In this document: positions 1-64,000 of the stretch, piece by piece
Numbering within the stretch: position 1 is the stretch's first letter
Layout: every line of letters starts with the position of its first letter
Source of the DNA: Bordetella parapertussis
Lineage (GTDB): Bacteria > Pseudomonadota > Gammaproteobacteria > Burkholderiales > Burkholderiaceae_C
Assembly (NCBI GenBank): GCA_945861305.1
Contig: CAMATW010000003.1
Location: 17,155-81,154 of the forward strand
Direction: 5' to 3'
Length of the DNA stretch: 64,000 bases
The notes under the pieces: model-generated
Told to the model about the DNA's origin: nothing
Database searches by the model: none
What the model saw: only the letters and a program-made list of their open reading frames with translations
Made by a program: the position numbers and the translations under genes

Positions 1-1
1 A

Positions 2-697
2 CGCCACACCACCATCAAGCCTGTTTGGGACTTATGGCGCTCGGTCACCCAAGATTTCTTTGCCACTGCCAGTTTTGCGGTGGTCGCCACCGACACCTAT
101 GCCCGAGGCATTCGCAAGTTTTTGGAAACCGAAATGGGCATGCCCTGCAAGTTTGCGGTGTCTCGGCTCCCAGGTCAAAAAACCGATAACGCAGCGGTGC
201 GCGAACTCATCCAGAAACAAATGCCGCTCATCCTGTTTGGCAGTTTCAACGAGCGCATGTATTTGGCTGAAGCCGGTAGCAGCGGCCCTATGAAAGCGTC
301 TTTCATCCCAGCCTCTTTCCCTGGCGCCATCATCCGTCGCCACACCGGCACACCGTTCATGGGCTATAGCGGCGCGACCTATTTGATCCAAGAGTGTTGC
401 AACTGCTTGTTTGACGCCTTGTTCCACATCTTGCCGCTGGGCACGGACATGGACAAAGTCGACGCCACCCTGGCGCGTGGCATCACCGGCGCCCAAAACA
501 ACACGCCTTGGGACGATGAGGCGCAGAACAAATTGCATGCTTTGGTGGCGGGCCAACCCGTGCTGGTACAAATTTCTGCGGCCAAACGCTTGCGCGATTT
601 GGCTGAGGGCAAGGCACGTGATAAAGGCGAGGAGCTGGTGACGCTCGCGCATGTGCAGCTAGCCGGTGCCGAGTTGGGCTTGGGAGAGCCCGCATGA
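2..697 (+). CDS. bchZ: Chlorophyllide a reductase subunit BchZ, C-terminal part (5' end outside window)
   Basis: This is the last 231 residues of a nitrogenase-like subunit; the reading frame is open from base 2, so the start lies to the left. BchXYZ reduces the C7-C8 bond of chlorophyllide a during bacteriochlorophyll a synthesis. The visible part has the late BchZ region with a [16 protein letters not shown] segment and a C-terminal PCP-reductase-like tail ([10 protein letters not shown]...), which BchY lacks. Its position directly before the puf genes matches the usual bchCXYZ-puf order. It ends in an ATGA overlap with a small downstream frame. Identity is based on remembered family features and context. 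Confidence 0.93.
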
Positions 698-825
698 CAC
701 AGTTTGCAAAACTACACGGTTCAGGCGCTTTTGCGCTGGAACCCTACCCCATGTCGTGGCATCTGCTGCGGCTACCTAGGTTGCGCAGGTTGGGCGCAGC
801 GTTGGCCTCACGGCCATTTTGTTGA
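694..825 (+). CDS. Possible 43-residue leader peptide between bchZ and pufB
   Basis: The ATG overlaps the bchZ stop (ATGA), and the TGA sits at the edge of the pufB ribosome binding site (GAAGGAG at 824-830), a layout that would couple bchZ, this frame and pufB in translation. The peptide is basic, ends ...SRPFC, and has no membrane helix. It occupies the place of pufQ in Rhodobacter but does not resemble remembered PufQ sequences. It could equally be untranslated leader, and the hairpin at 718-743 lies inside it. Confidence 0.25.
718..743 (+). promoter_or_regulatory. Hairpin in bchZ-pufB leader
   Basis: GGTTC (718-722) pairs with GAACC (739-743), and GCGC (725-728) with GCGC (733-736) around a TTTT loop, with a one- to two-base internal mismatch. 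No T-run follows, so it is not a terminator. A stem at the 5' side of pufB could be an mRNA processing or stability element, as known for puf messages in other purple bacteria; that role is inferred. Confidence 0.35.
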
Positions 826-836
826 AGGAGCATCGC

Positions 837-986
837 ATGTCAAACCATCCGAATTCCATATCCGGACTGACTGACGAAGAGGCTCAGGAGTTCCACCATT
901 ACTGGATTCAGGGATTAGTTGGCTTCACAGCTGTCGCTGTGGTGGCTCACATCCTGGTCTGGGCATGGCGGCCCTGGTTCGTCTAA
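837..986 (+). CDS. pufB: Light-harvesting 1 beta polypeptide PufB
   Basis: This 49-residue antenna apoprotein has a charged cytoplasmic N-terminus ([16 protein letters not shown]), one membrane helix and the conserved BChl-ligating histidine (H38 in [14 protein letters not shown]). The C-terminal WxWRPW motif is typical of LH1 beta. A strong GAAGGAG site lies six bases before the ATG. With PufA it forms the ring around the reaction centre. The next gene is not pufA but an unrecognised frame, which departs from the usual pufBA pairing. Confidence 0.96.
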
Positions 987-1018
987 GGCAGGTTTTTTTC
1001 ACCGAATGGAGCTAAACC

Positions 1019-1246
1019 ATGATTTCTCACACTTCTCAAGTCTCTTACAAACCTAACGGTTTGGACGACAAGCTAGCGTTTGTCCTGATCTTTGTACCTT
1101 GTTTTGTTGTACTTTTATCTTTTGCGGTTTTTGGCCAACTGGTTGGACTGCGATGGAAGAGTTGGCTGCCTGGCGCGGAGAACATGACCAATGTCATTGG
1201 GGGTGTGAAAGCATCGGTTTACACGTTTATGTCCCACATCATTTAG
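1019..1246 (+). CDS. Unrecognised 75-residue single-helix membrane protein inserted between pufB and pufA
   Basis: The ATG is preceded by a TGGAG-type ribosome binding site, and the stop overlaps the pufA ribosome binding site, so the frame is embedded in the puf message. Residues 1-18 are polar. Residues 19-43 form one hydrophobic helix ending in a GxxxG motif (G39-QLV-G43), followed by a basic patch (R45, K47), WLPGAEN and an amphipathic C-terminus (GGVKASVYTFMSHII). The helix has no histidine, so it cannot ligate BChl as the alpha and beta polypeptides do. The general plan (polar N-terminus, one helix with GxxxG, short C-terminal helix) recalls PufX of Rhodobacter, which opens the LH1 ring for quinone. 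No clear sequence identity to PufX is evident, and the function is unknown. Confidence 0.8.
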   Translation: MISHTSQVSYKPNGLDDKLAFVLIFVPCFVVLLSFAVFGQLVGLRWKSWLPGAENMTNVIGGVKASVYTFMSHII

Positions 1247-1256
1247 GAGAACCATT

Positions 1257-1457
1257 ATGTGGAGAGTTTGGAGACTTTATGACCCATTGCGTGCAATGGT
1301 CGTGCAAGGCATTTTTCTGTTTGGCTTGGCAGCGATGATTCACCTCATTTTGCTAAGTACCAATAAATTCAACTGGCTAGACGGCGCAAAGAAACCCGCT
1401 TCAGCATCGGCGCAAAACTCGCCTATGCCTGCAGCAGTTCCTGCAGCGAAGTCCTGA
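1257..1457 (+). CDS. pufA: Light-harvesting 1 alpha polypeptide PufA
   Basis: This 66-residue LH1 alpha chain starts with the diagnostic MWRVWRLYDPLRAM motif. It has one membrane helix with the BChl-ligating H29 (AAMIHLILLSTNKFNWLDG) and a longer than usual Ala/Pro/Ser-rich C-terminal tail (about residues 45-66). TAGGAG lies seven bases before the ATG. It pairs with PufB in the core antenna. The intergenic space to pufL holds tandem hairpins that could set its higher expression relative to pufLMC. Confidence 0.96.
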   Translation: MWRVWRLYDPLRAMVVQGIFLFGLAAMIHLILLSTNKFNWLDGAKKPASASAQNSPMPAAVPAAKS

Positions 1458-1462
1458 AAGTT

Positions 1463-1515
1463 GGCAGTACCGCAGGTGCTGCCAGTTCTGTAAAGAACTG
1501 CAGCATCTGCATTTT
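1463..1515 (+). terminator. Tandem hairpins between pufA and pufL (attenuator / mRNA stability element)
   Basis: Three adjacent stems are visible. The first is 1463-1471 with 1475-1483 (nine pairs, one G-T, three-base loop). The second is 1484-1489 with 1494-1499 (AGTTCT/AGAACT, GTAA loop). The third, a short GCAG/CTGC stem at 1500-1510, is followed by five T. In Rhodobacter, hairpins at this place stabilise the pufBA message over pufLM; partial termination or 3'-end protection is inferred here. Confidence 0.7.
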
Positions 1516-1559
1516 TAAAATTTTCCTCTTATCAACACTTGCAGCAGGAGGGCTACATC

Positions 1560-2393
1560 ATGGCCATGCTCAGCTTTGAAAAAAAATACCGAGTGCGCGG
1601 CGGAACGCTGCTAGCAGGTGACCTGTTCGATTTTTGGATCGGTCCGTTTTATGTCGGTTTCTTTGGCGTCACGACCATCTTCTTCGCTTTTCTTGGTACA
1701 GCCATGATTTTGTGGGGAGCGGCTCTTGGCCCCACTTGGAATTTATGGCAAATCAGTATTGCCCCCCCCGATCTGTCTTATGGTTTGCGTTTCGCACCTT
1801 TGCAAGAAGGCGGGCTGTGGCAAATCATCACCGTTTGTGCCCTTGGCGCTTTCGTTTCATGGCTGTTGCGCGAGGTTGAAATATGCCGCAAACTGGGCAT
1901 GGGCTTTCATGTTCCCTTTATGTTTGGTGTGGCCATATTCGCTTACTTCACCCTCAATGTGATTCGACCTGTTTTGATGGGCGGCTGGGGGCATGGTTTC
2001 CCTTACGGTATTTACAGCCACCTCGATTGGGTGTCCAACGTGGGTTATCAATACCTGCATTTTCACTACAATCCCGCACACATGCTTGCGGTGAGTTTTT
2101 TCTTTGCCACCACCTTGGCTTTGTCCTTGCACGGTGCTTTGATTTTGTCTGCCACCAACCCCGGCTCTGGCCAAGTGGTTAAGACGCCTGAGCATGAAGA
2201 CACGTTCTTTCGCGACATCATTGGTTACTCCATCGGCACTTTAGGTATTCACCGTTTGGGCGTGTTTTTTTCCCTGGCCGCGGTGTTGTTCAGCGCCTTG
2301 TGCATTGTCATCAGCGGACCCTTCTGGAGTCGCGGTTGGCCCGAATGGTGGGGCTGGTGGTTGAACCTGCCCATCTGGTCTCAGTGGCCTTAA
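1560..2393 (+). CDS. pufL: Photosynthetic reaction centre L subunit
   Basis: This 277-residue, five-helix integral membrane subunit carries half of the BChl/bacteriopheophytin/quinone cofactors. The start [15 protein letters not shown] is the family's N-terminus and has a good AGGAGG upstream; an upstream in-frame codon would add seven non-conserved residues and place that site inside the gene. Conserved blocks include the HVPFMFG and [16 protein letters not shown] regions, and [15 protein letters not shown] and SLHG with the histidines that ligate BChl and the non-haem iron. It is followed by pufM 21 bases later. Confidence 0.97.
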
Positions 2394-2414
2394 TTAAAGA
2401 CGAGGAACACAATC

Positions 2415-3392
2415 ATGGCTGACTATCTGAATCTTTTCACCACTGTACAGGCCAGCGGGCCTGTGCATAACGGCGTGGCCTTAGGCCCAGGCAACAGCCC
2501 ACGCACCGGGCAACCCGGTATTTCTTGGCTTTTGGGCAAACTCGGTAATGCGCAAATCGGGCCCATTTACTTGGGCGGTTTGGGCTTGGCGTCTTTGATC
2601 TGCGGCTTGATTGCCTTCAACATCATTGGTATGAACATGCTGGCATCGGTGAACTACGACCCGATCCAGTTTGTGCGCCAGTTGTTCTGGTTGGCGCTAG
2701 AGCCGCCACCCCCGCAGTACGGCTTGTCATGGCCGCCCTTGAACCAAGGCGGCTGGTTCCTCATTTGCGGTATTTTCTTAAGCGCTTCTGTGTTGCTGTG
2801 GTGGGTGCGAATTTACCGCCGCGCCATACAACTGGGCTTAGGTACGCATGTGGCTTGGGCTTTTGCCGCTGCTTTATGGCTGATGTTTGTCTTGGGCTTC
2901 TTTCGCCCCATCTTGATGGGCTCTTGGGGCGAGGCCGTGCCTTATGGCATCTTCCCGCACCTCGATTGGACGGCTGCCTTGTCCATTCGCTACGGCAATC
3001 TCTTTTACAACCCCTTTCATGCCTTGAGCATTGTGTTCTTGTACGGCTCTGTGCTGCTGTTTGCGATGCACGGTGCCACCATCTTGGCCGTCACCCGTTA
3101 TGGGGGAGAACGTGAAATTGAACAAATTGTCGACCGCGGTACCGCGTCGGAACGTGCAGGCCTGTTTTGGCGTTGGACCATGGGCTTTAACGCCTCCATG
3201 GAATCCATTCACCGCTGGGCTTGGTGGTTTGCGGTTTTGTGTCCCATCACTGGCGGCATCGGTATCTTGCTGACGGGCACCGTGGTGGACAACTGGTATT
3301 TGTGGGCCATCAAGCATGGTGTTGCACCAGCTTACCCGAATGTGTTTCCGCTGGTGGTCGATCCAGCCCTGAGTTTGGGAGTCAAACCATGA
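2415..3392 (+). CDS. pufM: Photosynthetic reaction centre M subunit
   Basis: This 325-residue, five-helix subunit is paired with PufL. It shows the M-type blocks [34 protein letters not shown], the FAMHG iron-ligand histidine and a second histidine in SIHRWAWW. The C-terminus is a little longer than in Rhodobacter and reaches into the periplasm, as is usual for reaction centres that bind PufC. Its stop overlaps the pufC start (ATGA), so the two are translationally coupled. Confidence 0.97.
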
Positions 3393-4438
3393 AATCCCTG
3401 TATTTTTTACGACGCTTGGCGGTCTACGCTGCTGGCCTGTCTGCGGTATTGTTGCTCACCGCCTGTGAGCGACCTTTTCAAGACAGCGTGCAACACGGCT
3501 ACCGTGGAACCGGCATGGTGCAGGTCTACAACCCGCGCATGTTGGCGGTCAAAACCGAGGCCAACCAAGTACCGGTGGCCTTGCCTGCAGCCTCAGGTGA
3601 GGGTCCCAAAGCAGGTGAAGCTTATAAAAATGTCAAGGTCTTGGGCGACTTGAGCGTGGCACAGTTCAACCGTCTCATGGTCTCCATGACTGCATGGGTG
3701 TCGCCCAACGATGGGGGCTGCGTCTACTGCCATAACCCCGCCAATTTTGCTGACGACGAGAAATACACCAAGGTGGTGGCGCGGCGCATGTTGCAGATGA
3801 CCCAAGCCATCAACAGCGAATGGAAGCCCCACGTCGCGGAAACAGGCGTGACTTGCTACACCTGTCACCGTGGTCAACCGGTTCCCAGCGAGATTTGGTT
3901 CACGGCCAACCACCAGCCCTACGGTTCTAACTTCATGGGTGACAAAGCAGGACAAAACGAGCCAGCCAGGGTGGTGAATTTGTCTTCTTTGCCCAATGAC
4001 CCGTTCACACCATTTTTGCTCGGCGATCTCAACATTCGCGTGAATGGCCCCACTGCATTACCCACAGGTAACCGTCAATCCACCAAGCAAGCCGAGTGGA
4101 CTTATGGTTTGATGACGCATATGTCAGAGTCCTTGGGTGTGAATTGCACGTATTGCCACAATTCGCGCTCCTTCCAGAGTTGGGAAAACAGCCCGCCGCA
4201 ACGTGCAACCGCATGGCACGGCATACGCATGGCGCGGGGACTTAACACCGGCTATATGGAGCCGCTGACAGCGACCTTCCCCGAGCATCGCAAGGGCGAG
4301 TTAGGCGATGTTGCCAAAATCAACTGCGGCACTTGCCACCAAGGTGCGTACAAGCCTCTGAATGGCGCATCCATGCTCAAAGACTACCCCGAGCTGGCAG
4401 CGCCATCAAGCAAAGCTGCACAAGTGGCTGGCAATTAA
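3389..4438 (+). CDS. pufC: Tetrahaem cytochrome c subunit of the reaction centre
   Basis: This 349-residue lipoprotein re-reduces the photo-oxidised special pair from the periplasmic side. It has an N-terminal signal with a lipobox (LLLTAC, Cys26) and four CxxCH haem sites at about residues 111 (CVYCH), 156 (CYTCH), 253 (CTYCH) and 313 (CGTCH). The start was chosen at [12 protein letters not shown] because it overlaps the pufM stop and gives the proper signal; a longer in-frame extension lies inside pufM. The HiPIP at 53131 is the likely soluble donor. Confidence 0.97.
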
Positions 4439-4479
4439 AACCGCGCCGCAGCAGCTAACCCCAGCAACATGAGACACAC

Positions 4480-5226
4480 ATGGTCAACCAAGATCCCGTG
4501 TCTCTTGCTGTCTCGGGGGTGGTTGTGGTTATCTTGGTGGATTACTTAAGGGCCCACCAAGGCTGGGGTTGGCTTCGATTGGTTCAAGGCGCATCTGCGT
4601 TCAAAGAGACACCAGGGTTACTTTTCACCAAAGTCATGGGCAGTGGCCACCAAGGTGGCTTTAGCTTGCGACCCAGTGCTTCACACCAAGGTTTAATTTG
4701 TGTCTTTGACCACGCAGACCATGCAGACCAATTTTTAGCAGGCCCTTGGCTTACCGCTTACCAAGAGCGAGCCAAGCAATGCCAAGCCAGTTTGTTGGCC
4801 ATCACATCTTGCAAAGGCGCATGGGATGGTCGTGCTTTCGATGTCACGCCTGACGACAAGCTGGGTCACTATGCTTTTGAGCCACGTACCCCTGCGATGG
4901 CCGCCATCACCAGAGCCAGCATTCGCCCTGCCAAAGCGGTGGCGTTTTGGCGCTATGCACCAGCGGCTCAGGCTGATTTAAGTCAGGCGCCAGGATGCTC
5001 TGTGGCCATGGGCTTAGGTGAAGCGCCACTGGTTCGCCAATGCACTTTTAGTGTGTGGCGTGACACCCAAGCCATGCTTGACTACGCCCACACCGGTGCC
5101 CACCAGCAGGCCATTGCCGCGGCTTACAAAAACGACTTTTTCTCCGAATCCATGTTCGTGCGCATGCGACTGTTGCGCACGGTGGGTGAATGGGCCATGC
5201 CGCAAGAGGTGGTGGCGCATGGCTGA
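4480..5226 (+). CDS. crtA: Spheroidene monooxygenase CrtA
   Basis: The 248-residue protein has the CrtA layout: a short hydrophobic N-terminal strand (VVVVILVDYL), then the conserved LLFTKVMGSGHQGGFS, DVTP...RTPAMAAITRASIRP and GLGEAPLVRQCTFSVW blocks, and a DFFSESMFVRMR C-terminus. It inserts the keto group at C2 of spheroidene, giving spheroidenone under oxygen. It starts 41 bases after pufC with no obvious promoter or PpsR box between, so it is probably part of the puf transcript. It overlaps crtD by eight bases. Confidence 0.9.
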   Translation: MVNQDPVSLAVSGVVVVILVDYLRAHQGWGWLRLVQGASAFKETPGLLFTKVMGSGHQGGFSLRPSASHQGLICVFDHADHADQFLAGPWLTAYQERAKQCQASLLAITSCKGAWDGRAFDVTPDDKLGHYAFEPRTPAMAAITRASIRPAKAVAFWRYAPAAQADLSQAPGCSVAMGLGEAPLVRQCTFSVWRDTQAMLDYAHTGAHQQAIAAAYKNDFFSESMFVRMRLLRTVGEWAMPQEVVAHG

Positions 5227-6754
5227 GCACAAAGTGGTCGTGGTGGGCGCTGGCATGGCAGGCTTGGTCAGCGCATTGCAACTGGCAGATCAGGGTTTGT
5301 CGGTGACTGTCGTTGACAAGGCCGAACAAGTTGGCGGAAAAATGCGCCAACTCATGCCCAATGGGGTTGCTGTGGACAGTGGCCCCACGGTGTTCACCAT
5401 GCGTTGGGTGTTTGACCAGATCATGGCCTCGGTAGGCACACGCTTGGAAAGCGAATTAACAGTCCAGCGCTTGGATGTGTTGGCACGTCACTTTTGGGAG
5501 GATGGTTCCCAACTCGATTTGTACGCAGATCCGCAAAGGTCGGTGGATGCAGTGGCGCGTTTTGCGGGTCCTGAGCAGGCCAAGCGTTTCGTGACTTTTT
5601 GCAAAACCACCCGTGCGGTCTATGACGCGCTAGAAGGGCCTTTCATCCGTTCACCATCGCCCACCATGGCGCAGATGATGTCGGGACTGGGGCCGCGTGG
5701 TTTGGCCACTTTGGCTTCTGTGGGACCCATGCGCAGCCTCTGGGAAAGTTTGGGCAAGCATTTCACCGATCCCCGCATGCGTCAACTGTTTGCCCGCTAC
5801 GCCACATATTGCGGTTCATCGCCATGGCAGGCACCTGCCACCTTGATGTTGATTGCCCAAGTAGAGATGGACGGCGTGTGGGCGGTGCAAGGGGGCATGC
5901 ATGCACTGGCGCAATGCCTGCAGCGTTTAGGCCAAGCCAGAGGTGTGCGTTTCATCTTGGGCCAAGAATGCGAACGCATAGAACTGTCGCAAGGTCGTGT
6001 CTCGGGTGTACGCATGCAAAGTGGCGACAGCTTGCAAGCAGACAGTGTTATTTTCAATGGCGACATTGCGGCCTTGCGCCAAGGCTTGCTTGGCCCTGGT
6101 ATGAAAGCGGCCGTGGCGGGTAAAAAACAAGCTCGCTCACTGTCTGCCGTTACTTGGTCTATGCACACGGCCACCTCGGGTGTGGCCTTGGACCGGCACA
6201 ATGTTTTTTTCAGATCTGATTACAAACAAGAATTCGAGGCCATTTTTCACCAAGCGCGGTTGCCGTCGCAACCCACGGTCTATGTTTGTGCCCAAGACCG
6301 TGGTACCGGCGAAGCAGTCAATGGGGCTGAACGCTTGCTGTGTTTGGTCAATGCGCCTGCCAATGGCGATAAGCGCAGTTTCACCCCCCAAGAATTGACC
6401 GATTGCACCGCCAGCAGCCAAGACCTGATGGCGCGTTGTGGCTTGTCATTACAGTTGGAGCCTTCTTCATCATGCATTCGCACCACACCTCAGGACTTTC
6501 ACCAACTGTTTCCAGCCACGGGCGGAGCCTTATATGGCCAAGCCACACATGGATGGATGGCGGCGTTCGCCCGTTCGAACGCCAAAGCCCAAGTGCCGGG
6601 TCTGTACTTGGCGGGGGGCAGCGTGCATCCGGGACCGGGGGTCCCAATGGCGGCTATGTCGGGCCAACTGGCGGCCGCGGCGCTGATGGGCAACCTCGGT
6701 TTGACCAAGTTGTCCAAAGCGGGGGCTACCTCTGGTGGTACCTTGACGCACTAA
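5219..6754 (+). CDS. crtD: Hydroxyneurosporene/methoxyneurosporene desaturase CrtD
   Basis: The 511-residue FAD amine-oxidase-fold desaturase has the dinucleotide motif VVVGAGMAGLVSALQLADQG at the N-terminus and the C-terminal LYLAGGSVHPGPGVPMAAMSG signature of the CrtI/CrtD family. The CrtA-CrtD-CrtC context assigns it to the 3,4-desaturation step of the spheroidene branch rather than phytoene desaturation; crtI is present separately at 28031. The ATG at 5219 overlaps crtA and begins the conserved FAD strand. Its 3' end overlaps the start of crtC out of frame. Confidence 0.92.
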   Translation: MAEHKVVVVGAGMAGLVSALQLADQGLSVTVVDKAEQVGGKMRQLMPNGVAVDSGPTVFTMRWVFDQIMASVGTRLESELTVQRLDVLARHFWEDGSQLDLYADPQRSVDAVARFAGPEQAKRFVTFCKTTRAVYDALEGPFIRSPSPTMAQMMSGLGPRGLATLASVGPMRSLWESLGKHFTDPRMRQLFARYATYCGSSPWQAPATLMLIAQVEMDGVWAVQGGMHALAQCLQRLGQARGVRFILGQECERIELSQGRVSGVRMQSGDSLQADSVIFNGDIAALRQGLLGPGMKAAVAGKKQARSLSAVTWSMHTATSGVALDRHNVFFRSDYKQEFEAIFHQARLPSQPTVYVCAQDRGTGEAVNGAERLLCLVNAPANGDKRSFTPQELTDCTASSQDLMARCGLSLQLEPSSSCIRTTPQDFHQLFPATGGALYGQATHGWMAAFARSNAKAQVPGLYLAGGSVHPGPGVPMAAMSGQLAAAALMGNLGLTKLSKAGATSGGTLTH

Positions 6755-7617
6755 GCGACGACGGTCAGCACGGCCTGACCATCATTGCCTTTGTGGGTAG
6801 TGTGTTCTCACCTTATTACGCATGGGCGCGGCGCAACGGCAAGGTCGAGCCCGACAACTACTGTGCCCTGAACGTGGCGCTTTATTCGCGGCATGCCAAA
6901 CGCTGGACCATGACCGAGCGGGGTGCGCAGCACTGTCACCGCGATGCGCAGCAGTTCACCATAGGGCCCAGCCAAATGCGCTGGGACGGGCAGGCGCTGG
7001 TAATCGATATCAACGAAGTGGGCGTGCCTTTTCCGTACCGTGTCAAGGGGCAGGTGAGGGTGCATCCGCTTGGTTTGTTCAATTTCAGCACCGCCATTGA
7101 TCAACAAGGCTTGCACCGTTGGGGCCCCATTTCGCCCAGTGCTCGGGTGGAGGTGACCATGTCCAGTCCTGGCCAAAGCTGGTCAGGCAGTGGGTATTTA
7201 GATTCCAACGAAGGCGATGAACCGATAGACCGATCTTGCCGCGAATGGGATTGGTCGCGCAGCCCCCTGAACGATGGCAGCACCGCTGTGATGTATGACA
7301 TCCAAGGCAGGACAGCGCAGGGGGACAAGTTGCTGGCACTGCGTTTCACGCCGCAAGGCGAGGTCTTGCCCTTTGCGGCGCCACAGCGGCAAACCATGCC
7401 CGCGACCCTGTGGCGACTTGGCAGAAGAATGCGCAGTGACGGCAGTGTGCATGTGGTTGAACAATTGGAGGACACGCCGTTTTACCAACGCGCATTGCTG
7501 CAAAGCAATTTGCTTGGTGAGTCGGTGCAAAGCTTTCATGAAAGCATCACCATGTCGCGCTTGGTGTCGCCCGTGGTGCAGGCCATGTTGCCGTGGCGCA
7601 TGCCCAGAAGGGCTTGA
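6553..7617 (+). CDS. crtC: Carotenoid 1,2-hydratase (hydroxyneurosporene synthase) CrtC
   Basis: CrtC adds water to the 1,2 double bond of neurosporene or lycopene ends. The recognisable family part begins near base 6685 (FDQVVQSGGYLWWYLDALSDD) and continues with GLTIIAFVGSVFSPYYAWAR and NVALYSRHAKRWTMTER. No ATG, GTG or TTG lies in frame close before this block; the nearest ATG is 6553, used here, which gives about 355 residues and overlaps crtD by 202 bases. An unusual start codon nearer the block is possible. The C-terminus abuts the convergent enoyl-CoA hydratase gene with no gap. Function is well supported; the start is not. Confidence 0.85.
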   Translation: MDGGVRPFERQSPSAGSVLGGGQRASGTGGPNGGYVGPTGGRGADGQPRFDQVVQSGGYLWWYLDALSDDGQHGLTIIAFVGSVFSPYYAWARRNGKVEPDNYCALNVALYSRHAKRWTMTERGAQHCHRDAQQFTIGPSQMRWDGQALVIDINEVGVPFPYRVKGQVRVHPLGLFNFSTAIDQQGLHRWGPISPSARVEVTMSSPGQSWSGSGYLDSNEGDEPIDRSCREWDWSRSPLNDGSTAVMYDIQGRTAQGDKLLALRFTPQGEVLPFAAPQRQTMPATLWRLGRRMRSDGSVHVVEQLEDTPFYQRALLQSNLLGESVQSFHESITMSRLVSPVVQAMLPWRMPRRA

Positions 7618-8388
7618 TCACCGCCCTTTGAACACGGGCTTTCTGCGCTCGGCAAACGCCTTCACGCCTTCCGCAAAATCTTCCGTTTGGCTGCTTTGTA
7701 ATTCACGCTCACGCAGGGTTGCTTCATCGCAGTGACCTGCAGCAATTTCGTTCAGCGAGCGCTTCATGGCTTGTGCCGCCAAGGGTGCCAAGGCCAGCAC
7801 ATCATTGACAAGTGTTTGGAGTTGCATTGGAAAATCTGCGGCTGAGGAAAAGCTTTCAAACAATCCCAATGCTTGTAAATCTGCTGAAGAAAAAACCCTT
7901 GCCGTGAGAAAAGCCCGTTTGGCCGCGGCAATGCCAAAGTGACTGACATAGCGTTGTAAACCGCTGGGGTAGTAGTGCAAGCCCAAGCCAGCGGCAGGCA
8001 TGCGCCACTCAATGCCCTCTAGCGCTAAGCGCACATCGCAGGCCAGCACCAAGTCGGTAGCACCTCCATAGATGCTGCCATTCAATGCACAGATGGTGAT
8101 GGGGCGTAGCTGGTTTAAAGCCTCAGGCACTTTTTCAAAAGCGGTAGAGCCGTGATCAGCATCTTTGAAACCACCGATGTCATAGCCCGCGCAAAACACA
8201 GGCTTGGGGTGGCCTTGGGTGTTGGCGGTCAGCACCACCACCCGAACGCTTTCGTCATTGTTGATGTGTTCAAAATGCTCAAGCAACACCGATAGATCGG
8301 TGTTTTCCAAACGGTTGCGCTGCGCGGGGCGGTTCAGTGTGAGCGTGGCGACTCCGTCTGCGATGTGCAGCAGGGGGGCGGTGCTCAA
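7618..8388 (-). CDS. Enoyl-CoA hydratase/isomerase family protein
   Basis: The 256-residue crotonase-fold protein has the CoA-binding/oxyanion regions VFCAGYDIGGFK and ALNGSIYGGATDLVLACDVRLA, with the later MPAAGLGLHYYPSG block. The start chosen is a TTG that overlaps the stop of the upstream amidohydrolase (TTGA on the minus strand). The ATG 54 bases further up only adds residues that read like another frame of that gene. Co-transcription with the enamidase-like gene suggests it acts on a CoA thioester late in the same pathway, possibly on glutarate- or methyleneglutarate-type intermediates. The substrate is unknown. Confidence 0.8.
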   Translation of the reverse strand: MSTAPLLHIADGVATLTLNRPAQRNRLENTDLSVLLEHFEHINNDESVRVVVLTANTQGHPKPVFCAGYDIGGFKDADHGSTAFEKVPEALNQLRPITICALNGSIYGGATDLVLACDVRLALEGIEWRMPAAGLGLHYYPSGLQRYVSHFGIAAAKRAFLTARVFSSADLQALGLFESFSSAADFPMQLQTLVNDVLALAPLAAQAMKRSLNEIAAGHCDEATLRERELQSSQTEDFAEGVKAFAERRKPVFKGR

Positions 8389-9575
8389 TGCAGCACCACA
8401 GGTACTTCGGTGGCAGGCGGTGTGTTTCGACTGCGGTGGCACCTTACCAAACCATCGATCATCACCATACCTATGCCAGGGATGTCGCCCAGTTGAACGC
8501 TTTCAAGCAGTGTGCGACCAGCTGTTTCTTGGGCGCGGTCCATGAACACAAAATCGGCAGCGCGGCCAACTTCAATCAAGCCGCAATTGAGGTTACGAAT
8601 GCGCGCGGTATTTCCGGTGGCAAAACAAAATACCAACTCGGCAGGAATATTGGCAAGACTTGAAAGCAAGGCCACCATGCGCAATATGCCCAAAGGTTGT
8701 ACGCCCGAGCCTGCAGGACCGTCGGTACCTAAGATGACGCGGTGCGGGCATTTGAGTTCCAGCGCGGCTTTGGCTGCGGCAATCGCGACACGTTCGTTGC
8801 CGTTGTGCACAATCTCGATGGCGCGACTGGATTTCTCGCACAACTCGCACACATGGGCCTCTGACAGCGAAGTGTGACCGCCGTTGATGTGACCAATGAC
8901 GTCGGCGTCGGCTTCTAGCACCACGTCTTTGTCAATCAAGCCCGAGCCAGGGATGGAGGGGCCGCCCGTGTGTATGGTGCTTTGTATGCCGTACTTGCGT
9001 GCCCAAGCCACCATCTCTTTGGCTTCGTAGCCGGCTTTGACTGAGCCCAAACCCACTTCGCCTAAAAGCGTCACACCCGCTGAAGCCAGTTCGGCGAAGT
9101 CGTGTTCAGTCATACCCTTTTCGATGATGGGCGCACCCGCAATCACCTTCACGCCGCCTGGGCGGAAGTTGCTGAAAGCACGTTGCGCGGTGATGGCCAA
9201 GGCCTTCAGACCCACGATGTCTTTGGGGCGTCCGGGCAAATGCACCTCACCCGCCGAGACCATGGTGGTCACGCCGCCGTTCATGGTGGAGTCGATCCAG
9301 CCAATTTGGTTTTGCCTTGGCGTCCAGTCGCCAAACACGGGGTGCACATGGCTGTCGATCAAACCAGGCGCGACGCAGGTCTGGCGCACATCAATGGTGG
9401 TCTTCGCACCTTCGGTGTCCACATCCTTGAAACGTCCCACAGCGGTGATGAGCCCGTCCATCACCACGATGGTGTCGGCGTCCAAGATGGGATGGTCGAT
9501 GTCGCCCGAGAGCAGCAAACCAATGTTTTTGATGACAACTTTGCCTGAGGCTTCTTCAGTGGTGGCGGTGGCCAT
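8385..9575 (-). CDS. ena: Amidohydrolase resembling enamidase (1,4,5,6-tetrahydro-6-oxonicotinate hydrolase)
   Basis: This 396-residue metal-dependent amidohydrolase has the N-terminal beta-sandwich (ADTIVVMDGLITAVG), the metal-binding GLIDSHVHPVFGD, later histidines in IHTGGPSIPG and IGHINGGHTSLSE, and a conserved Asp in ILGTDGPAGSG. It matches my memory of enamidase from the Eubacterium barkeri nicotinate pathway, which opens the reduced ring to 2-formylglutarate and ammonia. A divergent gene encodes a 6-hydroxynicotinate-reductase homologue, the preceding step, and this supports the call. The ATG at 9575 has AGGAG seven bases upstream; a longer frame to 9629 lacks this. Imidazolonepropionase- or dihydroorotase-like activity remains an alternative. 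Confidence 0.75.
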   Translation of the reverse strand: MATATTEEASGKVVIKNIGLLLSGDIDHPILDADTIVVMDGLITAVGRFKDVDTEGAKTTIDVRQTCVAPGLIDSHVHPVFGDWTPRQNQIGWIDSTMNGGVTTMVSAGEVHLPGRPKDIVGLKALAITAQRAFSNFRPGGVKVIAGAPIIEKGMTEHDFAELASAGVTLLGEVGLGSVKAGYEAKEMVAWARKYGIQSTIHTGGPSIPGSGLIDKDVVLEADADVIGHINGGHTSLSEAHVCELCEKSSRAIEIVHNGNERVAIAAAKAALELKCPHRVILGTDGPAGSGVQPLGILRMVALLSSLANIPAELVFCFATGNTARIRNLNCGLIEVGRAADFVFMDRAQETAGRTLLESVQLGDIPGIGMVMIDGLVRCHRSRNTPPATEVPVVLH

Positions 9576-9637
9576 GGGTGTCTCCTGAATGCTTGCGTTG
9601 GAAAATGATTCTGCCACGCGCCCGAGCATAATAGGGT
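9576..9637. promoter_or_regulatory. Divergent promoter region between enamidase-like and Hnr-like genes
   Basis: This 62-base space separates two divergent starts, so both promoters must lie here or inside the genes. On the plus strand CATAAT at 9627-9632 is a fair -10 hexamer, which would place transcription start almost at the Hnr ATG (9638). No well-spaced -35 box or strong inverted repeat is visible. Regulation by the MarR protein encoded at 18201 is possible but no copy of its candidate operator is seen here. Confidence 0.4.
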
Positions 9638-11236
9638 ATGGCTACACCTAGCAACACCCATACCGACGGACTACCTAGCACTGAGGCCGCTCAACCTTTG
9701 GGCTTGCAAAGGGTAGAACCGCGTCACGGTCCGGTGCGCGAGGGCAAGGTGGAGTGCAACGCCTGTCCGGTGCTGTGCCATATTTCTGAAGGACGCGTTG
9801 GTGCGTGCGACCGCTATGCCAACCACGGTGGCCTGCTGGTGCGCTTAGATCCTGTGGTGTTTTTGAGTCAACACTCGCAAAGCGCTGAACCACTGGCTTT
9901 GCAAGCACGGCCAGACAGTGAAACATCCCCGCAAACTTTGGCCGCTATCGATAGCGCAGAGCGCGGCGTGTTTGTCACCGGCATTGGCGCTTCCACCACT
10001 TACCCCGATTACAAACCCGCACCCTTCATCGTCGCTGCCAAGTCCAAGGGTGTGGACATGGTCACCGTGGTCACCGAAGGTATCTTCAGTTACTGCAGCT
10101 TGAAGGTGAAGATCGACACCGACAGGTATTTGGGCGATGAGCGCGCAGCGGTGCTTTACCAAGGTGAAGAGGTGGGCCATGTGACCACCGCCGAGTACGG
10201 CTCGCAAATGCTCAGCTTGGGCGGTGTGCACCACCTCACAGGTGGGGGTAAAAAACAAGGTCGCATGGCTTTGGAATTGATGCATGTGTTGGGCAACCAA
10301 CTAGCGGCCGAGGTGCAAGTTGAAAACGGTGCAAAGGTGGTGCTGCAAGCTGGTCGTGCGCCGGTGGTGGACGGTATCACCGAGCAACGCATGCGCGTGG
10401 GTTGCGGCTCAGCGGCTGTGGGCATGTTTGCGCGTCAGTGGCTGGGCTTGTGCGACGAGGTGGTGGTGGTGGACGACCACATCACCGGTGTGCTGACTGA
10501 ACACCAAGCGGGACGCTGTTTGCATATGAAGCCCAGCGGCATCAACGTCAAAGGGCGCAAGTCCACCCCTGGCAGATATTTTCAAGTTGCAGCCGCAGGC
10601 ACCGGTTGGGGTGGCACCAACATCAGCGACCCGCTGTCCATCTTGGATACATGGAACTCCGAGGAAGCTTGGCCGGGTTTGCGTTTGCTGATGACTTCCA
10701 CCACCGGCGAGCAGGCTGCTTGGTTTGTGTTGGATGAACATCTGCAACCCCAGCCAGCACCCATGCCCCCTGAAGTGCAACAAGTGGTCGACCGCATTGG
10801 GGAGAACTGTGAACCGTCGTTGGTTTCGGTGTTGTTCTTGGGTGGAGCGGGTGGCAGCTTGCGCTCGGGTGTCACCGACAACCCCATACAACTCACGCGT
10901 GCCGTGAAAAAATCCTTGGTCAATGTCACCTGTGGCGGCGCACCCGCGTATGTTTGGCCAGGCGGCGGTATCACCATCATGGTGGATGTGCTGCGCATGC
11001 CTGCCAACAGCTTTGGTACCGTGCCCACACCGGCCATCGTGGCACCCATCGAGTTCACGATGAAGCTCTCGGATTACCAAGCCTTGGGTGGCCACATGGG
11101 CTTTGTGCGGACCTTGGACGACAGCTTGCTCAAAGGTGCGTGGCACAACGACGGCGCACCGACACAGCTGAAATGGGAAACGCCACCAACTGGCGTCAAC
11201 CCTTGGCCCTTGGACAACCCGCCCATGTTGGGCTAA
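9638..11236 (+). CDS. hnr: 6-hydroxynicotinate reductase-like iron-sulfur protein
   Basis: The 532-residue protein has an N-terminal cysteine cluster (C40, C43, C47, C57 in VECNACPVLCHISEG...GAC) suited to a 4Fe-4S centre, then a long domain with glycine-rich stretches (LGGAGGSLRSGV, CGGAPAYVWPGGGIT). It resembles the protein annotated as 6-hydroxynicotinate reductase (Hnr), which reduces 6-hydroxynicotinate to 1,4,5,6-tetrahydro-6-oxonicotinate with ferredoxin in E. barkeri; similar genes occur in proteobacteria. Neighbours nicA/nicB and the divergent enamidase fit this chemistry. The ATG follows AGGG only two bases upstream, so the message may be leaderless or the start slightly wrong. Activity in this aerobic-type organism is inferred. 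Confidence 0.75.
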   Translation: MATPSNTHTDGLPSTEAAQPLGLQRVEPRHGPVREGKVECNACPVLCHISEGRVGACDRYANHGGLLVRLDPVVFLSQHSQSAEPLALQARPDSETSPQTLAAIDSAERGVFVTGIGASTTYPDYKPAPFIVAAKSKGVDMVTVVTEGIFSYCSLKVKIDTDRYLGDERAAVLYQGEEVGHVTTAEYGSQMLSLGGVHHLTGGGKKQGRMALELMHVLGNQLAAEVQVENGAKVVLQAGRAPVVDGITEQRMRVGCGSAAVGMFARQWLGLCDEVVVVDDHITGVLTEHQAGRCLHMKPSGINVKGRKSTPGRYFQVAAAGTGWGGTNISDPLSILDTWNSEEAWPGLRLLMTSTTGEQAAWFVLDEHLQPQPAPMPPEVQQVVDRIGENCEPSLVSVLFLGGAGGSLRSGVTDNPIQLTRAVKKSLVNVTCGGAPAYVWPGGGITIMVDVLRMPANSFGTVPTPAIVAPIEFTMKLSDYQALGGHMGFVRTLDDSLLKGAWHNDGAPTQLKWETPPTGVNPWPLDNPPMLG

Positions 11237-11242
11237 GTTGCG

Positions 11243-12124
11243 ATGCAGGCCACACGTCGCTCTTTGTCCGATGGTCGCTGGCATTTCCAGCACGGCCCCA
11301 TCGATATCGTGTTGCAGGCTGTTGGCGATTCAAAGGCATGCCAACACACGGTGGCGTCTGCATGGGTGCGTTTTCAAACGGTGCTGCCCGAGTTGGTGAG
11401 CGAGTTGCCTATGCTGCGACAGCCTGTATCACAACTTCACGCAACCAGCCTCCAAGGTGGGGTGGCACAACGCATGTGGCAAGTCACGCATGACATGGCG
11501 TGGGCGGCTCAAGAGGGATTTGTCACACCCATGGCAGCGGTGGCGGGTTCTGTGGCACAAGCCTTAATGCCATGCCTGGCGCAAGACGGTGTAGACAAAG
11601 CCTATGTGAACAACGGCGGCGACATCGCTTTGCATGTGCAAGAAAACCAAAGCTGGCGCATAGGCGTGGTGAGCGATTTGCAGCAAGCTTTGCTGACGGG
11701 TGTGACGTCTGAGTTGATCAGCGATGGCAGTTTTGTCATTGACCACGACATGCCTGTGCGCGGCGTCGCCACCAGCGGGTGGCAGGGACGCAGTTTTTCA
11801 TTGGGTATTGCCGACAGCGTCACCGTCTTGGCGGCGACTGCAGCGCAAGCCGATGTGGCAGCAACCTTGATTGCCAATGCAGTTAACTTGGACCACCCCG
11901 CCATCGTGCGCCGTCCTGCCATCAGCTTGCGTGACGATACAGATTTAGGGGATCGAATGGTCACGGTCGAGGTGCCACACTTACCACCCGCACAAATACA
12001 GCGTGCTTTGCAACTCGGGCTAGACTGTGCCCTTGCCATGCAAGCGCGTGGCCAGATATTCGCGGCTTTTTTATGTTGTCAGGGCCAAGTAGCTGTGGCA
12101 CAACCCTTGGAGTGTTTGGTGTGA
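11243..12124 (+). CDS. UPF0280 family protein (ApbE-like fold)
   Basis: The 293-residue protein has the UPF0280 hallmark DKAYVNNGGDIALHV near its middle, related to the flavin-transferase ApbE fold, and a conserved GVATSGWQGRSFSLGIADSVTVLA region. It starts six bases after the hnr stop and overlaps the next gene by GTGA, so it belongs to the same operon. A role in flavinylation or maturation of the Hnr-like reductase, or as a catabolic enzyme, is possible; no function is established from the sequence. Confidence 0.8.
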   Translation: MQATRRSLSDGRWHFQHGPIDIVLQAVGDSKACQHTVASAWVRFQTVLPELVSELPMLRQPVSQLHATSLQGGVAQRMWQVTHDMAWAAQEGFVTPMAAVAGSVAQALMPCLAQDGVDKAYVNNGGDIALHVQENQSWRIGVVSDLQQALLTGVTSELISDGSFVIDHDMPVRGVATSGWQGRSFSLGIADSVTVLAATAAQADVAATLIANAVNLDHPAIVRRPAISLRDDTDLGDRMVTVEVPHLPPAQIQRALQLGLDCALAMQARGQIFAAFLCCQGQVAVAQPLECLV

Positions 12125-12771
12125 CTGCACTGATTGATGTTCGACGGGTGTTCACCCATGTGGAAGAGATTCACCACGAGTTTGGTCCCAAGTCCGACAC
12201 CCCCTTGTTGCGCGGCGCAATTGCCGCGGTGTTGCGCAACCCTTATGCAGGCAGCTACCACGCCGATATTTTGCCGATGATGGAAGCCTTGAACCCCTTG
12301 GGTGTGGACTTGGCCAAGCAGTTGTGCGATGCCATGGGTGTGTTGCCCGAAGCGATTCAAGGCTATGGCAAAGGCGCCATCGTGGGTGCGGCGGGTGAGT
12401 TAGAGCATGGCGCTTTGTGGCATGTGCCTGGCGGCTATGCCATGCGTGAATTGCTTGGATGGAAGGGCGACCGTGCGGCTTACCTTGCGGGCAAAGGTGG
12501 CGTCAGCACCGGCCAACCTGGCAATGCTTTGGCCATCGTGGCTTCCACCAAAAAAGTGGGGCCGCCTAGCGCTGCATTGGATGTGCCCATGACGCACATC
12601 AACGCCAGCTATGTGCGCAGCCATTTCGACGCCATCGAGGTGCGCGTACCGGGTGCGCCGCGCAGCGATGAATTGATCGTGATATTGGCCATGAGCACAG
12701 GTGCACGGGTACATGCCCGTGTGGGTGGCTTGGCTGCACAAGACATCAGCCAATGGAATGGGTTGCGTTAA
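12121..12771 (+). CDS. DUF1185 / AA_synth family protein, copy 1
   Basis: This 216-residue protein of the PF06684 ('amino acid synthesis') family has the conserved NPYAGSYHADI, YGKGAIVGAAGELEHG and YVRSHFDAIEVRVPGAPRSDE blocks. The GTG start overlaps the UPF0280 stop. The second copy follows 17 bases downstream, and the two share these blocks but differ in the middle; this copy has an extra insert around WKGDRAAYLAGKGG. No catalytic function is known to me for the family. The location between ring reduction and nicotinamidase genes suggests a nicotinate-pathway enzyme, perhaps as a heteromer. Confidence 0.82.
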   Translation: MTALIDVRRVFTHVEEIHHEFGPKSDTPLLRGAIAAVLRNPYAGSYHADILPMMEALNPLGVDLAKQLCDAMGVLPEAIQGYGKGAIVGAAGELEHGALWHVPGGYAMRELLGWKGDRAAYLAGKGGVSTGQPGNALAIVASTKKVGPPSAALDVPMTHINASYVRSHFDAIEVRVPGAPRSDELIVILAMSTGARVHARVGGLAAQDISQWNGLR

Positions 12772-12788
12772 ACACGCAGGAGCAGAAG

Positions 12789-13373
12789 ATGAAATCACAG
12801 ATACGAAAAATCATTGTGCAAGTAGACGAAGTATTGCAAGAGGGCGGGCAAGCGGTCAACCCACCTACACGTCGCGCCTTGGCCATGGCGGTGATTACCA
12901 ACCCCTATGCAGGCAAGTTCAACGATAACTTAGACCAACTCATTGACATCGGCGAAGAGTTGGGCGGCTTGCTTGGCGAGCGATGTGTCAAAGCCTTAGG
13001 TATCCAGCCTGAAGACGCCCACAGCTATGGCAAAGCCGCCATTGTGGGCGAGGCGGGCGAGTTGGAGCATGCTGCGGCTATTCTTCATCCCAAGTTGGGC
13101 GCACCCTTGCGAAAAGCAGTAAGCAAGGGCGCAGCATTGGTGCCTTCCGCTAAAAAACAAGGTACGCTGGGAACTGCGATTGATGTGCCTTTGGGTCACA
13201 AGGATGCAGCCTTTGTGCGCAGCCACTTTGATGCGATGGAGGCGCGTGTCAACGATGCCCCACGCGCAAACGAAATCGTGGTCGCCGTGGTGGTCACCGA
13301 CAGCGGTCGCCCCCATCCGCGCATAGGCGGTTTGCAAGTGCATGAAATCACCGGCACAGACGGTTTGCGTTAA
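12789..13373 (+). CDS. DUF1185 / AA_synth family protein, copy 2
   Basis: This 194-residue paralogue of the preceding gene has the same blocks (NPYAGKFNDN, YGKAAIVGEAGELEHAAA, DAAFVRSHFDAMEARV, ANEIVVAVVVTDSGRPHPRIGG). The ATG at 12789 has CAGGAG about six bases upstream; an in-frame extension to 12753 lies inside copy 1. It lacks the insert of copy 1. Tandem retention of two diverged copies suggests a two-subunit enzyme or two substrates. Function unknown. Confidence 0.82.
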   Translation: MKSQIRKIIVQVDEVLQEGGQAVNPPTRRALAMAVITNPYAGKFNDNLDQLIDIGEELGGLLGERCVKALGIQPEDAHSYGKAAIVGEAGELEHAAAILHPKLGAPLRKAVSKGAALVPSAKKQGTLGTAIDVPLGHKDAAFVRSHFDAMEARVNDAPRANEIVVAVVVTDSGRPHPRIGGLQVHEITGTDGLR

Positions 13374-13391
13374 CTTTTCGGAGCATTGTGT

Positions 13392-14033
13392 ATGTCACGT
13401 ATTTCTCCTTCATCTGATTCAGCGCTCATCGTGGTCGATGTGCAAAATGGTTTTTGCGATGGCGGCAATTTGGCTGTTGCCGGTGGGGCGCAAGTCGTGC
13501 CCATCATCAACCGCATGGCGCCCGCTTTTGCCAATATCGTCATCACCCAAGACTGGCATCCTGCAGGTCATGCATCTTTTGCAAGTGCTCACAGCGGTAA
13601 AGCAACGTTTGAAACCACCGAGATGTTTTACGGAACCCAAGTGCTGTGGCCTGACCATTGCGTGCAAGGAACTCAAGACGCCGCGCTGCATGCCGACCTG
13701 CATTTGCCCACAGCGCAACTCATCATTCGCAAAGGTTTTCACGACGGCATCGACAGCTACTCGGCCTTCATGGAAGCCGATCGCAAGACCCAAACCGGCT
13801 TGGAAGCGTATTTGAAACAACGCGGCATTCGAAGTGTGTATGTGGTGGGTTTGGCCACCGATTTTTGTGTGGCTTGGACCGCTTTGGACGCACGTTCTGC
13901 TGGTTTTGAAACCTGCGTCATTGAGGACGCTTGTCGTGCCATCGACATGAATGGCTCGCTGACAACGGCGTGGGCACAAATGCAAGCGCAGGGTATAAAG
14001 CGTTTGCAGTCTGTCGACTTGCAACTGCCTTAA
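13392..14033 (+). CDS. pncA: Nicotinamidase (PncA-type cysteine hydrolase)
   Basis: The 213-residue isochorismatase-fold protein hydrolyses nicotinamide to nicotinate and ammonia. The catalytic Asp (VVDVQNGFCDGG), Lys (IIRKGFHDGIDSYSAF) and Cys (LATDFCVAWTALDA) are all present, as is the metal-binding D-x-H...H motif (TQDWHPAGHASF). That zinc or iron motif distinguishes nicotinamidases from other family members. GGAG lies eight bases before the ATG; an upstream TTG is too close to the ribosome site. Its place before nicAB feeds nicotinate into the pathway. Confidence 0.9.
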   Translation: MSRISPSSDSALIVVDVQNGFCDGGNLAVAGGAQVVPIINRMAPAFANIVITQDWHPAGHASFASAHSGKATFETTEMFYGTQVLWPDHCVQGTQDAALHADLHLPTAQLIIRKGFHDGIDSYSAFMEADRKTQTGLEAYLKQRGIRSVYVVGLATDFCVAWTALDARSAGFETCVIEDACRAIDMNGSLTTAWAQMQAQGIKRLQSVDLQLP

Positions 14034-14046
14034 GACACACTGCGCG

Positions 14047-14559
14047 ATGAAAGCAGTGGCCGCGCACAAATACCCAACGGTGAAATTGACCGTCAACGGG
14101 AAGACCCAAACCACTGCCTTGACCCGCCACACCACGGTGTTGCATTACTTGCGCAATGACTTAGGGCTCAATGGCCCCAAGTTTGGTTGTGGCTTGGGCC
14201 AGTGCGGCGCTTGCACCGTCTTGATTGATGGCGTGCCTGCACGTGCTTGCGTCATACCTGCGATAGAAATGCAAGACAGGGCTATCACCACGCTAGAGGG
14301 TTTGGGCAATGCCAGCAAACCCCATGCGGTGCAACAGGCTTTCATCGATACCCAAGCTGCGCAATGTGGTTATTGCTTGAATGGCATGGTGATGATGACG
14401 GTGGCGTTGTTAGAGCGGCACCCTCAACCGACTGACGATCAGATTAAGGCTGCTCTCTCGGGCAATCTGTGTCGTTGCGGTACCCATGTTGAAATCATCG
14501 CGGCGGTGCACCGAGCTGCTGCTTTGTTGTTGCAAAACTCTGCGCACAGGTCTGCCTGA
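14047..14559 (+). CDS. nicA: Nicotinate dehydrogenase small subunit, two [2Fe-2S] clusters
   Basis: The 170-residue xanthine-dehydrogenase-family iron-sulfur subunit has the plant-ferredoxin-type site FGCGLGQCGACTVLIDG and the second site CGYCLNGMVMM...LCRCGTH. It passes electrons from the molybdenum subunit. It overlaps the start of the following molybdenum/cytochrome subunit by one base. The combination with a fused triheme large subunit is as in NicAB of Pseudomonas putida; isoquinoline 1-oxidoreductase-type enzymes are the closest alternative. Confidence 0.87.
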   Translation: MKAVAAHKYPTVKLTVNGKTQTTALTRHTTVLHYLRNDLGLNGPKFGCGLGQCGACTVLIDGVPARACVIPAIEMQDRAITTLEGLGNASKPHAVQQAFIDTQAAQCGYCLNGMVMMTVALLERHPQPTDDQIKAALSGNLCRCGTHVEIIAAVHRAAALLLQNSAHRSA

Positions 14560-17500
14560 TGCGCGCACTTTGGGTCAAACAGCGCAGCGACCTTTTTAAC
14601 GCCCGAGGTGTTTTGCTGGTGCTGCGTCCCCCGCTGGCGCAACCTGCGCCAGTGGCAGGGCAACCTAGCTTTGTGGCCAGTCTTGCCAGCGAAGGCGATG
14701 AATGCCTGTTGGCTTTATGGGATGACGCCAGCGTCACCGCTTTGCACGGTCATGTTGATTTGGGCACGGGTTTGCGCACAGCCTTGGCCCAGTTGGTGGC
14801 AGAAGAGCTGAACATGCCCGTTGGCAAAGTCCATCTCTTGATGGGTCACACTTCGATTTCACCCAACCAAGGTGCCACTATTGCCAGTACTTCCCTGCAA
14901 GTACACGCCGCACCAATGCGCGCCGCAGCAGCGCAAGCCCGTGATTGGTTGTGTGCCAAGGCTGCCGAGCGTTTGCGATGCGAGCCTCAGCAGATTGTTT
15001 TGCAAGACGGCAGTTTGTCGTTCAAGGACGCTGCCATAAGTTTGCAGCACTTATTGGCCGAGCAACAAGTGCTGCTGCGACTTGACAGCCAAGCCAAGTT
15101 AAAGCCCAGCGAGCAACACCACACGGTGGGTCAAAGCACGCCACGGGTGGACATGGCCGCCAAGGTCTTTGGCGACTTGATTTACGTTCACGATATGCGC
15201 ATGCCAGGCATGTTGCATGGTCGGGTGGTGCGCCCACCCTATGCGGGTGCGGACCATGGCGACTTCATTGGCAAGACCTTAGCGCAGGTCGACCGCGAAT
15301 CCATCGCCCATGTCGATGGTGTACGCGCGGTGGTGGTGCAAGGCGATTTTGTGGGTATCGTGGCTGAACGCGAAGAGCAAGCCGAGCAGGCCATGCACGA
15401 ATTGGTGGTGCATTGGAAGCCTTGGCCTGGCATGCCCAATGTGCAGGACGCGGCAGATGCGATACGCCACAACGCCCGCACCACCCGCGAGTTGGTGAAT
15501 GAAGGTGATGTAGATGGTGCGCTGTCAGAGGCCTATCAACTTCTGCAACGTGAGTATGTTTGGCCTTACCAAATGCATGCGTCCATTGGTCCCTCGTGTG
15601 CTGTGGCTTGGTGGTTGCAGGGGGCTGATGCGCAAACACCCCAAGTGCAGTTGCGGGTGTGGGCAGGTACGCAAAACCCGCATGTGTTGCGTGCCGACTT
15701 GGCGATGCTGTGTGGCGTGAACGACCCCGAGGTGGAGGTGGTGCGCATGGAGGCTGCCGGTTGCTATGGACGCAACGGCGCAGACGATGTAGCCGCCGAT
15801 GCAGCGCTGTTGTCCAAAGCAGTTGGAGCACCGGTTCGTGTGCAACTTTCAAGAGAGCAAGAACACGCTTGGGAACCCAAAGGGGCCGCACAACTCATGC
15901 AAGTGCGCGGTGGCTTATTGGCCAATGGTCAACCAGCTGGCTACGACTTTCAAACCTCTTACCCGTCCAATGGTGCGCCCACCTTGGCCTTGTTGCTGAC
16001 CCGCACCATAGCCCCTGCAGCGCGTGCTTATGAAATGGGTGACCGCACCGCACGTCCCCCTTATGACTTCGCTGACTTGCGTGTCACGGTGCACGACATG
16101 CCGCCGCTCTTGCGTGCTTCATGGTTGCGCGGCGTCTCGGCCTTGCCAAACTCATTTGCGCATGAAAGTTTCATTGATGAGCTTGCCGCTGCTGCGAATG
16201 CCGATCCCCTGCAATACCGCTTGCAGTTGCTCTCCGACCCACGTGCCAAAGAATTGCTTCAAGCCACAGCCGATCGCGCTGGATGGCAAATGCATTCGTC
16301 GCCACAACAAAAACCTTCGCATGGCGATTGGTTACAAGGGCAGGGCGTGGCCTATGCCCGCTATGTTCACAGCAAATGGCCGGGTTTTGGTGCGGCTTGG
16401 TCAGCTTGGGTTGCTGATGTAGAAGTCCACCGTAACACCGGTGAAGTACACGTCAAGCGCGTGGTGGTTGGTCATGACGCAGGCTTGGTGGTCAACCCTA
16501 AAGGCGTTGAGCAACAGGTGCATGGCAATGTGCTGCAAACCACCAGCCGTGCCTTGCTCGAAAAAGTAGAAACCGACGCCAAAGATGGTCGCGTGGTCAG
16601 CCAAGACTGGGGCAGTTACCCGATTTTGAATTTCCGCCAAGTGCCGGTCATTGAGGTGGTGCAAATGCCTCGCCCAGGCGACGATATGCCGTTGGGTGCG
16701 GGTGAGTCCTCCTCTGTGCCAGGCACGGCGGCCATTGCCAATGCAATTTTTGATGCCACGGGTATTCGCTTTCGCAACCCGCCATTCACACCCGAGGTGG
16801 TGCGTGCCGCTTTGCATCCTTTGGGCGCACCAGAACCTGCACCTGCGCCCATGGCTGAAACAGTTAACAAAACACCCAGAAGTTCACAGCCAGGTGTGTT
16901 GCAAGGTTGGCGTAAACGTTGGCGGCAAGTCAGCGGTGTGGCTTTGGGTGTGTTCGCGCTCAGCGCGGCCATTGTGGGCTGGCGTGTGGCCTTGCCTACG
17001 GTGAACTTTAACCCAGCGAACTACAGCGCCGATATGCTGCAACGCGGTCAGCAGTTGGCAGCACTGGGCAACTGCGCAGGTTGTCATACGGCTCTAGACG
17101 GCATGCCCAACGCCGGTGGTCGACCCATGCACACGCCTTTTGGCACGGTGTTTTCCACCAACTTGACGCCCGATTTGCAGACGGGCATAGGTGCATGGTC
17201 TTACCAAGCTTTCGAGCGTGCCATGCGCCAAGGCATTTCACGCGATGGCCATGCGCTCTATCCAGTGTTTCCCTTCACCTCGTTTGCCAAAACCAGCGAT
17301 GCCGACATGATGGCTTTGTACGCATGGTTGATGTCGCAGCCAGCAGTGACCTCACACACACCTGCGCCTCAGATGCAGAGGGTCTTAGGTTGGCGACCGC
17401 TGATGGCTTTGTGGAATGGTTTGTTTCATGCGCCACAACAATTTGAGCCAAAGCCTAAGCAAAGTGCTGAATGGAACCGCGGTGCGTATTTGGTAGATGG

Positions 17501-18197
17501 CCTGGGGCATTGCGGTGCATGCCACACGCCTCGCAATGCATTAGGGGCCGAGCGCAACGAGCAGGCCTATATGCAAGGCGCGATGGTGGACGGGTGGCAA
17601 GCGCCTGCGCTGAACCACTTAAACCCTTCGCCAGTGCCTTGGAGTGAGGAAGAATTTTTCCGCTATTTGCGACAAGGTCATACACAGCAACACGGCATAG
17701 CTGCTGGCCCTATGGGCTTGGTGGTGCGCAACTTGGCCTTGGTGCCGGACAACGACATACGTGCCATGGCGGTGTATTTGGCGTCTCTTCAACCCGTCTC
17801 AAACAGTGATGAAGCGCAACGCGAGACTTTGGCCGCCAAGGTGGTGGCCGATGCGGCAAGTCAAGCCCCATTGCCAGACGCTGCCCAACGCTTATTCCAA
17901 GGCAGCTGCGGTGCATGTCACCACGATGGGGACGGTCCGCAGTTGTTGGGCGTGAACCGCCCTTTGGCACTCAACACCAATGTGCACAGCGACCGGCCCG
18001 ACAACTTGCTGCGTATTGTGTTGGAAGGTATTCAAGCACCGGCTTCTAAAGACATTGGCTTCATGCCGTCGTTTGCGAATACCTTGAGTGACAAACAGTT
18101 GGTGATGTTGGTCGATGGGATGCGTGCACGCTATGCACCGGATAAACCGCCTTGGCAGAACACTGCGCAGACCATGGCCGCAATGCGACGACCTTGA
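14559..18197 (+). CDS. nicB: Nicotinate dehydrogenase large subunit: molybdopterin domain fused to triheme cytochrome c
   Basis: The 1212-residue protein hydroxylates nicotinate at C6 using water, with electrons leaving via haem to the respiratory chain. Residues 1 to about 780 are the molybdopterin-binding xanthine-dehydrogenase fold, with late motifs such as PLGAGESSSVPGTAAIANAI. A single membrane helix follows near residues 793-812, then three CxxCH haem sites at about residues 839 (CAGCH), 985 (CGACH) and 1117 (CGACH). This architecture and length match NicB of P. putida. The helix before the cytochrome part would anchor the enzyme at the membrane. The start overlaps the nicA stop. Confidence 0.88.
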   Translation: MRALWVKQRSDLFNARGVLLVLRPPLAQPAPVAGQPSFVASLASEGDECLLALWDDASVTALHGHVDLGTGLRTALAQLVAEELNMPVGKVHLLMGHTSISPNQGATIASTSLQVHAAPMRAAAAQARDWLCAKAAERLRCEPQQIVLQDGSLSFKDAAISLQHLLAEQQVLLRLDSQAKLKPSEQHHTVGQSTPRVDMAAKVFGDLIYVHDMRMPGMLHGRVVRPPYAGADHGDFIGKTLAQVDRESIAHVDGVRAVVVQGDFVGIVAEREEQAEQAMHELVVHWKPWPGMPNVQDAADAIRHNARTTRELVNEGDVDGALSEAYQLLQREYVWPYQMHASIGPSCAVAWWLQGADAQTPQVQLRVWAGTQNPHVLRADLAMLCGVNDPEVEVVRMEAAGCYGRNGADDVAADAALLSKAVGAPVRVQLSREQEHAWEPKGAAQLMQVRGGLLANGQPAGYDFQTSYPSNGAPTLALLLTRTIAPAARAYEMGDRTARPPYDFADLRVTVHDMPPLLRASWLRGVSALPNSFAHESFIDELAAAANADPLQYRLQLLSDPRAKELLQATADRAGWQMHSSPQQKPSHGDWLQGQGVAYARYVHSKWPGFGAAWSAWVADVEVHRNTGEVHVKRVVVGHDAGLVVNPKGVEQQVHGNVLQTTSRALLEKVETDAKDGRVVSQDWGSYPILNFRQVPVIEVVQMPRPGDDMPLGAGESSSVPGTAAIANAIFDATGIRFRNPPFTPEVVRAALHPLGAPEPAPAPMAETVNKTPRSSQPGVLQGWRKRWRQVSGVALGVFALSAAIVGWRVALPTVNFNPANYSADMLQRGQQLAALGNCAGCHTALDGMPNAGGRPMHTPFGTVFSTNLTPDLQTGIGAWSYQAFERAMRQGISRDGHALYPVFPFTSFAKTSDADMMALYAWLMSQPAVTSHTPAPQMQRVLGWRPLMALWNGLFHAPQQFEPKPKQSAEWNRGAYLVDGLGHCGACHTPRNALGAERNEQAYMQGAMVDGWQAPALNHLNPSPVPWSEEEFFRYLRQGHTQQHGIAAGPMGLVVRNLALVPDNDIRAMAVYLASLQPVSNSDEAQRETLAAKVVADAASQAPLPDAAQRLFQGSCGACHHDGDGPQLLGVNRPLALNTNVHSDRPDNLLRIVLEGIQAPASKDIGFMPSFANTLSDKQLVMLVDGMRARYAPDKPPWQNTAQTMAAMRRP

Positions 18198-18200
18198 AAT

Positions 18201-18638
18201 TCAGTTTTGCGTGGCGCTGTCGCGCACAAAGTCGTCTAAAAGCTTTTTCAGCTGCTCGGTTTTACGCGCACCCAAGACCTTGTGGATGGATTGGTGATGG
18301 GCGTCGACTTGGGCGGTCAGGCGTTGCACCGTGGCCAAGCCAGTGTTGGAGATAAAGACAAGTACTTTACGGCTGTCTTCTGGTGATGTGTTGCGCATGA
18401 CCAAACCACGGCTTACAAGTTTGTCGATGTTTTTGGTGAGTGCTGGATGGTTCATCAGCACCTGTTCGGCCAATTCCCCCATGGCGCGTCCGTTTTCATC
18501 TGACAACACTTGCAAGATACGCCAGTGTTGTTCAGTCATTTTTTCTTGGGCAATGGCTTTGCCTAAACCCATGCTCATCGTACGGTTGGCCGATGCCAGC
18601 AAGTAGGAGAGGTAGTTGTTCAGGTCTTGACTAGGCAT
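18201..18638 (-). CDS. MarR-family transcriptional regulator
   Basis: The 145-residue winged-helix repressor has the core MTEQHWRILQVLSDENGRAM...LMNHPALTKNIDKLVSRGLV and the beta-wing NTSPEDSRKVLVF. MarR proteins usually autoregulate and release DNA on binding an aromatic ligand; nicotinate or a ring intermediate is a reasonable guess. It is convergent with nicB (three-base gap) and divergent from the amide-sensor gene. A 28-base palindrome in the divergent space overlaps its predicted -35 box. The ATG has CAGGA upstream. Confidence 0.88.
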   Translation of the reverse strand: MPSQDLNNYLSYLLASANRTMSMGLGKAIAQEKMTEQHWRILQVLSDENGRAMGELAEQVLMNHPALTKNIDKLVSRGLVMRNTSPEDSRKVLVFISNTGLATVQRLTAQVDAHHQSIHKVLGARKTEQLKKLLDDFVRDSATQN

Positions 18639-18670
18639 ATATCCTGCTTACATTTTGTGGAATTTCTGCT

Positions 18671-18699
18671 AGTCTAATGAACTTCCTTTCCAAGGACAA
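18671..18699 (-). promoter_or_regulatory. Predicted promoter of the marR gene
   Basis: On the minus strand TTGTCC (plus positions 18694-18699) and TAGACT (18671-18676) are separated by exactly 17 bases, a fair sigma-70 pair with four of six matches each. Transcription would start about 25 bases before the MarR ATG. The -35 hexamer is inside the palindrome at 18690-18717, which suggests autorepression. Confidence 0.45.
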
Positions 18700-18717
18700 C
18701 ATCTTTGTTGTGCTTGG
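18690..18717. promoter_or_regulatory. 28-base palindrome, candidate MarR operator
   Basis: The half-sites CCAAGGACAACA (18690-18701) and TGTTGTGCTTGG (18706-18717) match in 11 of 12 positions around the centre TCTT. No T-run follows on either strand, so it is unlikely to be a terminator. It lies in the marR/amide-sensor divergent region and covers the predicted marR -35 box. Confidence 0.6.
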
Positions 18718-18762
18718 GGCATTCTTTGTTGGGTTGCAGGTGAAAAGATTGGCATAGGCAAC

Positions 18763-19926
18763 ATGGGCAGACATTGGAGTGGTCAATATCGGGGAACTGA
18801 TGCACGCATTTCATGCGCGCATCACCCCAAAAAAGTGCGCTCATGGCATGCGCACCGCTCTCTTGCGCTACCAGCAGACGCGCAATATATCTCCATTGGT
18901 TTGTGCATGGCGCAAGATGGCGCAGCAGGCATTTGGTCGCCCTCTGCATTGGCCAGCGCCGAATTGGCTGTGGCTGAACTCAATCAACGCAACGGCATTG
19001 CAGGGCGTCAGGTGCGCTTGGTGTGTCTCAATGCCTGTGATGAATCTTCCAACTTCGAAGATGAATTGCTGAGCGCCATCGACACCCATGGCATCGAAGC
19101 CTTGGTGGGTATGCATACCAGTGCTGTTCGCGAGCGCATTGTTCAAAGCGTGGGCGGCATGCTTCCTTATGTTTACACACCCTTGTATGAAGGGGGCGAA
19201 GTCACTCCTGGGGTATTCACCCTTGGCGAAACGCCAGCGCAACAGTTACGCCCCGCTATCGATTGGCTGAGTCGTCATGAAAAAGCCAAACGCTGGCTGT
19301 TCGTGGGCAACGACTATGTGTGGCCCCGTGTGTCGCACCGCTTGGCCCACAACTATGTCGAGCAAAGTGGCGGCATTGTTCTGGATTCCATTTATTTGCC
19401 GATTGGCACCCAAGATTTTTCAGCCGTGCTGGACCGTTTGCAAAGTTTGCAAGTCGATGCGGTGTTGGTGTCTTTGGTAGGCCAAGACGCCATCACGTTC
19501 AACCGCCAGTTTGCTCATGCGGGTTTAAGCCGACGCGCGGTTCGTTTGTCGTGCGCCATTGAAGAAAATGTGCTCATGGGCATAGGCTCTGAAAAAACCG
19601 AAGGCTTGTACGTGGCAGCGAGTTATTTTGCCAACTTGCAAACCGACGCCAACTTGGCTTTGCAAGAGCGCTTCAGTGCCCGCCATGGTGTGAGGGCTCC
19701 GGTACTCAATGCCTTGGGTCAGTCGGCTTATGAAGGCATGCATTTTTTGGCCGCCATGTTCGACAACAACCTGCATCTGCCAGAGCATTGGCCGCAGATC
19801 GCCAAGCGAAACCTGGCTTACCAAAGCGCCAGAGGTGCCAGCTATGTCGGCAACCATTTTAAAAACGCCCCTGTTTATTTGGCGCGTGCCAATGGTCACC
19901 AGTTTCAAGTCGTTACAAGGTTCTAA
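18763..19926 (+). CDS. AmiC-like periplasmic-binding-fold amide sensor (no signal peptide)
   Basis: The protein (387 residues from this ATG) has a type I periplasmic-binding fold like FmdD/UrtA and the cytoplasmic sensor AmiC. Typical blocks are ASAELAVAELNQRNGIAGRQVRL, VGMHTSAVRERIV, YTPLYEGGEVTPGVFTLGE and FVGNDYVWPRVSH. The N-terminal 40 residues are polar and carry no export signal, unlike the transporter protein encoded at 21614, so a cytosolic regulatory role is favoured. No AmiR/ANTAR partner is visible next to it. The ribosome site is weak and a later start is possible. It precedes the amidase by 92 bases. Confidence 0.72.
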   Translation: MGRHWSGQYRGTDARISCAHHPKKVRSWHAHRSLALPADAQYISIGLCMAQDGAAGIWSPSALASAELAVAELNQRNGIAGRQVRLVCLNACDESSNFEDELLSAIDTHGIEALVGMHTSAVRERIVQSVGGMLPYVYTPLYEGGEVTPGVFTLGETPAQQLRPAIDWLSRHEKAKRWLFVGNDYVWPRVSHRLAHNYVEQSGGIVLDSIYLPIGTQDFSAVLDRLQSLQVDAVLVSLVGQDAITFNRQFAHAGLSRRAVRLSCAIEENVLMGIGSEKTEGLYVAASYFANLQTDANLALQERFSARHGVRAPVLNALGQSAYEGMHFLAAMFDNNLHLPEHWPQIAKRNLAYQSARGASYVGNHFKNAPVYLARANGHQFQVVTRF

Positions 19927-20018
19927 TTTTTATTTTCCAAAGCAAATAAATCCATTGACGCATTTAATTTTTGATGAAACACTCTGACATCGATTTATCA
20001 ACACAATAGGAGATACGC

Positions 20019-21536
20019 ATGGCTGTCAAACGTCCTACCCTCGATCAGTTGCAAGAAGTCGCATACAGCTTGGGGATTCACCTCTCGGAAGAGCAGGCTG
20101 AAAACTACAACACTTTGTTGCAAGGCAACTTTGACGCCTATGACATCATCGATGCCTTGCCTGACTATGTGCCTGAAGTGAAGTACCCACGCACGCCTGG
20201 TACCTTTCCAGCGCCTGAAGACAATAAATATGGGGCTTGGTATGTGAAGTCCACCATCAAGGGTGCCGCCTCTGGCAAATTGGCTGGCAAGACCGTGGTG
20301 TTGAAAGACAACGTCTGCGTGGCGGGCGTTCCCATGATGAACGGTGCTTCCACCTTGGAAGGCTATATGCCCAATATCGACGCTACCGTGGTCACGCGCT
20401 TGCTCGACGCCGGTGCCACCGTGGTGGGCAAGTCGGTGTGTGAATATTTCTGTTTCTCTGGCGGCTCGCACACCAGCTCCACAGGCCCTGTGCACAACCC
20501 CCACAAACACGGCTACTCTGCGGGTGGCTCTTCTTCTGGCAGCGCGGCATTGTTGGCAGCTGGCGAAGTCGACTTGGCCATCGGTGGCGACCAAGGCGGC
20601 TCCATCCGCATGCCCGCGTCTTACTGCGGCGTGTACGGCATGAAAGCCACGCACGGTTTGGTGCCCTATACCGGCGTCATGCCCATCGAACTCACCATCG
20701 ACCACACCGGACCCATGACACGCAATGTCACGGACAACGCGGTCATGCTGGAAGTCATTGCTGGCCCCGATGGTTTGGACCCCCGCCAATACGCCGAGCA
20801 ACATTCCAAAAACTACTCTGAAATCATGAAGCAAGGCATCAAAGGCTTGCGCATCGGTGTTGTCAAGGAAGGTTTTGGTTGGCCCAACTCCATGGCGGCA
20901 TCTGACGCCAAAGTCAGGGCGGCTGCAGCTGCGTTGGCCAAAGCCGGTGCGATCATCGAAGATGTTTCGATTCCCATGCACTTGGTGGGCCCCGCCATTT
21001 GGTTGCCCATCGCTGCAGAGGGTGCAACACAGCAAATGATGAAAGACAACGGCCACGGTTTCAACTGGAAAGGCCTGTATGTCACCAGCATGATCGATTT
21101 CCACGCCGGTTGGAAGGCGCGTGCCGATGAGTTGTCTGAAACCTTGAAGCTCACCATGGTTTTGGGCGAATATTTCATCCAACACTACCGTGGCCATTAC
21201 TATGCGAAGGCTCAAAACCTGTCGCGCCAACTGCGCAAAGCCTATGACGATGCATTTGCACACTACGATTTGCTTCTCATGCCCACCCTTGCATTGACTG
21301 CCACCCCACTGCCCAAGCCTGGTGCGGAATTGGGAGAAGTGGTGCAACGTGCATTTGAGATGCTTGCCAACACTTGCCCGTTTGACGTCACTGGCCATCC
21401 GGCCATGTCGGTGCCATGCGGCTTGGTGGACGGTTTGCCCGTTGGCATGCAGCTGATTGGCAAACATTGGGACGAGGGCACGATTTACCGTGGTGCTTAT
21501 GCATTCGAGCAACTCGGCGACTGGAAAAAAATGTAA
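20019..21536 (+). CDS. Amidase (amidase-signature family, Rhodococcus RhAmidase type)
   Basis: The 505-residue Ser-cisSer-Lys hydrolase has K96 (TVVLKDN), S171 (SAGGSSSGSA) and S195 (GGDQGGSIRMPA), the same residue numbers I recall for the catalytic triad of Rhodococcus amidase. It hydrolyses carboxamides to acid plus ammonia; that family accepts aliphatic and aromatic amides. AGGAG lies seven bases before the ATG. With the amide-type ABC importer downstream and nicotinamidase upstream, a pyridine amide or another aromatic amide is a plausible substrate. A 504-residue antisense frame is a codon-bias shadow. Confidence 0.9.
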   Translation: MAVKRPTLDQLQEVAYSLGIHLSEEQAENYNTLLQGNFDAYDIIDALPDYVPEVKYPRTPGTFPAPEDNKYGAWYVKSTIKGAASGKLAGKTVVLKDNVCVAGVPMMNGASTLEGYMPNIDATVVTRLLDAGATVVGKSVCEYFCFSGGSHTSSTGPVHNPHKHGYSAGGSSSGSAALLAAGEVDLAIGGDQGGSIRMPASYCGVYGMKATHGLVPYTGVMPIELTIDHTGPMTRNVTDNAVMLEVIAGPDGLDPRQYAEQHSKNYSEIMKQGIKGLRIGVVKEGFGWPNSMAASDAKVRAAAAALAKAGAIIEDVSIPMHLVGPAIWLPIAAEGATQQMMKDNGHGFNWKGLYVTSMIDFHAGWKARADELSETLKLTMVLGEYFIQHYRGHYYAKAQNLSRQLRKAYDDAFAHYDLLLMPTLALTATPLPKPGAELGEVVQRAFEMLANTCPFDVTGHPAMSVPCGLVDGLPVGMQLIGKHWDEGTIYRGAYAFEQLGDWKKM

Positions 21537-21613
21537 GTAAAGTCAGGGGTCCGCTGAAAAGAGGGCTCCAACTGGTAAGCGTTAGTTTTTTCAACACAAA
21601 AGAGGAACACAAT

Positions 21614-22840
21614 ATGGACCGCAGAAAGTTTATTCAAACCACCGCTGGTGGTATTGCAGCCGGCACCGCTGGCATGTATGGCAGTTCGGCCCTGGCCGCT
21701 GACGACATCAAAGTGGGCAGCATCCACGATTTGTCCGGTGGATTGGACATTTACGGCAAACCCATGGTCGACGCATTGACCTTGGCCATCGAAGAGCAAA
21801 ACGCTGCAGGCGGCTTGCTGGGCAAAAAAGTGGCTTTGATCAACTATGACTCACAGTCCAATATGCAAAAGTACACCGAGTACGCCCAAATGGCTGCGTT
21901 GAAAGACAAAGTTGCCATGGTTCACGGTGGCATTACCTCCGCGTCACGTGAAGTGATTCGCCCCGTGCTCACCAAAAACAAAACCCTGTACTTTTACAAC
22001 ACACAGTACGAAGGCGGCGTTTGCGATCGCAACACATTCTGTACCGGTGTGACACCTGCACAAACCGTGCAAAAGCTGATTCCTTACTCCATGAAAAAAT
22101 GGGGCAAGAAGGTCTACATCATCGCCGCTGACTACAACTACGGCCAAATCACTTCACAGTGGGTTAAGAAGTACGTCACTGAAGGCGGCGGCAGCGTGCA
22201 AGCCATTGAATTCTTCCCCTTGGATGTGACTAACTTTGGTCCCACCATTGCCAAAATCGAAGCAGCCAAGCCCGACTTCGTGGTGTCTGCCTTGGTGGGT
22301 GGCGCACACATGTCCTTCTATCGCCAATGGGGCGCAGCAGGCATGTTGAAGAAGATCCCCATGGCATCTTCCACCTTCTCAGTGGGTAACGAGCAAGTTG
22401 TGTTGGCACCTGAAGAATGCAATGGCATGGTCTTGTCTTACAACTACTTCGAGAAAATCGCAACGCCACAGAACAAAACTTTCTTGGCTGCCTTCCACAA
22501 GCGTTTTGGTGCTGACTATCCCAACGTGACCGAATTGGCGATGGGCACCTACCAAGGCTTCAAGCTGTGGGCCGAAGCTGTCAAGAAAGCCGGCAGCATT
22601 GACCGCATGAAAGTGATCGAAGCACTGGAGAGCGGCATCAGCATCGACGCCCCCAGCGGTAAGGTCACTGTGGACGGCGCTTCACACCACTGTATTTTGG
22701 ATGTGAGCTTGGCCGAAGTGAAAAACAAAAAGCTCGACATTCTGCAAACGTTTGCCCAGCAAGCGCCTTCAGACACCAGCTCTGTGTGTAACCTCAAGAA
22801 AAACCCTGCTGACAACCAGCAGTATGTGATCAAGGTTTAA
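21614..22840 (+). CDS. Amide/urea-type ABC transporter substrate-binding protein
   Basis: This 408-residue exported binding protein has a Tat-like signal (MDRRKFIQTTAGG, cleavage near ALA-ADD). The mature part reads KVGSIHDLSGGLDIYGKP, a type I fold close to the UrtA/FmdD group, with FYNTQYEGGVCDRNTFCTG and YIIAADYNYGQ blocks. The ATG at 21614 has GAGGAA upstream and starts the signal; the longer frame runs into the amidase gene. It heads a five-gene importer. No urease gene is in the window, so short-chain or aromatic amides are more likely ligands than urea. Confidence 0.86.
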   Translation: MDRRKFIQTTAGGIAAGTAGMYGSSALAADDIKVGSIHDLSGGLDIYGKPMVDALTLAIEEQNAAGGLLGKKVALINYDSQSNMQKYTEYAQMAALKDKVAMVHGGITSASREVIRPVLTKNKTLYFYNTQYEGGVCDRNTFCTGVTPAQTVQKLIPYSMKKWGKKVYIIAADYNYGQITSQWVKKYVTEGGGSVQAIEFFPLDVTNFGPTIAKIEAAKPDFVVSALVGGAHMSFYRQWGAAGMLKKIPMASSTFSVGNEQVVLAPEECNGMVLSYNYFEKIATPQNKTFLAAFHKRFGADYPNVTELAMGTYQGFKLWAEAVKKAGSIDRMKVIEALESGISIDAPSGKVTVDGASHHCILDVSLAEVKNKKLDILQTFAQQAPSDTSSVCNLKKNPADNQQYVIKV

Positions 22841-22882
22841 GCACGGTTGATTGTTTGATAGATTGAAAGAGAGAAGGCGTAC

Positions 22883-23749
22883 ATGGATCTGGCACTGATT
22901 GTTTCCGTACAGGTCCTGTACGCCGTCGCCACCCTGGTGATCATTTCATCAGGGTTGGCGGTGATTTTTGGCATGATGCGCGTCATCAATTTGGCGCACG
23001 GCGAGTTTTTGATGTTGGGCGCTTACAGCGCTATTTTTGCGACCAAAGCAGGCGTCAATATTTGGATTGCCATGCTGGTGGTTGCGCCTATTTGTGTGGG
23101 GCTGTTTGGCATCGTGGTCGAGCGGCTCATTATTCGTCACCTTTACGGGCGCATGGTTGACACCATGTTGGCCACTTGGGGCTTGTCGCTTTTGTGCGTG
23201 GGCTTGGTGACTTCTTTGATTGGGAACACCACCTCGGGCGTGTCTACCCCTGAGGGCAGTTTTTCTATCGGCGCTTATTCGGTCAGTTTGTACACCATGG
23301 CTTTGATTGTCATTGCGGTGCTGCTGTTGTTTGCGATTCGTTGGGTCTTGCGCAGCACTGACTGGGGCTTGATTGCACGCGGCACCATGCAAAACCCAGC
23401 CATGGCCGATGTGTTGGGCATCAGTCCTACCCGTGTGTACTCCATCACTTTTGCTGTTGGTGCGGCTTTGTCGGGCTTGGCTGGTGGTTTGTTGGCGCCT
23501 GTCTCTGGCGTGGTGCCGGCCATGGGTGCGTCTTTCATTGCCAAGGCCTTTATCACCGTGATTGGTGGTGGTAGCGCGATTTTGGCCGGTACAGCATCTG
23601 CCTCTGCCTTGTTTGGCCTGATCAACCAATTGGCCACCTTCATCACCACGCCAGTGTTTGGTGAAGTTGCACTCTTCATCGCCGCCGTGGTGATGCTACG
23701 CATGTTGCCTCAAGGTATCACTGGACGCTTTTTCAAAGGATCGTTGTGA
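22883..23749 (+). CDS. Branched-chain/urea-type ABC permease (UrtB/LivH-like)
   Basis: The 288-residue integral membrane protein with about eight hydrophobic segments has the LivH/UrtB signature GLAVIFGMMRVINLAHGEFLMLGAY and the later GAALSGLAGGLLAPVSGV coupling region. It is the first permease of the importer. The stop overlaps the next gene's GTG start (GTGA). Substrate is inferred from the neighbouring amidase and binding protein. Confidence 0.88.
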   Translation: MDLALIVSVQVLYAVATLVIISSGLAVIFGMMRVINLAHGEFLMLGAYSAIFATKAGVNIWIAMLVVAPICVGLFGIVVERLIIRHLYGRMVDTMLATWGLSLLCVGLVTSLIGNTTSGVSTPEGSFSIGAYSVSLYTMALIVIAVLLLFAIRWVLRSTDWGLIARGTMQNPAMADVLGISPTRVYSITFAVGAALSGLAGGLLAPVSGVVPAMGASFIAKAFITVIGGGSAILAGTASASALFGLINQLATFITTPVFGEVALFIAAVVMLRMLPQGITGRFFKGSL

Positions 23750-24762
23750 CCGCTTTTCGAGATTCCCCCTGGAGTGCTGTGCTGGTGATGTTGCTCGGGG
23801 TTATGGCCACTTTGGCCATTCCTAAATGGGTAGATGACTTTGCCTTGATTCAGATCACCATCTATGTGGTGATGGCCATCCTGGCCATCAGCCAAGCGTT
23901 TATTTGGGGCTTCTCGGGCATTTTGTGCTTTGGCCAAGCGTCATTTTTTGGCTTGGGTGCTTACACCTATGCCTTGTCGGTCATCAACATGGGCGAAAGC
24001 ACACTGCCTGTGCTCTTGGCCATCGCCTTGCCCGGGCTGTTTGCCTTGTTGCTGGGCTATTTCATGTTTTATGGTCGCCTGTCTGATGTCTATATGGGTG
24101 TCATCACGCTAACCGTGAGTTTGATTCTTTTCAACTCCGTCAATTCCACGGCAGGTCCGGAATGGCGTATTGGCAATGCACCCTTGGGTGGCTTCAACGG
24201 CATACCGTCCATACCCTCCATCAACTACCCTGGCAACCCCGAGGACACACTCGACCCTCTTGCCTTCTTCTACCTCAGTGCGTTTTCCCTGATCGCCATT
24301 TACGGCGGCCTGCGTTGGCTGATTTCCTCTCGCATAGGGCATGTGATTGTGGCCATCAAAGAAAACGAGCAACGCGCTACCTTGCTGGGCTTTGATGTCC
24401 GTGCTTTCAAATTGTTTGCTTTCACATTGGGTGGTTGTATTGCCGGTCTGGCAGGTTGCTTTTTCGCCAACTGGGGCTCTTTCACCAGCCCTACCATTTT
24501 CAGCTTGGGCCAGTCAGCACAAATCATTGTGTGGGTGATAGTTGGCGGCTTGGGCACCTTGGTCGGCCCCATCATTGGTTGCATGGCTATTCAGTGGTTG
24601 ACCACCCAGATTGGTACACAGCAAACCTTCAACTCCAACTTGGTCTTGGGTGCTATCTTGGTGGTGTTCGTCTTATTGGTTCCCAAAGGCATCATCCCAA
24701 GTTTGGGTGATGTGTTGCAAAAACTCTTTGGTAAAAAAGCCGCCAAGGGAGAAGACGCATGA
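23746..24762 (+). CDS. Branched-chain/urea-type ABC permease (UrtC/LivM-like)
   Basis: The 338-residue membrane protein with LivM/UrtC features (IWGFSGILCFGQASFFGLGAY, KENEQRATLLGFDVRAFKL, GLAGCFFANWGSFTSP) is the second permease. Translation begins at a GTG that overlaps the upstream permease stop, and the end overlaps the ATPase start by ATGA, so the genes are coupled. Confidence 0.88.
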   Translation: MTAFRDSPWSAVLVMLLGVMATLAIPKWVDDFALIQITIYVVMAILAISQAFIWGFSGILCFGQASFFGLGAYTYALSVINMGESTLPVLLAIALPGLFALLLGYFMFYGRLSDVYMGVITLTVSLILFNSVNSTAGPEWRIGNAPLGGFNGIPSIPSINYPGNPEDTLDPLAFFYLSAFSLIAIYGGLRWLISSRIGHVIVAIKENEQRATLLGFDVRAFKLFAFTLGGCIAGLAGCFFANWGSFTSPTIFSLGQSAQIIVWVIVGGLGTLVGPIIGCMAIQWLTTQIGTQQTFNSNLVLGAILVVFVLLVPKGIIPSLGDVLQKLFGKKAAKGEDA

Positions 24763-25481
24763 GTACCGTTCCTTTGCTGGAAACCCGCAATTTGAATATG
24801 CGGTTTGGTGGCGTACATGCCACGCGGGATGTGAACTTCAAACTCAGCGATGGTGAGTTGCGTTGCATCATCGGCCCTAACGGCGCAGGCAAAAGTACAT
24901 TCTTCAAACAACTCACTGGTCAACTCCAACCGACCTCCGGCCAAGTGCTGTTTCGCGGCCAAGACATCACGGGTTGTCAGCCGCATGTGCCCGCGCGTTT
25001 AGGTATTGGTATCAAAACACAGGTGCCCAGTTTGTTCAATGGTTTATCGGTGTGGGAAAACGTTTGGTTGTCTGCTTGCCGTGTGTATCCCAAGGCCAAA
25101 GCTTTAGAAGTGACTCGTGACACGCTAGAGCGTGTGGGCCTAAGCAGCTTGCAAAAATCTACCACCGGCTTGCTGGCACACGGTCAACGCCAGTGGGTGG
25201 AGCTGGCCGTTGTCATTGCCGCAGACCCTTCTCTTATCTTGTTGGATGAACCCGCTGCTGGCATGAGCGACCAAGAAGTGCGGCGTACCGCAGACTTGAT
25301 TTTGGAGATCAACAAAAGCCACGCTTTGATTGTGGTGGAGCACGATATGAGCTTCATTCGCATGATCGCCAAAATGGTCACTGTGTTCCACCAAGGCGCC
25401 ATCCTCACCGAAGACTTGCCCGATGCGGTCATGAACAACCCCACGGTGCGCCAAGTCTATCTAGGCAAAAAAGCCGCTTAA
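24759..25481 (+). CDS. ABC transporter ATPase (UrtD/LivG-like)
   Basis: The 240-residue ATPase has Walker A GPNGAGKST, signature LLAHGQRQWVELAVVI and Walker B LILLDEPAAGMS, followed by the H-loop VEHDMSF. The LAHGQRQWVEL form of the signature is typical of UrtD-type rather than general LivG proteins. It energises the importer with the next gene's product. Confidence 0.9.
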   Translation: MSTVPLLETRNLNMRFGGVHATRDVNFKLSDGELRCIIGPNGAGKSTFFKQLTGQLQPTSGQVLFRGQDITGCQPHVPARLGIGIKTQVPSLFNGLSVWENVWLSACRVYPKAKALEVTRDTLERVGLSSLQKSTTGLLAHGQRQWVELAVVIAADPSLILLDEPAAGMSDQEVRRTADLILEINKSHALIVVEHDMSFIRMIAKMVTVFHQGAILTEDLPDAVMNNPTVRQVYLGKKAA

Positions 25482-25495
25482 CTGAAAGAACCTGC

Positions 25496-26206
25496 ATGCT
25501 CGACATTCAAAAGCTCCACGCAGGCTACGGCAGTATTCCCGTGTTGCATGGCATTGACTTGCACATCACCCAAGGCGAAGCCGTGGGCATCTTGGGCCAC
25601 AACGGCATGGGCAAGACCACGCTGTTGCGCAGCATCATCGGCGCACTGTTGCCCACCCAAGGCAGCATCCATTTCAATGGCGCTGATGTCAGCCGCTTGG
25701 CGCCCAACCAACGGGCCAAAGTGGGAATGGCCTATGTACCGCAAGGGCGAGAAATCTTTCCCAATTTATCGGTCACCGACAACTTGCGCATGGGCTGGGT
25801 CAAGCGTGGTCGTGCCTCTGCCCAAGACCTCGACACCTTGCTGGACAACTTCCCGCGTTTAAAGCCTTTGCTAGACCGTATGGGCGGCTCTTTGTCGGGC
25901 GGCGAGCAACAACTCTTGGCTTTGGCACGTGCATTGGCGGGTGACCCCCAGCTGTTGCTGCTGGACGAACCCACTGAAGGTATTCAGCCTTCCATCATCG
26001 AAGAGATTGCGGAGACCCTCACCACCTTGCGTCAAAAGCGATCGCTCACCATTGTGTTGGTAGAGCAGAACTTAGACTTCATTGCCTCGGTGTCAGAGCG
26101 TGTCTTGGTGATCAAGCGCGGACAAATCACTGGCGAAATTCCGCGTGAACATTTGAGCGATCTCGACACCGTCAGCGAGTACACCGGCGTATCCAGTAAC
26201 CACTGA
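25496..26206 (+). CDS. ABC transporter ATPase (UrtE/LivF-like)
   Basis: The 236-residue second ATPase has Walker A GHNGMGKTT, signature LSGGEQQLLALARAL and Walker B LLLLDEPTEGIQPS, with VEQNLDF at the H-loop. It follows the first ATPase by 14 bases and completes the five-component importer. Confidence 0.9.
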   Translation: MLDIQKLHAGYGSIPVLHGIDLHITQGEAVGILGHNGMGKTTLLRSIIGALLPTQGSIHFNGADVSRLAPNQRAKVGMAYVPQGREIFPNLSVTDNLRMGWVKRGRASAQDLDTLLDNFPRLKPLLDRMGGSLSGGEQQLLALARALAGDPQLLLLDEPTEGIQPSIIEEIAETLTTLRQKRSLTIVLVEQNLDFIASVSERVLVIKRGQITGEIPREHLSDLDTVSEYTGVSSNH

Positions 26207-26236
26207 AAACTTTCCAACCCATCCAAGGAGGTAAAC

Positions 26237-26998
26237 ATGGACATGCAACTCAAAGGCTTGCGCGCACTCGTGACAGGCGGCACCAAAGGCATTGGTCGTG
26301 CTATTGCAGAAACATTGGCCAAAGAGGGCGCTAGCGTCGCGTTCTGTGCGCGAAACGCCGCCGAAGTAGCGGATGCGGCCAAAGCCATGTCGGCGTCGGG
26401 CAGCAAAGTGATTGGTTCAGTGGCCGATGTGGGTAACGCTGACAGCCTTAAGGCATGGGTAGCCAAGTCTGCGGCAGATTTGGGTGGCATCGACATCGTG
26501 GTTGCCAATGTCAGCGCATTGGCCATTGCAGCAGACGAAGAGAGTTGGAAAAAAGGGTTTGAGGTTGACCTGATGGGAAGTGTGCGATTGGTCGACAGCG
26601 CCATGCCTTTCCTTGAGAAAAGCAAACACCCCGCCATCGTCACCATCTCTAGCGTGTCGGGCCGCGAGATTGACTTCGCCTCTGGCCCTTACGGTGCTTT
26701 CAAAGCAGCCTTGGTGCACTACACCCAAGGTTTGGCCTATCACTTGGCTGGCAAGGGCATTCGTGCCAACAGCGTCTCGCCTGGCAACACCTATTTTCCA
26801 GGCGGTGTGTGGAGCCAAATTGAAACCGGTAACCCCGACTTCTTCAAGGTGGCTTTGGGCATGAACCCCACGGGGCGTATGGGCACGCCGCAAGAAATGG
26901 CCAACGCAGTGGTGTTTTTGGCCAGTCCAGTGGCCAGCTTTATCACCGGCACCAACTTGGTAGTCGATGGCGCTTTGACCAAAGGCGTTCAGTTATAA
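26237..26998 (+). CDS. Short-chain dehydrogenase/reductase (SDR)
   Basis: The 253-residue Rossmann-fold oxidoreductase has the cofactor motif TGGTKGIG, catalytic Ser in ISSVSG and the YxxxK pair as YGAFK. The ARN after the second strand suggests NADP(H) preference. AGGAGG lies six bases before the ATG. It ends the amidase/importer operon and could reduce or oxidise the aldehyde/alcohol intermediate of the ring-opening route (for example 2-formylglutarate to hydroxymethylglutarate). This is inference from position. Its last ten bases overlap the convergent crtB. Confidence 0.82.
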   Translation: MDMQLKGLRALVTGGTKGIGRAIAETLAKEGASVAFCARNAAEVADAAKAMSASGSKVIGSVADVGNADSLKAWVAKSAADLGGIDIVVANVSALAIAADEESWKKGFEVDLMGSVRLVDSAMPFLEKSKHPAIVTISSVSGREIDFASGPYGAFKAALVHYTQGLAYHLAGKGIRANSVSPGNTYFPGGVWSQIETGNPDFFKVALGMNPTGRMGTPQEMANAVVFLASPVASFITGTNLVVDGALTKGVQL

Positions 26999-28050
26999 GT
27001 TTTTTGGTTTTTTTCCAACCGGCTGTGCTCTAGGTTCTCAAACAGGGCCAGCATCCATTCGATGCGCTGTGGCATGGCGCGGTTGGGAAAACCAGTTAAG
27101 GCCAAACGAGCCGAAGCGGTTTCTTGGCACTGTTCAACCAAGTACGCAATACCGGCCAGAGGTTGTGGCGGGTTGCGCTGGGTAAATATCCAACCTGCTT
27201 GTAGGCGGGCTAGGGTCAGCAAAAGCGCTTTGCGAAAACCGCTGACCACTGCGCGGTGGTTGACAGAGTCCAAGCCCAAGCTGCGCAATTCGTTGCCTAT
27301 TTCCCCGTAAATCAAGCCGGCAGCCAAAATGGCAGAGCGGCAGTCACGCGGTAACTCTGCAATGCCTGCCATGGATCTTTTATAGAGACGATCAGCTTCA
27401 TCTAAGACTCGGCTGATCACGCGTTGTACAGCGGGGTTGCACTCAGGACGCGACAACCAAGTGGAGGGGTCTAAGCCCTCTTCGCGCATCCACTCCAAAG
27501 GCAAATAAACACGCTTGTTGCGGGCATCTTCGCCGACATCGCGTGCAATATTGGTCAACTGCATGGCCACACCCAGTTCACAGGCACGCGCCAAGGTTGA
27601 GGCCTGTTGGGGTCCCATGATCCAACACATCATGGCGCCCACGCTGCCCGCCACACGAGCGCCATAACCATGCAAATCTTCCATGGTTTCGTATTGACGG
27701 CCATGCCCGTCCCAAGCAAAACCATCAAGCAAGGCGTCAAGCAAATGGCGCGGCAGTGCATGGCGATGCACCACAATGCACAAAGCGCGGTCTTCCACGG
27801 TGTTCATGGGTGTACCCGCGTACATCAGGTCGAGTCGGTGATGCAAAACACGCAGGCTGTCTTCGATCACTCCCCCTTGGTCGACCATGTCATCTGCGAC
27901 ACGGCAAAACGCATACAGAGCGATTGCGGCAGATCGAACACGCGGCGGTAAAAAACGGCTGGCCGCAAAAAAGGTTTTGGAGCCACCTCGCATCATTTCG
28001 ACGCAAGCGTCTAAATCGTCGTCAGCTTGGTCAGTGAACGGCAAAGGCAT
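26989..28050 (-). CDS. crtB: Phytoene synthase CrtB
   Basis: The 353-residue prenyl-condensing enzyme makes phytoene from two geranylgeranyl diphosphates. The two Asp-rich sites are present as RVADDMVDQ and LTNIARDVGEDARN, with the substrate-binding YLPLEWMREEGL region. The start overlaps the crtI end by 20 bases and the 3' end overlaps the convergent SDR gene by ten bases. It is the last gene of the long bchF-crtB unit. Confidence 0.95.
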   Translation of the reverse strand: MPLPFTDQADDDLDACVEMMRGGSKTFFAASRFLPPRVRSAAIALYAFCRVADDMVDQGGVIEDSLRVLHHRLDLMYAGTPMNTVEDRALCIVVHRHALPRHLLDALLDGFAWDGHGRQYETMEDLHGYGARVAGSVGAMMCWIMGPQQASTLARACELGVAMQLTNIARDVGEDARNKRVYLPLEWMREEGLDPSTWLSRPECNPAVQRVISRVLDEADRLYKRSMAGIAELPRDCRSAILAAGLIYGEIGNELRSLGLDSVNHRAVVSGFRKALLLTLARLQAGWIFTQRNPPQPLAGIAYLVEQCQETASARLALTGFPNRAMPQRIEWMLALFENLEHSRLEKNQKTYN

Positions 28051-29566
28051 TGGGAACCACCTCTTCTAATAATTTGGCTGACATCAATACGCTGGGGACA
28101 CCCGCACCGGGTTGGCTGCTGGCGCCCACCATGAACAAATTTGTCACATCTTCACTGCGGGTGTGCGGCCTGAACCACGCACTTTGCGTAAGCACCGGCT
28201 CCAAGCCAAAACCCGCACCTTGGTAAGACCACAAGCGGTCTTGAAAGTCTTGGGGCGTGGTAACTTTGGAGCTAACCACATGCTGCTTCAAGTTGGGCAA
28301 CACCGCGTCCTGCAACACTGTGGCAATGGCGTCACGGTACTGCTCGGAGATAGCTGGCCAATCGGTGCCGCTGCTTAAGTTCGGTACCACCGACAAGACA
28401 TAAAAGCTGTCGCAACCCTGCGGAGCTAAAGAAGGGTCGGTGGCGGTGGGTCGGTAGAGGTACAAGCTGAAGTCTTTGGCCAGTTTGTGATTCTTGAAAA
28501 TATCTTGCAGCAATTCTTTGTAGCGAGGGCCAAGCACCATCATGTGGTGAGGCACATCTTCATACTTGCGGTTGGTGCCGAAGTACCAAACGAACAAACC
28601 CGAGGAATACTTGCCTTTGGAGATGCGACTGTCGGTCCAACGTTTTCTGTGTTGCGGTTCAACCAAGTTTTTGTAGGTCCATGCCGCATCTGCATTGCTG
28701 ACAACGATGTCTGACCCGATGAATTCACCGCTGGCCAATTCAACGCCTACAGCAGCGCCATCTTCCACACGTATACGCGTCACAGGTGAGTTGTATCGAA
28801 TGGGGATGTTGCGGGCTTGTATCAAATTGACCAAAGCTTGCACGATGGCACCTGTGCCACCCATGGCGGAATGCACACCCCATCGATTTTCCAAAATATG
28901 GATCAGTGAATAGACGCAGGTAACTGAAAAGGGATTGCCACCGATCAGCAAGGGGTGAAAACTCATCACGATGCGCAACTTGGGGTGCTTGATGTATTGC
29001 GCCACCATGCTGTGGATGGAGCGCCAAGCTTTCATGCGAACCAAGTTTGGCATGGCTTTGACCAGTTTGGCTACAGAGTCAAAGGCAATCATGCCCATCT
29101 CTTGAAAACCCAATTCGTAGCACTTTTCTGAGGCTTTCATGAGGTTTTGAAAACCTTGCACATCCTCTGGGCTGAACTTGGCAACTTCAGCCAACATGGC
29201 TTGCTCGTCGTTGCTGTAATCGAAGTGGGTGCCGTCATCGAAACGGATACGGTAGAAAGGCGACATTAAGCGCAAGTCGATATGGTCTTTCATTTCTTTG
29301 CCGCACAGCGTGAACAACTCTTCAATCAAATAGGGCAGTGTGATGATGGTGGGACCGGCATCAAAAGTGAAGCCGTCTTGTTTGTGCACATAGGCACGAC
29401 CACCGGCCATGTCCAGTTTTTCGAAAATTTGAACTTGGTAGCCCTTAACGCTTAAGCGAATCGCAGCAGCCAAGCCACCAAAGCCGCTGCCTATGATGAT
29501 GGCGCGCCTTGGTTGCTGGGGCACTTTGAAGCTGCTTCGCTCATCAACAGTTTTGAAAGCATTCAT
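28031..29566 (-). CDS. crtI: Phytoene desaturase CrtI
   Basis: The 511-residue FAD desaturase has the N-terminal motif IIIGSGFGGLAAAIRLSVKG and the C-terminal NLFMVGASSQPGAGVPSVLMSA signature. It converts phytoene to neurosporene and/or lycopene; the CrtA/C/D set indicates a spheroidene route, so a largely three-step enzyme is likely, but the product cannot be read from sequence. The ATG overlaps the puhE stop (ATGA). Confidence 0.95.
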   Translation of the reverse strand: MNAFKTVDERSSFKVPQQPRRAIIIGSGFGGLAAAIRLSVKGYQVQIFEKLDMAGGRAYVHKQDGFTFDAGPTIITLPYLIEELFTLCGKEMKDHIDLRLMSPFYRIRFDDGTHFDYSNDEQAMLAEVAKFSPEDVQGFQNLMKASEKCYELGFQEMGMIAFDSVAKLVKAMPNLVRMKAWRSIHSMVAQYIKHPKLRIVMSFHPLLIGGNPFSVTCVYSLIHILENRWGVHSAMGGTGAIVQALVNLIQARNIPIRYNSPVTRIRVEDGAAVGVELASGEFIGSDIVVSNADAAWTYKNLVEPQHRKRWTDSRISKGKYSSGLFVWYFGTNRKYEDVPHHMMVLGPRYKELLQDIFKNHKLAKDFSLYLYRPTATDPSLAPQGCDSFYVLSVVPNLSSGTDWPAISEQYRDAIATVLQDAVLPNLKQHVVSSKVTTPQDFQDRLWSYQGAGFGLEPVLTQSAWFRPHTRSEDVTNLFMVGASSQPGAGVPSVLMSAKLLEEVVPNAFAVH

Positions 29567-30399
29567 GCGGAGTCCCTAAGGTTTGGAAGTACCACCGGAA
29601 CCGGCAACTCGGTAGATGGTGTTTCACTTCGATAAGGGCTGCGCTTCATAGCCCAGCCCCATAGTTTTTGCAATGGCAGAGCAAACACCATTAGTAAATG
29701 CTCAATGATGGCCAAGCCCAAAAGGGAAGACAACAGCACCCATGCGGCATTGACCAAGACCAAGCCGCTTATCACTTCCCAAACCATCCAGCCCCAGGCC
29801 CCACAAGACACGCCCATGGTGAGGTAAAACCACCATGTGATGGGAGCTTGCTTGAAATAACTGCCGAGATAGCGCAAATGCACAGGTAAATATTGCTCGC
29901 CGACAAAAGGTACACCAAAAAATAAATTCAGCTTGGCGCTCAAGCGCATACACCACAGCAGCGCAAAAGTGCACAAAGCCATGTGGTTGGGTTGGCCTTG
30001 CTGCATCGCCACGAGTACACCGAAGTTGAGAATCAAAGCAAGCTCATGGTGAAGCAAAACCTGCACTGATTGAATAAAACGTTGGCGAAAATTCAAACCT
30101 TTATCAAGTGCAACACGCCTGGGACCTGTGAGCCAACCGGTGAGAAAAGCCATTTCATGCCAACTCCACATGGCAATCACGCTGACAAAACCAATGTAGG
30201 CATTGAGCACAGAATGCGAGCGCATGCTAATAGAGGCTGTCCATAACCCTAAGCCAAGCAAAAAACTCAAACCGCACATGCTCCAGCGAAAACTCGTGGG
30301 TGGCAGTCGAACTAACCATAAAATAGCGCCCGTGCCAAGCCACCAACTCAGCAAGGCAAACATAGCCGCTCCCAAAGTGGAAGAGAAAAAATCGGTCAT
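29563..30399 (-). CDS. puhE: Photosynthetic complex assembly protein PuhE (DUF3623)
   Basis: The 278-residue protein with about seven hydrophobic helices has the PuhE features MWSWHEMAFLTGWLTGPRR and FGVPFVGEQYLPVHLRYLGSYF. PuhE affects reaction-centre and bacteriochlorophyll levels in Rhodobacter; its biochemical role is unsettled. It lies between acsF (12-base gap) and crtI (overlap). Confidence 0.9.
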   Translation of the reverse strand: MTDFFSSTLGAAMFALLSWWLGTGAILWLVRLPPTSFRWSMCGLSFLLGLGLWTASISMRSHSVLNAYIGFVSVIAMWSWHEMAFLTGWLTGPRRVALDKGLNFRQRFIQSVQVLLHHELALILNFGVLVAMQQGQPNHMALCTFALLWCMRLSAKLNLFFGVPFVGEQYLPVHLRYLGSYFKQAPITWWFYLTMGVSCGAWGWMVWEVISGLVLVNAAWVLLSSLLGLAIIEHLLMVFALPLQKLWGWAMKRSPYRSETPSTELPVPVVLPNLRDSA

Positions 30400-30411
30400 A
30401 TCAAAAGTGGT

Positions 30412-31524
30412 TTACCAGGCCGGATGAACCCGAATTTCGCGCGGCAAGGTGTTGTGCTTGACCGGCAGTAAATACAAGCGACCAAAAGTCCATGCGGCCC
30501 CCAAGGCGCTTTGGGCTTGACCCAGCAAGCCTATAACACCACCGCGTTCCTTGGCTTTGGCATTTGCGATTGACAACTTGACCAAGCGCGTCATGCAAGC
30601 GCGGAAAGTGGGGTGGTCGATGTCGACTTCCACAGGAAAGACTTGACGTGCAATTTCCGAGGTGATGCGAAACACCTCGTAGTCGTACTCGGTCGATTTG
30701 AAGCCCATGGCTTGGTGCAACAAGGGGCGGGTATGGTCGCGCACATACATGGTGGCGTAAACCGCCAAAATAAAAAATCGAATCCACAGTAAATTGACAC
30801 CACGCAACAATTCTGGTTGGGAGCGCATGATGAGAGCGAAAGACTCGCCATGGCGGAACTCGTCATTGCACCAACGCTCGAACCAACGGAAGATGGGATG
30901 AAAGCGCTTGTCGGGGTTGCTTTCGAGTTGACGAAAGATGGTGATGTAACGGGCGTAGCCGATCTTCTCGGACAAGTAGGTGGCGTAAAAAATGAATTTC
31001 GGCTTGAAAAAGGTGTAAGACTTGGTGCGTTTGAGTTGCCCTAAGTCGATGCCCAAATCAAAGTCTTTCAAAGACTGGTTGATGAAACCTGCGTGGCGGG
31101 ATTCATCTCGCGCCATATAGGTCATGAGTTGCTTGATGTCGGGGTTGGTGACATTTTTGCGCACTTCGTTATAGAGAATGCAACCGGAGAATTCGGAGGT
31201 GAGCGAACTGATGAGGAAGTCTAAAAATTCTTGCCGCATCTCGGTTGAAAGTTGGGGCATCAGGGTTTTGACTTCATCGGCAAACTGCGCATCGCGTTGA
31301 AAGTGATCATGGTTGTTGTCACCCTCGTACTCTTTCATCATGACGTCCCATTCAGCTCGAACGGATTCGATCTTTAAACGGTCCATGGCGTCAAAGTCCG
31401 TAGTGTAAAAGCGTGGGCTCAGCACTGTGTTGCGAACCGCCTTGGCGTTGGCGTCCGCGGCGCTCTCAACACTGCCGATGAGCAGTTCTACGTGATCGAA
31501 TTCCATGGATACGGTGGCGGTCAT
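30412..31524 (-). CDS. acsF: Mg-protoporphyrin IX monomethyl ester oxidative cyclase AcsF
   Basis: The 370-residue diiron enzyme forms the isocyclic ring E with O2. The two ExxH motifs are visible (DESRHAGF and DEFRHGES) together with the other carboxylate ligands in [15 protein letters not shown] clear AGGAG precedes the ATG. It marks an oxygen-dependent pathway; the anaerobic cyclase bchE is not in the window. It is embedded between puhC and puhE, as in other betaproteobacterial clusters. Confidence 0.96.
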
Positions 31525-31527
31525 GGC

Positions 31528-32004
31528 TTACTCCTGAGGTGCTATGGTCAAAGATACTGGCGCGGGTTGCAATTTGGCGAAAGAAGCCATATTGGTCGGG
31601 CCAAAAGATTCAAGGTTGATGCGTTGTCCGGTGGCGGGGTCAAGCAGGGTCAGGCGGCCATCGGTGTGGCCTATGAGTTCAAACGTGGGGCCAGAGCCAA
31701 TGCCGCGGCGCATGCGTTCGCGTGAGAGTGTGCGCAAGATGCCGCGCACAAAACCTTGCTCGCCCACATAACGGGTAATTTCTACAGTAGATTTTCCATC
31801 CATCACGGCGACATCGCCGTTGGATCGGTCCTCAAAGCGCAGCGTGCGTTGCCAACTGACCGGGCCTTGGTCTTGCGGGATTTCCATGCCTTGGCCGCGC
31901 AACAAAGCGACCACCAAAAAAACGCTGGCCAAAAAGCCAACAAATATCCATCCTGTGAGGCCGTGGCGGCCGGGCAATCCGTCGTTGGCAAGGCTAGGGT
32001 TCAT
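31528..32004 (-). CDS. puhC: Photosynthetic complex assembly protein PuhC
   Basis: The 158-residue protein with one N-terminal membrane helix (GWIFVGFLASVFLVVALLRG) and a periplasmic domain has the PuhC blocks LRFEDRSNGDVAV and FVRGILRTLSRERMR. PuhC helps reaction-centre/LH1 assembly in Rhodobacter. Its ATG overlaps the puhB stop. Confidence 0.9.
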   Translation of the reverse strand: MNPSLANDGLPGRHGLTGWIFVGFLASVFLVVALLRGQGMEIPQDQGPVSWQRTLRFEDRSNGDVAVMDGKSTVEITRYVGEQGFVRGILRTLSRERMRRGIGSGPTFELIGHTDGRLTLLDPATGQRINLESFGPTNMASFAKLQPAPVSLTIAPQE

Positions 32005-32666
32005 GCTGCAATTTCTTGAGTGGAAGCGCGAGGCGCATCGGTTGATGGCGCTGTGTCACCCAGCATCACAGGCATGTGCGGGTTGACAGCTTGCCAAGCT
32101 TGCACAATGCGTTCGCCTACATCGCCGACATTGGCAATGCAGCGCAAACTGGGTTCGGGGTGACGCAGTGCCCAAGGACGGGCGTGGGGCCACAGGTTGA
32201 GCCAAGCGATATGGTCATTGCCAGCCAATTTGAGGGCGATGTCGCCAGTGCCATCAGGGTTGGTTTTGAGTGAGGCACCCGCCAACATGCGCAAAGGCAA
32301 ATTGAAGGTGAGCGTCAGAACAATACCAATGCGCATGACCACCCGCTTGTTGGTGAGGGTGTACATGGCTGTGCTGGCTGTCAGCCAAGCCATCAGGCTG
32401 AGAATACCCAGCGAGATGACGCTGAGCAAAAAGCTCAGCAGCAGAGGTTTGAACAGATTGCGCTCAGGCTCACCCAAAAGGTAGGTGGCTTGCAGCAGCA
32501 TCATGGCAGCAAAATACCAAGCCAAGGTGCGCACATGAAAGACATGCAGTGCCACCAATCGCCATTGCGGTGCGCCTTGCCACAAAATACGTTCGTCCGC
32601 GGGCAAGGGCTCGGGCAGCCCAGGGGCGGCCTCAAACTCGTGTTCGTGATGAGGATTGACGTTCAA
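32001..32666 (-). CDS. puhB: Photosynthetic complex assembly protein PuhB
   Basis: The 221-residue membrane protein with a PH-like domain includes LPADERILWQGAPQWR near the N-terminus and two or more hydrophobic helices. The start is a TTG overlapping the puhA stop (TTGA); no ATG fits before the conserved LPEPLPADERILWQG block. PuhB acts in reaction-centre assembly. Confidence 0.9.
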   Translation of the reverse strand: MNVNPHHEHEFEAAPGLPEPLPADERILWQGAPQWRLVALHVFHVRTLAWYFAAMMLLQATYLLGEPERNLFKPLLLSFLLSVISLGILSLMAWLTASTAMYTLTNKRVVMRIGIVLTLTFNLPLRMLAGASLKTNPDGTGDIALKLAGNDHIAWLNLWPHARPWALRHPEPSLRCIANVGDVGERIVQAWQAVNPHMPVMLGDTAPSTDAPRASTQEIAA

Positions 32667-33424
32667 AACAGTGGCTCCTGACGTTCGGGTGTGGCATACA
32701 AGGTGCCTGCACCGTAATAGGCGGTGATTTTTTCTTCTTCAAGCAAGGTGATTTGTTCCATGCTTTTGGTTTTGGGAACATTGGCAAATTGCGCGGCCAA
32801 GACAGCACCCACGAACACCCCGCTGGATTTGATGCGCGAAAAGGTCATGGGCAAGAGCACGGTGCCACCACTATTCAAGTCGACTTCCAAATAACGGAAC
32901 ATCATTTCAGCGCGGTCAATCCACAGGTCTTTGACGGTGCCAGCCAGTTGCTTGTCTGCGCCGTAAACAGGTAAACCACGAGGGTCGACATCGGGGGACA
33001 TGACGCCGTGGTCGGCGGCAATGCGCAAAGGCACAATCTTGATGTGGTTGCCGTGGTAGAGGTCTGGCTCATCGGCGCGAGCTGCCCAGGCTCCTGGCCC
33101 CACACCTGCCAACAAAGGGTCGCCAACAGGCTCTAAGGGCGCGCCCAACCAACGATGTGTGGGTTGCGCGGTGTAGCTGCCATCGACACGGTTGACGTCC
33201 GGTGCTAACACTTCACGGCCATCGGCAAGCTTGAACACTTTGGGCTCGGGTACGGGCCAGCCGGTTTGAACCGGACCACCTTGTAAATGGCCGTTGTCCA
33301 TCGGATAACCTTCGCGGTGGCCTTCGCGTACAAGGTAATAAATCAAACCAGCAAAAAAAGCCCAAAACATGTACAGCACGATTTGTGCAACATCTACATA
33401 CTGGGTAATAGCACCTGTTTCCAT
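32663..33424 (-). CDS. puhA: Photosynthetic reaction centre H subunit
   Basis: The 253-residue subunit has one N-terminal membrane helix (VDVAQIVLYMFWAFFAGLIY) and a cytoplasmic beta-rich domain that covers the quinone sites. Conserved blocks are REGYPMDNG, IVPLRIAADHGVMSPDVDPRG and ITLLEEEKITAYYGAGTLYA. AAGGAG lies ten bases before the ATG. A 34-base gap separates it from lhaA upstream. Confidence 0.96.
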   Translation of the reverse strand: METGAITQYVDVAQIVLYMFWAFFAGLIYYLVREGHREGYPMDNGHLQGGPVQTGWPVPEPKVFKLADGREVLAPDVNRVDGSYTAQPTHRWLGAPLEPVGDPLLAGVGPGAWAARADEPDLYHGNHIKIVPLRIAADHGVMSPDVDPRGLPVYGADKQLAGTVKDLWIDRAEMMFRYLEVDLNSGGTVLLPMTFSRIKSSGVFVGAVLAAQFANVPKTKSMEQITLLEEEKITAYYGAGTLYATPERQEPLF

Positions 33425-33458
33425 GGCAAGTCTCCTTTATGTGCGCCTAAAAAACCAT

Positions 33459-34877
33459 TCAACCTGGCAGTTCTGCCAGCCCTAACCCTGCAGACCTTGG
33501 GACCAATGTCGGCCGACGGCTGACCAAAGGCCCCAAAGCAACCAACACCACAAACATCATGACCATCTCGGTCTGAAATACAAAGTTGTAGCCCGTGACG
33601 TCGGAGACGAGGACTTCGCCCAAACGGCCTTGTGTGGCCATTTGACCGACCACATCGCGGGCCACACCGCCCAAAGCCATGGCCACGCCCGAGGCAGTCG
33701 CTTGCACCGCTCCCCAAGCCCCCAAAACCATACCCGCCTGTTCTGAATGCGTCATCTCCATGGCAGTGAGCAACATGCCCACAGAGAACAAGCCGCCGCC
33801 AAAGCCAATCAAGGCGGCACCTGCTTGAAACATCAGCGCAGAGCCCAAGGGGGCTGAAAAAATAACGCAAGCAAAAGCGGGCAAACCCAGCAAAGCACCT
33901 ATGGCTGCAAGTCGCACCGCATCAATACTTCGCAAAAAGCGGGAGGACAAGGCAAAAGCAAGCAATGCACCCCCTGCACTCAAAGCAGTGAGTCCACTGG
34001 TCATGCCCACATTCAAGCCCAAGACTTGTCCGCCATAGGGTTCGAGCACGATGTCTTGCATGCTGAATGCCGCAGTACCCAAACCCACCGTCCACAAAAA
34101 ACGCTTCATATGCGGCACAGCAATAAAGGCTTTCCAATTGTGGGAAAAACCATCGGCTTGGCGAGCACCACGTTTGGCTCCACGCGCTTCTTGTTTCCAC
34201 AGTGAAATGAGGTTGATGAAAATGACAAGCGCCGCGCAACCTTGCACCACTTGAATCAGACGCACTGGCGAAAAGTTGACCAGCAAAACACTCAGCAAGG
34301 TACTGCCCACAATCAAGCCAACCAAGAGCATGGCGTAAAGCAAAGCCACCACGCGGGGGCGCTTGTCTTCGGGAGAGACGTCGGTTGCCAATGCCAAACC
34401 AGCCGTTTGGGTGATTTGCATGCCCGCACCCACGATCAAGAACGCCAAGATCGCGCCCAAGCGACCCACTAACACATAGCCTTCGCGGGGCTCGCTGAGG
34501 TTCATGAGCGCAAATGGCATGATGGCCAAACCGCCAAACATCAGCAAACTTCCCATCCACATATAGGGGATACGGCGCAAGCCCAAGGCTGAAGGATGGG
34601 TGTCACTTCTATAGCCGATCAGAGCGCGAAGAGGTGCAAACACCAAGGGCAGGGCCACCGAGATAGCCACCCATGCTGCTGGAATTTCCAACTCCACAAT
34701 CATGACGCGGTTCAAGGTGCCCACCAACAGTGCCATGGTGATCCCAATGGAGAGTTGGAACATAGCCAAACGAAACATACGTCCCAGCGGCAGTTCGGGC
34801 GACGCCGCATCGGCGAAGGGAACGTACTGCATCATGATGGATTGCATCCATGCGGGGGGGCGAAAGGCCAATTTCAT
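33459..34877 (-). CDS. lhaA: LH1 assembly protein LhaA (PucC/BCD transporter family)
   Basis: The 472-residue major-facilitator-type membrane protein with about twelve helices has the family's RALIGYRSDTHPSALGLRRIPYMW motif. It is thought to deliver or insert bacteriochlorophyll into LH1. The ATG (MKLAFRPPAW) overlaps the bchM stop as ATGA; the 18-base longer frame is inside bchM. Position between bchM and puhA is conserved in purple bacteria. Confidence 0.93.
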   Translation of the reverse strand: MKLAFRPPAWMQSIMMQYVPFADAASPELPLGRMFRLAMFQLSIGITMALLVGTLNRVMIVELEIPAAWVAISVALPLVFAPLRALIGYRSDTHPSALGLRRIPYMWMGSLLMFGGLAIMPFALMNLSEPREGYVLVGRLGAILAFLIVGAGMQITQTAGLALATDVSPEDKRPRVVALLYAMLLVGLIVGSTLLSVLLVNFSPVRLIQVVQGCAALVIFINLISLWKQEARGAKRGARQADGFSHNWKAFIAVPHMKRFLWTVGLGTAAFSMQDIVLEPYGGQVLGLNVGMTSGLTALSAGGALLAFALSSRFLRSIDAVRLAAIGALLGLPAFACVIFSAPLGSALMFQAGAALIGFGGGLFSVGMLLTAMEMTHSEQAGMVLGAWGAVQATASGVAMALGGVARDVVGQMATQGRLGEVLVSDVTGYNFVFQTEMVMMFVVLVALGPLVSRRPTLVPRSAGLGLAELPG

Positions 34878-35599
34878 TTGCGTTTCCACTCCCAAGCTTG
34901 CGAGGTGTAAAAACCGCTGGAGACGCGTTGCATGTGGCCAGGCCGCCAGCCGTGCTCACGCACCCCGCGTTCGATATAAACATGCAAAGTGGTTTTGCGG
35001 ATCGGGGCCAATTGCGGCGAGCGGTCACTGCGCGGGAACAAGCGGCCCATGGCATGGGCGACCGCCAGCAGTGGCGAGTGCGGCGCAAAAGTAAACAACA
35101 CCGAATGGCGGGTGCGCTTTGTCAATGACTCTATGGCATTGGCAATGGTTTGGGTGTCGTAGTGAATGAGTGAATCCATGCACACCACATGGTCGAACTC
35201 GCCGTGCTCAGCCGAAAGCATGTCACCTGACAAAAACGTGATGCTGCCGCCTTTGGCGCTGAGTGCGGGGTTGCTGAGCAGGTCTTGGGCATGGCGCTCG
35301 CGGGCCAAATTGACCAAGGTGGGCGAAAGGTCGATGGCCAGCACCTCGGCGCCGCGCAACATGGCTTCTTGCGCCAAAGCACCGGTACCGCATCCGGCGT
35401 CGAGCAAGCGCAGGCCACGCATGTCTTGGGGCAACCAAGACAAAAGCGTGTGGCGCATTTCATCGCGACCTTTGCGCACGGTGGCGCGGATGCGCCCCAC
35501 CGGCGCATTGGAGGTGAGCACCTCCCAGGCCTTGGCGGCTGTGCGGTCGAAATAGTGTTCGATCTCGCCGCGCCGTGCGACATAGCTGGCTTGGTTCAT
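34874..35599 (-). CDS. bchM: Mg-protoporphyrin IX O-methyltransferase BchM
   Basis: The 241-residue SAM methyltransferase esterifies the C13 propionate before ring closure by AcsF. The SAM-binding motif is LRLLDAGCGTGALAQEAM, followed by LAIDLSP and DHVVCMDSLIHY. The start MNQASYVARRG lies one base after the bchL stop; an upstream in-frame codon would run into bchL. Confidence 0.95.
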   Translation of the reverse strand: MNQASYVARRGEIEHYFDRTAAKAWEVLTSNAPVGRIRATVRKGRDEMRHTLLSWLPQDMRGLRLLDAGCGTGALAQEAMLRGAEVLAIDLSPTLVNLARERHAQDLLSNPALSAKGGSITFLSGDMLSAEHGEFDHVVCMDSLIHYDTQTIANAIESLTKRTRHSVLFTFAPHSPLLAVAHAMGRLFPRSDRSPQLAPIRKTTLHVYIERGVREHGWRPGHMQRVSSGFYTSQAWEWKRK

Positions 35600-35600
35600 T

Positions 35601-38146
<2,546 letters not shown>

Positions 38147-38156
38147 GGTGTGTGCC

Positions 38157-39952
<1,796 letters not shown>

Positions 39953-39981
39953 GGGTGCAGAGTTATTTTCAAAGTCGATTA

Positions 39982-40022
39982 ACTTTAGATGCCTATGCGC
40001 ATAGTGTCAACTTAAATTGACG
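39982..40022 (-). promoter_or_regulatory. bchF promoter with overlapping PpsR-type box (site A)
   Basis: The palindrome TGT-N12-ACG at 40005-40022 (core CAACTTAAATTG) resembles the PpsR/CrtJ consensus TGT-N12-ACA. Read on the minus strand it carries a perfect -35 TTGACA (plus 40005-40010). TAAAGT (plus 39982-39987) lies at an exact 17-base spacing. A bound repressor would mask the -35 box, the classic CrtJ mode. Confidence 0.7.
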
Positions 40023-40065
40023 TTATTTAATACTGACATTAACGGGGTTTTCCCTAGTCTTGATG

Positions 40066-40083
40066 TGTCAAAAAAATATGACA
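40066..40083. promoter_or_regulatory. PpsR-type box in front of aerR (site B)
   Basis: Perfect TGT-N12-ACA, within the longer palindrome GTGTCA...TGACAC (40065-40084) with an A-rich centre. It starts 61 bases after the start of site A in the shared bchF/aerR regulatory region. The plus-strand promoter of aerR is not clear; TTGATG at 40060-40065 has only a weak -10 partner. Confidence 0.65.
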
Positions 40084-40131
40084 CTAAGGTAAATTTTGAA
40101 TTGTGAAAGCACCGAACCTGAAAATTCAGCC

Positions 40132-40944
40132 ATGGACCAGCAAGAAAGACAAGCCATGACAGCGCCATTGAGCTTGGCGATCAAAGAGCACGTGATTCCG
40201 CAATTGCTGAACCATTCGCCCAATGAACCCGCCGACATAGGTCTGGCCAAGCGACAAAGTGAAGTTTTGGCCAAGGCCTGCTTGTCTTTGCAAGCGCGGG
40301 AGCTTGAATTTACTGTCTTAAACACGCTCGGACAAGGTTTAGGCTTGGAAACCTTGTTTTTACGAACTATTCCGAATGCGGCGCGCTTGTTTCACGATTG
40401 GTGGGCGCAGGATGAAATCGACTTCGTTGCCGTCACCCAGGCCAGTTACCGACTGCAAGAATTGGTCTACAGCCTTAGTGCCGACTTTGTGCTGTCAGGG
40501 CCTAAATGCGGTGGCTTATCAAACTACAAAGCCTTGTTGGTCAATACGCCTAACTCGCAGCATTCACTGGGCCTGCTCATTCTTTCGCAGTATTTCAAGC
40601 GGTACGGCTGGCACATATTGGGAGGCACCACTTGGAGAGAGCCAGATATGGTGATCATGGTGCAGTCAAGTCATGTTGATTTGATTGGTTTATCATTATC
40701 AGATGAAAAGCAGTTTGGCTACTTGAAGCAATTGATCGTCAATTTGCGGAAAAAGTCTCTCAACCCTGGTTTGTTGGTCATGGTGGGCGGTCCGATGCTG
40801 GCCAAACATGCCCAATTGTGTGAATGGCTGGGCGCTGATTTTGCGTGTTTGCACGCGGATCAGGCGCAATTGATGGCGATGCAGCAGGTAGAGCAGGCGC
40901 GCAAGCGGATGGGTAAAGCTTCTGATTTGGTGGTTTTCAAGTGA
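40132..40944 (+). CDS. aerR: PpsR antirepressor of the AerR/PpaA type (cobalamin-binding-like)
   Basis: The protein, about 270 residues, lies directly before ppsR. The C-terminal half looks like a vitamin B12-binding fold, with the HxxG element (NSQHSLGLLILSQYF) and a glycine-rich MVGGPMLAKHA strand; the N-terminal half is helical. In Rhodobacter, AerR/PpaA binds cobalamin and alters PpsR/CrtJ DNA binding in response to light. The start is uncertain: TTG at 40096 (with AAGGT), ATG 40132 (used) or ATG 40156 are all in frame. A PpsR box lies about 50 bases upstream of 40132. Confidence 0.83.
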   Translation: MDQQERQAMTAPLSLAIKEHVIPQLLNHSPNEPADIGLAKRQSEVLAKACLSLQARELEFTVLNTLGQGLGLETLFLRTIPNAARLFHDWWAQDEIDFVAVTQASYRLQELVYSLSADFVLSGPKCGGLSNYKALLVNTPNSQHSLGLLILSQYFKRYGWHILGGTTWREPDMVIMVQSSHVDLIGLSLSDEKQFGYLKQLIVNLRKKSLNPGLLVMVGGPMLAKHAQLCEWLGADFACLHADQAQLMAMQQVEQARKRMGKASDLVVFK

Positions 40945-41068
40945 CATTCAGCTTGGACAAACCGCTTTAAAATAGGTATTTACCCAAAGCTTGCATTGTG
41001 TTTGCTTTCGCCAGAAGTTTTGGCCAATGTCTTTTTTATTGTTTTAACCAATTAAAGCCTTCTGAAAC

Positions 41069-42460
41069 TTGAAAACACCAGAATTAAGTCCCTCGCATTT
41101 ACAGCAGTTGTTGCCAGCTTTGGTTGACATCATGATGGTATTAGACCGTCAATCGACTGTGCTTGAAGTGACAATATTTGGCAAAGATTTACAGCGCTTA
41201 GACGGTTCAGGATTCAAGGGTCGTTCGATCAATGACTTCATCAGCCACGACAGCAAAGATAAATTTGCACTTATGTTGGCTGCGGTCGGCAAGTCTGACG
41301 CTCCAATGTGGCGGCATGTCAATTTTTCTCCTATGGCTGGCCAAGAACTGCCTTTGCAAGTCAGTCTTGTGCCGCAGGACAAAGACAACACGGTTTTGCT
41401 TTTCGGGCGCGATTTAAGTGGTTTATCGCAAATGCAAAGCCGTTTGGTCGAGGCGCATCAGTCGATGGAACGGGATTTTTTGCGCCTGCGTCATATGGAG
41501 GCGCGTTACCGGTTGTTGTTCGAGTCAGTGGCTGATCCGATGTTGGTCGTTGATGTGGCGCAACGCCGCGTCATGGAAGCCAACAGCGCTGCTCAGTTGG
41601 TATTCAAAGACCTCAGCCGCAAACTGCCGGGCAGCGATATCGCGCAGTTGTTCGACCCCGATAAACGCGAGGCTTTGGAGATTTTGTTGCGCCAAGCCCA
41701 AACCACGGGTCGCATGGAGTCGGGGCGGGTGCGCTACCTCAACGCAGATCGCGACTGCAATTTGCATGTGTCCGTATTTGTGCAAGAGGGTGGTCCGCAA
41801 TACCTGTTGCGTTTGCAAGCCCTGAGCGCGCAACAAACCAGCCACACCGAGGCCCCTGTGATCAATTGGTTCCACCATGCCTTGGACCAAGCGCCAGTGG
41901 GGTTTGTGGTGGCCGATCGCATGGGCACCATCCTTGCCAGCAACCCCGAGTTTTGCAGCATGGTGGGTGTCGCCTCGCATTCCATGCTGATCAATAAAAG
42001 TTTGGAAGATTGGTTGGCCAGAGGCGGCGTAGACCTTGGCGTGTTGTTGACCAACTTGCGCCAGTCAAGCACCTTGCGCAGCTTTGCCACCGATCTGCGC
42101 AGCATGGTGGGCGTGCTCATTCCGGTAGATATCTCTGCTGTGACCTTGAATGGCGACGACCCCACCTATGGCTTTTTCTTCCATCAACTGTCTGGCGCTC
42201 GCGGGCGCGACGTCATGCCCGCCACCAGTGGTGGCATGGCCGATTCGGTGGCACAGTTGTCGCAGTTGGTCGGGCGCATGCCCATGAAAGAAATCGTTGG
42301 CGAAACCAGCACCATGATTGAGCGCATGTGCATACAAGCTGCTCTTGAACTCACCCAAAACAACCGCGCATCTGCTGCCGAGATGCTGGGTTTGTCCCGG
42401 CAAAGCCTTTATGTGAAATTGCATCGCTATGGCATGGTTGCTGATGGAGAGTCAGAGTAA
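41069..42460 (+). CDS. ppsR: Photosynthesis repressor PpsR/CrtJ (PAS-PAS-HTH)
   Basis: This 463-residue regulator has an N-terminal domain and PAS modules (RYRLLFESVADPMLVVDVAQ; HALDQAPVGFVVADRMG) joined by a Gln/Met-rich helix (QMQSRLVEAHQSMERDFLRL). It ends in a Fis-type helix-turn-helix (ELTQNNRASAAEMLGLSRQS). C421 just before the HTH matches the redox cysteine of CrtJ/PpsR; the other cysteines (about 230 and 296) are not at the place of the second Rhodobacter cysteine. The start is a TTG at 41069 without a clear ribosome site. Its predicted binding boxes occur at five places in this window. Confidence 0.93.
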   Translation: MKTPELSPSHLQQLLPALVDIMMVLDRQSTVLEVTIFGKDLQRLDGSGFKGRSINDFISHDSKDKFALMLAAVGKSDAPMWRHVNFSPMAGQELPLQVSLVPQDKDNTVLLFGRDLSGLSQMQSRLVEAHQSMERDFLRLRHMEARYRLLFESVADPMLVVDVAQRRVMEANSAAQLVFKDLSRKLPGSDIAQLFDPDKREALEILLRQAQTTGRMESGRVRYLNADRDCNLHVSVFVQEGGPQYLLRLQALSAQQTSHTEAPVINWFHHALDQAPVGFVVADRMGTILASNPEFCSMVGVASHSMLINKSLEDWLARGGVDLGVLLTNLRQSSTLRSFATDLRSMVGVLIPVDISAVTLNGDDPTYGFFFHQLSGARGRDVMPATSGGMADSVAQLSQLVGRMPMKEIVGETSTMIERMCIQAALELTQNNRASAAEMLGLSRQSLYVKLHRYGMVADGESE

Positions 42461-42481
42461 ACCCTAGGCCCTGCAAAAAAG

Positions 42482-42499
42482 CGTCAACTTAGATTGACA
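42482..42499 (+). promoter_or_regulatory. PpsR-type box in front of bchG (site C)
   Basis: CGT-N12-ACA with core CAACTTAGATTG, one base from the core of sites A and E. It ends with TTGACA (42494-42499), a perfect -35, 30 bases before the bchG ATG. A good -10 is not obvious. CCCTAG lies 14 bases upstream (42462-42467), as at dxs. Confidence 0.65.
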
Positions 42500-42529
42500 T
42501 TTGCTTGTGTCAAATGAAAAATAGGGGGT

Positions 42530-43498
42530 ATGGCGCTTCCCCAACCTTCCGCTGTTTTACAACTTCTCAAGCCCGTCACTTGGTTCCCGCCCATGTGGGC
42601 GTTTGCTTGTGGCGCGGTATCTTCTGGGCAATCGTTTGGTGAGCATTGGCTGCTCATCCTCAGTGGCATGGTGTTGGCGGGCCCCATGGTCTGCGCTTGC
42701 AGCCAAGCGGTAAACGACTGGTTTGACCGCCATGTGGACGCCATCAACGAGCCTCAACGGCCGATTCCTTCAGGCCGTATTCCTGGGCGTTGGGGTTTGT
42801 ACATTGCCATCCTTTGGACTTTGTTGTCGATGCTGTGGGCGTGGCAGCTAGGCACATGGGCATTTCGCGCCACTTTGCTGGCGCTGGCCTTGGCGTGGGC
42901 CTACAGCGCACCCCCCTTTCGCTTCAAAAAAGATGGTTGGATTGGCAACGCCGCTTGTGGGCTCAGTTACGAGGGCTTGGCATGGGTCACAGGTGCTGCG
43001 GTCATGTTGGGTGGTGCCATGCCTGACGCCTACATCATCACCTTGGCGCTGCTCTACAGCTTGGCAGCCCACGGCATCATGACTTTGAACGACTTCAAAG
43101 CCATCGAAGGCGACCGCCAAATGGGTATTTGGTCATTGCCGGTGCAACTCGGCGTCAAGGGAGCAGCGGGCACCGCTTGCTGGGTCATGTTGCTGCCCCA
43201 ATTTGTGGTGGTGGCTTTGTTGCTGTATTGGGGTTTGTTGCCTTATGCGGTGGCGGTGTTGTTGCTGATTTACGCGCAAACCCCTTTGATGATGCGTTTC
43301 ATGCGCGACCCTGTGGGCCGCGCTTTAAGCCTCAGCGCTTTCGGTGTGCCCTTGCTGGTGGCCGGCATGATGGTCAGCGCATTTGCTTGGCGCAACGCCC
43401 CCCAACACGTTCTGACATCTCAGGCCAATGCCATTCCTTTTTCTTTTTCTATAGCGCAATCTATTCAGGAGCACTCTCATGCAAAACTTGACTTATGA
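42530..43498 (+). CDS. bchG: Bacteriochlorophyll synthase BchG
   Basis: The 322-residue UbiA-type prenyltransferase attaches geranylgeranyl or phytyl diphosphate to bacteriochlorophyllide a. It has eight to nine helices and the two Asp motifs, NDWFDRHVDAINEPQRPIPS and LNDFKAIEGDRQMG. The N-terminus PSAVLQLLKPVTWFPPMWAF matches the family. The ATG lies very near the predicted transcription start and follows a G-run, so the leader may be very short. No pucC-like gene separates it from bchP; the two overlap by 20 bases. Confidence 0.95.
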   Translation: MALPQPSAVLQLLKPVTWFPPMWAFACGAVSSGQSFGEHWLLILSGMVLAGPMVCACSQAVNDWFDRHVDAINEPQRPIPSGRIPGRWGLYIAILWTLLSMLWAWQLGTWAFRATLLALALAWAYSAPPFRFKKDGWIGNAACGLSYEGLAWVTGAAVMLGGAMPDAYIITLALLYSLAAHGIMTLNDFKAIEGDRQMGIWSLPVQLGVKGAAGTACWVMLLPQFVVVALLLYWGLLPYAVAVLLLIYAQTPLMMRFMRDPVGRALSLSAFGVPLLVAGMMVSAFAWRNAPQHVLTSQANAIPFSFSIAQSIQEHSHAKLDL

Positions 43499-44681
43499 CG
43501 TGGTGGTGGTTGGTGGCGGGCCAGCTGGCGCCACCGCAGCAGATGACTTGGCCAAACTGGGCCGCCATGTGCTGTTGCTCGACAGGCAAGGGCGCATCAA
43601 GCCCTGCGGCGGCGCGATTCCGCCGCGTCTGATCAAAGACTTCGCGATCCCCGATGAGCTCTTGGTGGCTAAAGCACGGGCGGCTCGCATGGTCTCGCCC
43701 AAAGACAAGAAAGTGGACATCCCTATCGAAGGTGGCTTTGTGGGCATGGTCAACCGCGACCAGTTTGACGAATGGTTGCGTGTGCGAGCAGAAAACCACG
43801 GCGCGGTGCGTCAGCGCGGTGTTTTTGACAAACTCAGCCGCGACGACGATGGCATTAGCCGTGTGCACTTCACCATCCGCACCGACGACGGCATGGAAAA
43901 AGCGGCCAGTGTGCGAGGCCGTTGCATCATCGGTGCCGATGGTGCTCGCTCCGAAGTGGCGCGCCAAGCCGCCGTGCCAGGGGCAGAGAAAACCAAGTAT
44001 GTTTTTGCCTATCACGAGATTATCAAAACTCCCGAGAACATGGTGCAAACCGAGTCAGATCCCTCGCGTTGTGATGTGTACTACCGAGGCAGTTTGTCGC
44101 CCGATTTTTATGGCTGGGTGTTCCCCCATGGAGACACCATGAGTGTGGGGACGGGCAGCGCCGACAAGGGCTTTTCGCTGCGCGGTGCGGTGGGGCGCTT
44201 GCGCGACGCCGCAGGTTTGCAAAACGCCACGGTATTGCGCCGCGAAGGTGCGCCCTTGCCCATGAAACCCTTGCCCCGCTGGGACAACGGCCGCGATGTG
44301 GTGTTGGCGGGAGATGCAGCAGGCGTGGTCGCACCGGCGTCGGGTGAAGGCATTTACTACGCCATGCTAGGCGGACGACTTGCTGCCGAGGCTGCCCATG
44401 AATGCTTGGTGCAACGTAACCCAGCGGCTTTAAAGCTTGCCCGCAAGCGCTTCATGAAAGACCACGGCACCGTGTTTTGGGTGCTGGGCATCATGCAGTA
44501 TTTTTGGTACAGCACCGACAAACGTCGCGAAAGTTTTGTGAAGATGTGCGAAGACAAAGACGTGCAAAAACTCACGTTTGACTCTTACATGAACAAAAAG
44601 CTAGAGCGTACAAAACCCATGGCGCATGTGAAGATTTTCTTCAAAGACATGGCGCATTTGATGGGCATGGCCAAGACCTGA
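43479..44681 (+). CDS. bchP: Geranylgeranyl reductase BchP
   Basis: The 400-residue FAD/NADPH enzyme reduces the geranylgeranyl tail to phytyl. The N-terminal FAD motif is VVVVGGGPAGATAADDLAKLG, then RIKPCGGAIPPRLI, and later DVVLAGDAAGVVAPASGEGIYYAM. The ATG lies within the bchG 3' end. It converges on bchO with an eight-base gap and no evident terminator. Confidence 0.95.
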   Translation: MQNLTYDVVVVGGGPAGATAADDLAKLGRHVLLLDRQGRIKPCGGAIPPRLIKDFAIPDELLVAKARAARMVSPKDKKVDIPIEGGFVGMVNRDQFDEWLRVRAENHGAVRQRGVFDKLSRDDDGISRVHFTIRTDDGMEKAASVRGRCIIGADGARSEVARQAAVPGAEKTKYVFAYHEIIKTPENMVQTESDPSRCDVYYRGSLSPDFYGWVFPHGDTMSVGTGSADKGFSLRGAVGRLRDAAGLQNATVLRREGAPLPMKPLPRWDNGRDVVLAGDAAGVVAPASGEGIYYAMLGGRLAAEAAHECLVQRNPAALKLARKRFMKDHGTVFWVLGIMQYFWYSTDKRRESFVKMCEDKDVQKLTFDSYMNKKLERTKPMAHVKIFFKDMAHLMGMAKT

Positions 44682-44689
44682 CTGCTTCG

Positions 44690-45559
44690 TCATTGCGAGC
44701 ACAGCGAAGTAATCTTTTGCAGAAACTCTGCGGTTTGCAAAGGTACTTCTTCGTGTACCAAATGCCCATACCCTTTCCAACGTTCCAAGTGGCCGTTTGA
44801 CAGCAAGGCCAGTGCCTGCTGGGCTTGCACGGGTGGGACGGCGCGGTCGTTGTCTCCTACCAAGATATGCACAGGGCAGCGCAATCGGCGCAGCAGGTCA
44901 GGACCCACAGACAGATCCCAAGCCGCCATCATTTTCAAAGCACCTTGGGCGTGCTCGGGGTTAGCTACCAGCGTCGCGTAAAGCGCTTTGCCCTTGTCGT
45001 CCAGCACCGAACCGGTGCTCTCTAGCAATTTGTCCAACATGCCGGGGGAACTGGCTTGCTTGGCAAACCATTGCGGTACATGGGAGGTCAGTGCCAAGAG
45101 CTTGGCGGTGGGCGGAAAAAGCAAACCCGCCAAACCCGGCAGGGGCAACCAAGCAGGGTTGATGCCGATCAGCCCTTTGGGGGAAAGGTTGTGATCGACC
45201 ACCATACGCGCCGCAATCGCAGCACCCGCTGAGTGTCCAATGAATACGTCCACCGGTACTTCAAGCGTTTGCATCAAAGTGTGCAAACAGTCGGCCATGC
45301 CGCCCATGGACATGCCTTGGCCCGTCGCCAGCGAGCTAAAGCCATGGCCAGGTAAATCCACTACCCACACCTGTGAGTGTTCGGCCAAAGGGCAGAGCAA
45401 ATCGCGCCACGTGTGGCCGGACGCTCCAGTGCCGTGGATCAGCAAGACTTTTGGCCCTTGCTGACCCGCTTGTTGCACATGCCAGCGCACACCCCTTGCC
45501 TCGATAAACCGGCTGAATTCGGCGTGGGGCCAATCGTGGCGATGCGCTTGCCAGTCCAT
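44690..45559 (-). CDS. bchO: BchO, alpha/beta hydrolase of the Mg-chelatase operon
   Basis: The 289-residue alpha/beta hydrolase has the oxyanion region LLIHGTGASGHTWRDLL, the nucleophile elbow GHSAGAAIAARM, and a late His in YGHLVHEE. BchO is conserved downstream of bchID, and its role in Mg-protoporphyrin formation is not settled. The ATG follows the bchD stop after ten bases. Confidence 0.92.
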   Translation of the reverse strand: MDWQAHRHDWPHAEFSRFIEARGVRWHVQQAGQQGPKVLLIHGTGASGHTWRDLLCPLAEHSQVWVVDLPGHGFSSLATGQGMSMGGMADCLHTLMQTLEVPVDVFIGHSAGAAIAARMVVDHNLSPKGLIGINPAWLPLPGLAGLLFPPTAKLLALTSHVPQWFAKQASSPGMLDKLLESTGSVLDDKGKALYATLVANPEHAQGALKMMAAWDLSVGPDLLRRLRCPVHILVGDNDRAVPPVQAQQALALLSNGHLERWKGYGHLVHEEVPLQTAEFLQKITSLCSQ

Positions 45560-45569
45560 GCCTGAGTGT

Positions 45570-47453
45570 CTAGGTGGACAGCTTCGCCCTAGCGGGGTCG
45601 CTGTGACGGGAAAGGTCGCTGTGAACGGTCACCACTTGCGCCATGCGCTGGCTGTTGGCTTGGGGCAGCGGCACATAGCGTGCGCCCATTGCATGCGCGA
45701 GTTGCTCGGCTTGCGGCTCGGGGCGGGCCGAGGTGTTTATCCAAATGCTTTGTAAACTGTGGGAGCGCCACGCATTGGCCAGCGACAGCGATTCTTGAAA
45801 AGCTTGCGCCCGTCCACCACTGCCTTGCAAGCTGACGTTGGCGCGGCCATCGCACAGCATCACAAGGCTGGGGGTGACGCCCAAGCGGCGCTGTTGCAAA
45901 GCAAGTTCCAGCGCTAATTTCATGGCATGGGGCAAGGGAGTGCCCCCGCCGCCGGGCAAACCGGCCAAGCTGCGCTTCGCGCGAACCAAGGACTTGGTGG
46001 GCGGCAACAACACTTCGGCTTGGGTACCCCGAAAACCCACCACACAGACCTGATCGCGCCGCGCATACGACTGCGCCAGCAGCAACTCCACTGCGCCTTT
46101 GGCCTCGGCCAAGCGGTGCAGCGCCGCTGAACCCGAGGCGTCGATGGCAAAAATCAAACAGGTTTGGGTGCGCTCAGCAAAGCGGTGGATGTGGAAGTCT
46201 TCGGCACGAATAGCCAAACGACTGGCAGCACCCTGTGAAGAAACCAAAGGCCTACGAAGCTTTTGTCGCGGCGCAGCGTGTCCCAGGGTTGCCAATATGT
46301 GCAAGCGAGCGCCTTGGCGCGGCAGCCCTGGGCGGGGGGGCAGGGGCGAGCCTCGGCTGCGGCTTTGTCGAACATCACCACTGCGGCTGTGACCGCCCCC
46401 CTTGATTTGGGTTTTGCTGCTTTGGGCCAATTGGGCTAAAACATCTGGAGGCAAACTTGCCAAGGCCGCTTCCAACAGCAACTCGCCCATGTCTTGCGTC
46501 GGCGCGTGTTCTTCGGGTGAATCGGGCGAGTCGGGTGACTGCTCGGTGTCGGGAGGCGCAGGCTCATCTTCGGACGGCTGCTCGTTATCAGGCGGCTCGG
46601 GCTCCTCCGGCGGTAAAGGTTTCTCAGGGGGTTCGGAAGGCGCTTCTTGCTCTGGCTGTGCGGGCATCTGGGTGGCACGTGGTGTCAGGCACAAACGGGC
46701 TGCGCGACCCAGGTCTTGGTCTTGCACCTCATCGCTTTCGCGCAGCGCAGCCAGCACACAAGCCAAGCGCACACAGGCCAAAGGGCCACGAAGGCTGGCG
46801 ATGCCCATGGCCTGCGCCATCTGGGTGATGGCCTGTATTTGCTCGTCATTCAAGCGCAGTGTGCGCAAACGTTTAATAATGTTTTGACGCTCTTCGTCCG
46901 CTTCTTCATCGGGGCTGCACAGCACACCGATGAGTCCTAAGACCTCGTCGCTGGCCTGCGCTTGTCGACCAAGGTGGCGCAAGTCCAGCCAAATGCCCAA
47001 ACGCTCTTGCAAGGTTTCGGCCATGGCAGGCTCGTCCTCCAAGGCTTCGTCCAAGGCGATCAGGCCCAGCCTTGCGTCTTGGGCGTCGCCGCCGCCGTGG
47101 GGCGTGACGAGACCGCTGTCGAGCACCTGCGACAGAATCGCTGCAGCCTCAGGAGCCATGCGTTCGGCCATGGGGGCCAGCAAAAGGGACTGGTCAGACT
47201 GCGCCAGCAAACCCGCCTGGGTGACGGGGCGGCCGGTGTTCAAAGTAGCACTCAAGTCCAAGCCACCCAACAGGCGCTCGCTGTCGATGTTGTTGGGCAG
47301 ACGCCGTACCCCAGGACGCAGGTGTTGCAGCAATGTCAGCCATTCGTCGCGCACCGGTCCGTGCGGTGAGCGCAGCCAAATGCCACGCAAACCCACAGGG
47401 TCTATATGCAGGGCCGCCAGCGCCCACAGCGCATCGTCCCAAGCCAGGTTCAC
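45570..47453 (-). CDS. bchD: Magnesium chelatase subunit BchD
   Basis: The 627-residue protein has an inactive AAA+ N-terminal half, a central acidic/proline-rich linker (PEKPLPPEEPEPPDNEQPSE...), and a C-terminal von Willebrand A domain with the MIDAS motif IDASGSAALHRLAEAKG. It bridges BchI and BchH. Translation starts at a GTG overlapping the bchI stop (GTGA). Confidence 0.95.
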   Translation of the reverse strand: MNLAWDDALWALAALHIDPVGLRGIWLRSPHGPVRDEWLTLLQHLRPGVRRLPNNIDSERLLGGLDLSATLNTGRPVTQAGLLAQSDQSLLLAPMAERMAPEAAAILSQVLDSGLVTPHGGGDAQDARLGLIALDEALEDEPAMAETLQERLGIWLDLRHLGRQAQASDEVLGLIGVLCSPDEEADEERQNIIKRLRTLRLNDEQIQAITQMAQAMGIASLRGPLACVRLACVLAALRESDEVQDQDLGRAARLCLTPRATQMPAQPEQEAPSEPPEKPLPPEEPEPPDNEQPSEDEPAPPDTEQSPDSPDSPEEHAPTQDMGELLLEAALASLPPDVLAQLAQSSKTQIKGGGHSRSGDVRQSRSRGSPLPPRPGLPRQGARLHILATLGHAAPRQKLRRPLVSSQGAASRLAIRAEDFHIHRFAERTQTCLIFAIDASGSAALHRLAEAKGAVELLLAQSYARRDQVCVVGFRGTQAEVLLPPTKSLVRAKRSLAGLPGGGGTPLPHAMKLALELALQQRRLGVTPSLVMLCDGRANVSLQGSGGRAQAFQESLSLANAWRSHSLQSIWINTSARPEPQAEQLAHAMGARYVPLPQANSQRMAQVVTVHSDLSRHSDPARAKLST

Positions 47454-48478
47454 GTGCCCAGCACCTCGGCAAGGGCGCGATCAACGCGGGTACCAGAACC
47501 TGTGTCGTCCAAGGGGTTACGGCGCAGTCGGTGGCGCAGTGCCATGGGGGCTACGGTGCGCAAATGCGCGGGTGTGGCAGCTTTGTGGCCTTGCATTGCG
47601 GCCAGCGAACGGCAAGCCCGCATGAGGGTAAGTTCAGCGCGCAAGCCATCGGTGCCCAGCGTTTGGCACAACTGGGCGCATAAGCGCAGCAAGTCGTCGC
47701 CTACCTTGACCTTGTCGAGCAACTTGCGGGCTTTCAAAATATGTTCGCGCAAGCCCTCGTTTTGCATTGCCCATTCGTCGCGAAAGCCTTGCGGGTCACG
47801 CTCGAAGGCATCGCGGCGTTTGATGACGGCAATGCGCTGATCAATGTCTTGCGGTGTACGTACCTCCACCGATAAACCAAATCGGTCCAGTAATTGAGGG
47901 CGCAACTCGCCTTCTTCGGGGTTGCCGCTGCCCACCAGCACAAAGCGGGCGGGGTGGCGCACCGACAGGCCTTCGCGCTCAACCACGTTCTCGCCCGAGG
48001 CCGCCACGTCAATCAGCAAATCGACCAAGTGGTCTTCCAGCAAATTGACCTCATCGATATACAAAAAGCCTCGGTTAGCTTGCGCCAACAAGCCGGGTGA
48101 AAACGCTTTCACGCCTTGGCTTAGTGCTTTTTCCAAATCGAGCGCACCGACCACGCGGTCTTCACTTGCACCCAGCGGCAAATCAACCACCGGAACAGGG
48201 CGGGTTTCGGTTTTGGGGCGTTTACCTGTGTCCTTGAGGCTGGTGCAATCGCTGCACGTTGCGGCTGTGCTGGCGGGATCGCAGCCATAGCGACAACCCA
48301 CCACCACTTGCAGGGGCGGAAGCAAATCGGCCAATGCCCGAACAGCTGTGGATTTACCAGTTCCTCGGTCACCCAAGGCCAAAATGCCGCCGACTTTGGG
48401 GTCAATGGCGACAATTTGGATGGCGAGTTTCATTTCGTCTTGGCCGACGATAGCGGAGAAAGGAAAGGGGATAGCCAT
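47450..48478 (-). CDS. bchI: Magnesium chelatase ATPase subunit BchI
   Basis: The 342-residue AAA+ ATPase has Walker A LGDRGTGKST, Walker B FLYIDEVNLLEDH, sensor VGSGNPEEGELRPQLLDRFG and the cysteine pair CSDC typical of BchI. It drives Mg insertion into protoporphyrin IX with BchD and BchH. It follows bchH after a 52-base gap, so bchHIDO probably forms one operon. Confidence 0.97.
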   Translation of the reverse strand: MAIPFPFSAIVGQDEMKLAIQIVAIDPKVGGILALGDRGTGKSTAVRALADLLPPLQVVVGCRYGCDPASTAATCSDCTSLKDTGKRPKTETRPVPVVDLPLGASEDRVVGALDLEKALSQGVKAFSPGLLAQANRGFLYIDEVNLLEDHLVDLLIDVAASGENVVEREGLSVRHPARFVLVGSGNPEEGELRPQLLDRFGLSVEVRTPQDIDQRIAVIKRRDAFERDPQGFRDEWAMQNEGLREHILKARKLLDKVKVGDDLLRLCAQLCQTLGTDGLRAELTLMRACRSLAAMQGHKAATPAHLRTVAPMALRHRLRRNPLDDTGSGTRVDRALAEVLGT

Positions 48479-48530
48479 GGCGTGATCTTAAGCAATGCGC
48501 CGAGGTCGGCGAGGTGAAAGCAGGCGGGCT

Positions 48531-51500
48531 TTAGGAGGCGCTGCCTTCAAAAACACCTTCAAGGCGGTCTTCAAGCTCATCGCTGGCTTGGCGCATACGC
48601 TTCATCATGTCGGCATCGGGCTGCCAATAAGAACGGTCCGAGGCTTCGATAAGGCGATTAGCCAAACGTGCGGAGGCTGTCGGGTTGAGCTTGGCGAGGC
48701 GGTCACGCATCTCGGGGTTGAGCACAAAGGTTTCGGTCAATTGCTTGTAAACCCAAGGCTGCACTTGGCCGGTAGTTGCAGACCAGCCCATGGTGTTGGT
48801 GATGTGCACCTCGATTTGACGCACACCTTCGTAGCCATGCGCCAACATGCCTTCGTACCACTTGGGGTTGAGCATGCGGGTACGGGTCTCCAAAGACACT
48901 TGTTCGGACAGGCTGCGCACCAAGCCGTCTCCTCGGGTTTGGTCACCGATGTAGACAGGGGTGTCCACCCCGCCTTTGGCTTGACGTACCGCCCGGGTAA
49001 TGCCACCCAAGGTATCGAAATAGTTGTCCACGGTGGTGACACCCAGTTCCACCGAGTCGAGGTTTTGGTAGGTGAGTTGCACGTCGGCCAAGGCGCTTTT
49101 GAGCAAGCCCTTGTGCTGCATCGGTTTGCCGCTGACGCCGTAGGCAAAGCCCTTGCGTTGGCTATAGGTTTTGGCGAGTTCGTCCTCGTCTTCCCAACCG
49201 CCGTTTTCCACCAAGTTGTTCACATTCGAGCCATAGGCGCCATCGGCATTGCCAAACACCCGCAGGGCTGCGGTTTCAAGGTCGCAACCATGTTCAGCTT
49301 GGTAGGCCAAGGCGTGTTTGCGCACAAAGTTGTCTTCTGGCGACTCGTCGGCTTGCGCGGCCAGCAAAGCGGCTTCGGCGATGAGTTTGATTTGCAAGGG
49401 CATCAAGTCGCGGAATATGCCCGACAAGGTGACCACCACATCAATGCGGGGGCGGCCTAACTCGGCCAGCGGGACAAGGCTTGCGCCCACCAGTCGACCA
49501 TAGCTGTCAAAGCGTGGCTTGGCACCATACAAACGCAACACCTGCGCAATTTGGCTGCCCTCGGTTTTCAAGTTATCGCTGCCCCACAGCACCATGGCCA
49601 CAGACTCGGGCAAGGGGTTGCCGTCTTGCAAATAGCGGGCGATGAGTTTGTCGGCTTGCACAGCGCCGTCTTTGACCGCATAGGCGCTGGGAATGCGGAA
49701 GGGGTCAAAGCCGTGCAGATTGCGACCTGTGGGCAGGACCTCGGGGGTGCGCATGATGTCGCCCCCAGGTGCTGGGCGGATGTAGCGAGCGTCCATGGCG
49801 GCAATCAAGCCATTGAGCTCGCTGTTCATCATCATCAAGCGGTTGGCATCAGCCAGCTTGTCAAACAGCGCTGCATGGGCATCTTGTCCAGCCAAGCCAC
49901 TTTGCGTCAAGGCTATGGCAGGCGTGGCACCTGAGACCAGCGTTTCAACGGAGATGCGATCAGGTTTGGCGTCATAACTGGCCTCGGCCATGGCCATGAG
50001 CATGTCTACCCTTTCGCTGTCAGACGGTGCTTTGCCCACCACATGCAATCCGTGGGGTATCAAAGTGTATTCAAGCTCCAAAATTTGCTCGCCCAATTTT
50101 TGGATGCGTTTGGCGGCATTCAATTCGAGTGGCGCATCAATGGCCAAGGTCCAAGCGGGCTCAATGCTCACCAAGTCAAGCTCTGCGGCTTGGGCTTGAA
50201 CCAAAGCCATCAGCTCACCGCGTTCGTGGTCTTGGTCCAGCTCCAAACCGCGCCAGCGGTCGATGGAAGATTTAAGGTCTGCCAGACCTGCATACAAGCC
50301 TGATTCGGCCACGGGGGGCGTGAGGTAGCTGATCAGGGTGGCCGATGCGCGGCGTTTGGCGATCGCGCCCTCGGAGGGGTTGTTGGACGCGTAAAGGTAG
50401 AAATTGGGCAACTCGCCAATCATGCGGTCTGGCCAGCACAGTGCGGACATGCCGTTTTGTTTGCCAGGCATGAACTCCAAAGCACCATGGGTTCCAAAGT
50501 GCAGCACCGCATTGGCGTTGAAGTCTTCTTTCAAGTAGCGGTAAAACGCCGAGAAAGCATGGGTGGGTGCAAAACCTTTTTCAAACAGCAAACGCATGGG
50601 GTCACCTTCGTAGCCGAAGGAGGGTTGCACCGCCACCAAGAGGTTGCCGTACTGCTGACCCATGATAAAAATGCCTTGACCGTTGGTCAGTTGTTTACCA
50701 GGTGCGGGGCCCCATTGGGCTTCAATTTCAGAGAGCCACTTTTCGCGGCGAATGTGTTGCTCGGCAGGAATGAGGGTGTGCACATTGGCGTCAGCACCGT
50801 ATTGCTTGGCGTTGCCATACAAAATACCGTCGCGCAAAGCGTCCACGCTCTCGGGTAAATCCACGGTATAGCCCTGCGCCTTCATCTCGACCATGGTGTT
50901 GTACAAAGACTCAAACACGGCCAAATAGGCGGCTGTCCCGGTGTTGCCGGCATTGGGTGGGAAATTGAAGATGACCATGGCCAACTTGCGCTTGGCGCGT
51001 TCAGAGCGGCGCAGATCAACCAATTTGCCAACCCGAGCAGACAGCATGGCGGTGCGCTCAATGCAGGTGAACATGTCTTGTTGTTTGTGCTCTTTGGTAA
51101 AGGTGCAGCGCTGTTGGCAACCTGTGCAGGTCACACCGTCAGCGCCGGGGCGTCCGCCGTACACCATGGGCACGGTCGAGCCATCGAGCTCTGGGATGGC
51201 GATCATGATGGTGGACTCTACGGGCAATAAGCCGCGGTCGGAGCCGCCCCATTGGTCCAGGGTTTGGAACTCCACAGGGTGGGCGGCTATATAGGGAACA
51301 TCGAGCTTGGCTAATATTTCTTCGGCGGCATGAGCGTCGTTGTAGGCGGGGCCGCCGACCAATGAAAAGCCAGTGAGTGAGACCACCGCGTCCACCGTGG
51401 TTTGGCCGTTCTTCAAGAAAAACGCCTCAATGGCGGGGCGTGAATCAAGACCCGAAGCAAAAATCGGCACCACATTCAGGCCTTGCACTTCCATGGCGGC

Positions 51501-52328
51501 AATCACTGCGTCGTAGTGCTGTGCGTTGCCCGCAATCAGGTAAGAGCGCAACAAAATCAGACCCACGCGACCACGGGCTACGTCTGGTGAGACCACGGTT
51601 GGCAAATCAGCCAACTGGTCGGACAAGCGCGACTTCATGCGCGGGTGGTAAATGCCTACCTCGGGGTATTCCACCGGCGGCAACACTTTGGCCTTTGACT
51701 TCGCGTTGCTTGCACCGGCGTAGCGGTCTGCCAAATAGTGCACCATGCCTTGGATGTTTTCTTGCGAACCGCCCAACCAATATTGCAAAGTAAGAAAGTA
51801 GGCACGCAGGTCTTGGGCTGTGCCAGGGATGAATCGCAGCATTTGCGGTATACGGCGCAGCATCTTCATTTGTTTGGCCCCTGCAGCAGCTTTTTCGCTG
51901 TCGTCTTTGGGGCTGCCACGCATTTTTTTCAAGAAGGCCATCGGACCGCTGGCAGGCTTTGACATGTCGAGCTTGCCCAAGCGGGTCAGTTTGACCACCT
52001 CGCCAGCAGACATGGCGCACACCATGGCGCTGCAGTGGTCGCGCCGCGCTTGCAGATCGGCCAAGATGGGCAGGAAATGGTCTTCCAAAAACAACATGGT
52101 GACGATAATGATGTCACCTTGGGCAATATCTTGACGGCATTGCGCTAAATGCTCGGGATTTCCTGCAAACTCCGAGGCGGAATGGATGGTCAAACTCAGT
52201 TGGGGCATCAAGCGCTTCAAGCCAACGCGAGCACGGTCGACTGCACTGTTGAGGTGGGTATCCATGGTGATAATCACCACGCGGGTGCTGATGTCTTGCT
52301 GTGTGCCTTGCTTGAGTGGAAACGTCAT
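48531..52328 (-). CDS. bchH: Magnesium chelatase subunit BchH
   Basis: The 1265-residue porphyrin-binding subunit has the usual length and family blocks. These include the N-terminal VVIITMDTHLNSAVDRAR, a cysteine-rich CTGCQQRCTFTKEH region, QNGMSALCWPDRMIGELPN, HFGTHGALEFMPG and the late NLVENGGWEDEDEL. It binds protoporphyrin IX at the first committed step. The upstream region has two tandem PpsR-type boxes. Confidence 0.97.
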   Translation of the reverse strand: MTFPLKQGTQQDISTRVVIITMDTHLNSAVDRARVGLKRLMPQLSLTIHSASEFAGNPEHLAQCRQDIAQGDIIIVTMLFLEDHFLPILADLQARRDHCSAMVCAMSAGEVVKLTRLGKLDMSKPASGPMAFLKKMRGSPKDDSEKAAAGAKQMKMLRRIPQMLRFIPGTAQDLRAYFLTLQYWLGGSQENIQGMVHYLADRYAGASNAKSKAKVLPPVEYPEVGIYHPRMKSRLSDQLADLPTVVSPDVARGRVGLILLRSYLIAGNAQHYDAVIAAMEVQGLNVVPIFASGLDSRPAIEAFFLKNGQTTVDAVVSLTGFSLVGGPAYNDAHAAEEILAKLDVPYIAAHPVEFQTLDQWGGSDRGLLPVESTIMIAIPELDGSTVPMVYGGRPGADGVTCTGCQQRCTFTKEHKQQDMFTCIERTAMLSARVGKLVDLRRSERAKRKLAMVIFNFPPNAGNTGTAAYLAVFESLYNTMVEMKAQGYTVDLPESVDALRDGILYGNAKQYGADANVHTLIPAEQHIRREKWLSEIEAQWGPAPGKQLTNGQGIFIMGQQYGNLLVAVQPSFGYEGDPMRLLFEKGFAPTHAFSAFYRYLKEDFNANAVLHFGTHGALEFMPGKQNGMSALCWPDRMIGELPNFYLYASNNPSEGAIAKRRASATLISYLTPPVAESGLYAGLADLKSSIDRWRGLELDQDHERGELMALVQAQAAELDLVSIEPAWTLAIDAPLELNAAKRIQKLGEQILELEYTLIPHGLHVVGKAPSDSERVDMLMAMAEASYDAKPDRISVETLVSGATPAIALTQSGLAGQDAHAALFDKLADANRLMMMNSELNGLIAAMDARYIRPAPGGDIMRTPEVLPTGRNLHGFDPFRIPSAYAVKDGAVQADKLIARYLQDGNPLPESVAMVLWGSDNLKTEGSQIAQVLRLYGAKPRFDSYGRLVGASLVPLAELGRPRIDVVVTLSGIFRDLMPLQIKLIAEAALLAAQADESPEDNFVRKHALAYQAEHGCDLETAALRVFGNADGAYGSNVNNLVENGGWEDEDELAKTYSQRKGFAYGVSGKPMQHKGLLKSALADVQLTYQNLDSVELGVTTVDNYFDTLGGITRAVRQAKGGVDTPVYIGDQTRGDGLVRSLSEQVSLETRTRMLNPKWYEGMLAHGYEGVRQIEVHITNTMGWSATTGQVQPWVYKQLTETFVLNPEMRDRLAKLNPTASARLANRLIEASDRSYWQPDADMMKRMRQASDELEDRLEGVFEGSAS

Positions 52329-52353
52329 GCAGTGTGCTCGTGAAAAGGTTCAA

Positions 52354-52397
52354 CGTTTAAGTCAACTGACAGAACAATGTGTCAATTCATGTTGACA
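52354..52397. promoter_or_regulatory. Tandem PpsR-type boxes between bchH and tspO (site D)
   Basis: CGT-N12-ACA at 52354-52371 and perfect TGT-N12-ACA at 52380-52397 (TGTCAA...TTGACA) are separated by exactly eight bases, the spacing known for cooperative CrtJ/PpsR binding. On the minus strand the second box supplies TTGACA as a possible -35 for bchH; the -10 is weak. The region lies between divergent bchH and tspO, so both may be controlled. Confidence 0.75.
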
Positions 52398-52473
52398 TTA
52401 TGGTTGTTTTAAGCGAGCAATCATTCGGGGAAACCCTAGGTTTAAAGTATTTATCTTTGAGCACCCTTTTTCA

Positions 52474-53037
52474 ATGATGACAAAAATTCAAAATCAAGCT
52501 CTTGACAACGTTGTTGCGCCCTCTCGGCGAACGCATTGGCGCAGTTTGGCGCTGTGTTTCGTGATCAGTTTTGGGATTGCCGGTGTTGGAAACGCCCTGA
52601 CAGTGTTGGGCCCTTGGTACTACCAACTCAAACACCCAGCATGGAAGCCGCCAGATGTTGCTTTTGGCGCTATTTGGAGTTTGATATTTACCCTTTGCGC
52701 TATCAGCGCTTGGCTGGCGTGGCATAAAGCACCCTCCATATCGCGTCGCGCCAAAGTAGTTGCGCTTTACCTTTACAACGGCGCTCTCAACATTTTGTGG
52801 AGTTTTTTGTACTTTCATCTACACCGACCAGATTGGGCCATGTGGGAGTGGCTTTTCCTTTGGTTGAGCATCATTTGGCTGATTCAGGGGCTGTGGCGTG
52901 AGTCGCGCTGGGCATCTGTGCTGGTTGTTCCCTACCTAATATGGGTTTCTGCGGCAGGGGTGCTCAACCATGACACCGTCATCCTGAATGGCCCATTTGT
53001 ACAGGCTTTGCCATGGTTTATCCCAGTGTCAACCTAG
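52474..53037 (+). CDS. tspO: TspO/MBR (CrtK) tryptophan-rich sensory protein
   Basis: The 187-residue membrane protein with five helices has the TspO features WYYQLKHPAWKPPDVAFGAIW, YLYNGALNILWSFLYF and a Trp-rich loop. It binds porphyrins and modulates photosynthesis gene expression in Rhodobacter. Family members are about 160 residues; the extra N-terminal 20 residues are polar. It is divergent from bchH across the tandem PpsR boxes. Confidence 0.93.
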   Translation: MMTKIQNQALDNVVAPSRRTHWRSLALCFVISFGIAGVGNALTVLGPWYYQLKHPAWKPPDVAFGAIWSLIFTLCAISAWLAWHKAPSISRRAKVVALYLYNGALNILWSFLYFHLHRPDWAMWEWLFLWLSIIWLIQGLWRESRWASVLVVPYLIWVSAAGVLNHDTVILNGPFVQALPWFIPVST

Positions 53038-53130
53038 GGTATGGTGACCGCGTTTTGTTTAAACCTTAAAGCTGAGTCAGAATCACTGCTTTATTTTCGC
53101 CCTTCGGGGTAACTTTTATCGGAGATTTTT

Positions 53131-53433
53131 ATGACCCGTCGTCGCGAATTCATGATCCAAGTCAGCGCTGGTAGCGCCGCATTGTTGGCTGGCAGTTTTG
53201 CCATGGCTGCTGACATGGTTGCCGAAACCGATCCACAAGCTGGCGCTTTGGGCTATAAAGCTGACTCCAGCAAAGTCGACGCCAAGAAATTTCCTACCCA
53301 CAAGGCCAGCCAAAACTGCGGCAACTGCGCCCTGTTTCAAGGTAAAGCTGGCGACAAAGCCGGTATGTGCCCCTTGTTCGCAGGCAAGCAAGTCGCTACT
53401 GCAGGCTGGTGTAGCGCCTACGCTGCCAAATAA
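53131..53433 (+). CDS. hip: High-potential iron-sulfur protein (HiPIP)
   Basis: The 100-residue exported protein has a Tat-type signal (TRRREFMIQVSAGSAALLAG, cleavage near AMA-AD) and the four [4Fe-4S] cysteines with C-x2-C-x13-C-x13-C spacing (NCGNC ... MCPLF ... WCSAY). In purple bacteria with PufC, HiPIP is a soluble periplasmic electron donor to the tetrahaem subunit. It lies 93 bases after tspO and is followed by its own terminator. Confidence 0.95.
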   Translation: MTRRREFMIQVSAGSAALLAGSFAMAADMVAETDPQAGALGYKADSSKVDAKKFPTHKASQNCGNCALFQGKAGDKAGMCPLFAGKQVATAGWCSAYAAK

Positions 53434-53469
53434 ACCGCTTTTTTCTGTGCTGCTGGTCAGCCCTCCATC

Positions 53470-53505
53470 AAAACCCCTGTTGCTTATGCCTCAGGGGTTT
53501 TTTTC
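53470..53505 (+). terminator. Rho-independent terminator after HiPIP
   Basis: AAAACCCCTG (53470-53479) pairs with CAGGGGTTTT (53492-53501), loop of 12 bases, followed by a T-run. The remaining bases to 53635 hold only an AT-rich stretch and the ribosome site (GAGGAG) of the next gene. Confidence 0.88.
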
Positions 53506-53635
53506 TTTCCCAAAACAAAATACCTGACTGAAATAATAAACTTATAAAGTCAAGGGGTTTACGCTTATTGTGAATTAAGTTTTAAGTCCGAGGATCAGGC
53601 TTCAACTTTTTTTTTAACCCCCCTGAGGAGACAGC

Positions 53636-54766
53636 ATGGATAAAAACTTAAACACCGCAATACCCTCTGAAGCCCAAAGCGCTTCTGCCAAGCCTTTGAG
53701 CTTGGCTCGTCGTGGATTTTTGGCAAGTGCCGCCGCTGGAGTGGCTGCAGCAACAGCCACTGTCACAGCCAGCGCCAATGACAAATTCCAGCAAGGCCGT
53801 GACTGGACAGGCAACCATCCTGTCACTTACCCAGAACCTGCCTTTGAAGTGCTAGACAAGCGCTTCAGCGGCCGTCAAGGCAATGCCACACTGCAACGCA
53901 TTTGGCACGGCCAAGGCCATGACGCCGCATTGTGGTGTGAAGGCCCAGTGTGGATGGGCGACTGGGGTTGTTTAATGTGGAGCGACATTCCCAACAACCG
54001 CGTGCTGCGTTGGACCGAAGAAAACGGTGCTGTCAGCACATTCCAGTCAGATTCTGGCTACTCCAATGGCCACTCACGTGACACCCAAGGCCGGTTGATC
54101 GCCATGGAGCACGACACCCGTCGTGTGCGTCGTCGCAACTATGACGGCACCTGGACTGTGTTGTGTGACAGCTTCGGCGGCAAAAAACTCAATGCCCCTA
54201 ACGATGCGGCTACCACACCGGATGGCTCCATCTACTTCACAGACCCAGGCTACGGCATCATGGGTCCCTATGAAGGCCACAAGGCAGAGTTCGAGTTGCC
54301 CACACGCGTGTACCGTATCGCGCCCGATGGCAAGGTCACCGTGGCGGCCGAAGGCCCCATGCGTCGCCCTAACGGCATTTGCTTCTCGCCCGACTTCAAG
54401 AAATGCTATGTGGTTGACACTGGCGCGACCGACGGTCCTGGCAACCCTGCCAACATCATCGTTTTTGATGTGAAAGACCAAAAACTCAGCAACCCCAAAA
54501 TCTTCGCCGACTTTGCCCCTGGCTTCACCGACGGCGTCCGTTGTGACACCGATGGCAATGTGTGGTGCGGCTGGGGCTGGGGCGGCATGGAAACCAACGG
54601 CGTACGAGTCCATCACCCCGATGGCACGATGTTGGCTTTCTTGCACACGCCTGAAGTGATTGCCAACCTGACTTTCGGCGGCACCAAGCGCAACCGTTTG
54701 TTCATGACTGGTTCGACCTCCGTCTACGCTTTGTACGTCAATGCGCAAGGCCATGCCTTAAGCTAA
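53636..54766 (+). CDS. Tat-exported SMP-30/gluconolactonase-family protein
   Basis: The 376-residue beta-propeller protein has a twin-arginine signal (SLARRGFLASAAAG, cleavage near ASA-ND) and the lactonase-family metal and substrate blocks ALWCEGPVWMGDWGCLMWSDIPN, LNAPNDAATTPDGSIYFTDPGYG, RRPNGICFSPD and DGVRCDTDGNVWCGWG. It probably hydrolyses a sugar or other lactone in the periplasm; the substrate is unknown. A strong terminator follows. No tie to photosynthesis is evident beyond position. Confidence 0.87.
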   Translation: MDKNLNTAIPSEAQSASAKPLSLARRGFLASAAAGVAAATATVTASANDKFQQGRDWTGNHPVTYPEPAFEVLDKRFSGRQGNATLQRIWHGQGHDAALWCEGPVWMGDWGCLMWSDIPNNRVLRWTEENGAVSTFQSDSGYSNGHSRDTQGRLIAMEHDTRRVRRRNYDGTWTVLCDSFGGKKLNAPNDAATTPDGSIYFTDPGYGIMGPYEGHKAEFELPTRVYRIAPDGKVTVAAEGPMRRPNGICFSPDFKKCYVVDTGATDGPGNPANIIVFDVKDQKLSNPKIFADFAPGFTDGVRCDTDGNVWCGWGWGGMETNGVRVHHPDGTMLAFLHTPEVIANLTFGGTKRNRLFMTGSTSVYALYVNAQGHALS

Positions 54767-54791
54767 ACTGACCCTCAACCGGCACAGCTGG

Positions 54792-54823
54792 CCCCACACC
54801 GCGTAAGCGTTGTGGGGTTTTTT
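54792..54823 (+). terminator. Rho-independent terminator after the SMP-30-type gene
   Basis: CCCCACA (54792-54798) pairs with TGTGGGG (54811-54817), with an inner CGC/GCG stem, and is followed by six T. It separates this gene from the dxs promoter. Confidence 0.9.
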
Positions 54824-54856
54824 CATGGAGAAGTTACCCTAGTGAATACCCTTAAA

Positions 54857-54874
54857 CGTCAACTTAAATTGACA
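54857..54874 (+). promoter_or_regulatory. PpsR-type box in front of dxs (site E)
   Basis: CGT-N12-ACA with core CAACTTAAATTG, identical to the core of site A. TTGACA (54869-54874) can serve as -35, with CACAAT 19 bases on as a possible -10. CCCTAG (54837-54842) lies 14 bases upstream, the same spacing as at bchG. Confidence 0.68.
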
Positions 54875-54935
54875 CATTGCCAAGGCTTAGGTTCACAATG
54901 TATGCCCAGACGAGGCAGGTAACAAAGGCAGTCAG

Positions 54936-56834
54936 ATGAGTTCATTGTTAAACAGTATCAATTCCCCCGCGGATTTGCGACGTTTGTCCTCTGCGCAGTT
55001 GCGCCCGTTGGCAGACGAGTTGCGCTCTTTTGTGCTGGAAAGTGTCGCTAAAACCGGCGGACACCTCAGCTCCAACCTTGGTACGGTTGAACTCACTGTG
55101 GCGCTGCATTACGTGTTCAACACCCCTCATGACCGTTTGGTGTGGGACGTGGGCCACCAAACCTATCCGCACAAAATCCTGACCGGTCGCCGCGACCGAA
55201 TGCACACTTTGCGCCAGTTCAACGGTGTGGCAGGTTTTCCCAAGCGGGATGAGAGCGAGTTTGATGCTTTTGGTACGGCCCATTCATCCACCAGCATTTC
55301 AGCTGCTTTAGGCATGGCTTTGGCGGCCAAGCAAAAAGGCGAGCAACGCCGATGTGTGGCCATCATTGGCGACGGCTCCATGACCGCAGGCATGGCATTT
55401 GAAGCGCTCAACAATGCCGGTGTGTCTGACACCAATTTTCTTGTCATTCTCAATGACAACGATATGTCTATCAGCCCACCCGTGGGTGCGCTCAACCGCT
55501 ATTTGGCACAACTCATGAGTGGGCGTTTTTACTCAGCGGCCAAAGAGGTGGGCAAGCAGGTTTTGAAAAATGCGCCGCCGCTGTTTGACTTGGCAAGACG
55601 CTTTGAGCAACAAGCCAAAGGCATGGTGGTGCCAGCCACCTTGTTTGAGAAGTTTGGCTTCAATTACATCGGCCCCATTGACGGTCACGACCTCGATTCG
55701 CTTATTCCGACATTGGAAAACATCAAGCATTTAAATGGTCCACAGTTCTTGCATGTGGTCACCCGCAAAGGCCAAGGCTACAAGCTGGCCGAGGTTGACC
55801 CTATTGCCTACCACGGCCCTGGCAAATTCGACCCCACGGTGGGCTTGGTGCCCCCAGCGACTGTGCCCAAAAAAACCTTTAGCCAAGTGTTTGGTACTTG
55901 GCTGTGCGACATGGCGGCTGTCGACCCCAAATTGGTGGCCATAACCCCGGCCATGCGCGAAGGGTCGGGCATGGTGGAGTTCCACCACCGCTTTCCAGAC
56001 CGATACCACGATGTTGGCATTGCCGAGCAGCATTCGCTGACATTTGCCGCTGGTTTGGCTTGTGAGGGTTTAAAGCCTGTGGTGGCGATTTACTCCACGT
56101 TCTTGCAACGCGCCTACGACCAACTGATCCATGACGTGGCTTTGCAAAAATTGCCCATGGTGCTGGCGCTGGACCGAGCGGGCATTGTGGGCGCCGACGG
56201 CCCAACCCACGCAGGTGTATATGACATTCCTTTTCTGCGCTGTATTCCTCAGGTCAGCATCGCTTGCCCAGCGGACGAAAACGAATGCCGCATGTTGCTC
56301 AGTACCGCTCACGCACAAGACCATACGGTGGCGGTCCGCTACCCGCGCGGCTCTGGGGTGGGCACACCCATGAGCGCTGGTTTGCCCACGCTGCCATTTG
56401 GCAAAGGGGAAATGCGCCGCCAAGGCAAGGGCGTGGCGATTTTGGCGTTTGGCACCATGTTGTATCCAGCCTTGTCAGCAGCAGAAAATCTCAATGCCAG
56501 CGTGGCCAATATGCGCTGGGCCAAGCCTTTGGACACCGAGTTGCTGCTGCGTATGGCGGCCAGCCATGAGGCTTTGGTTACTGTTGAAGAAGGTGCGCTC
56601 ATGGGCGGTGCTGGTTCAGCTGTGCTTGAGGCTTTACAAGATGCGGGTGTCACCATTCCCGTCATGCGCATTGGGGTGCCCGATGTTTTCACTGAACACG
56701 GTGACCCGCAAAAAATCCTTTCCTCTTTAGGCTTGGATGCGCAGGGCATTGAAGCTTCCATCCAGCAACGCTTTGCGCAATTTCTAAAACCCGCAGATGC
56801 ATCAGGAAATCCTAGTTTGAAACTTGTGGGCTGA
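54936..56834 (+). CDS. dxs: 1-deoxy-D-xylulose-5-phosphate synthase
   Basis: The 632-residue thiamine-diphosphate enzyme performs the first step of the MEP isoprenoid pathway. It has the ThDP-binding [18 protein letters not shown], the [18 protein letters not shown] segment and the transketolase pyrimidine-binding and C-terminal domains ([10 protein letters not shown]...VRYPRGSG). It feeds both carotenoid and phytyl chains, and the PpsR box upstream couples it to pigment synthesis. The ribosome site is modest (AAAGG). Confidence 0.96.
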
Positions 56835-56876
56835 TACACTTCTTCTGCAATCTATTTACTCTTTGGAGACATAAGC

Positions 56877-57956
56877 ATGGATCGTCGTTCTGCTCTTAAA
56901 AATGCGGGTATTTTGGGCGTGCTGGCCGCAGGAACTGCACCTGCTGTAAATGCCCAAACTGCTATTCGTTGGCGCTTGGCCTCAAGCTTTCCCAAGTCGC
57001 TTGACACCATTTACGGTGCTGCTGAAACCTTTGTGAAAAAGGTCGGCGAATTGAGCGGCGGCAAGTTTGTCATTTCTTCCCACGCTGCTGGTGAACTCAT
57101 GCCCCCGTTTGGCGTGGTCGATGGCGTACAAAACGGCACGGTGGAAGTTGCGCACACCGCCCCCTATTATTTTTTTGGCAAAGACGAAACCTTTGCCTTG
57201 GGTTGTGCCATTCCTTTTGGTTTGAACAGCCGCCAAATGACCTCGTGGATGTTCCAAGGTAATGGCTTGAAGCTTATGCGTGAGTTTTACAAGCAGTACA
57301 ACATCGTCAATTTCCCTGGCGGCAACACCGGCGTTCAAATGGGTGGTTGGTACCGCAAGGAAATCAAATCTGTCGCTGACATCAAAGGCTTGAAATTCCG
57401 CGTAGGCGGCTTTGCTGGCAGAGTCATCGAGCGCATGGGCGGTGTGCCACAAAACATTCCTGGCGGCGAGATTTACCAAGCACTTGAAAAAGGCACCATC
57501 GATGCCGCCGAGTGGATTGGCCCCTATGACGACCAAAAATTGGGCTTCAACAAGGTGGCGCCGTTTTACTACTACCCTGGTTGGTGGGAGGGCGGTCCGC
57601 AGTTGGATATCTTCATCAATGACAAGGCCTACAACAGCTTGTCGGCAGAAAACAAAGCCATTGTGGAATGTGCGGCGGCCTATGCCCATGTGGAATGCCA
57701 AGCCAAATACGATGCGCGTAACCCAGTTGCTTTGAAACAATTGGTGGCTAGCAAAACCAAGGTGTTGCCATTCCCCAAAGACGTGATGGACACGGCCTTC
57801 AAGGAGTCCATGGCTTTGTACGATGAACTCAGCACCAAAAACCCCAACTGGAAAAAAGTCTACGAAGACTATTCCTCTTTCCGACGTGAGCAAAACCTCT
57901 GGTTCCGTTTTGCCGAAGCGTCATTCGATCGTTATATGCAAAGCGTCAAACTCTAA
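56877..57956 (+). CDS. dctP: TRAP transporter substrate-binding protein (DctP family)
   Basis: The 359-residue periplasmic binding protein has an N-terminal signal (MDRRSALKNAGILG, cleavage near NAQ) and DctP-family blocks GLKFRVGGFAGRVIERMGGVPQ and EWIGPYDDQKLGFNKVAPFYYYPGWWEGG. The YYPGWWEGG form is like alpha-keto-acid-binding TakP proteins, so an organic or keto acid is the likely ligand. Its permeases are encoded at 58520-60905 on the other strand. Confidence 0.88.
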   Translation: MDRRSALKNAGILGVLAAGTAPAVNAQTAIRWRLASSFPKSLDTIYGAAETFVKKVGELSGGKFVISSHAAGELMPPFGVVDGVQNGTVEVAHTAPYYFFGKDETFALGCAIPFGLNSRQMTSWMFQGNGLKLMREFYKQYNIVNFPGGNTGVQMGGWYRKEIKSVADIKGLKFRVGGFAGRVIERMGGVPQNIPGGEIYQALEKGTIDAAEWIGPYDDQKLGFNKVAPFYYYPGWWEGGPQLDIFINDKAYNSLSAENKAIVECAAAYAHVECQAKYDARNPVALKQLVASKTKVLPFPKDVMDTAFKESMALYDELSTKNPNWKKVYEDYSSFRREQNLWFRFAEASFDRYMQSVKL

Positions 57957-57965
57957 AAGGATTCC

Positions 57966-58472
57966 ATGACCATCTCTATGTACCAGGCCAGTGTGCCGCG
58001 CATCGTCAATATGTTGACGAATTTAGACCACCTGTTGGACAAGGCCTTGGTACATATAGAAAGCAAGAAATGGAATGAGGCTGCTTTGACGCAGTTTCGT
58101 CTTTACCCCGATATGCTTTCCATGACGCGGCAGGTGCAAATCGCTTGCGATACCGCCAAAGGCGTGGTCGCACGTTTGGCGGGGGTAGACATACCTGCTT
58201 ATGAAGACAATGAGGTGAGCTTTGCTGATCTGAAGCAACGCATTGCCAAAACTATGGCTTTTGTAAATAGCTTCACTGCTGGGCAAATCGACGGCACCGA
58301 AGACAAAGACATTGTCACCAAGCGTGGCGACGTGGAAACCCACTATAAAGGCATGCAGTTTTTACTCAACCACGCCATGCCCAATATTTACTTTCATGTC
58401 ACTACGGTCTACTCCATCCTCAGGCACAACGGCATTGAGATAGGCAAACGAGACTACTTAGGCAAGGTATAA
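57966..58472 (+). CDS. DUF1993 family protein
   Basis: The 168-residue, mostly helical DinB-like-fold protein of the DUF1993 family has LTNLDHLLDKALVHIES near the N-terminus and HYKGMQFLLNHAMPNIYFHVTTVYSILRHNGI at the end. It starts nine bases after dctP, so it is probably co-transcribed. Function unknown. Confidence 0.82.
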   Translation: MTISMYQASVPRIVNMLTNLDHLLDKALVHIESKKWNEAALTQFRLYPDMLSMTRQVQIACDTAKGVVARLAGVDIPAYEDNEVSFADLKQRIAKTMAFVNSFTAGQIDGTEDKDIVTKRGDVETHYKGMQFLLNHAMPNIYFHVTTVYSILRHNGIEIGKRDYLGKV

Positions 58473-58497
58473 AAAAAGCCCCGCAAGGGGTTTTTTT
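58471..58497. terminator. Bidirectional terminator between DUF1993 and dctM
   Basis: A7 and GCCCC are followed by the loop GCAA, then GGGG and T7, so the stem has a T-run on either strand. It serves both the plus-strand dctP/DUF1993 unit and the convergent TRAP permease unit. Confidence 0.88.
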
Positions 58498-58519
58498 CAT
58501 GGCCATGGGCTTTTGAAGT

Positions 58520-60286
58520 TCAAGGCTTTTTGCTTGCGTCCTTGTCCATGGCGTCTTGCATCAACTTCATGGGGTCGTCGATGGGTGCTTCGCCCCCAAC
58601 AGTTGGGGCCATGGGAGAGGCGGTGGCATCAGCATCGGCCTGCGTGGCATTCATCATCTCGTTTTGCACCTGCTCCATGTTGAGCGTTTCTTCTTTGTCT
58701 AGACCGCTGGAGACGATGCCTGGGAAGGCGATGATGAGACTCACCATGATGATTTGGATGATCACAAAGGGCACAGCTCCCCAGTAGATTTGACCGGTGG
58801 TGACGGGTTCAATGGTTTTTTGCGTGGGCTTGTCAAAGTAGGCCTTCAAGGGGGCCACGCTGCGCAAATAGAACAGGGCAAAACCAAACGGCGGATGCAT
58901 GAAAGAGGTTTGCATATTCACGGCCAGCAACACACCAAACCAAATCAAATCGATGCCCAGCTTATCTGCCACGGGGCCTAGCAAGGGGACCACAATGAAA
59001 GCCAGTTCGAAAAAGTCGAGGAAGAAAGCCAGTACAAAGATCAAGATATTGACAACGATCAAGAAGCCGAGTTGGCCACCAGGCAAATCACCCAACAAGT
59101 GCTCCACCCATTTGTGTCCATCCACGCCTTGGAACACCAAGCTAAAGCAGGTCGAGCCAATCAAGATGAACACCACAAAGCTGGCCAGTTTGGTGGTGGA
59201 GGTCATGGCTTGGCGTAGCAACAGCCAGCTCAGGCGGCCACGAGAAACCGCCATGATGATGGCGCCCAATGCACCCATGGCGCCGCCTTCAGTGGGCGTG
59301 GCAATGCCCAAGAAGATCGTGCCCAAGACCAAGAAAATCAACAATAAGGGAGGAATCAGCACAAAAGTGACGCGCTCAGCCATGCGCGAGAGCAGACCCA
59401 AGCGCAGGTTTTTATTCAACACTGCCAAAACAAAGGCCAGCAAAACACCGGCGCACAATGACACCACAATGGTTTCATCCGTAGGTGGATTCACCCCAGC
59501 CTCGCCTTTGAAGTAAGAGACAACAGCGCCATAATTTTGTCCAAGGGTGATGGCGGATCCGGCGCTGACGATGGTGAGAAACAGCAAGGACAACAAGCCT
59601 GATTGGCCGTTGTCTTCGCGTATGGTTCTGGCTTCCATGGGAAGTGCCGGCACCCACGTGGGCTTGAATATGGCGATCAAGATCACATAGCTCACATACA
59701 TGGCCGCAAGCATAAAGCCAGGGATGAAAGCGCCTTTGTACATCTCGCCCACGCTGCGTCCCAATTGGTCGGCCAAGATGATGAGCACCAAGGACGGGGG
59801 GATGATTTGCGCCAAGGTGCCCGAGGCGGCGATGACGCCCGAAGCCAAGCGACGGTCATAGCCATAGCGCAGCATGATGGGCAGGGAAATGAGGCCCATG
59901 GAGATCACCGAGGCCGCCACCACGCCGGTGGTAGCCGCCAGCAAGGTACCCACAAAAATCACGGCAAATGCCAAACCGCCACGTATGGGGCCAAACAGCT
60001 GACCAATGGTGTCGAGTAAATCTTCAGCCATGCCGCTTCGCTCCAAGATCAGCCCCATCAAGGTAAAGAAGGGAATGGCCAGCAAGGTGTCGTTTTGCAT
60101 GATGCCGAAAATGCGCAAAGGCAGGGCTTGCAACAAGGGCTCGGGAAGCACGCCGAGTTCTATCCCGACGAAGCCAAAGAACAAACCACAAGCGCCCAAA
60201 CTGAAGGCAACGGGAAAGCCCAGTAACAAGAAAAATATCAGCCCCAAAAACATGATGGGCGCTAAGTTGTTGATAAAGAATTCCAT
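58520..60286 (-). CDS. dctM: TRAP transporter large permease (DctM)
   Basis: The 588-residue integral membrane protein has more than twelve helices and DctM-family regions PFFTLMGLILERSGMAEDLL, ATTGVVAASVISMGLISLP and FIVVPLLGPVADKLGID. It is longer than the usual 430 residues: a central insert with extra helices and a soluble charged C-terminal tail (about 60 residues) add the difference. It forms the sodium-coupled transport channel with DctQ and the DctP protein at 56877. Confidence 0.9.
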   Translation of the reverse strand: MEFFINNLAPIMFLGLIFFLLLGFPVAFSLGACGLFFGFVGIELGVLPEPLLQALPLRIFGIMQNDTLLAIPFFTLMGLILERSGMAEDLLDTIGQLFGPIRGGLAFAVIFVGTLLAATTGVVAASVISMGLISLPIMLRYGYDRRLASGVIAASGTLAQIIPPSLVLIILADQLGRSVGEMYKGAFIPGFMLAAMYVSYVILIAIFKPTWVPALPMEARTIREDNGQSGLLSLLFLTIVSAGSAITLGQNYGAVVSYFKGEAGVNPPTDETIVVSLCAGVLLAFVLAVLNKNLRLGLLSRMAERVTFVLIPPLLLIFLVLGTIFLGIATPTEGGAMGALGAIIMAVSRGRLSWLLLRQAMTSTTKLASFVVFILIGSTCFSLVFQGVDGHKWVEHLLGDLPGGQLGFLIVVNILIFVLAFFLDFFELAFIVVPLLGPVADKLGIDLIWFGVLLAVNMQTSFMHPPFGFALFYLRSVAPLKAYFDKPTQKTIEPVTTGQIYWGAVPFVIIQIIMVSLIIAFPGIVSSGLDKEETLNMEQVQNEMMNATQADADATASPMAPTVGGEAPIDDPMKLMQDAMDKDASKKP

Positions 60287-60302
60287 GGTGTTTCTCTTTG
60301 TC

Positions 60303-60905
60303 TCAGGCTTGTTGTTGGGCTTTGGCCTCAGCCAACTTACGGATTTCTTCTGCCAGCAGCTCTTCAGCGCTTTTCTCGTCTTTTTTCAAGGTGGGGTCTT
60401 CTATCAGGCCTTGCAAAAACGCCATGCGCTTGATGAGTTCGGACACACCTTGCAACCACAGCAGACCAAAACCCAAGGGCAGCATGGCGTAAACCGGCCA
60501 GCGAATCAAGCCGCCCGCATTCGAAGACATTTCATTGCTGACAAAACCCTGCACGAAGAAAGGGACGCCAAACCACAAAATGGCTGTGCACATGGGCAGT
60601 AAAAACACCACAAAACCAAAAATATCGATTTGTGTTTGGGTACGGCGTGAAAACCTCGAATAAATCACGTCGATTTTCACGTGATCATTGTTGAGCAAGG
60701 TATAGGCAGACGCGAGTAAAAAAGAAGCGGCGAAAAAATACCACTGAATTTCCAAAAACGCATTGGAACTGGTATTGAAGATTTTTCGCACCAAGGCGTT
60801 GATGGCGCTGACCAGCGTCGCAATCAATATCAACCAAATGACGTATTTGTTTAACCAAGTGTTGAGACGGTCTACGCCGTTTGAAAAACCCAATAGTGCG
60901 CCCAT
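60303..60905 (-). CDS. dctQ: TRAP transporter small permease (DctQ)
   Basis: The 200-residue protein with four hydrophobic helices has the DctQ element NAFLEIQWYFFAASFLLASAYTLLNNDHVKIDV. The ATG at 60905 with GGGAG upstream is preferred to a TTG extension that overlaps the regulator gene. The C-terminus is a charged helix rich in Glu, Lys and Ala. Confidence 0.88.
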   Translation of the reverse strand: MGALLGFSNGVDRLNTWLNKYVIWLILIATLVSAINALVRKIFNTSSNAFLEIQWYFFAASFLLASAYTLLNNDHVKIDVIYSRFSRRTQTQIDIFGFVVFLLPMCTAILWFGVPFFVQGFVSNEMSSNAGGLIRWPVYAMLPLGFGLLWLQGVSELIKRMAFLQGLIEDPTLKKDEKSAEELLAEEIRKLAEAKAQQQA

Positions 60906-60949
60906 GGCTGTCTCCCGAAAATCGATGGGCGATTGTAGGGTCTGGCGGC

Positions 60950-62047
60950 TCAATGTTTTGAAGGAGGCCGAGAGAGCTTGCGGTAAAGAGTAGCCCGACT
61001 GATACCTAGGGCTTTAGCCGCTTGTGAAACATTCCCACGGGATAAATCGATGGCTTTGCGAATCATGGCCGATTGCAATTGGTGCAAGGGACCTGTGGCG
61101 CTGATGTGCGGGGCTTGCTCATAATTTTGTTCAATAAAAGCCCGTGCTTGCAGGTGGAGGCCACTCCATAAAGGCACATCCAAATAATGGTCTTTGGAGG
61201 CAGCGTCAAACAGCAGGGTCCAAGGCAAGGCGAAGACGTCGCTGGCATGCAAGGGTTTGCCTAGGTGTGGGTAGAGGTTCAGCATTTCACGCGCAGCGAT
61301 ATTCGCACCGAGTAACTCGCCTTCACTGCTGAGCAAGACCAAGCCATCGTTATCGTCGCCCATCAAACGGCCGGGCCAGTTAAGGCGCAATAACAAATCA
61401 TGTTCTTGGCGAAGCAACAAGGCATTGCCGATGGTGCGAGCCGACAGTGCTGCCAAGTGCATCAGTTCGGGACGCTCTGGGCTGTTGATGCCCGTGAGGT
61501 CAAGCATCCCTATGCAGTCGCCTTGCGGTCCCCAAATGGGTGCGCCAGCACAACTGTAAACAGAGGTATCGCGAAAAAAATGCTCGCCACGGTGCAACCA
61601 GACAGGCCGCAACTCGGTCAAGGCGGCGCTGATGGCGGTGGTGCCGACCGACTCTTCGGACAAGTCCACGCCGACACGCGCAATCGCTTCCACCCGTTTG
61701 TCATGGCGGTTGATGCTGCCGCCCACATCCAAGACCACGCCCTTGGCGTCAGTCAGCAATGCAAAAAAAGAAGTGCCAGCGATTGCGCGGCACAAGCGTT
61801 CGATTTCGGGCTGCGCAGCTTGAACAAAATCGCGTTGAAGATCGAGTGTGCGGGTAATGTGTGCCGCAGACACCGCATCAAAAGCCACGCTGTAATCAGG
61901 GTGTAACCCATTGCTGAGACAGCGACGCCAACTGTGTGAAATCCATTCTGGCAAAGAAGGACTTGCAATTTCCCCGTTGAAAAGCACTGCTTGCCTTGCT
62001 TGATCAAGCAAGGTGAGTCTGTCAAGGGTGCTAACTGCAGTGTTCAT
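60950..62047 (-). CDS. GAF/PAS-type regulator with Fis HTH, lacking a sigma-54 AAA+ domain
   Basis: The 365-residue regulator has an N-terminal AcoR-like region (LPEWISHSWRRCLSNGLHPD), a GAF domain (DLSEESVGTTAISAALTELRPVWLHRGEHFF), a PAS-like segment (DGLVLLSSEGELLGANIAAREML) and a C-terminal Fis-type HTH (DLSRGNVSQAAKALGISRATLYRKL). The AAA+ module with GAFTGA that AcoR proteins use to activate sigma-54 is absent. The ATG at 62047 avoids overlap with crcB. It lies upstream of dctQM and likely controls the TRAP genes. Confidence 0.84.
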   Translation of the reverse strand: MNTAVSTLDRLTLLDQARQAVLFNGEIASPSLPEWISHSWRRCLSNGLHPDYSVAFDAVSAAHITRTLDLQRDFVQAAQPEIERLCRAIAGTSFFALLTDAKGVVLDVGGSINRHDKRVEAIARVGVDLSEESVGTTAISAALTELRPVWLHRGEHFFRDTSVYSCAGAPIWGPQGDCIGMLDLTGINSPERPELMHLAALSARTIGNALLLRQEHDLLLRLNWPGRLMGDDNDGLVLLSSEGELLGANIAAREMLNLYPHLGKPLHASDVFALPWTLLFDAASKDHYLDVPLWSGLHLQARAFIEQNYEQAPHISATGPLHQLQSAMIRKAIDLSRGNVSQAAKALGISRATLYRKLSRPPSKH

Positions 62048-62084
62048 GAAATGTGAACTGTGGGTTACGGGGCTGACAAAGGGC

Positions 62085-62462
62085 TTACCGAGGCAGCAGC
62101 AAACCCACCGTCTTGATGCCGGCAAGTGTCAAGAGCAAAGAGCCTAGCAAGTGCAAGCCTGCGGTCATCAAGGCCAATACAAAACGCGACTGCATCAGCA
62201 TGGCAAGCACTTCAGCGCTGAAAGAGGAAAAGGTGGTGAGTGCACCCAAAAAACCCGTGATGAGCAACAGCCGCCACGCGGGGTCGAGGTCGGGCAAAGC
62301 TTGAAACACTGCCACGCACACACCAATGAGGTAACCGCCGATCAAGTTGGCGTAAAGCGTTCCCCAAGGGAGTGTGCCGCCAACATTGAACAAAAGCCCA
62401 AGTTGCCAGCGAGCCAAAGCGCCTGCGCAGGCTCCGATACATATAGCGATGACAGCACTCAT
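62085..62462 (-). CDS. crcB: Fluoride channel/exporter CrcB (Fluc)
   Basis: The 125-residue protein with four helices has the family GACAGALARW motif, the NLIGGYLIG stretch and the Phe box TTFSSFSAE. It exports fluoride as a dual-topology dimer. I looked for a fluoride riboswitch in the upstream sequence and saw none. Confidence 0.92.
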   Translation of the reverse strand: MSAVIAICIGACAGALARWQLGLLFNVGGTLPWGTLYANLIGGYLIGVCVAVFQALPDLDPAWRLLLITGFLGALTTFSSFSAEVLAMLMQSRFVLALMTAGLHLLGSLLLTLAGIKTVGLLLPR

Positions 62463-62551
62463 AAGGTGTTTTATTTATACAGATGCCGCATTATCAATCT
62501 ATGTTGAGGTGAGCCAAGCCGATGCAGGCAAAGCGTGGTTTAATTTTCCAC

Positions 62552-62593
62552 ATGCAAGTTAATCAACCTGATCAACGCTGGCAATTTTGGATA
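62552..62593 (+). pseudogene. 5' fragment of a 5-oxoprolinase/hydantoinase gene cut off by an inserted element
   Basis: The frame begins ATG and encodes MQVNQPDQRWQFWI, which matches the start of 5-oxoprolinase-type proteins (RWQFWIDRGGTFTD in relatives, from memory). Homology ends within the Ile codon near 62592, after which the frame reads NQVS and stops at 62608. The GGTFTD nucleotide site and all following domains are missing from the window. The break coincides with a switch to AT-rich DNA leading to an integrase. The rest of the gene should lie beyond the right edge if the element is a simple insertion. Confidence 0.65.
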
Positions 62594-62608
62594 AACCAAG
62601 TCAGTTAA

Positions 62609-62685
62609 AAACATAACAAAATCATAGACTTAAAATTGCAATTCTTTCATGTTAACATTATGTCAACATTCTACAGAGGAAGAAT
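62609..62685. other. AT-rich junction between the oxoprolinase fragment and the integrase
   Basis: This short stretch should contain the attachment site and the integrase promoter. It holds the palindromic TGTTAACA and a nearby TGTCAACA (around 62649-62667) just before the integrase ribosome site, possibly a binding site for an element-encoded repressor. No tRNA gene is present, so the element did not integrate into a tRNA. Confidence 0.4.
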
Positions 62686-63853
62686 TTGACAGAAATTCAT
62701 AGATTAGGTGTTGGAGTTGGTGGAAGATTAATGGTGTCGGTTTATCTCCGACAGCATGTATCTGGTGACTGCTTCTACGCCAGATACAAAGTTTCGAATC
62801 CTAAGTCTGGAGCATTCCAGCGATACATAACTGAGTCCTTGCAAACAGATGACTTTAATCATGCAGTTGAAAAGGCAAGGACACGATATGCAGAAATAAC
62901 TTTGATGGAGACGCAAGGTAAGGCAATAAAGTCCTCTAGCGTGGCATCAGAGATTGACAGATTCATGCAAAATTACGAACAAGGGTTGAGTAAAAAACTA
63001 GGTTCTTACACGGCGAGCATGTATAGGACATTTAGAAAAACAATTGTTCGCTACTGGAAGGAATATATTGGGAAGTTAGATCTCAAGAATGTAACTTGGG
63101 ATCATCTCAATGACTACGAAGCATGGCGACAAAACTACTACGAAGAGCGTAAGAGTCGTGGTATTGAAATTCATGGTAATTCTAAGAATTTTGCTTCTTC
63201 AAAAACCATTGAAGGCGACATAAACAGTTTTAAATTTTTCTTGCGTTGGTGCTCTGTCAAAGGGTATTACGCAGGTAATGCACTTGAGTACATTGTTAAG
63301 AACAAGGGCACCATCAATAAGCGTTCAGCATTCACAACCACTCAATGGACAAAGTTGACGGGATTTATGCGTAGAAATGGATGGTATGTAGTTGGGCGTC
63401 GAGGCAATGATTCAAGACTGATTCGGTATCGTCACATGTTGAAAGCGTATGTATTATTTATGAAGAACACAGGACTTAGGGTGGGCGAAAGTCGAAAACT
63501 TCGTTGGGAGGATGTGGAGTTTGTTGCTGACCAAGATCCTAGTAAGCAATTTTTGCGTGTAAAAGTACTGAAAGAAAATAGTAAAACAAGAAAAAATGCA
63601 ATTGTGATTGGTAATGAAGGTGCTTTCAATGCACTCTTTGATTGGTTTCAATACAGAAAGTCGCATGAAGATTTTGTCAATTCAAAAGATCCAATTTGGT
63701 GTGATGTTGAAGGACGGGTTATCAACGAATTTAGAGAAGGTTTCAATACTCTGATAAAAGATGCAGGTGTTGCTCTAGATGCCTCTGGAAACAAGTTGAC
63801 AATTTATAGTTTGCGTCACACTTACATAACTGAACAACTTAAAGGTTCAGTAC
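62686..63853 (+). pseudogene. Tyrosine-recombinase integrase, interrupted by an IS end before the catalytic C-terminus
   Basis: The frame starts at a TTG (with GAGGA six bases upstream) and continues for about 390 residues before running into the insertion and stopping at 63876. An N-terminal SAM-like core-binding domain (SYTASMYRTFRKTIVRYWKEYIG) is followed by the catalytic fold with the first Arg in TGLRVGESRKLRWEDV and the HxxR box in IYSLRHTYITEQL. The second His/Trp and the Tyr nucleophile are missing. Its base composition is clearly more AT-rich than the PGC. The element beyond is outside the window. Confidence 0.85.
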
Positions 63854-64000
63854 TGTTTGCGCCGATTGAATTTTGACCACCTATGCCGATTGAATCTTGA
63901 CCAGGGGCTTTTGCTGGTTTGATTGCTACCAGCTGTGTATAACTATATCGATATGTTGGCTTCCTTTCTTTTTAGATCTGCATTTACAGCGCGCAGGGCG
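63854..64000. mobile_element. End of an IS21-like insertion sequence
   Basis: The element appears to begin TGTTTGCGCC at 63854. Two nearly identical 19-base direct repeats, GCCGATTGAATTTTGACCA at 63861-63879 and a one-mismatch copy at 63885-63903, lie 24 bases apart, the arrangement of terminal transposase sites in the IS21 family. The family call rests on this pattern. No transposase can be recognised in the 97 bases after the repeats; the istA/istB genes would be beyond the edge. Confidence 0.6.

Follow-up and report, generated by a model that had tools for sequence, protein, structure and literature searches.

A conserved gene between pufB and pufA encodes a diverged LH1 beta homologue without the ligand histidine

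Extra single-helix proteins have been described both from puf operons and beside the antenna subunits. PufX, whose gene follows pufLM, is one such extra helix encoded in the puf operon, and PufQ (PF05398) is a small single-helix protein encoded between bchZ and pufB. The available part of PMC9640540 describes the LH1 gamma chain of Blastochloris and the gamma-like chains of Rhodopila as extra single helices beside beta, the Rhodopila chains running antiparallel to it. PufB itself can carry a long C-terminal tail, as in the PDB chains 8z81_B, 7xxf_B and 9m8m_B. In Rubrivivax gelatinosus, two ORFs of unknown function, ORF1 and ORF2, are mentioned in PMC12817894 (citing Nagashima 1994). According to the accessible portion of that article, ORF2 lacks the alpha His, shares 14.5%, 10.1% and 14.5% identity with three PufA2 sequences and was not the source of pufA2; its section 8 compares ORF2 with alpha and not with beta. 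ORF74 of Roseateles depolymerans is co-transcribed with pufB and pufA on a major 1-kb transcript, and the transcript remaining in a sigma-factor mutant amounts to 2.34% for ORF74, 0.71% for pufA and 1.09% for pufB (PMC10037100, in the excerpt available).

The locus studied here lies at the start of a window of 64,000 nucleotides, the whole stretch of DNA that was analysed. Positions 1-4438 carry, all on the forward strand, the end of bchZ followed by pufB, the gene in question, pufA, pufL, pufM and pufC (Table 1); we use X as a label for the 75-aa product of that gene. The initial annotation had described a well-initiated 75-residue frame between the two antenna genes, and this description holds, with an ATG preceded by GGAG and with flanking genes recognised by NF040862 and NF040861. 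The AGGAGA of pufA (1245-1250) shares bases with the TAG stop of X. ORF74 has the same size as X, and its locus tag, in the excerpt of PMC10037100, falls between the tags of the two antenna genes; judging from place and size, it is most probably X. On the same grounds we infer that ORF2 of R. gelatinosus is X, and two R. gelatinosus strains other than IL144 (L058 and L060) encode X between pufB and pufA. The X-type gene has thus already been published, as an ORF to which no function was assigned. In the literature covered, to which few subscription papers belonged, we found no account of a beta-derived family at this place and no structure or mutant of X.

Table 1. Features of the puf region in the window
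Feature	Position	Strand	Remarks
ORF1, short frame (43 aa) at the pufQ position	694..825	+	start codon shares bases with the bchZ stop (ATGA)
pufB, LH1 beta with AxxxH, short and without a tail	837..986	+	NF040862
GGAG, likely ribosome binding site of X	1008..1011	+	7 nt 5' of the X ATG
X (ORF2/ORF74-type gene)	1019..1246	+	ATG start, 75 aa; homologous to LH1 beta, lacks the ligand His, carries a C-terminal tail
Gln40 codon (CAA) of X	1136..1138	+	place of the beta BChl-ligand His according to alignments; Ala36 = -4, Trp49 = +9
C-terminal tail of X (Trp49 onward)	1163..1243	+	resembles the tail of long-tailed PufB in other operons
pufA, LH1 alpha	1257..1457	+	NF040861
pufL	1560..2393	+	PF00124
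pufM	2415..3392	+	PF00124
pufC, reaction-centre cytochrome subunit	3383..4438	+	PF02276

The short frame upstream of pufB, ORF1, showed no resemblance to X. Among 79 X operons (L045 and L073 were skipped), the four bases at the start of ORF1 are either ATGA or GTGA, with the single exception of L050 (CTGA), and the peptide is poorly conserved across L001-L080. ORF1 may act as a coupling leader for pufB. An Rfam search of window positions 1-6000 gave no match at E ≤ 1.

A search with the X protein recovered 63 homologues at E ≤ 1, and relatives of X were located in 173 stretches of genome contigs, the best 80 of which were examined. The X profile matched 972 proteins at E ≤ 1, a figure that probably includes true PufB beyond the 120 proteins listed. 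In the best 80 of the 173 loci, pufA lies downstream in every case (incomplete in L018) and pufB upstream in 79; the remaining contig, L045, begins inside the operon. Taking the window together with these 80 loci, X is 69-77 aa long, starts with ATG in 80 of 81 sequences and is separated from pufB by 17-48 nt. In three groups, comprising 21, 66 and 28 pairs, the dN/dS of X was 0.165, 0.160 and 0.278, respectively, and X is under purifying selection. Homologues, conserved operon place and dN/dS of 0.16-0.28 together indicate that the frame is not a product of chance. X is the least conserved of the five proteins compared, with a mean amino-acid identity, calculated over a third of the loci, of 0.53, against 0.79 for PufB, 0.76 for PufA, 0.83 for PufL and 0.75 for PufM. 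Its close relatives bear the names of Comamonadaceae, other Burkholderiales MAGs and some Limnohabitans, with R. gelatinosus among them; from these record names, some of them apparently poor, the host group would be the Burkholderiales. The names of L001 (Bordetella parapertussis), L004 (Rickettsia typhi) and L025 (Candidatus Fonsibacter) are ill-suited to Burkholderiales puf operons, and these are probably misnamed or mixed MAGs. A plasmid search returned distant puf operons only, four of which were taken for comparison.

Searched alone against the PDB, X gave nine matches at E ≤ 10, all of them antenna chains (best 8z81_B, E 7.5e-6), and the X family profile gave 17 (best 4.6e-10), all named as antenna (beta, alpha/beta or light-harvesting protein). 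Profile-profile alignment by hhalign yielded E-values of 1.5e-13 for X and beta, 1.3e-3 for X and alpha (probability 19%) and 1.2e-3 for X and PufQ, the alpha and PufQ profiles serving as background for other single helices. Because the PDB matches are all antenna chains and the X-beta value falls far below those for alpha and PufQ, X is a diverged LH1 beta homologue. The initial annotation had called the protein unknown and had seen no clear homology; both statements now give way to that of a divergent antenna protein. An alpha-derived origin is rejected on the X-alpha value, and X as a relocated PufQ is rejected, as regards sequence, on an X-PufQ score no better than the alpha baseline. Searches of Pfam and NCBIfam with the X of the window, in which HMMER filters discard most weak matches, gave nothing at E ≤ 10, PF00556 and NF040862 included; with NF040862, the X of L058 scored 18.3 bits against a cut-off of 61 and that of L080 gave no match. 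Foldseek returned no PDB chain for a low-confidence model of X. PDB searches with PufB and PufA of R. gelatinosus gave no near-identical chain, the best matches (listed without their organisms) scoring 64.9 and 67.7 bits.

The His of the AxxxH motif in LH1 beta holds BChl, and the residues Ala(-4) and Trp(+9) relative to it belong to the same BChl site. When X is aligned on beta, the ligand position is occupied by Gln in 75 of 81 sequences, by T in three, by S in two and by A in one, and never by His (0/81); kept around it are Ala(-4) in 81/81, Gly(+3) in 80/81 and Trp(+9) in 78/81. A second set of 124 proteins, 121 of them placeable and three skipped, has Gln at this position in 116 and S, E, L, R and P once each. 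The initial statement that X has no histidine for BChl stands for the ligand position but not for the rest of the protein, as the X of the window carries His4 and His73, and 45 of the 81 sequences have a His somewhere within -25 to +8 of the ligand position. In 80 of the 81 X sequences the final six residues include a His (His73 in the window), and many homologues also have one just ahead of the first Trp past the helix, around +5. The conserved residues Phe25, Phe29, Ala36, Gln40, Gly43 and Trp46 cluster largely on a single face of the helix, an arrangement suggestive of tight packing. As for the fold, a single helix with a GxxxG end had been described, and the predicted helix (residues 14-42 in a low-confidence AlphaFold model, mean pLDDT 66) with G39-x-x-x-G43 agrees with this; the amphipathic C-terminus described along with it is weak, its moment of 0.31 being attained by 351 of 5000 shuffles.

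Long-tailed PufB resembles X in the homologous helix, in Ala(-4) and Trp(+9), in its C-terminal tail and in its place just ahead of pufA. X differs from it in lacking the ligand His and, in the window, the beta-type 'EFH', and in standing beside a normal PufB. We surveyed puf operons for the X gene over the order of R. gelatinosus, sampling 399 genomes, 48 of which have reaction-centre genes; 46 of these 48 gave some match to the X profile at E ≤ 0.01. X is present in 38 of the 46 informative operons, five have a long-tailed PufB without X, and three (G073, G193 and G224) have only PufB, as judged by the X profile, together with a gene 5' of pufB that belongs to a family defined here as U, encoded between bchZ and pufB, that is, at the pufQ position. 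Among the 38, all 30 that were checked read pufB-X-pufA, as do five more (L260, L261, L263-L265); the others are G056, with an intermediate form after pufB near the contig end, and G361 and G145, assigned by coordinates. In G151 and G305 the puf stretch ends at a contig edge, and both stand outside the 46 informative operons. Five genomes taken for X carriers by their profile match (G288, G033, G258, G184 and G170) turned out on inspection to have a long-tailed PufB and were dropped from the X count.

The PufB of L250-L254 has a C-terminal tail of 27-28 residues, and no X, U or PufQ was found alongside it. The five long-tailed PufB of the order keep the ligand His and have tails such as WLPGSGGYTSMIDGVKAAVNSFMPYVFMA, to be compared with the X tail of R. 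gelatinosus, WLPGAEGVKSIFGGVKAAVYTFMSHLL. Over 25 ungapped columns, X and four long-tailed PufB of the order are 40% identical on average (81 by 4), against 19% for X and 11 other long beta tails, a figure lowered by insertions in some of the latter, and 7% for shuffled tails. The X tail is strongly conserved. The PufB beside X ends one or two residues past WRPW in 79 of 80 operons (the window and 79 loci; the eightieth is an odd frame), and it is short in all 30 further X operons. The distance from X to pufA is 9-12 nt in 72 of 84 loci and that from long-tailed pufB to pufA 10-19 nt in 22 of 22, counts that leave out L045 (no pufB) and seven loci without a clear pufA start, six with X and one, L081, without. 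The premise that the two LH1 antenna genes are normally adjacent proved sound: the pufB-pufA gap is 10-89 nt in 42 loci without X, too short for a gene of its size. Where PufB is short and X is absent, the gap is 69-86 nt in L213, L216, L223, L243-L245 and L082, 41 nt in L214 and 89 nt in L220; in pufQ operons with a short PufB it is 12-16 nt. The spacer 3' of short pufB, inspected in 12 loci, showed no remnant of a tail.

In a PufM tree (a quick tree with no bootstrap, from which L039, having no pufM, was left out), the 38 X operons included and two cut contigs come together in a single group with an SH-aLRT of 92. Next to it stand the three U operons of the order and four of its five long-tailed ones; the fifth, L254, is placed outside, without resolution. 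In a tree of the short proteins, built from 86 chosen rows and 78 columns and with a bootstrap that had not settled, the short PufB body and the order's long-tailed PufB do not come together. As to the nearest kin of X, this tree is compatible with each of four groupings (AU p 0.37-0.50): X+U (0.476), X+U+I (0.504), X+I (0.374) and X+long-tailed beta (0.455), where I stands for the intermediate proteins P0154, P0185 and P0197. Because five X-less operons of the order have one long-tailed, His-bearing PufB, and the PufB next to X has no tail, X resembles what a long-tailed beta would become on losing the ligand and keeping the tail. Our reading is a probable single origin of X in the gene of such a beta. 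Two results count against a simple split into X and short PufB: the body of the latter stands apart from long-tailed PufB, and none of the four groupings of X is rejected.

The explanation of X that we favour, with confidence about evenly balanced between acceptance and doubt, is that it serves as an auxiliary pseudo-beta subunit of the RC-LH1 core. The basis for this is homology, position, tail similarity, the single group in the PufM tree and purifying selection; the further steps are conjecture. X, a beta homologue, would have lost the BChl-ligating His (now mostly Gln) while retaining its membrane-spanning helix together with Ala(-4), Trp(+9) and a tail; the tail would derive from an ancestral long-tailed beta and would be periplasmic if X is oriented like beta. 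The neighbouring PufB retains the His and has no tail. Made at antenna time with alpha and beta, presumably from the same abundant puf mRNA, X would pack on alpha or beta via its conserved small-residue face and supply the tail, and it would probably add no normal BChl site because it is without the ligand His. A few copies of X per ring may then create a pigment-poor place easing quinone passage, or may join the ring to the cytochrome side. The proposed placement as an extra single helix beside beta is like that of the gamma and gamma-like chains. An extra RC-LH1 subunit had been suggested for this frame from the outset; X is a real extra single-helix gene of the antenna operon, and a part in RC-LH1 is plausible. 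Counting against the pseudo-beta subunit are the divergence of X, much faster than that of the ring subunits (mean identity 0.53 vs 0.79 for PufB), the ligand place, which is not strictly Gln, and the existence of several operons without long tail, X, U and PufQ, so that the tail is dispensable for phototrophs generally.

The main rival, possible but somewhat unlikely in our estimation, is that X acts as an assembly or pigment-supply factor like PufQ or U: it would stay outside the mature complex, its beta-like helix presenting nascent alpha/beta or BChl, or steering porphyrin flux during antenna building. This view gains from U, the members of which share the motif FRLIF...RLLP...SIFGEAKAAA..F.PFAFM; some of them start beta-like (SGFADQEARQFH...). 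The U profile matched 142 proteins at E ≤ 1, and among the 120 listed, nine score higher with the X profile. By hhalign, U resembles X with E 2.9e-16 and beta with E 3.0e-14; X shares profile homology with U, but its place is past pufB. None of the U proteins tried exceeded a Pfam or NCBIfam cut-off, the U of L217 remaining below threshold for PufQ (15.4 vs 22.1 bits) and for pufB (18.8 vs 61). An alignment of U with PufQ spans both proteins entirely (E 1.2e-4, probability 55%); this would also speak for the assembly factor, and their kinship is only suggestive. X and U form separate groups in the short-protein tree (100/97 and 100/100), a joint group not being rejected by the tests. These separate groups weaken the view of X as a mere U gene relocated beyond pufB, though the AU tests reject no grouping.

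The distribution of these genes bears on the same rival. U lies between bchZ and pufB in L212, L214, L217, L219, L224, L239, L243 and others. The 41 loci outside the X set (34 whole puf stretches from genomes, three cut or partial and four from plasmids) comprise 18 with U (one, L215, weak), 10 with PufQ, 10 with neither, one intermediate and two cut, and U and PufQ never occur together. Neither was seen in the stretch covered of any of the 80 X loci (best 80 of 173), an exclusivity which favours a shared role of X, U and PufQ but may be a lineage effect, given the 10 loci with neither. PF05398 exceeds its cut-off in none of the 48 reaction-centre-bearing genomes of the order, whose one match is below cut-off and inside an 808-aa frame, against 10 of 32 others. 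These 32 come from a class sample (7 of 369 positive for reaction-centre genes) and a phylum sample (31 of 398) with six already seen removed, and X was found between pufB and pufA in none of 31 of them (the 32nd, G1109, looks by its scores like a near-copy of G1108). In half of the frames (9 of 18 for U, 5 of 10 for pufQ) an ATG on the bchZ stop could serve as the start, a further point for the assembly factor, as is the fast divergence of X. Against it, X lies inside pufBA rather than at the pufQ position and, if identical with ORF74, is on the abundant antenna transcript described in the available excerpt of PMC10037100; moreover, X keeps Ala(-4) and Trp(+9). PufQ is, like X, a small single-helix protein of the puf operon, but no profile match links the two, their similarity being no better than that of X and alpha. 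The pseudo-beta subunit is preferred because X would be made with the antenna, would sit beside alpha/beta without adding an ordinary BChl and would pack tightly.

Decidedly unlikely is a beta variant that still binds pigment, with Gln40 (AxxxQ) holding the BChl magnesium. The predominance of Gln at this position in both protein sets, together with the near-invariant Ala(-4) and Trp(+9), would accord with such a role, but T, S or A replaces Gln in six of 81 sequences, and S, E, L, R and P each do so once in the second set. We think it very unlikely that X is a ring opener like PufX, present in one copy per reaction centre, breaking the LH1 ring and making a quinone gate, a likeness that the initial annotation had drawn. 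A single helix with GxxxG, the missing ligand His and the status of X as an extra puf-operon gene would be in keeping with it, but sequence lends it no support: PF11511 gave no match to the X of the window at E ≤ 10, and no chain named PufX, protein W or gamma is among the 17 PDB matches of the X profile. With these matches all antenna by name, homology of X to PufX or gamma was rejected. In addition, X lies between the antenna genes, not after pufLM, and the operon of the window keeps pufC. That X is a decaying, dispensable duplicate is hardly credible and already disfavoured, for although it changes faster than PufB, 38 of the order's 46 informative operons have it, its dN/dS is well under 1 and its tail is strongly conserved.

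Returning to the pseudo-beta subunit, a wider proposal can be attached to it, which is speculative and in our judgement unlikely. The betaproteobacterial core antenna would combine a normal PufB with a Gln-type pseudo-beta pairing with alpha, so that certain fixed positions of the ring would hold either a BChl ligated by Gln or no pigment at all, with the tail provided in trans, and beta would have given rise at least once, perhaps twice (X, U and possibly PufQ), to non-antenna puf proteins. The X-type gene is conserved in the model phototroph R. gelatinosus and in many lake and pond bacteria; it was noticed in 1994 and has no function in the literature covered. Its kinship with beta makes the role of X testable through ring membership, copy number, pigment, and ring closure or quinone flow. 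U is a second conserved gene without a name; located at the pufQ position in many other purple bacteria, it encodes a small membrane protein related to beta.
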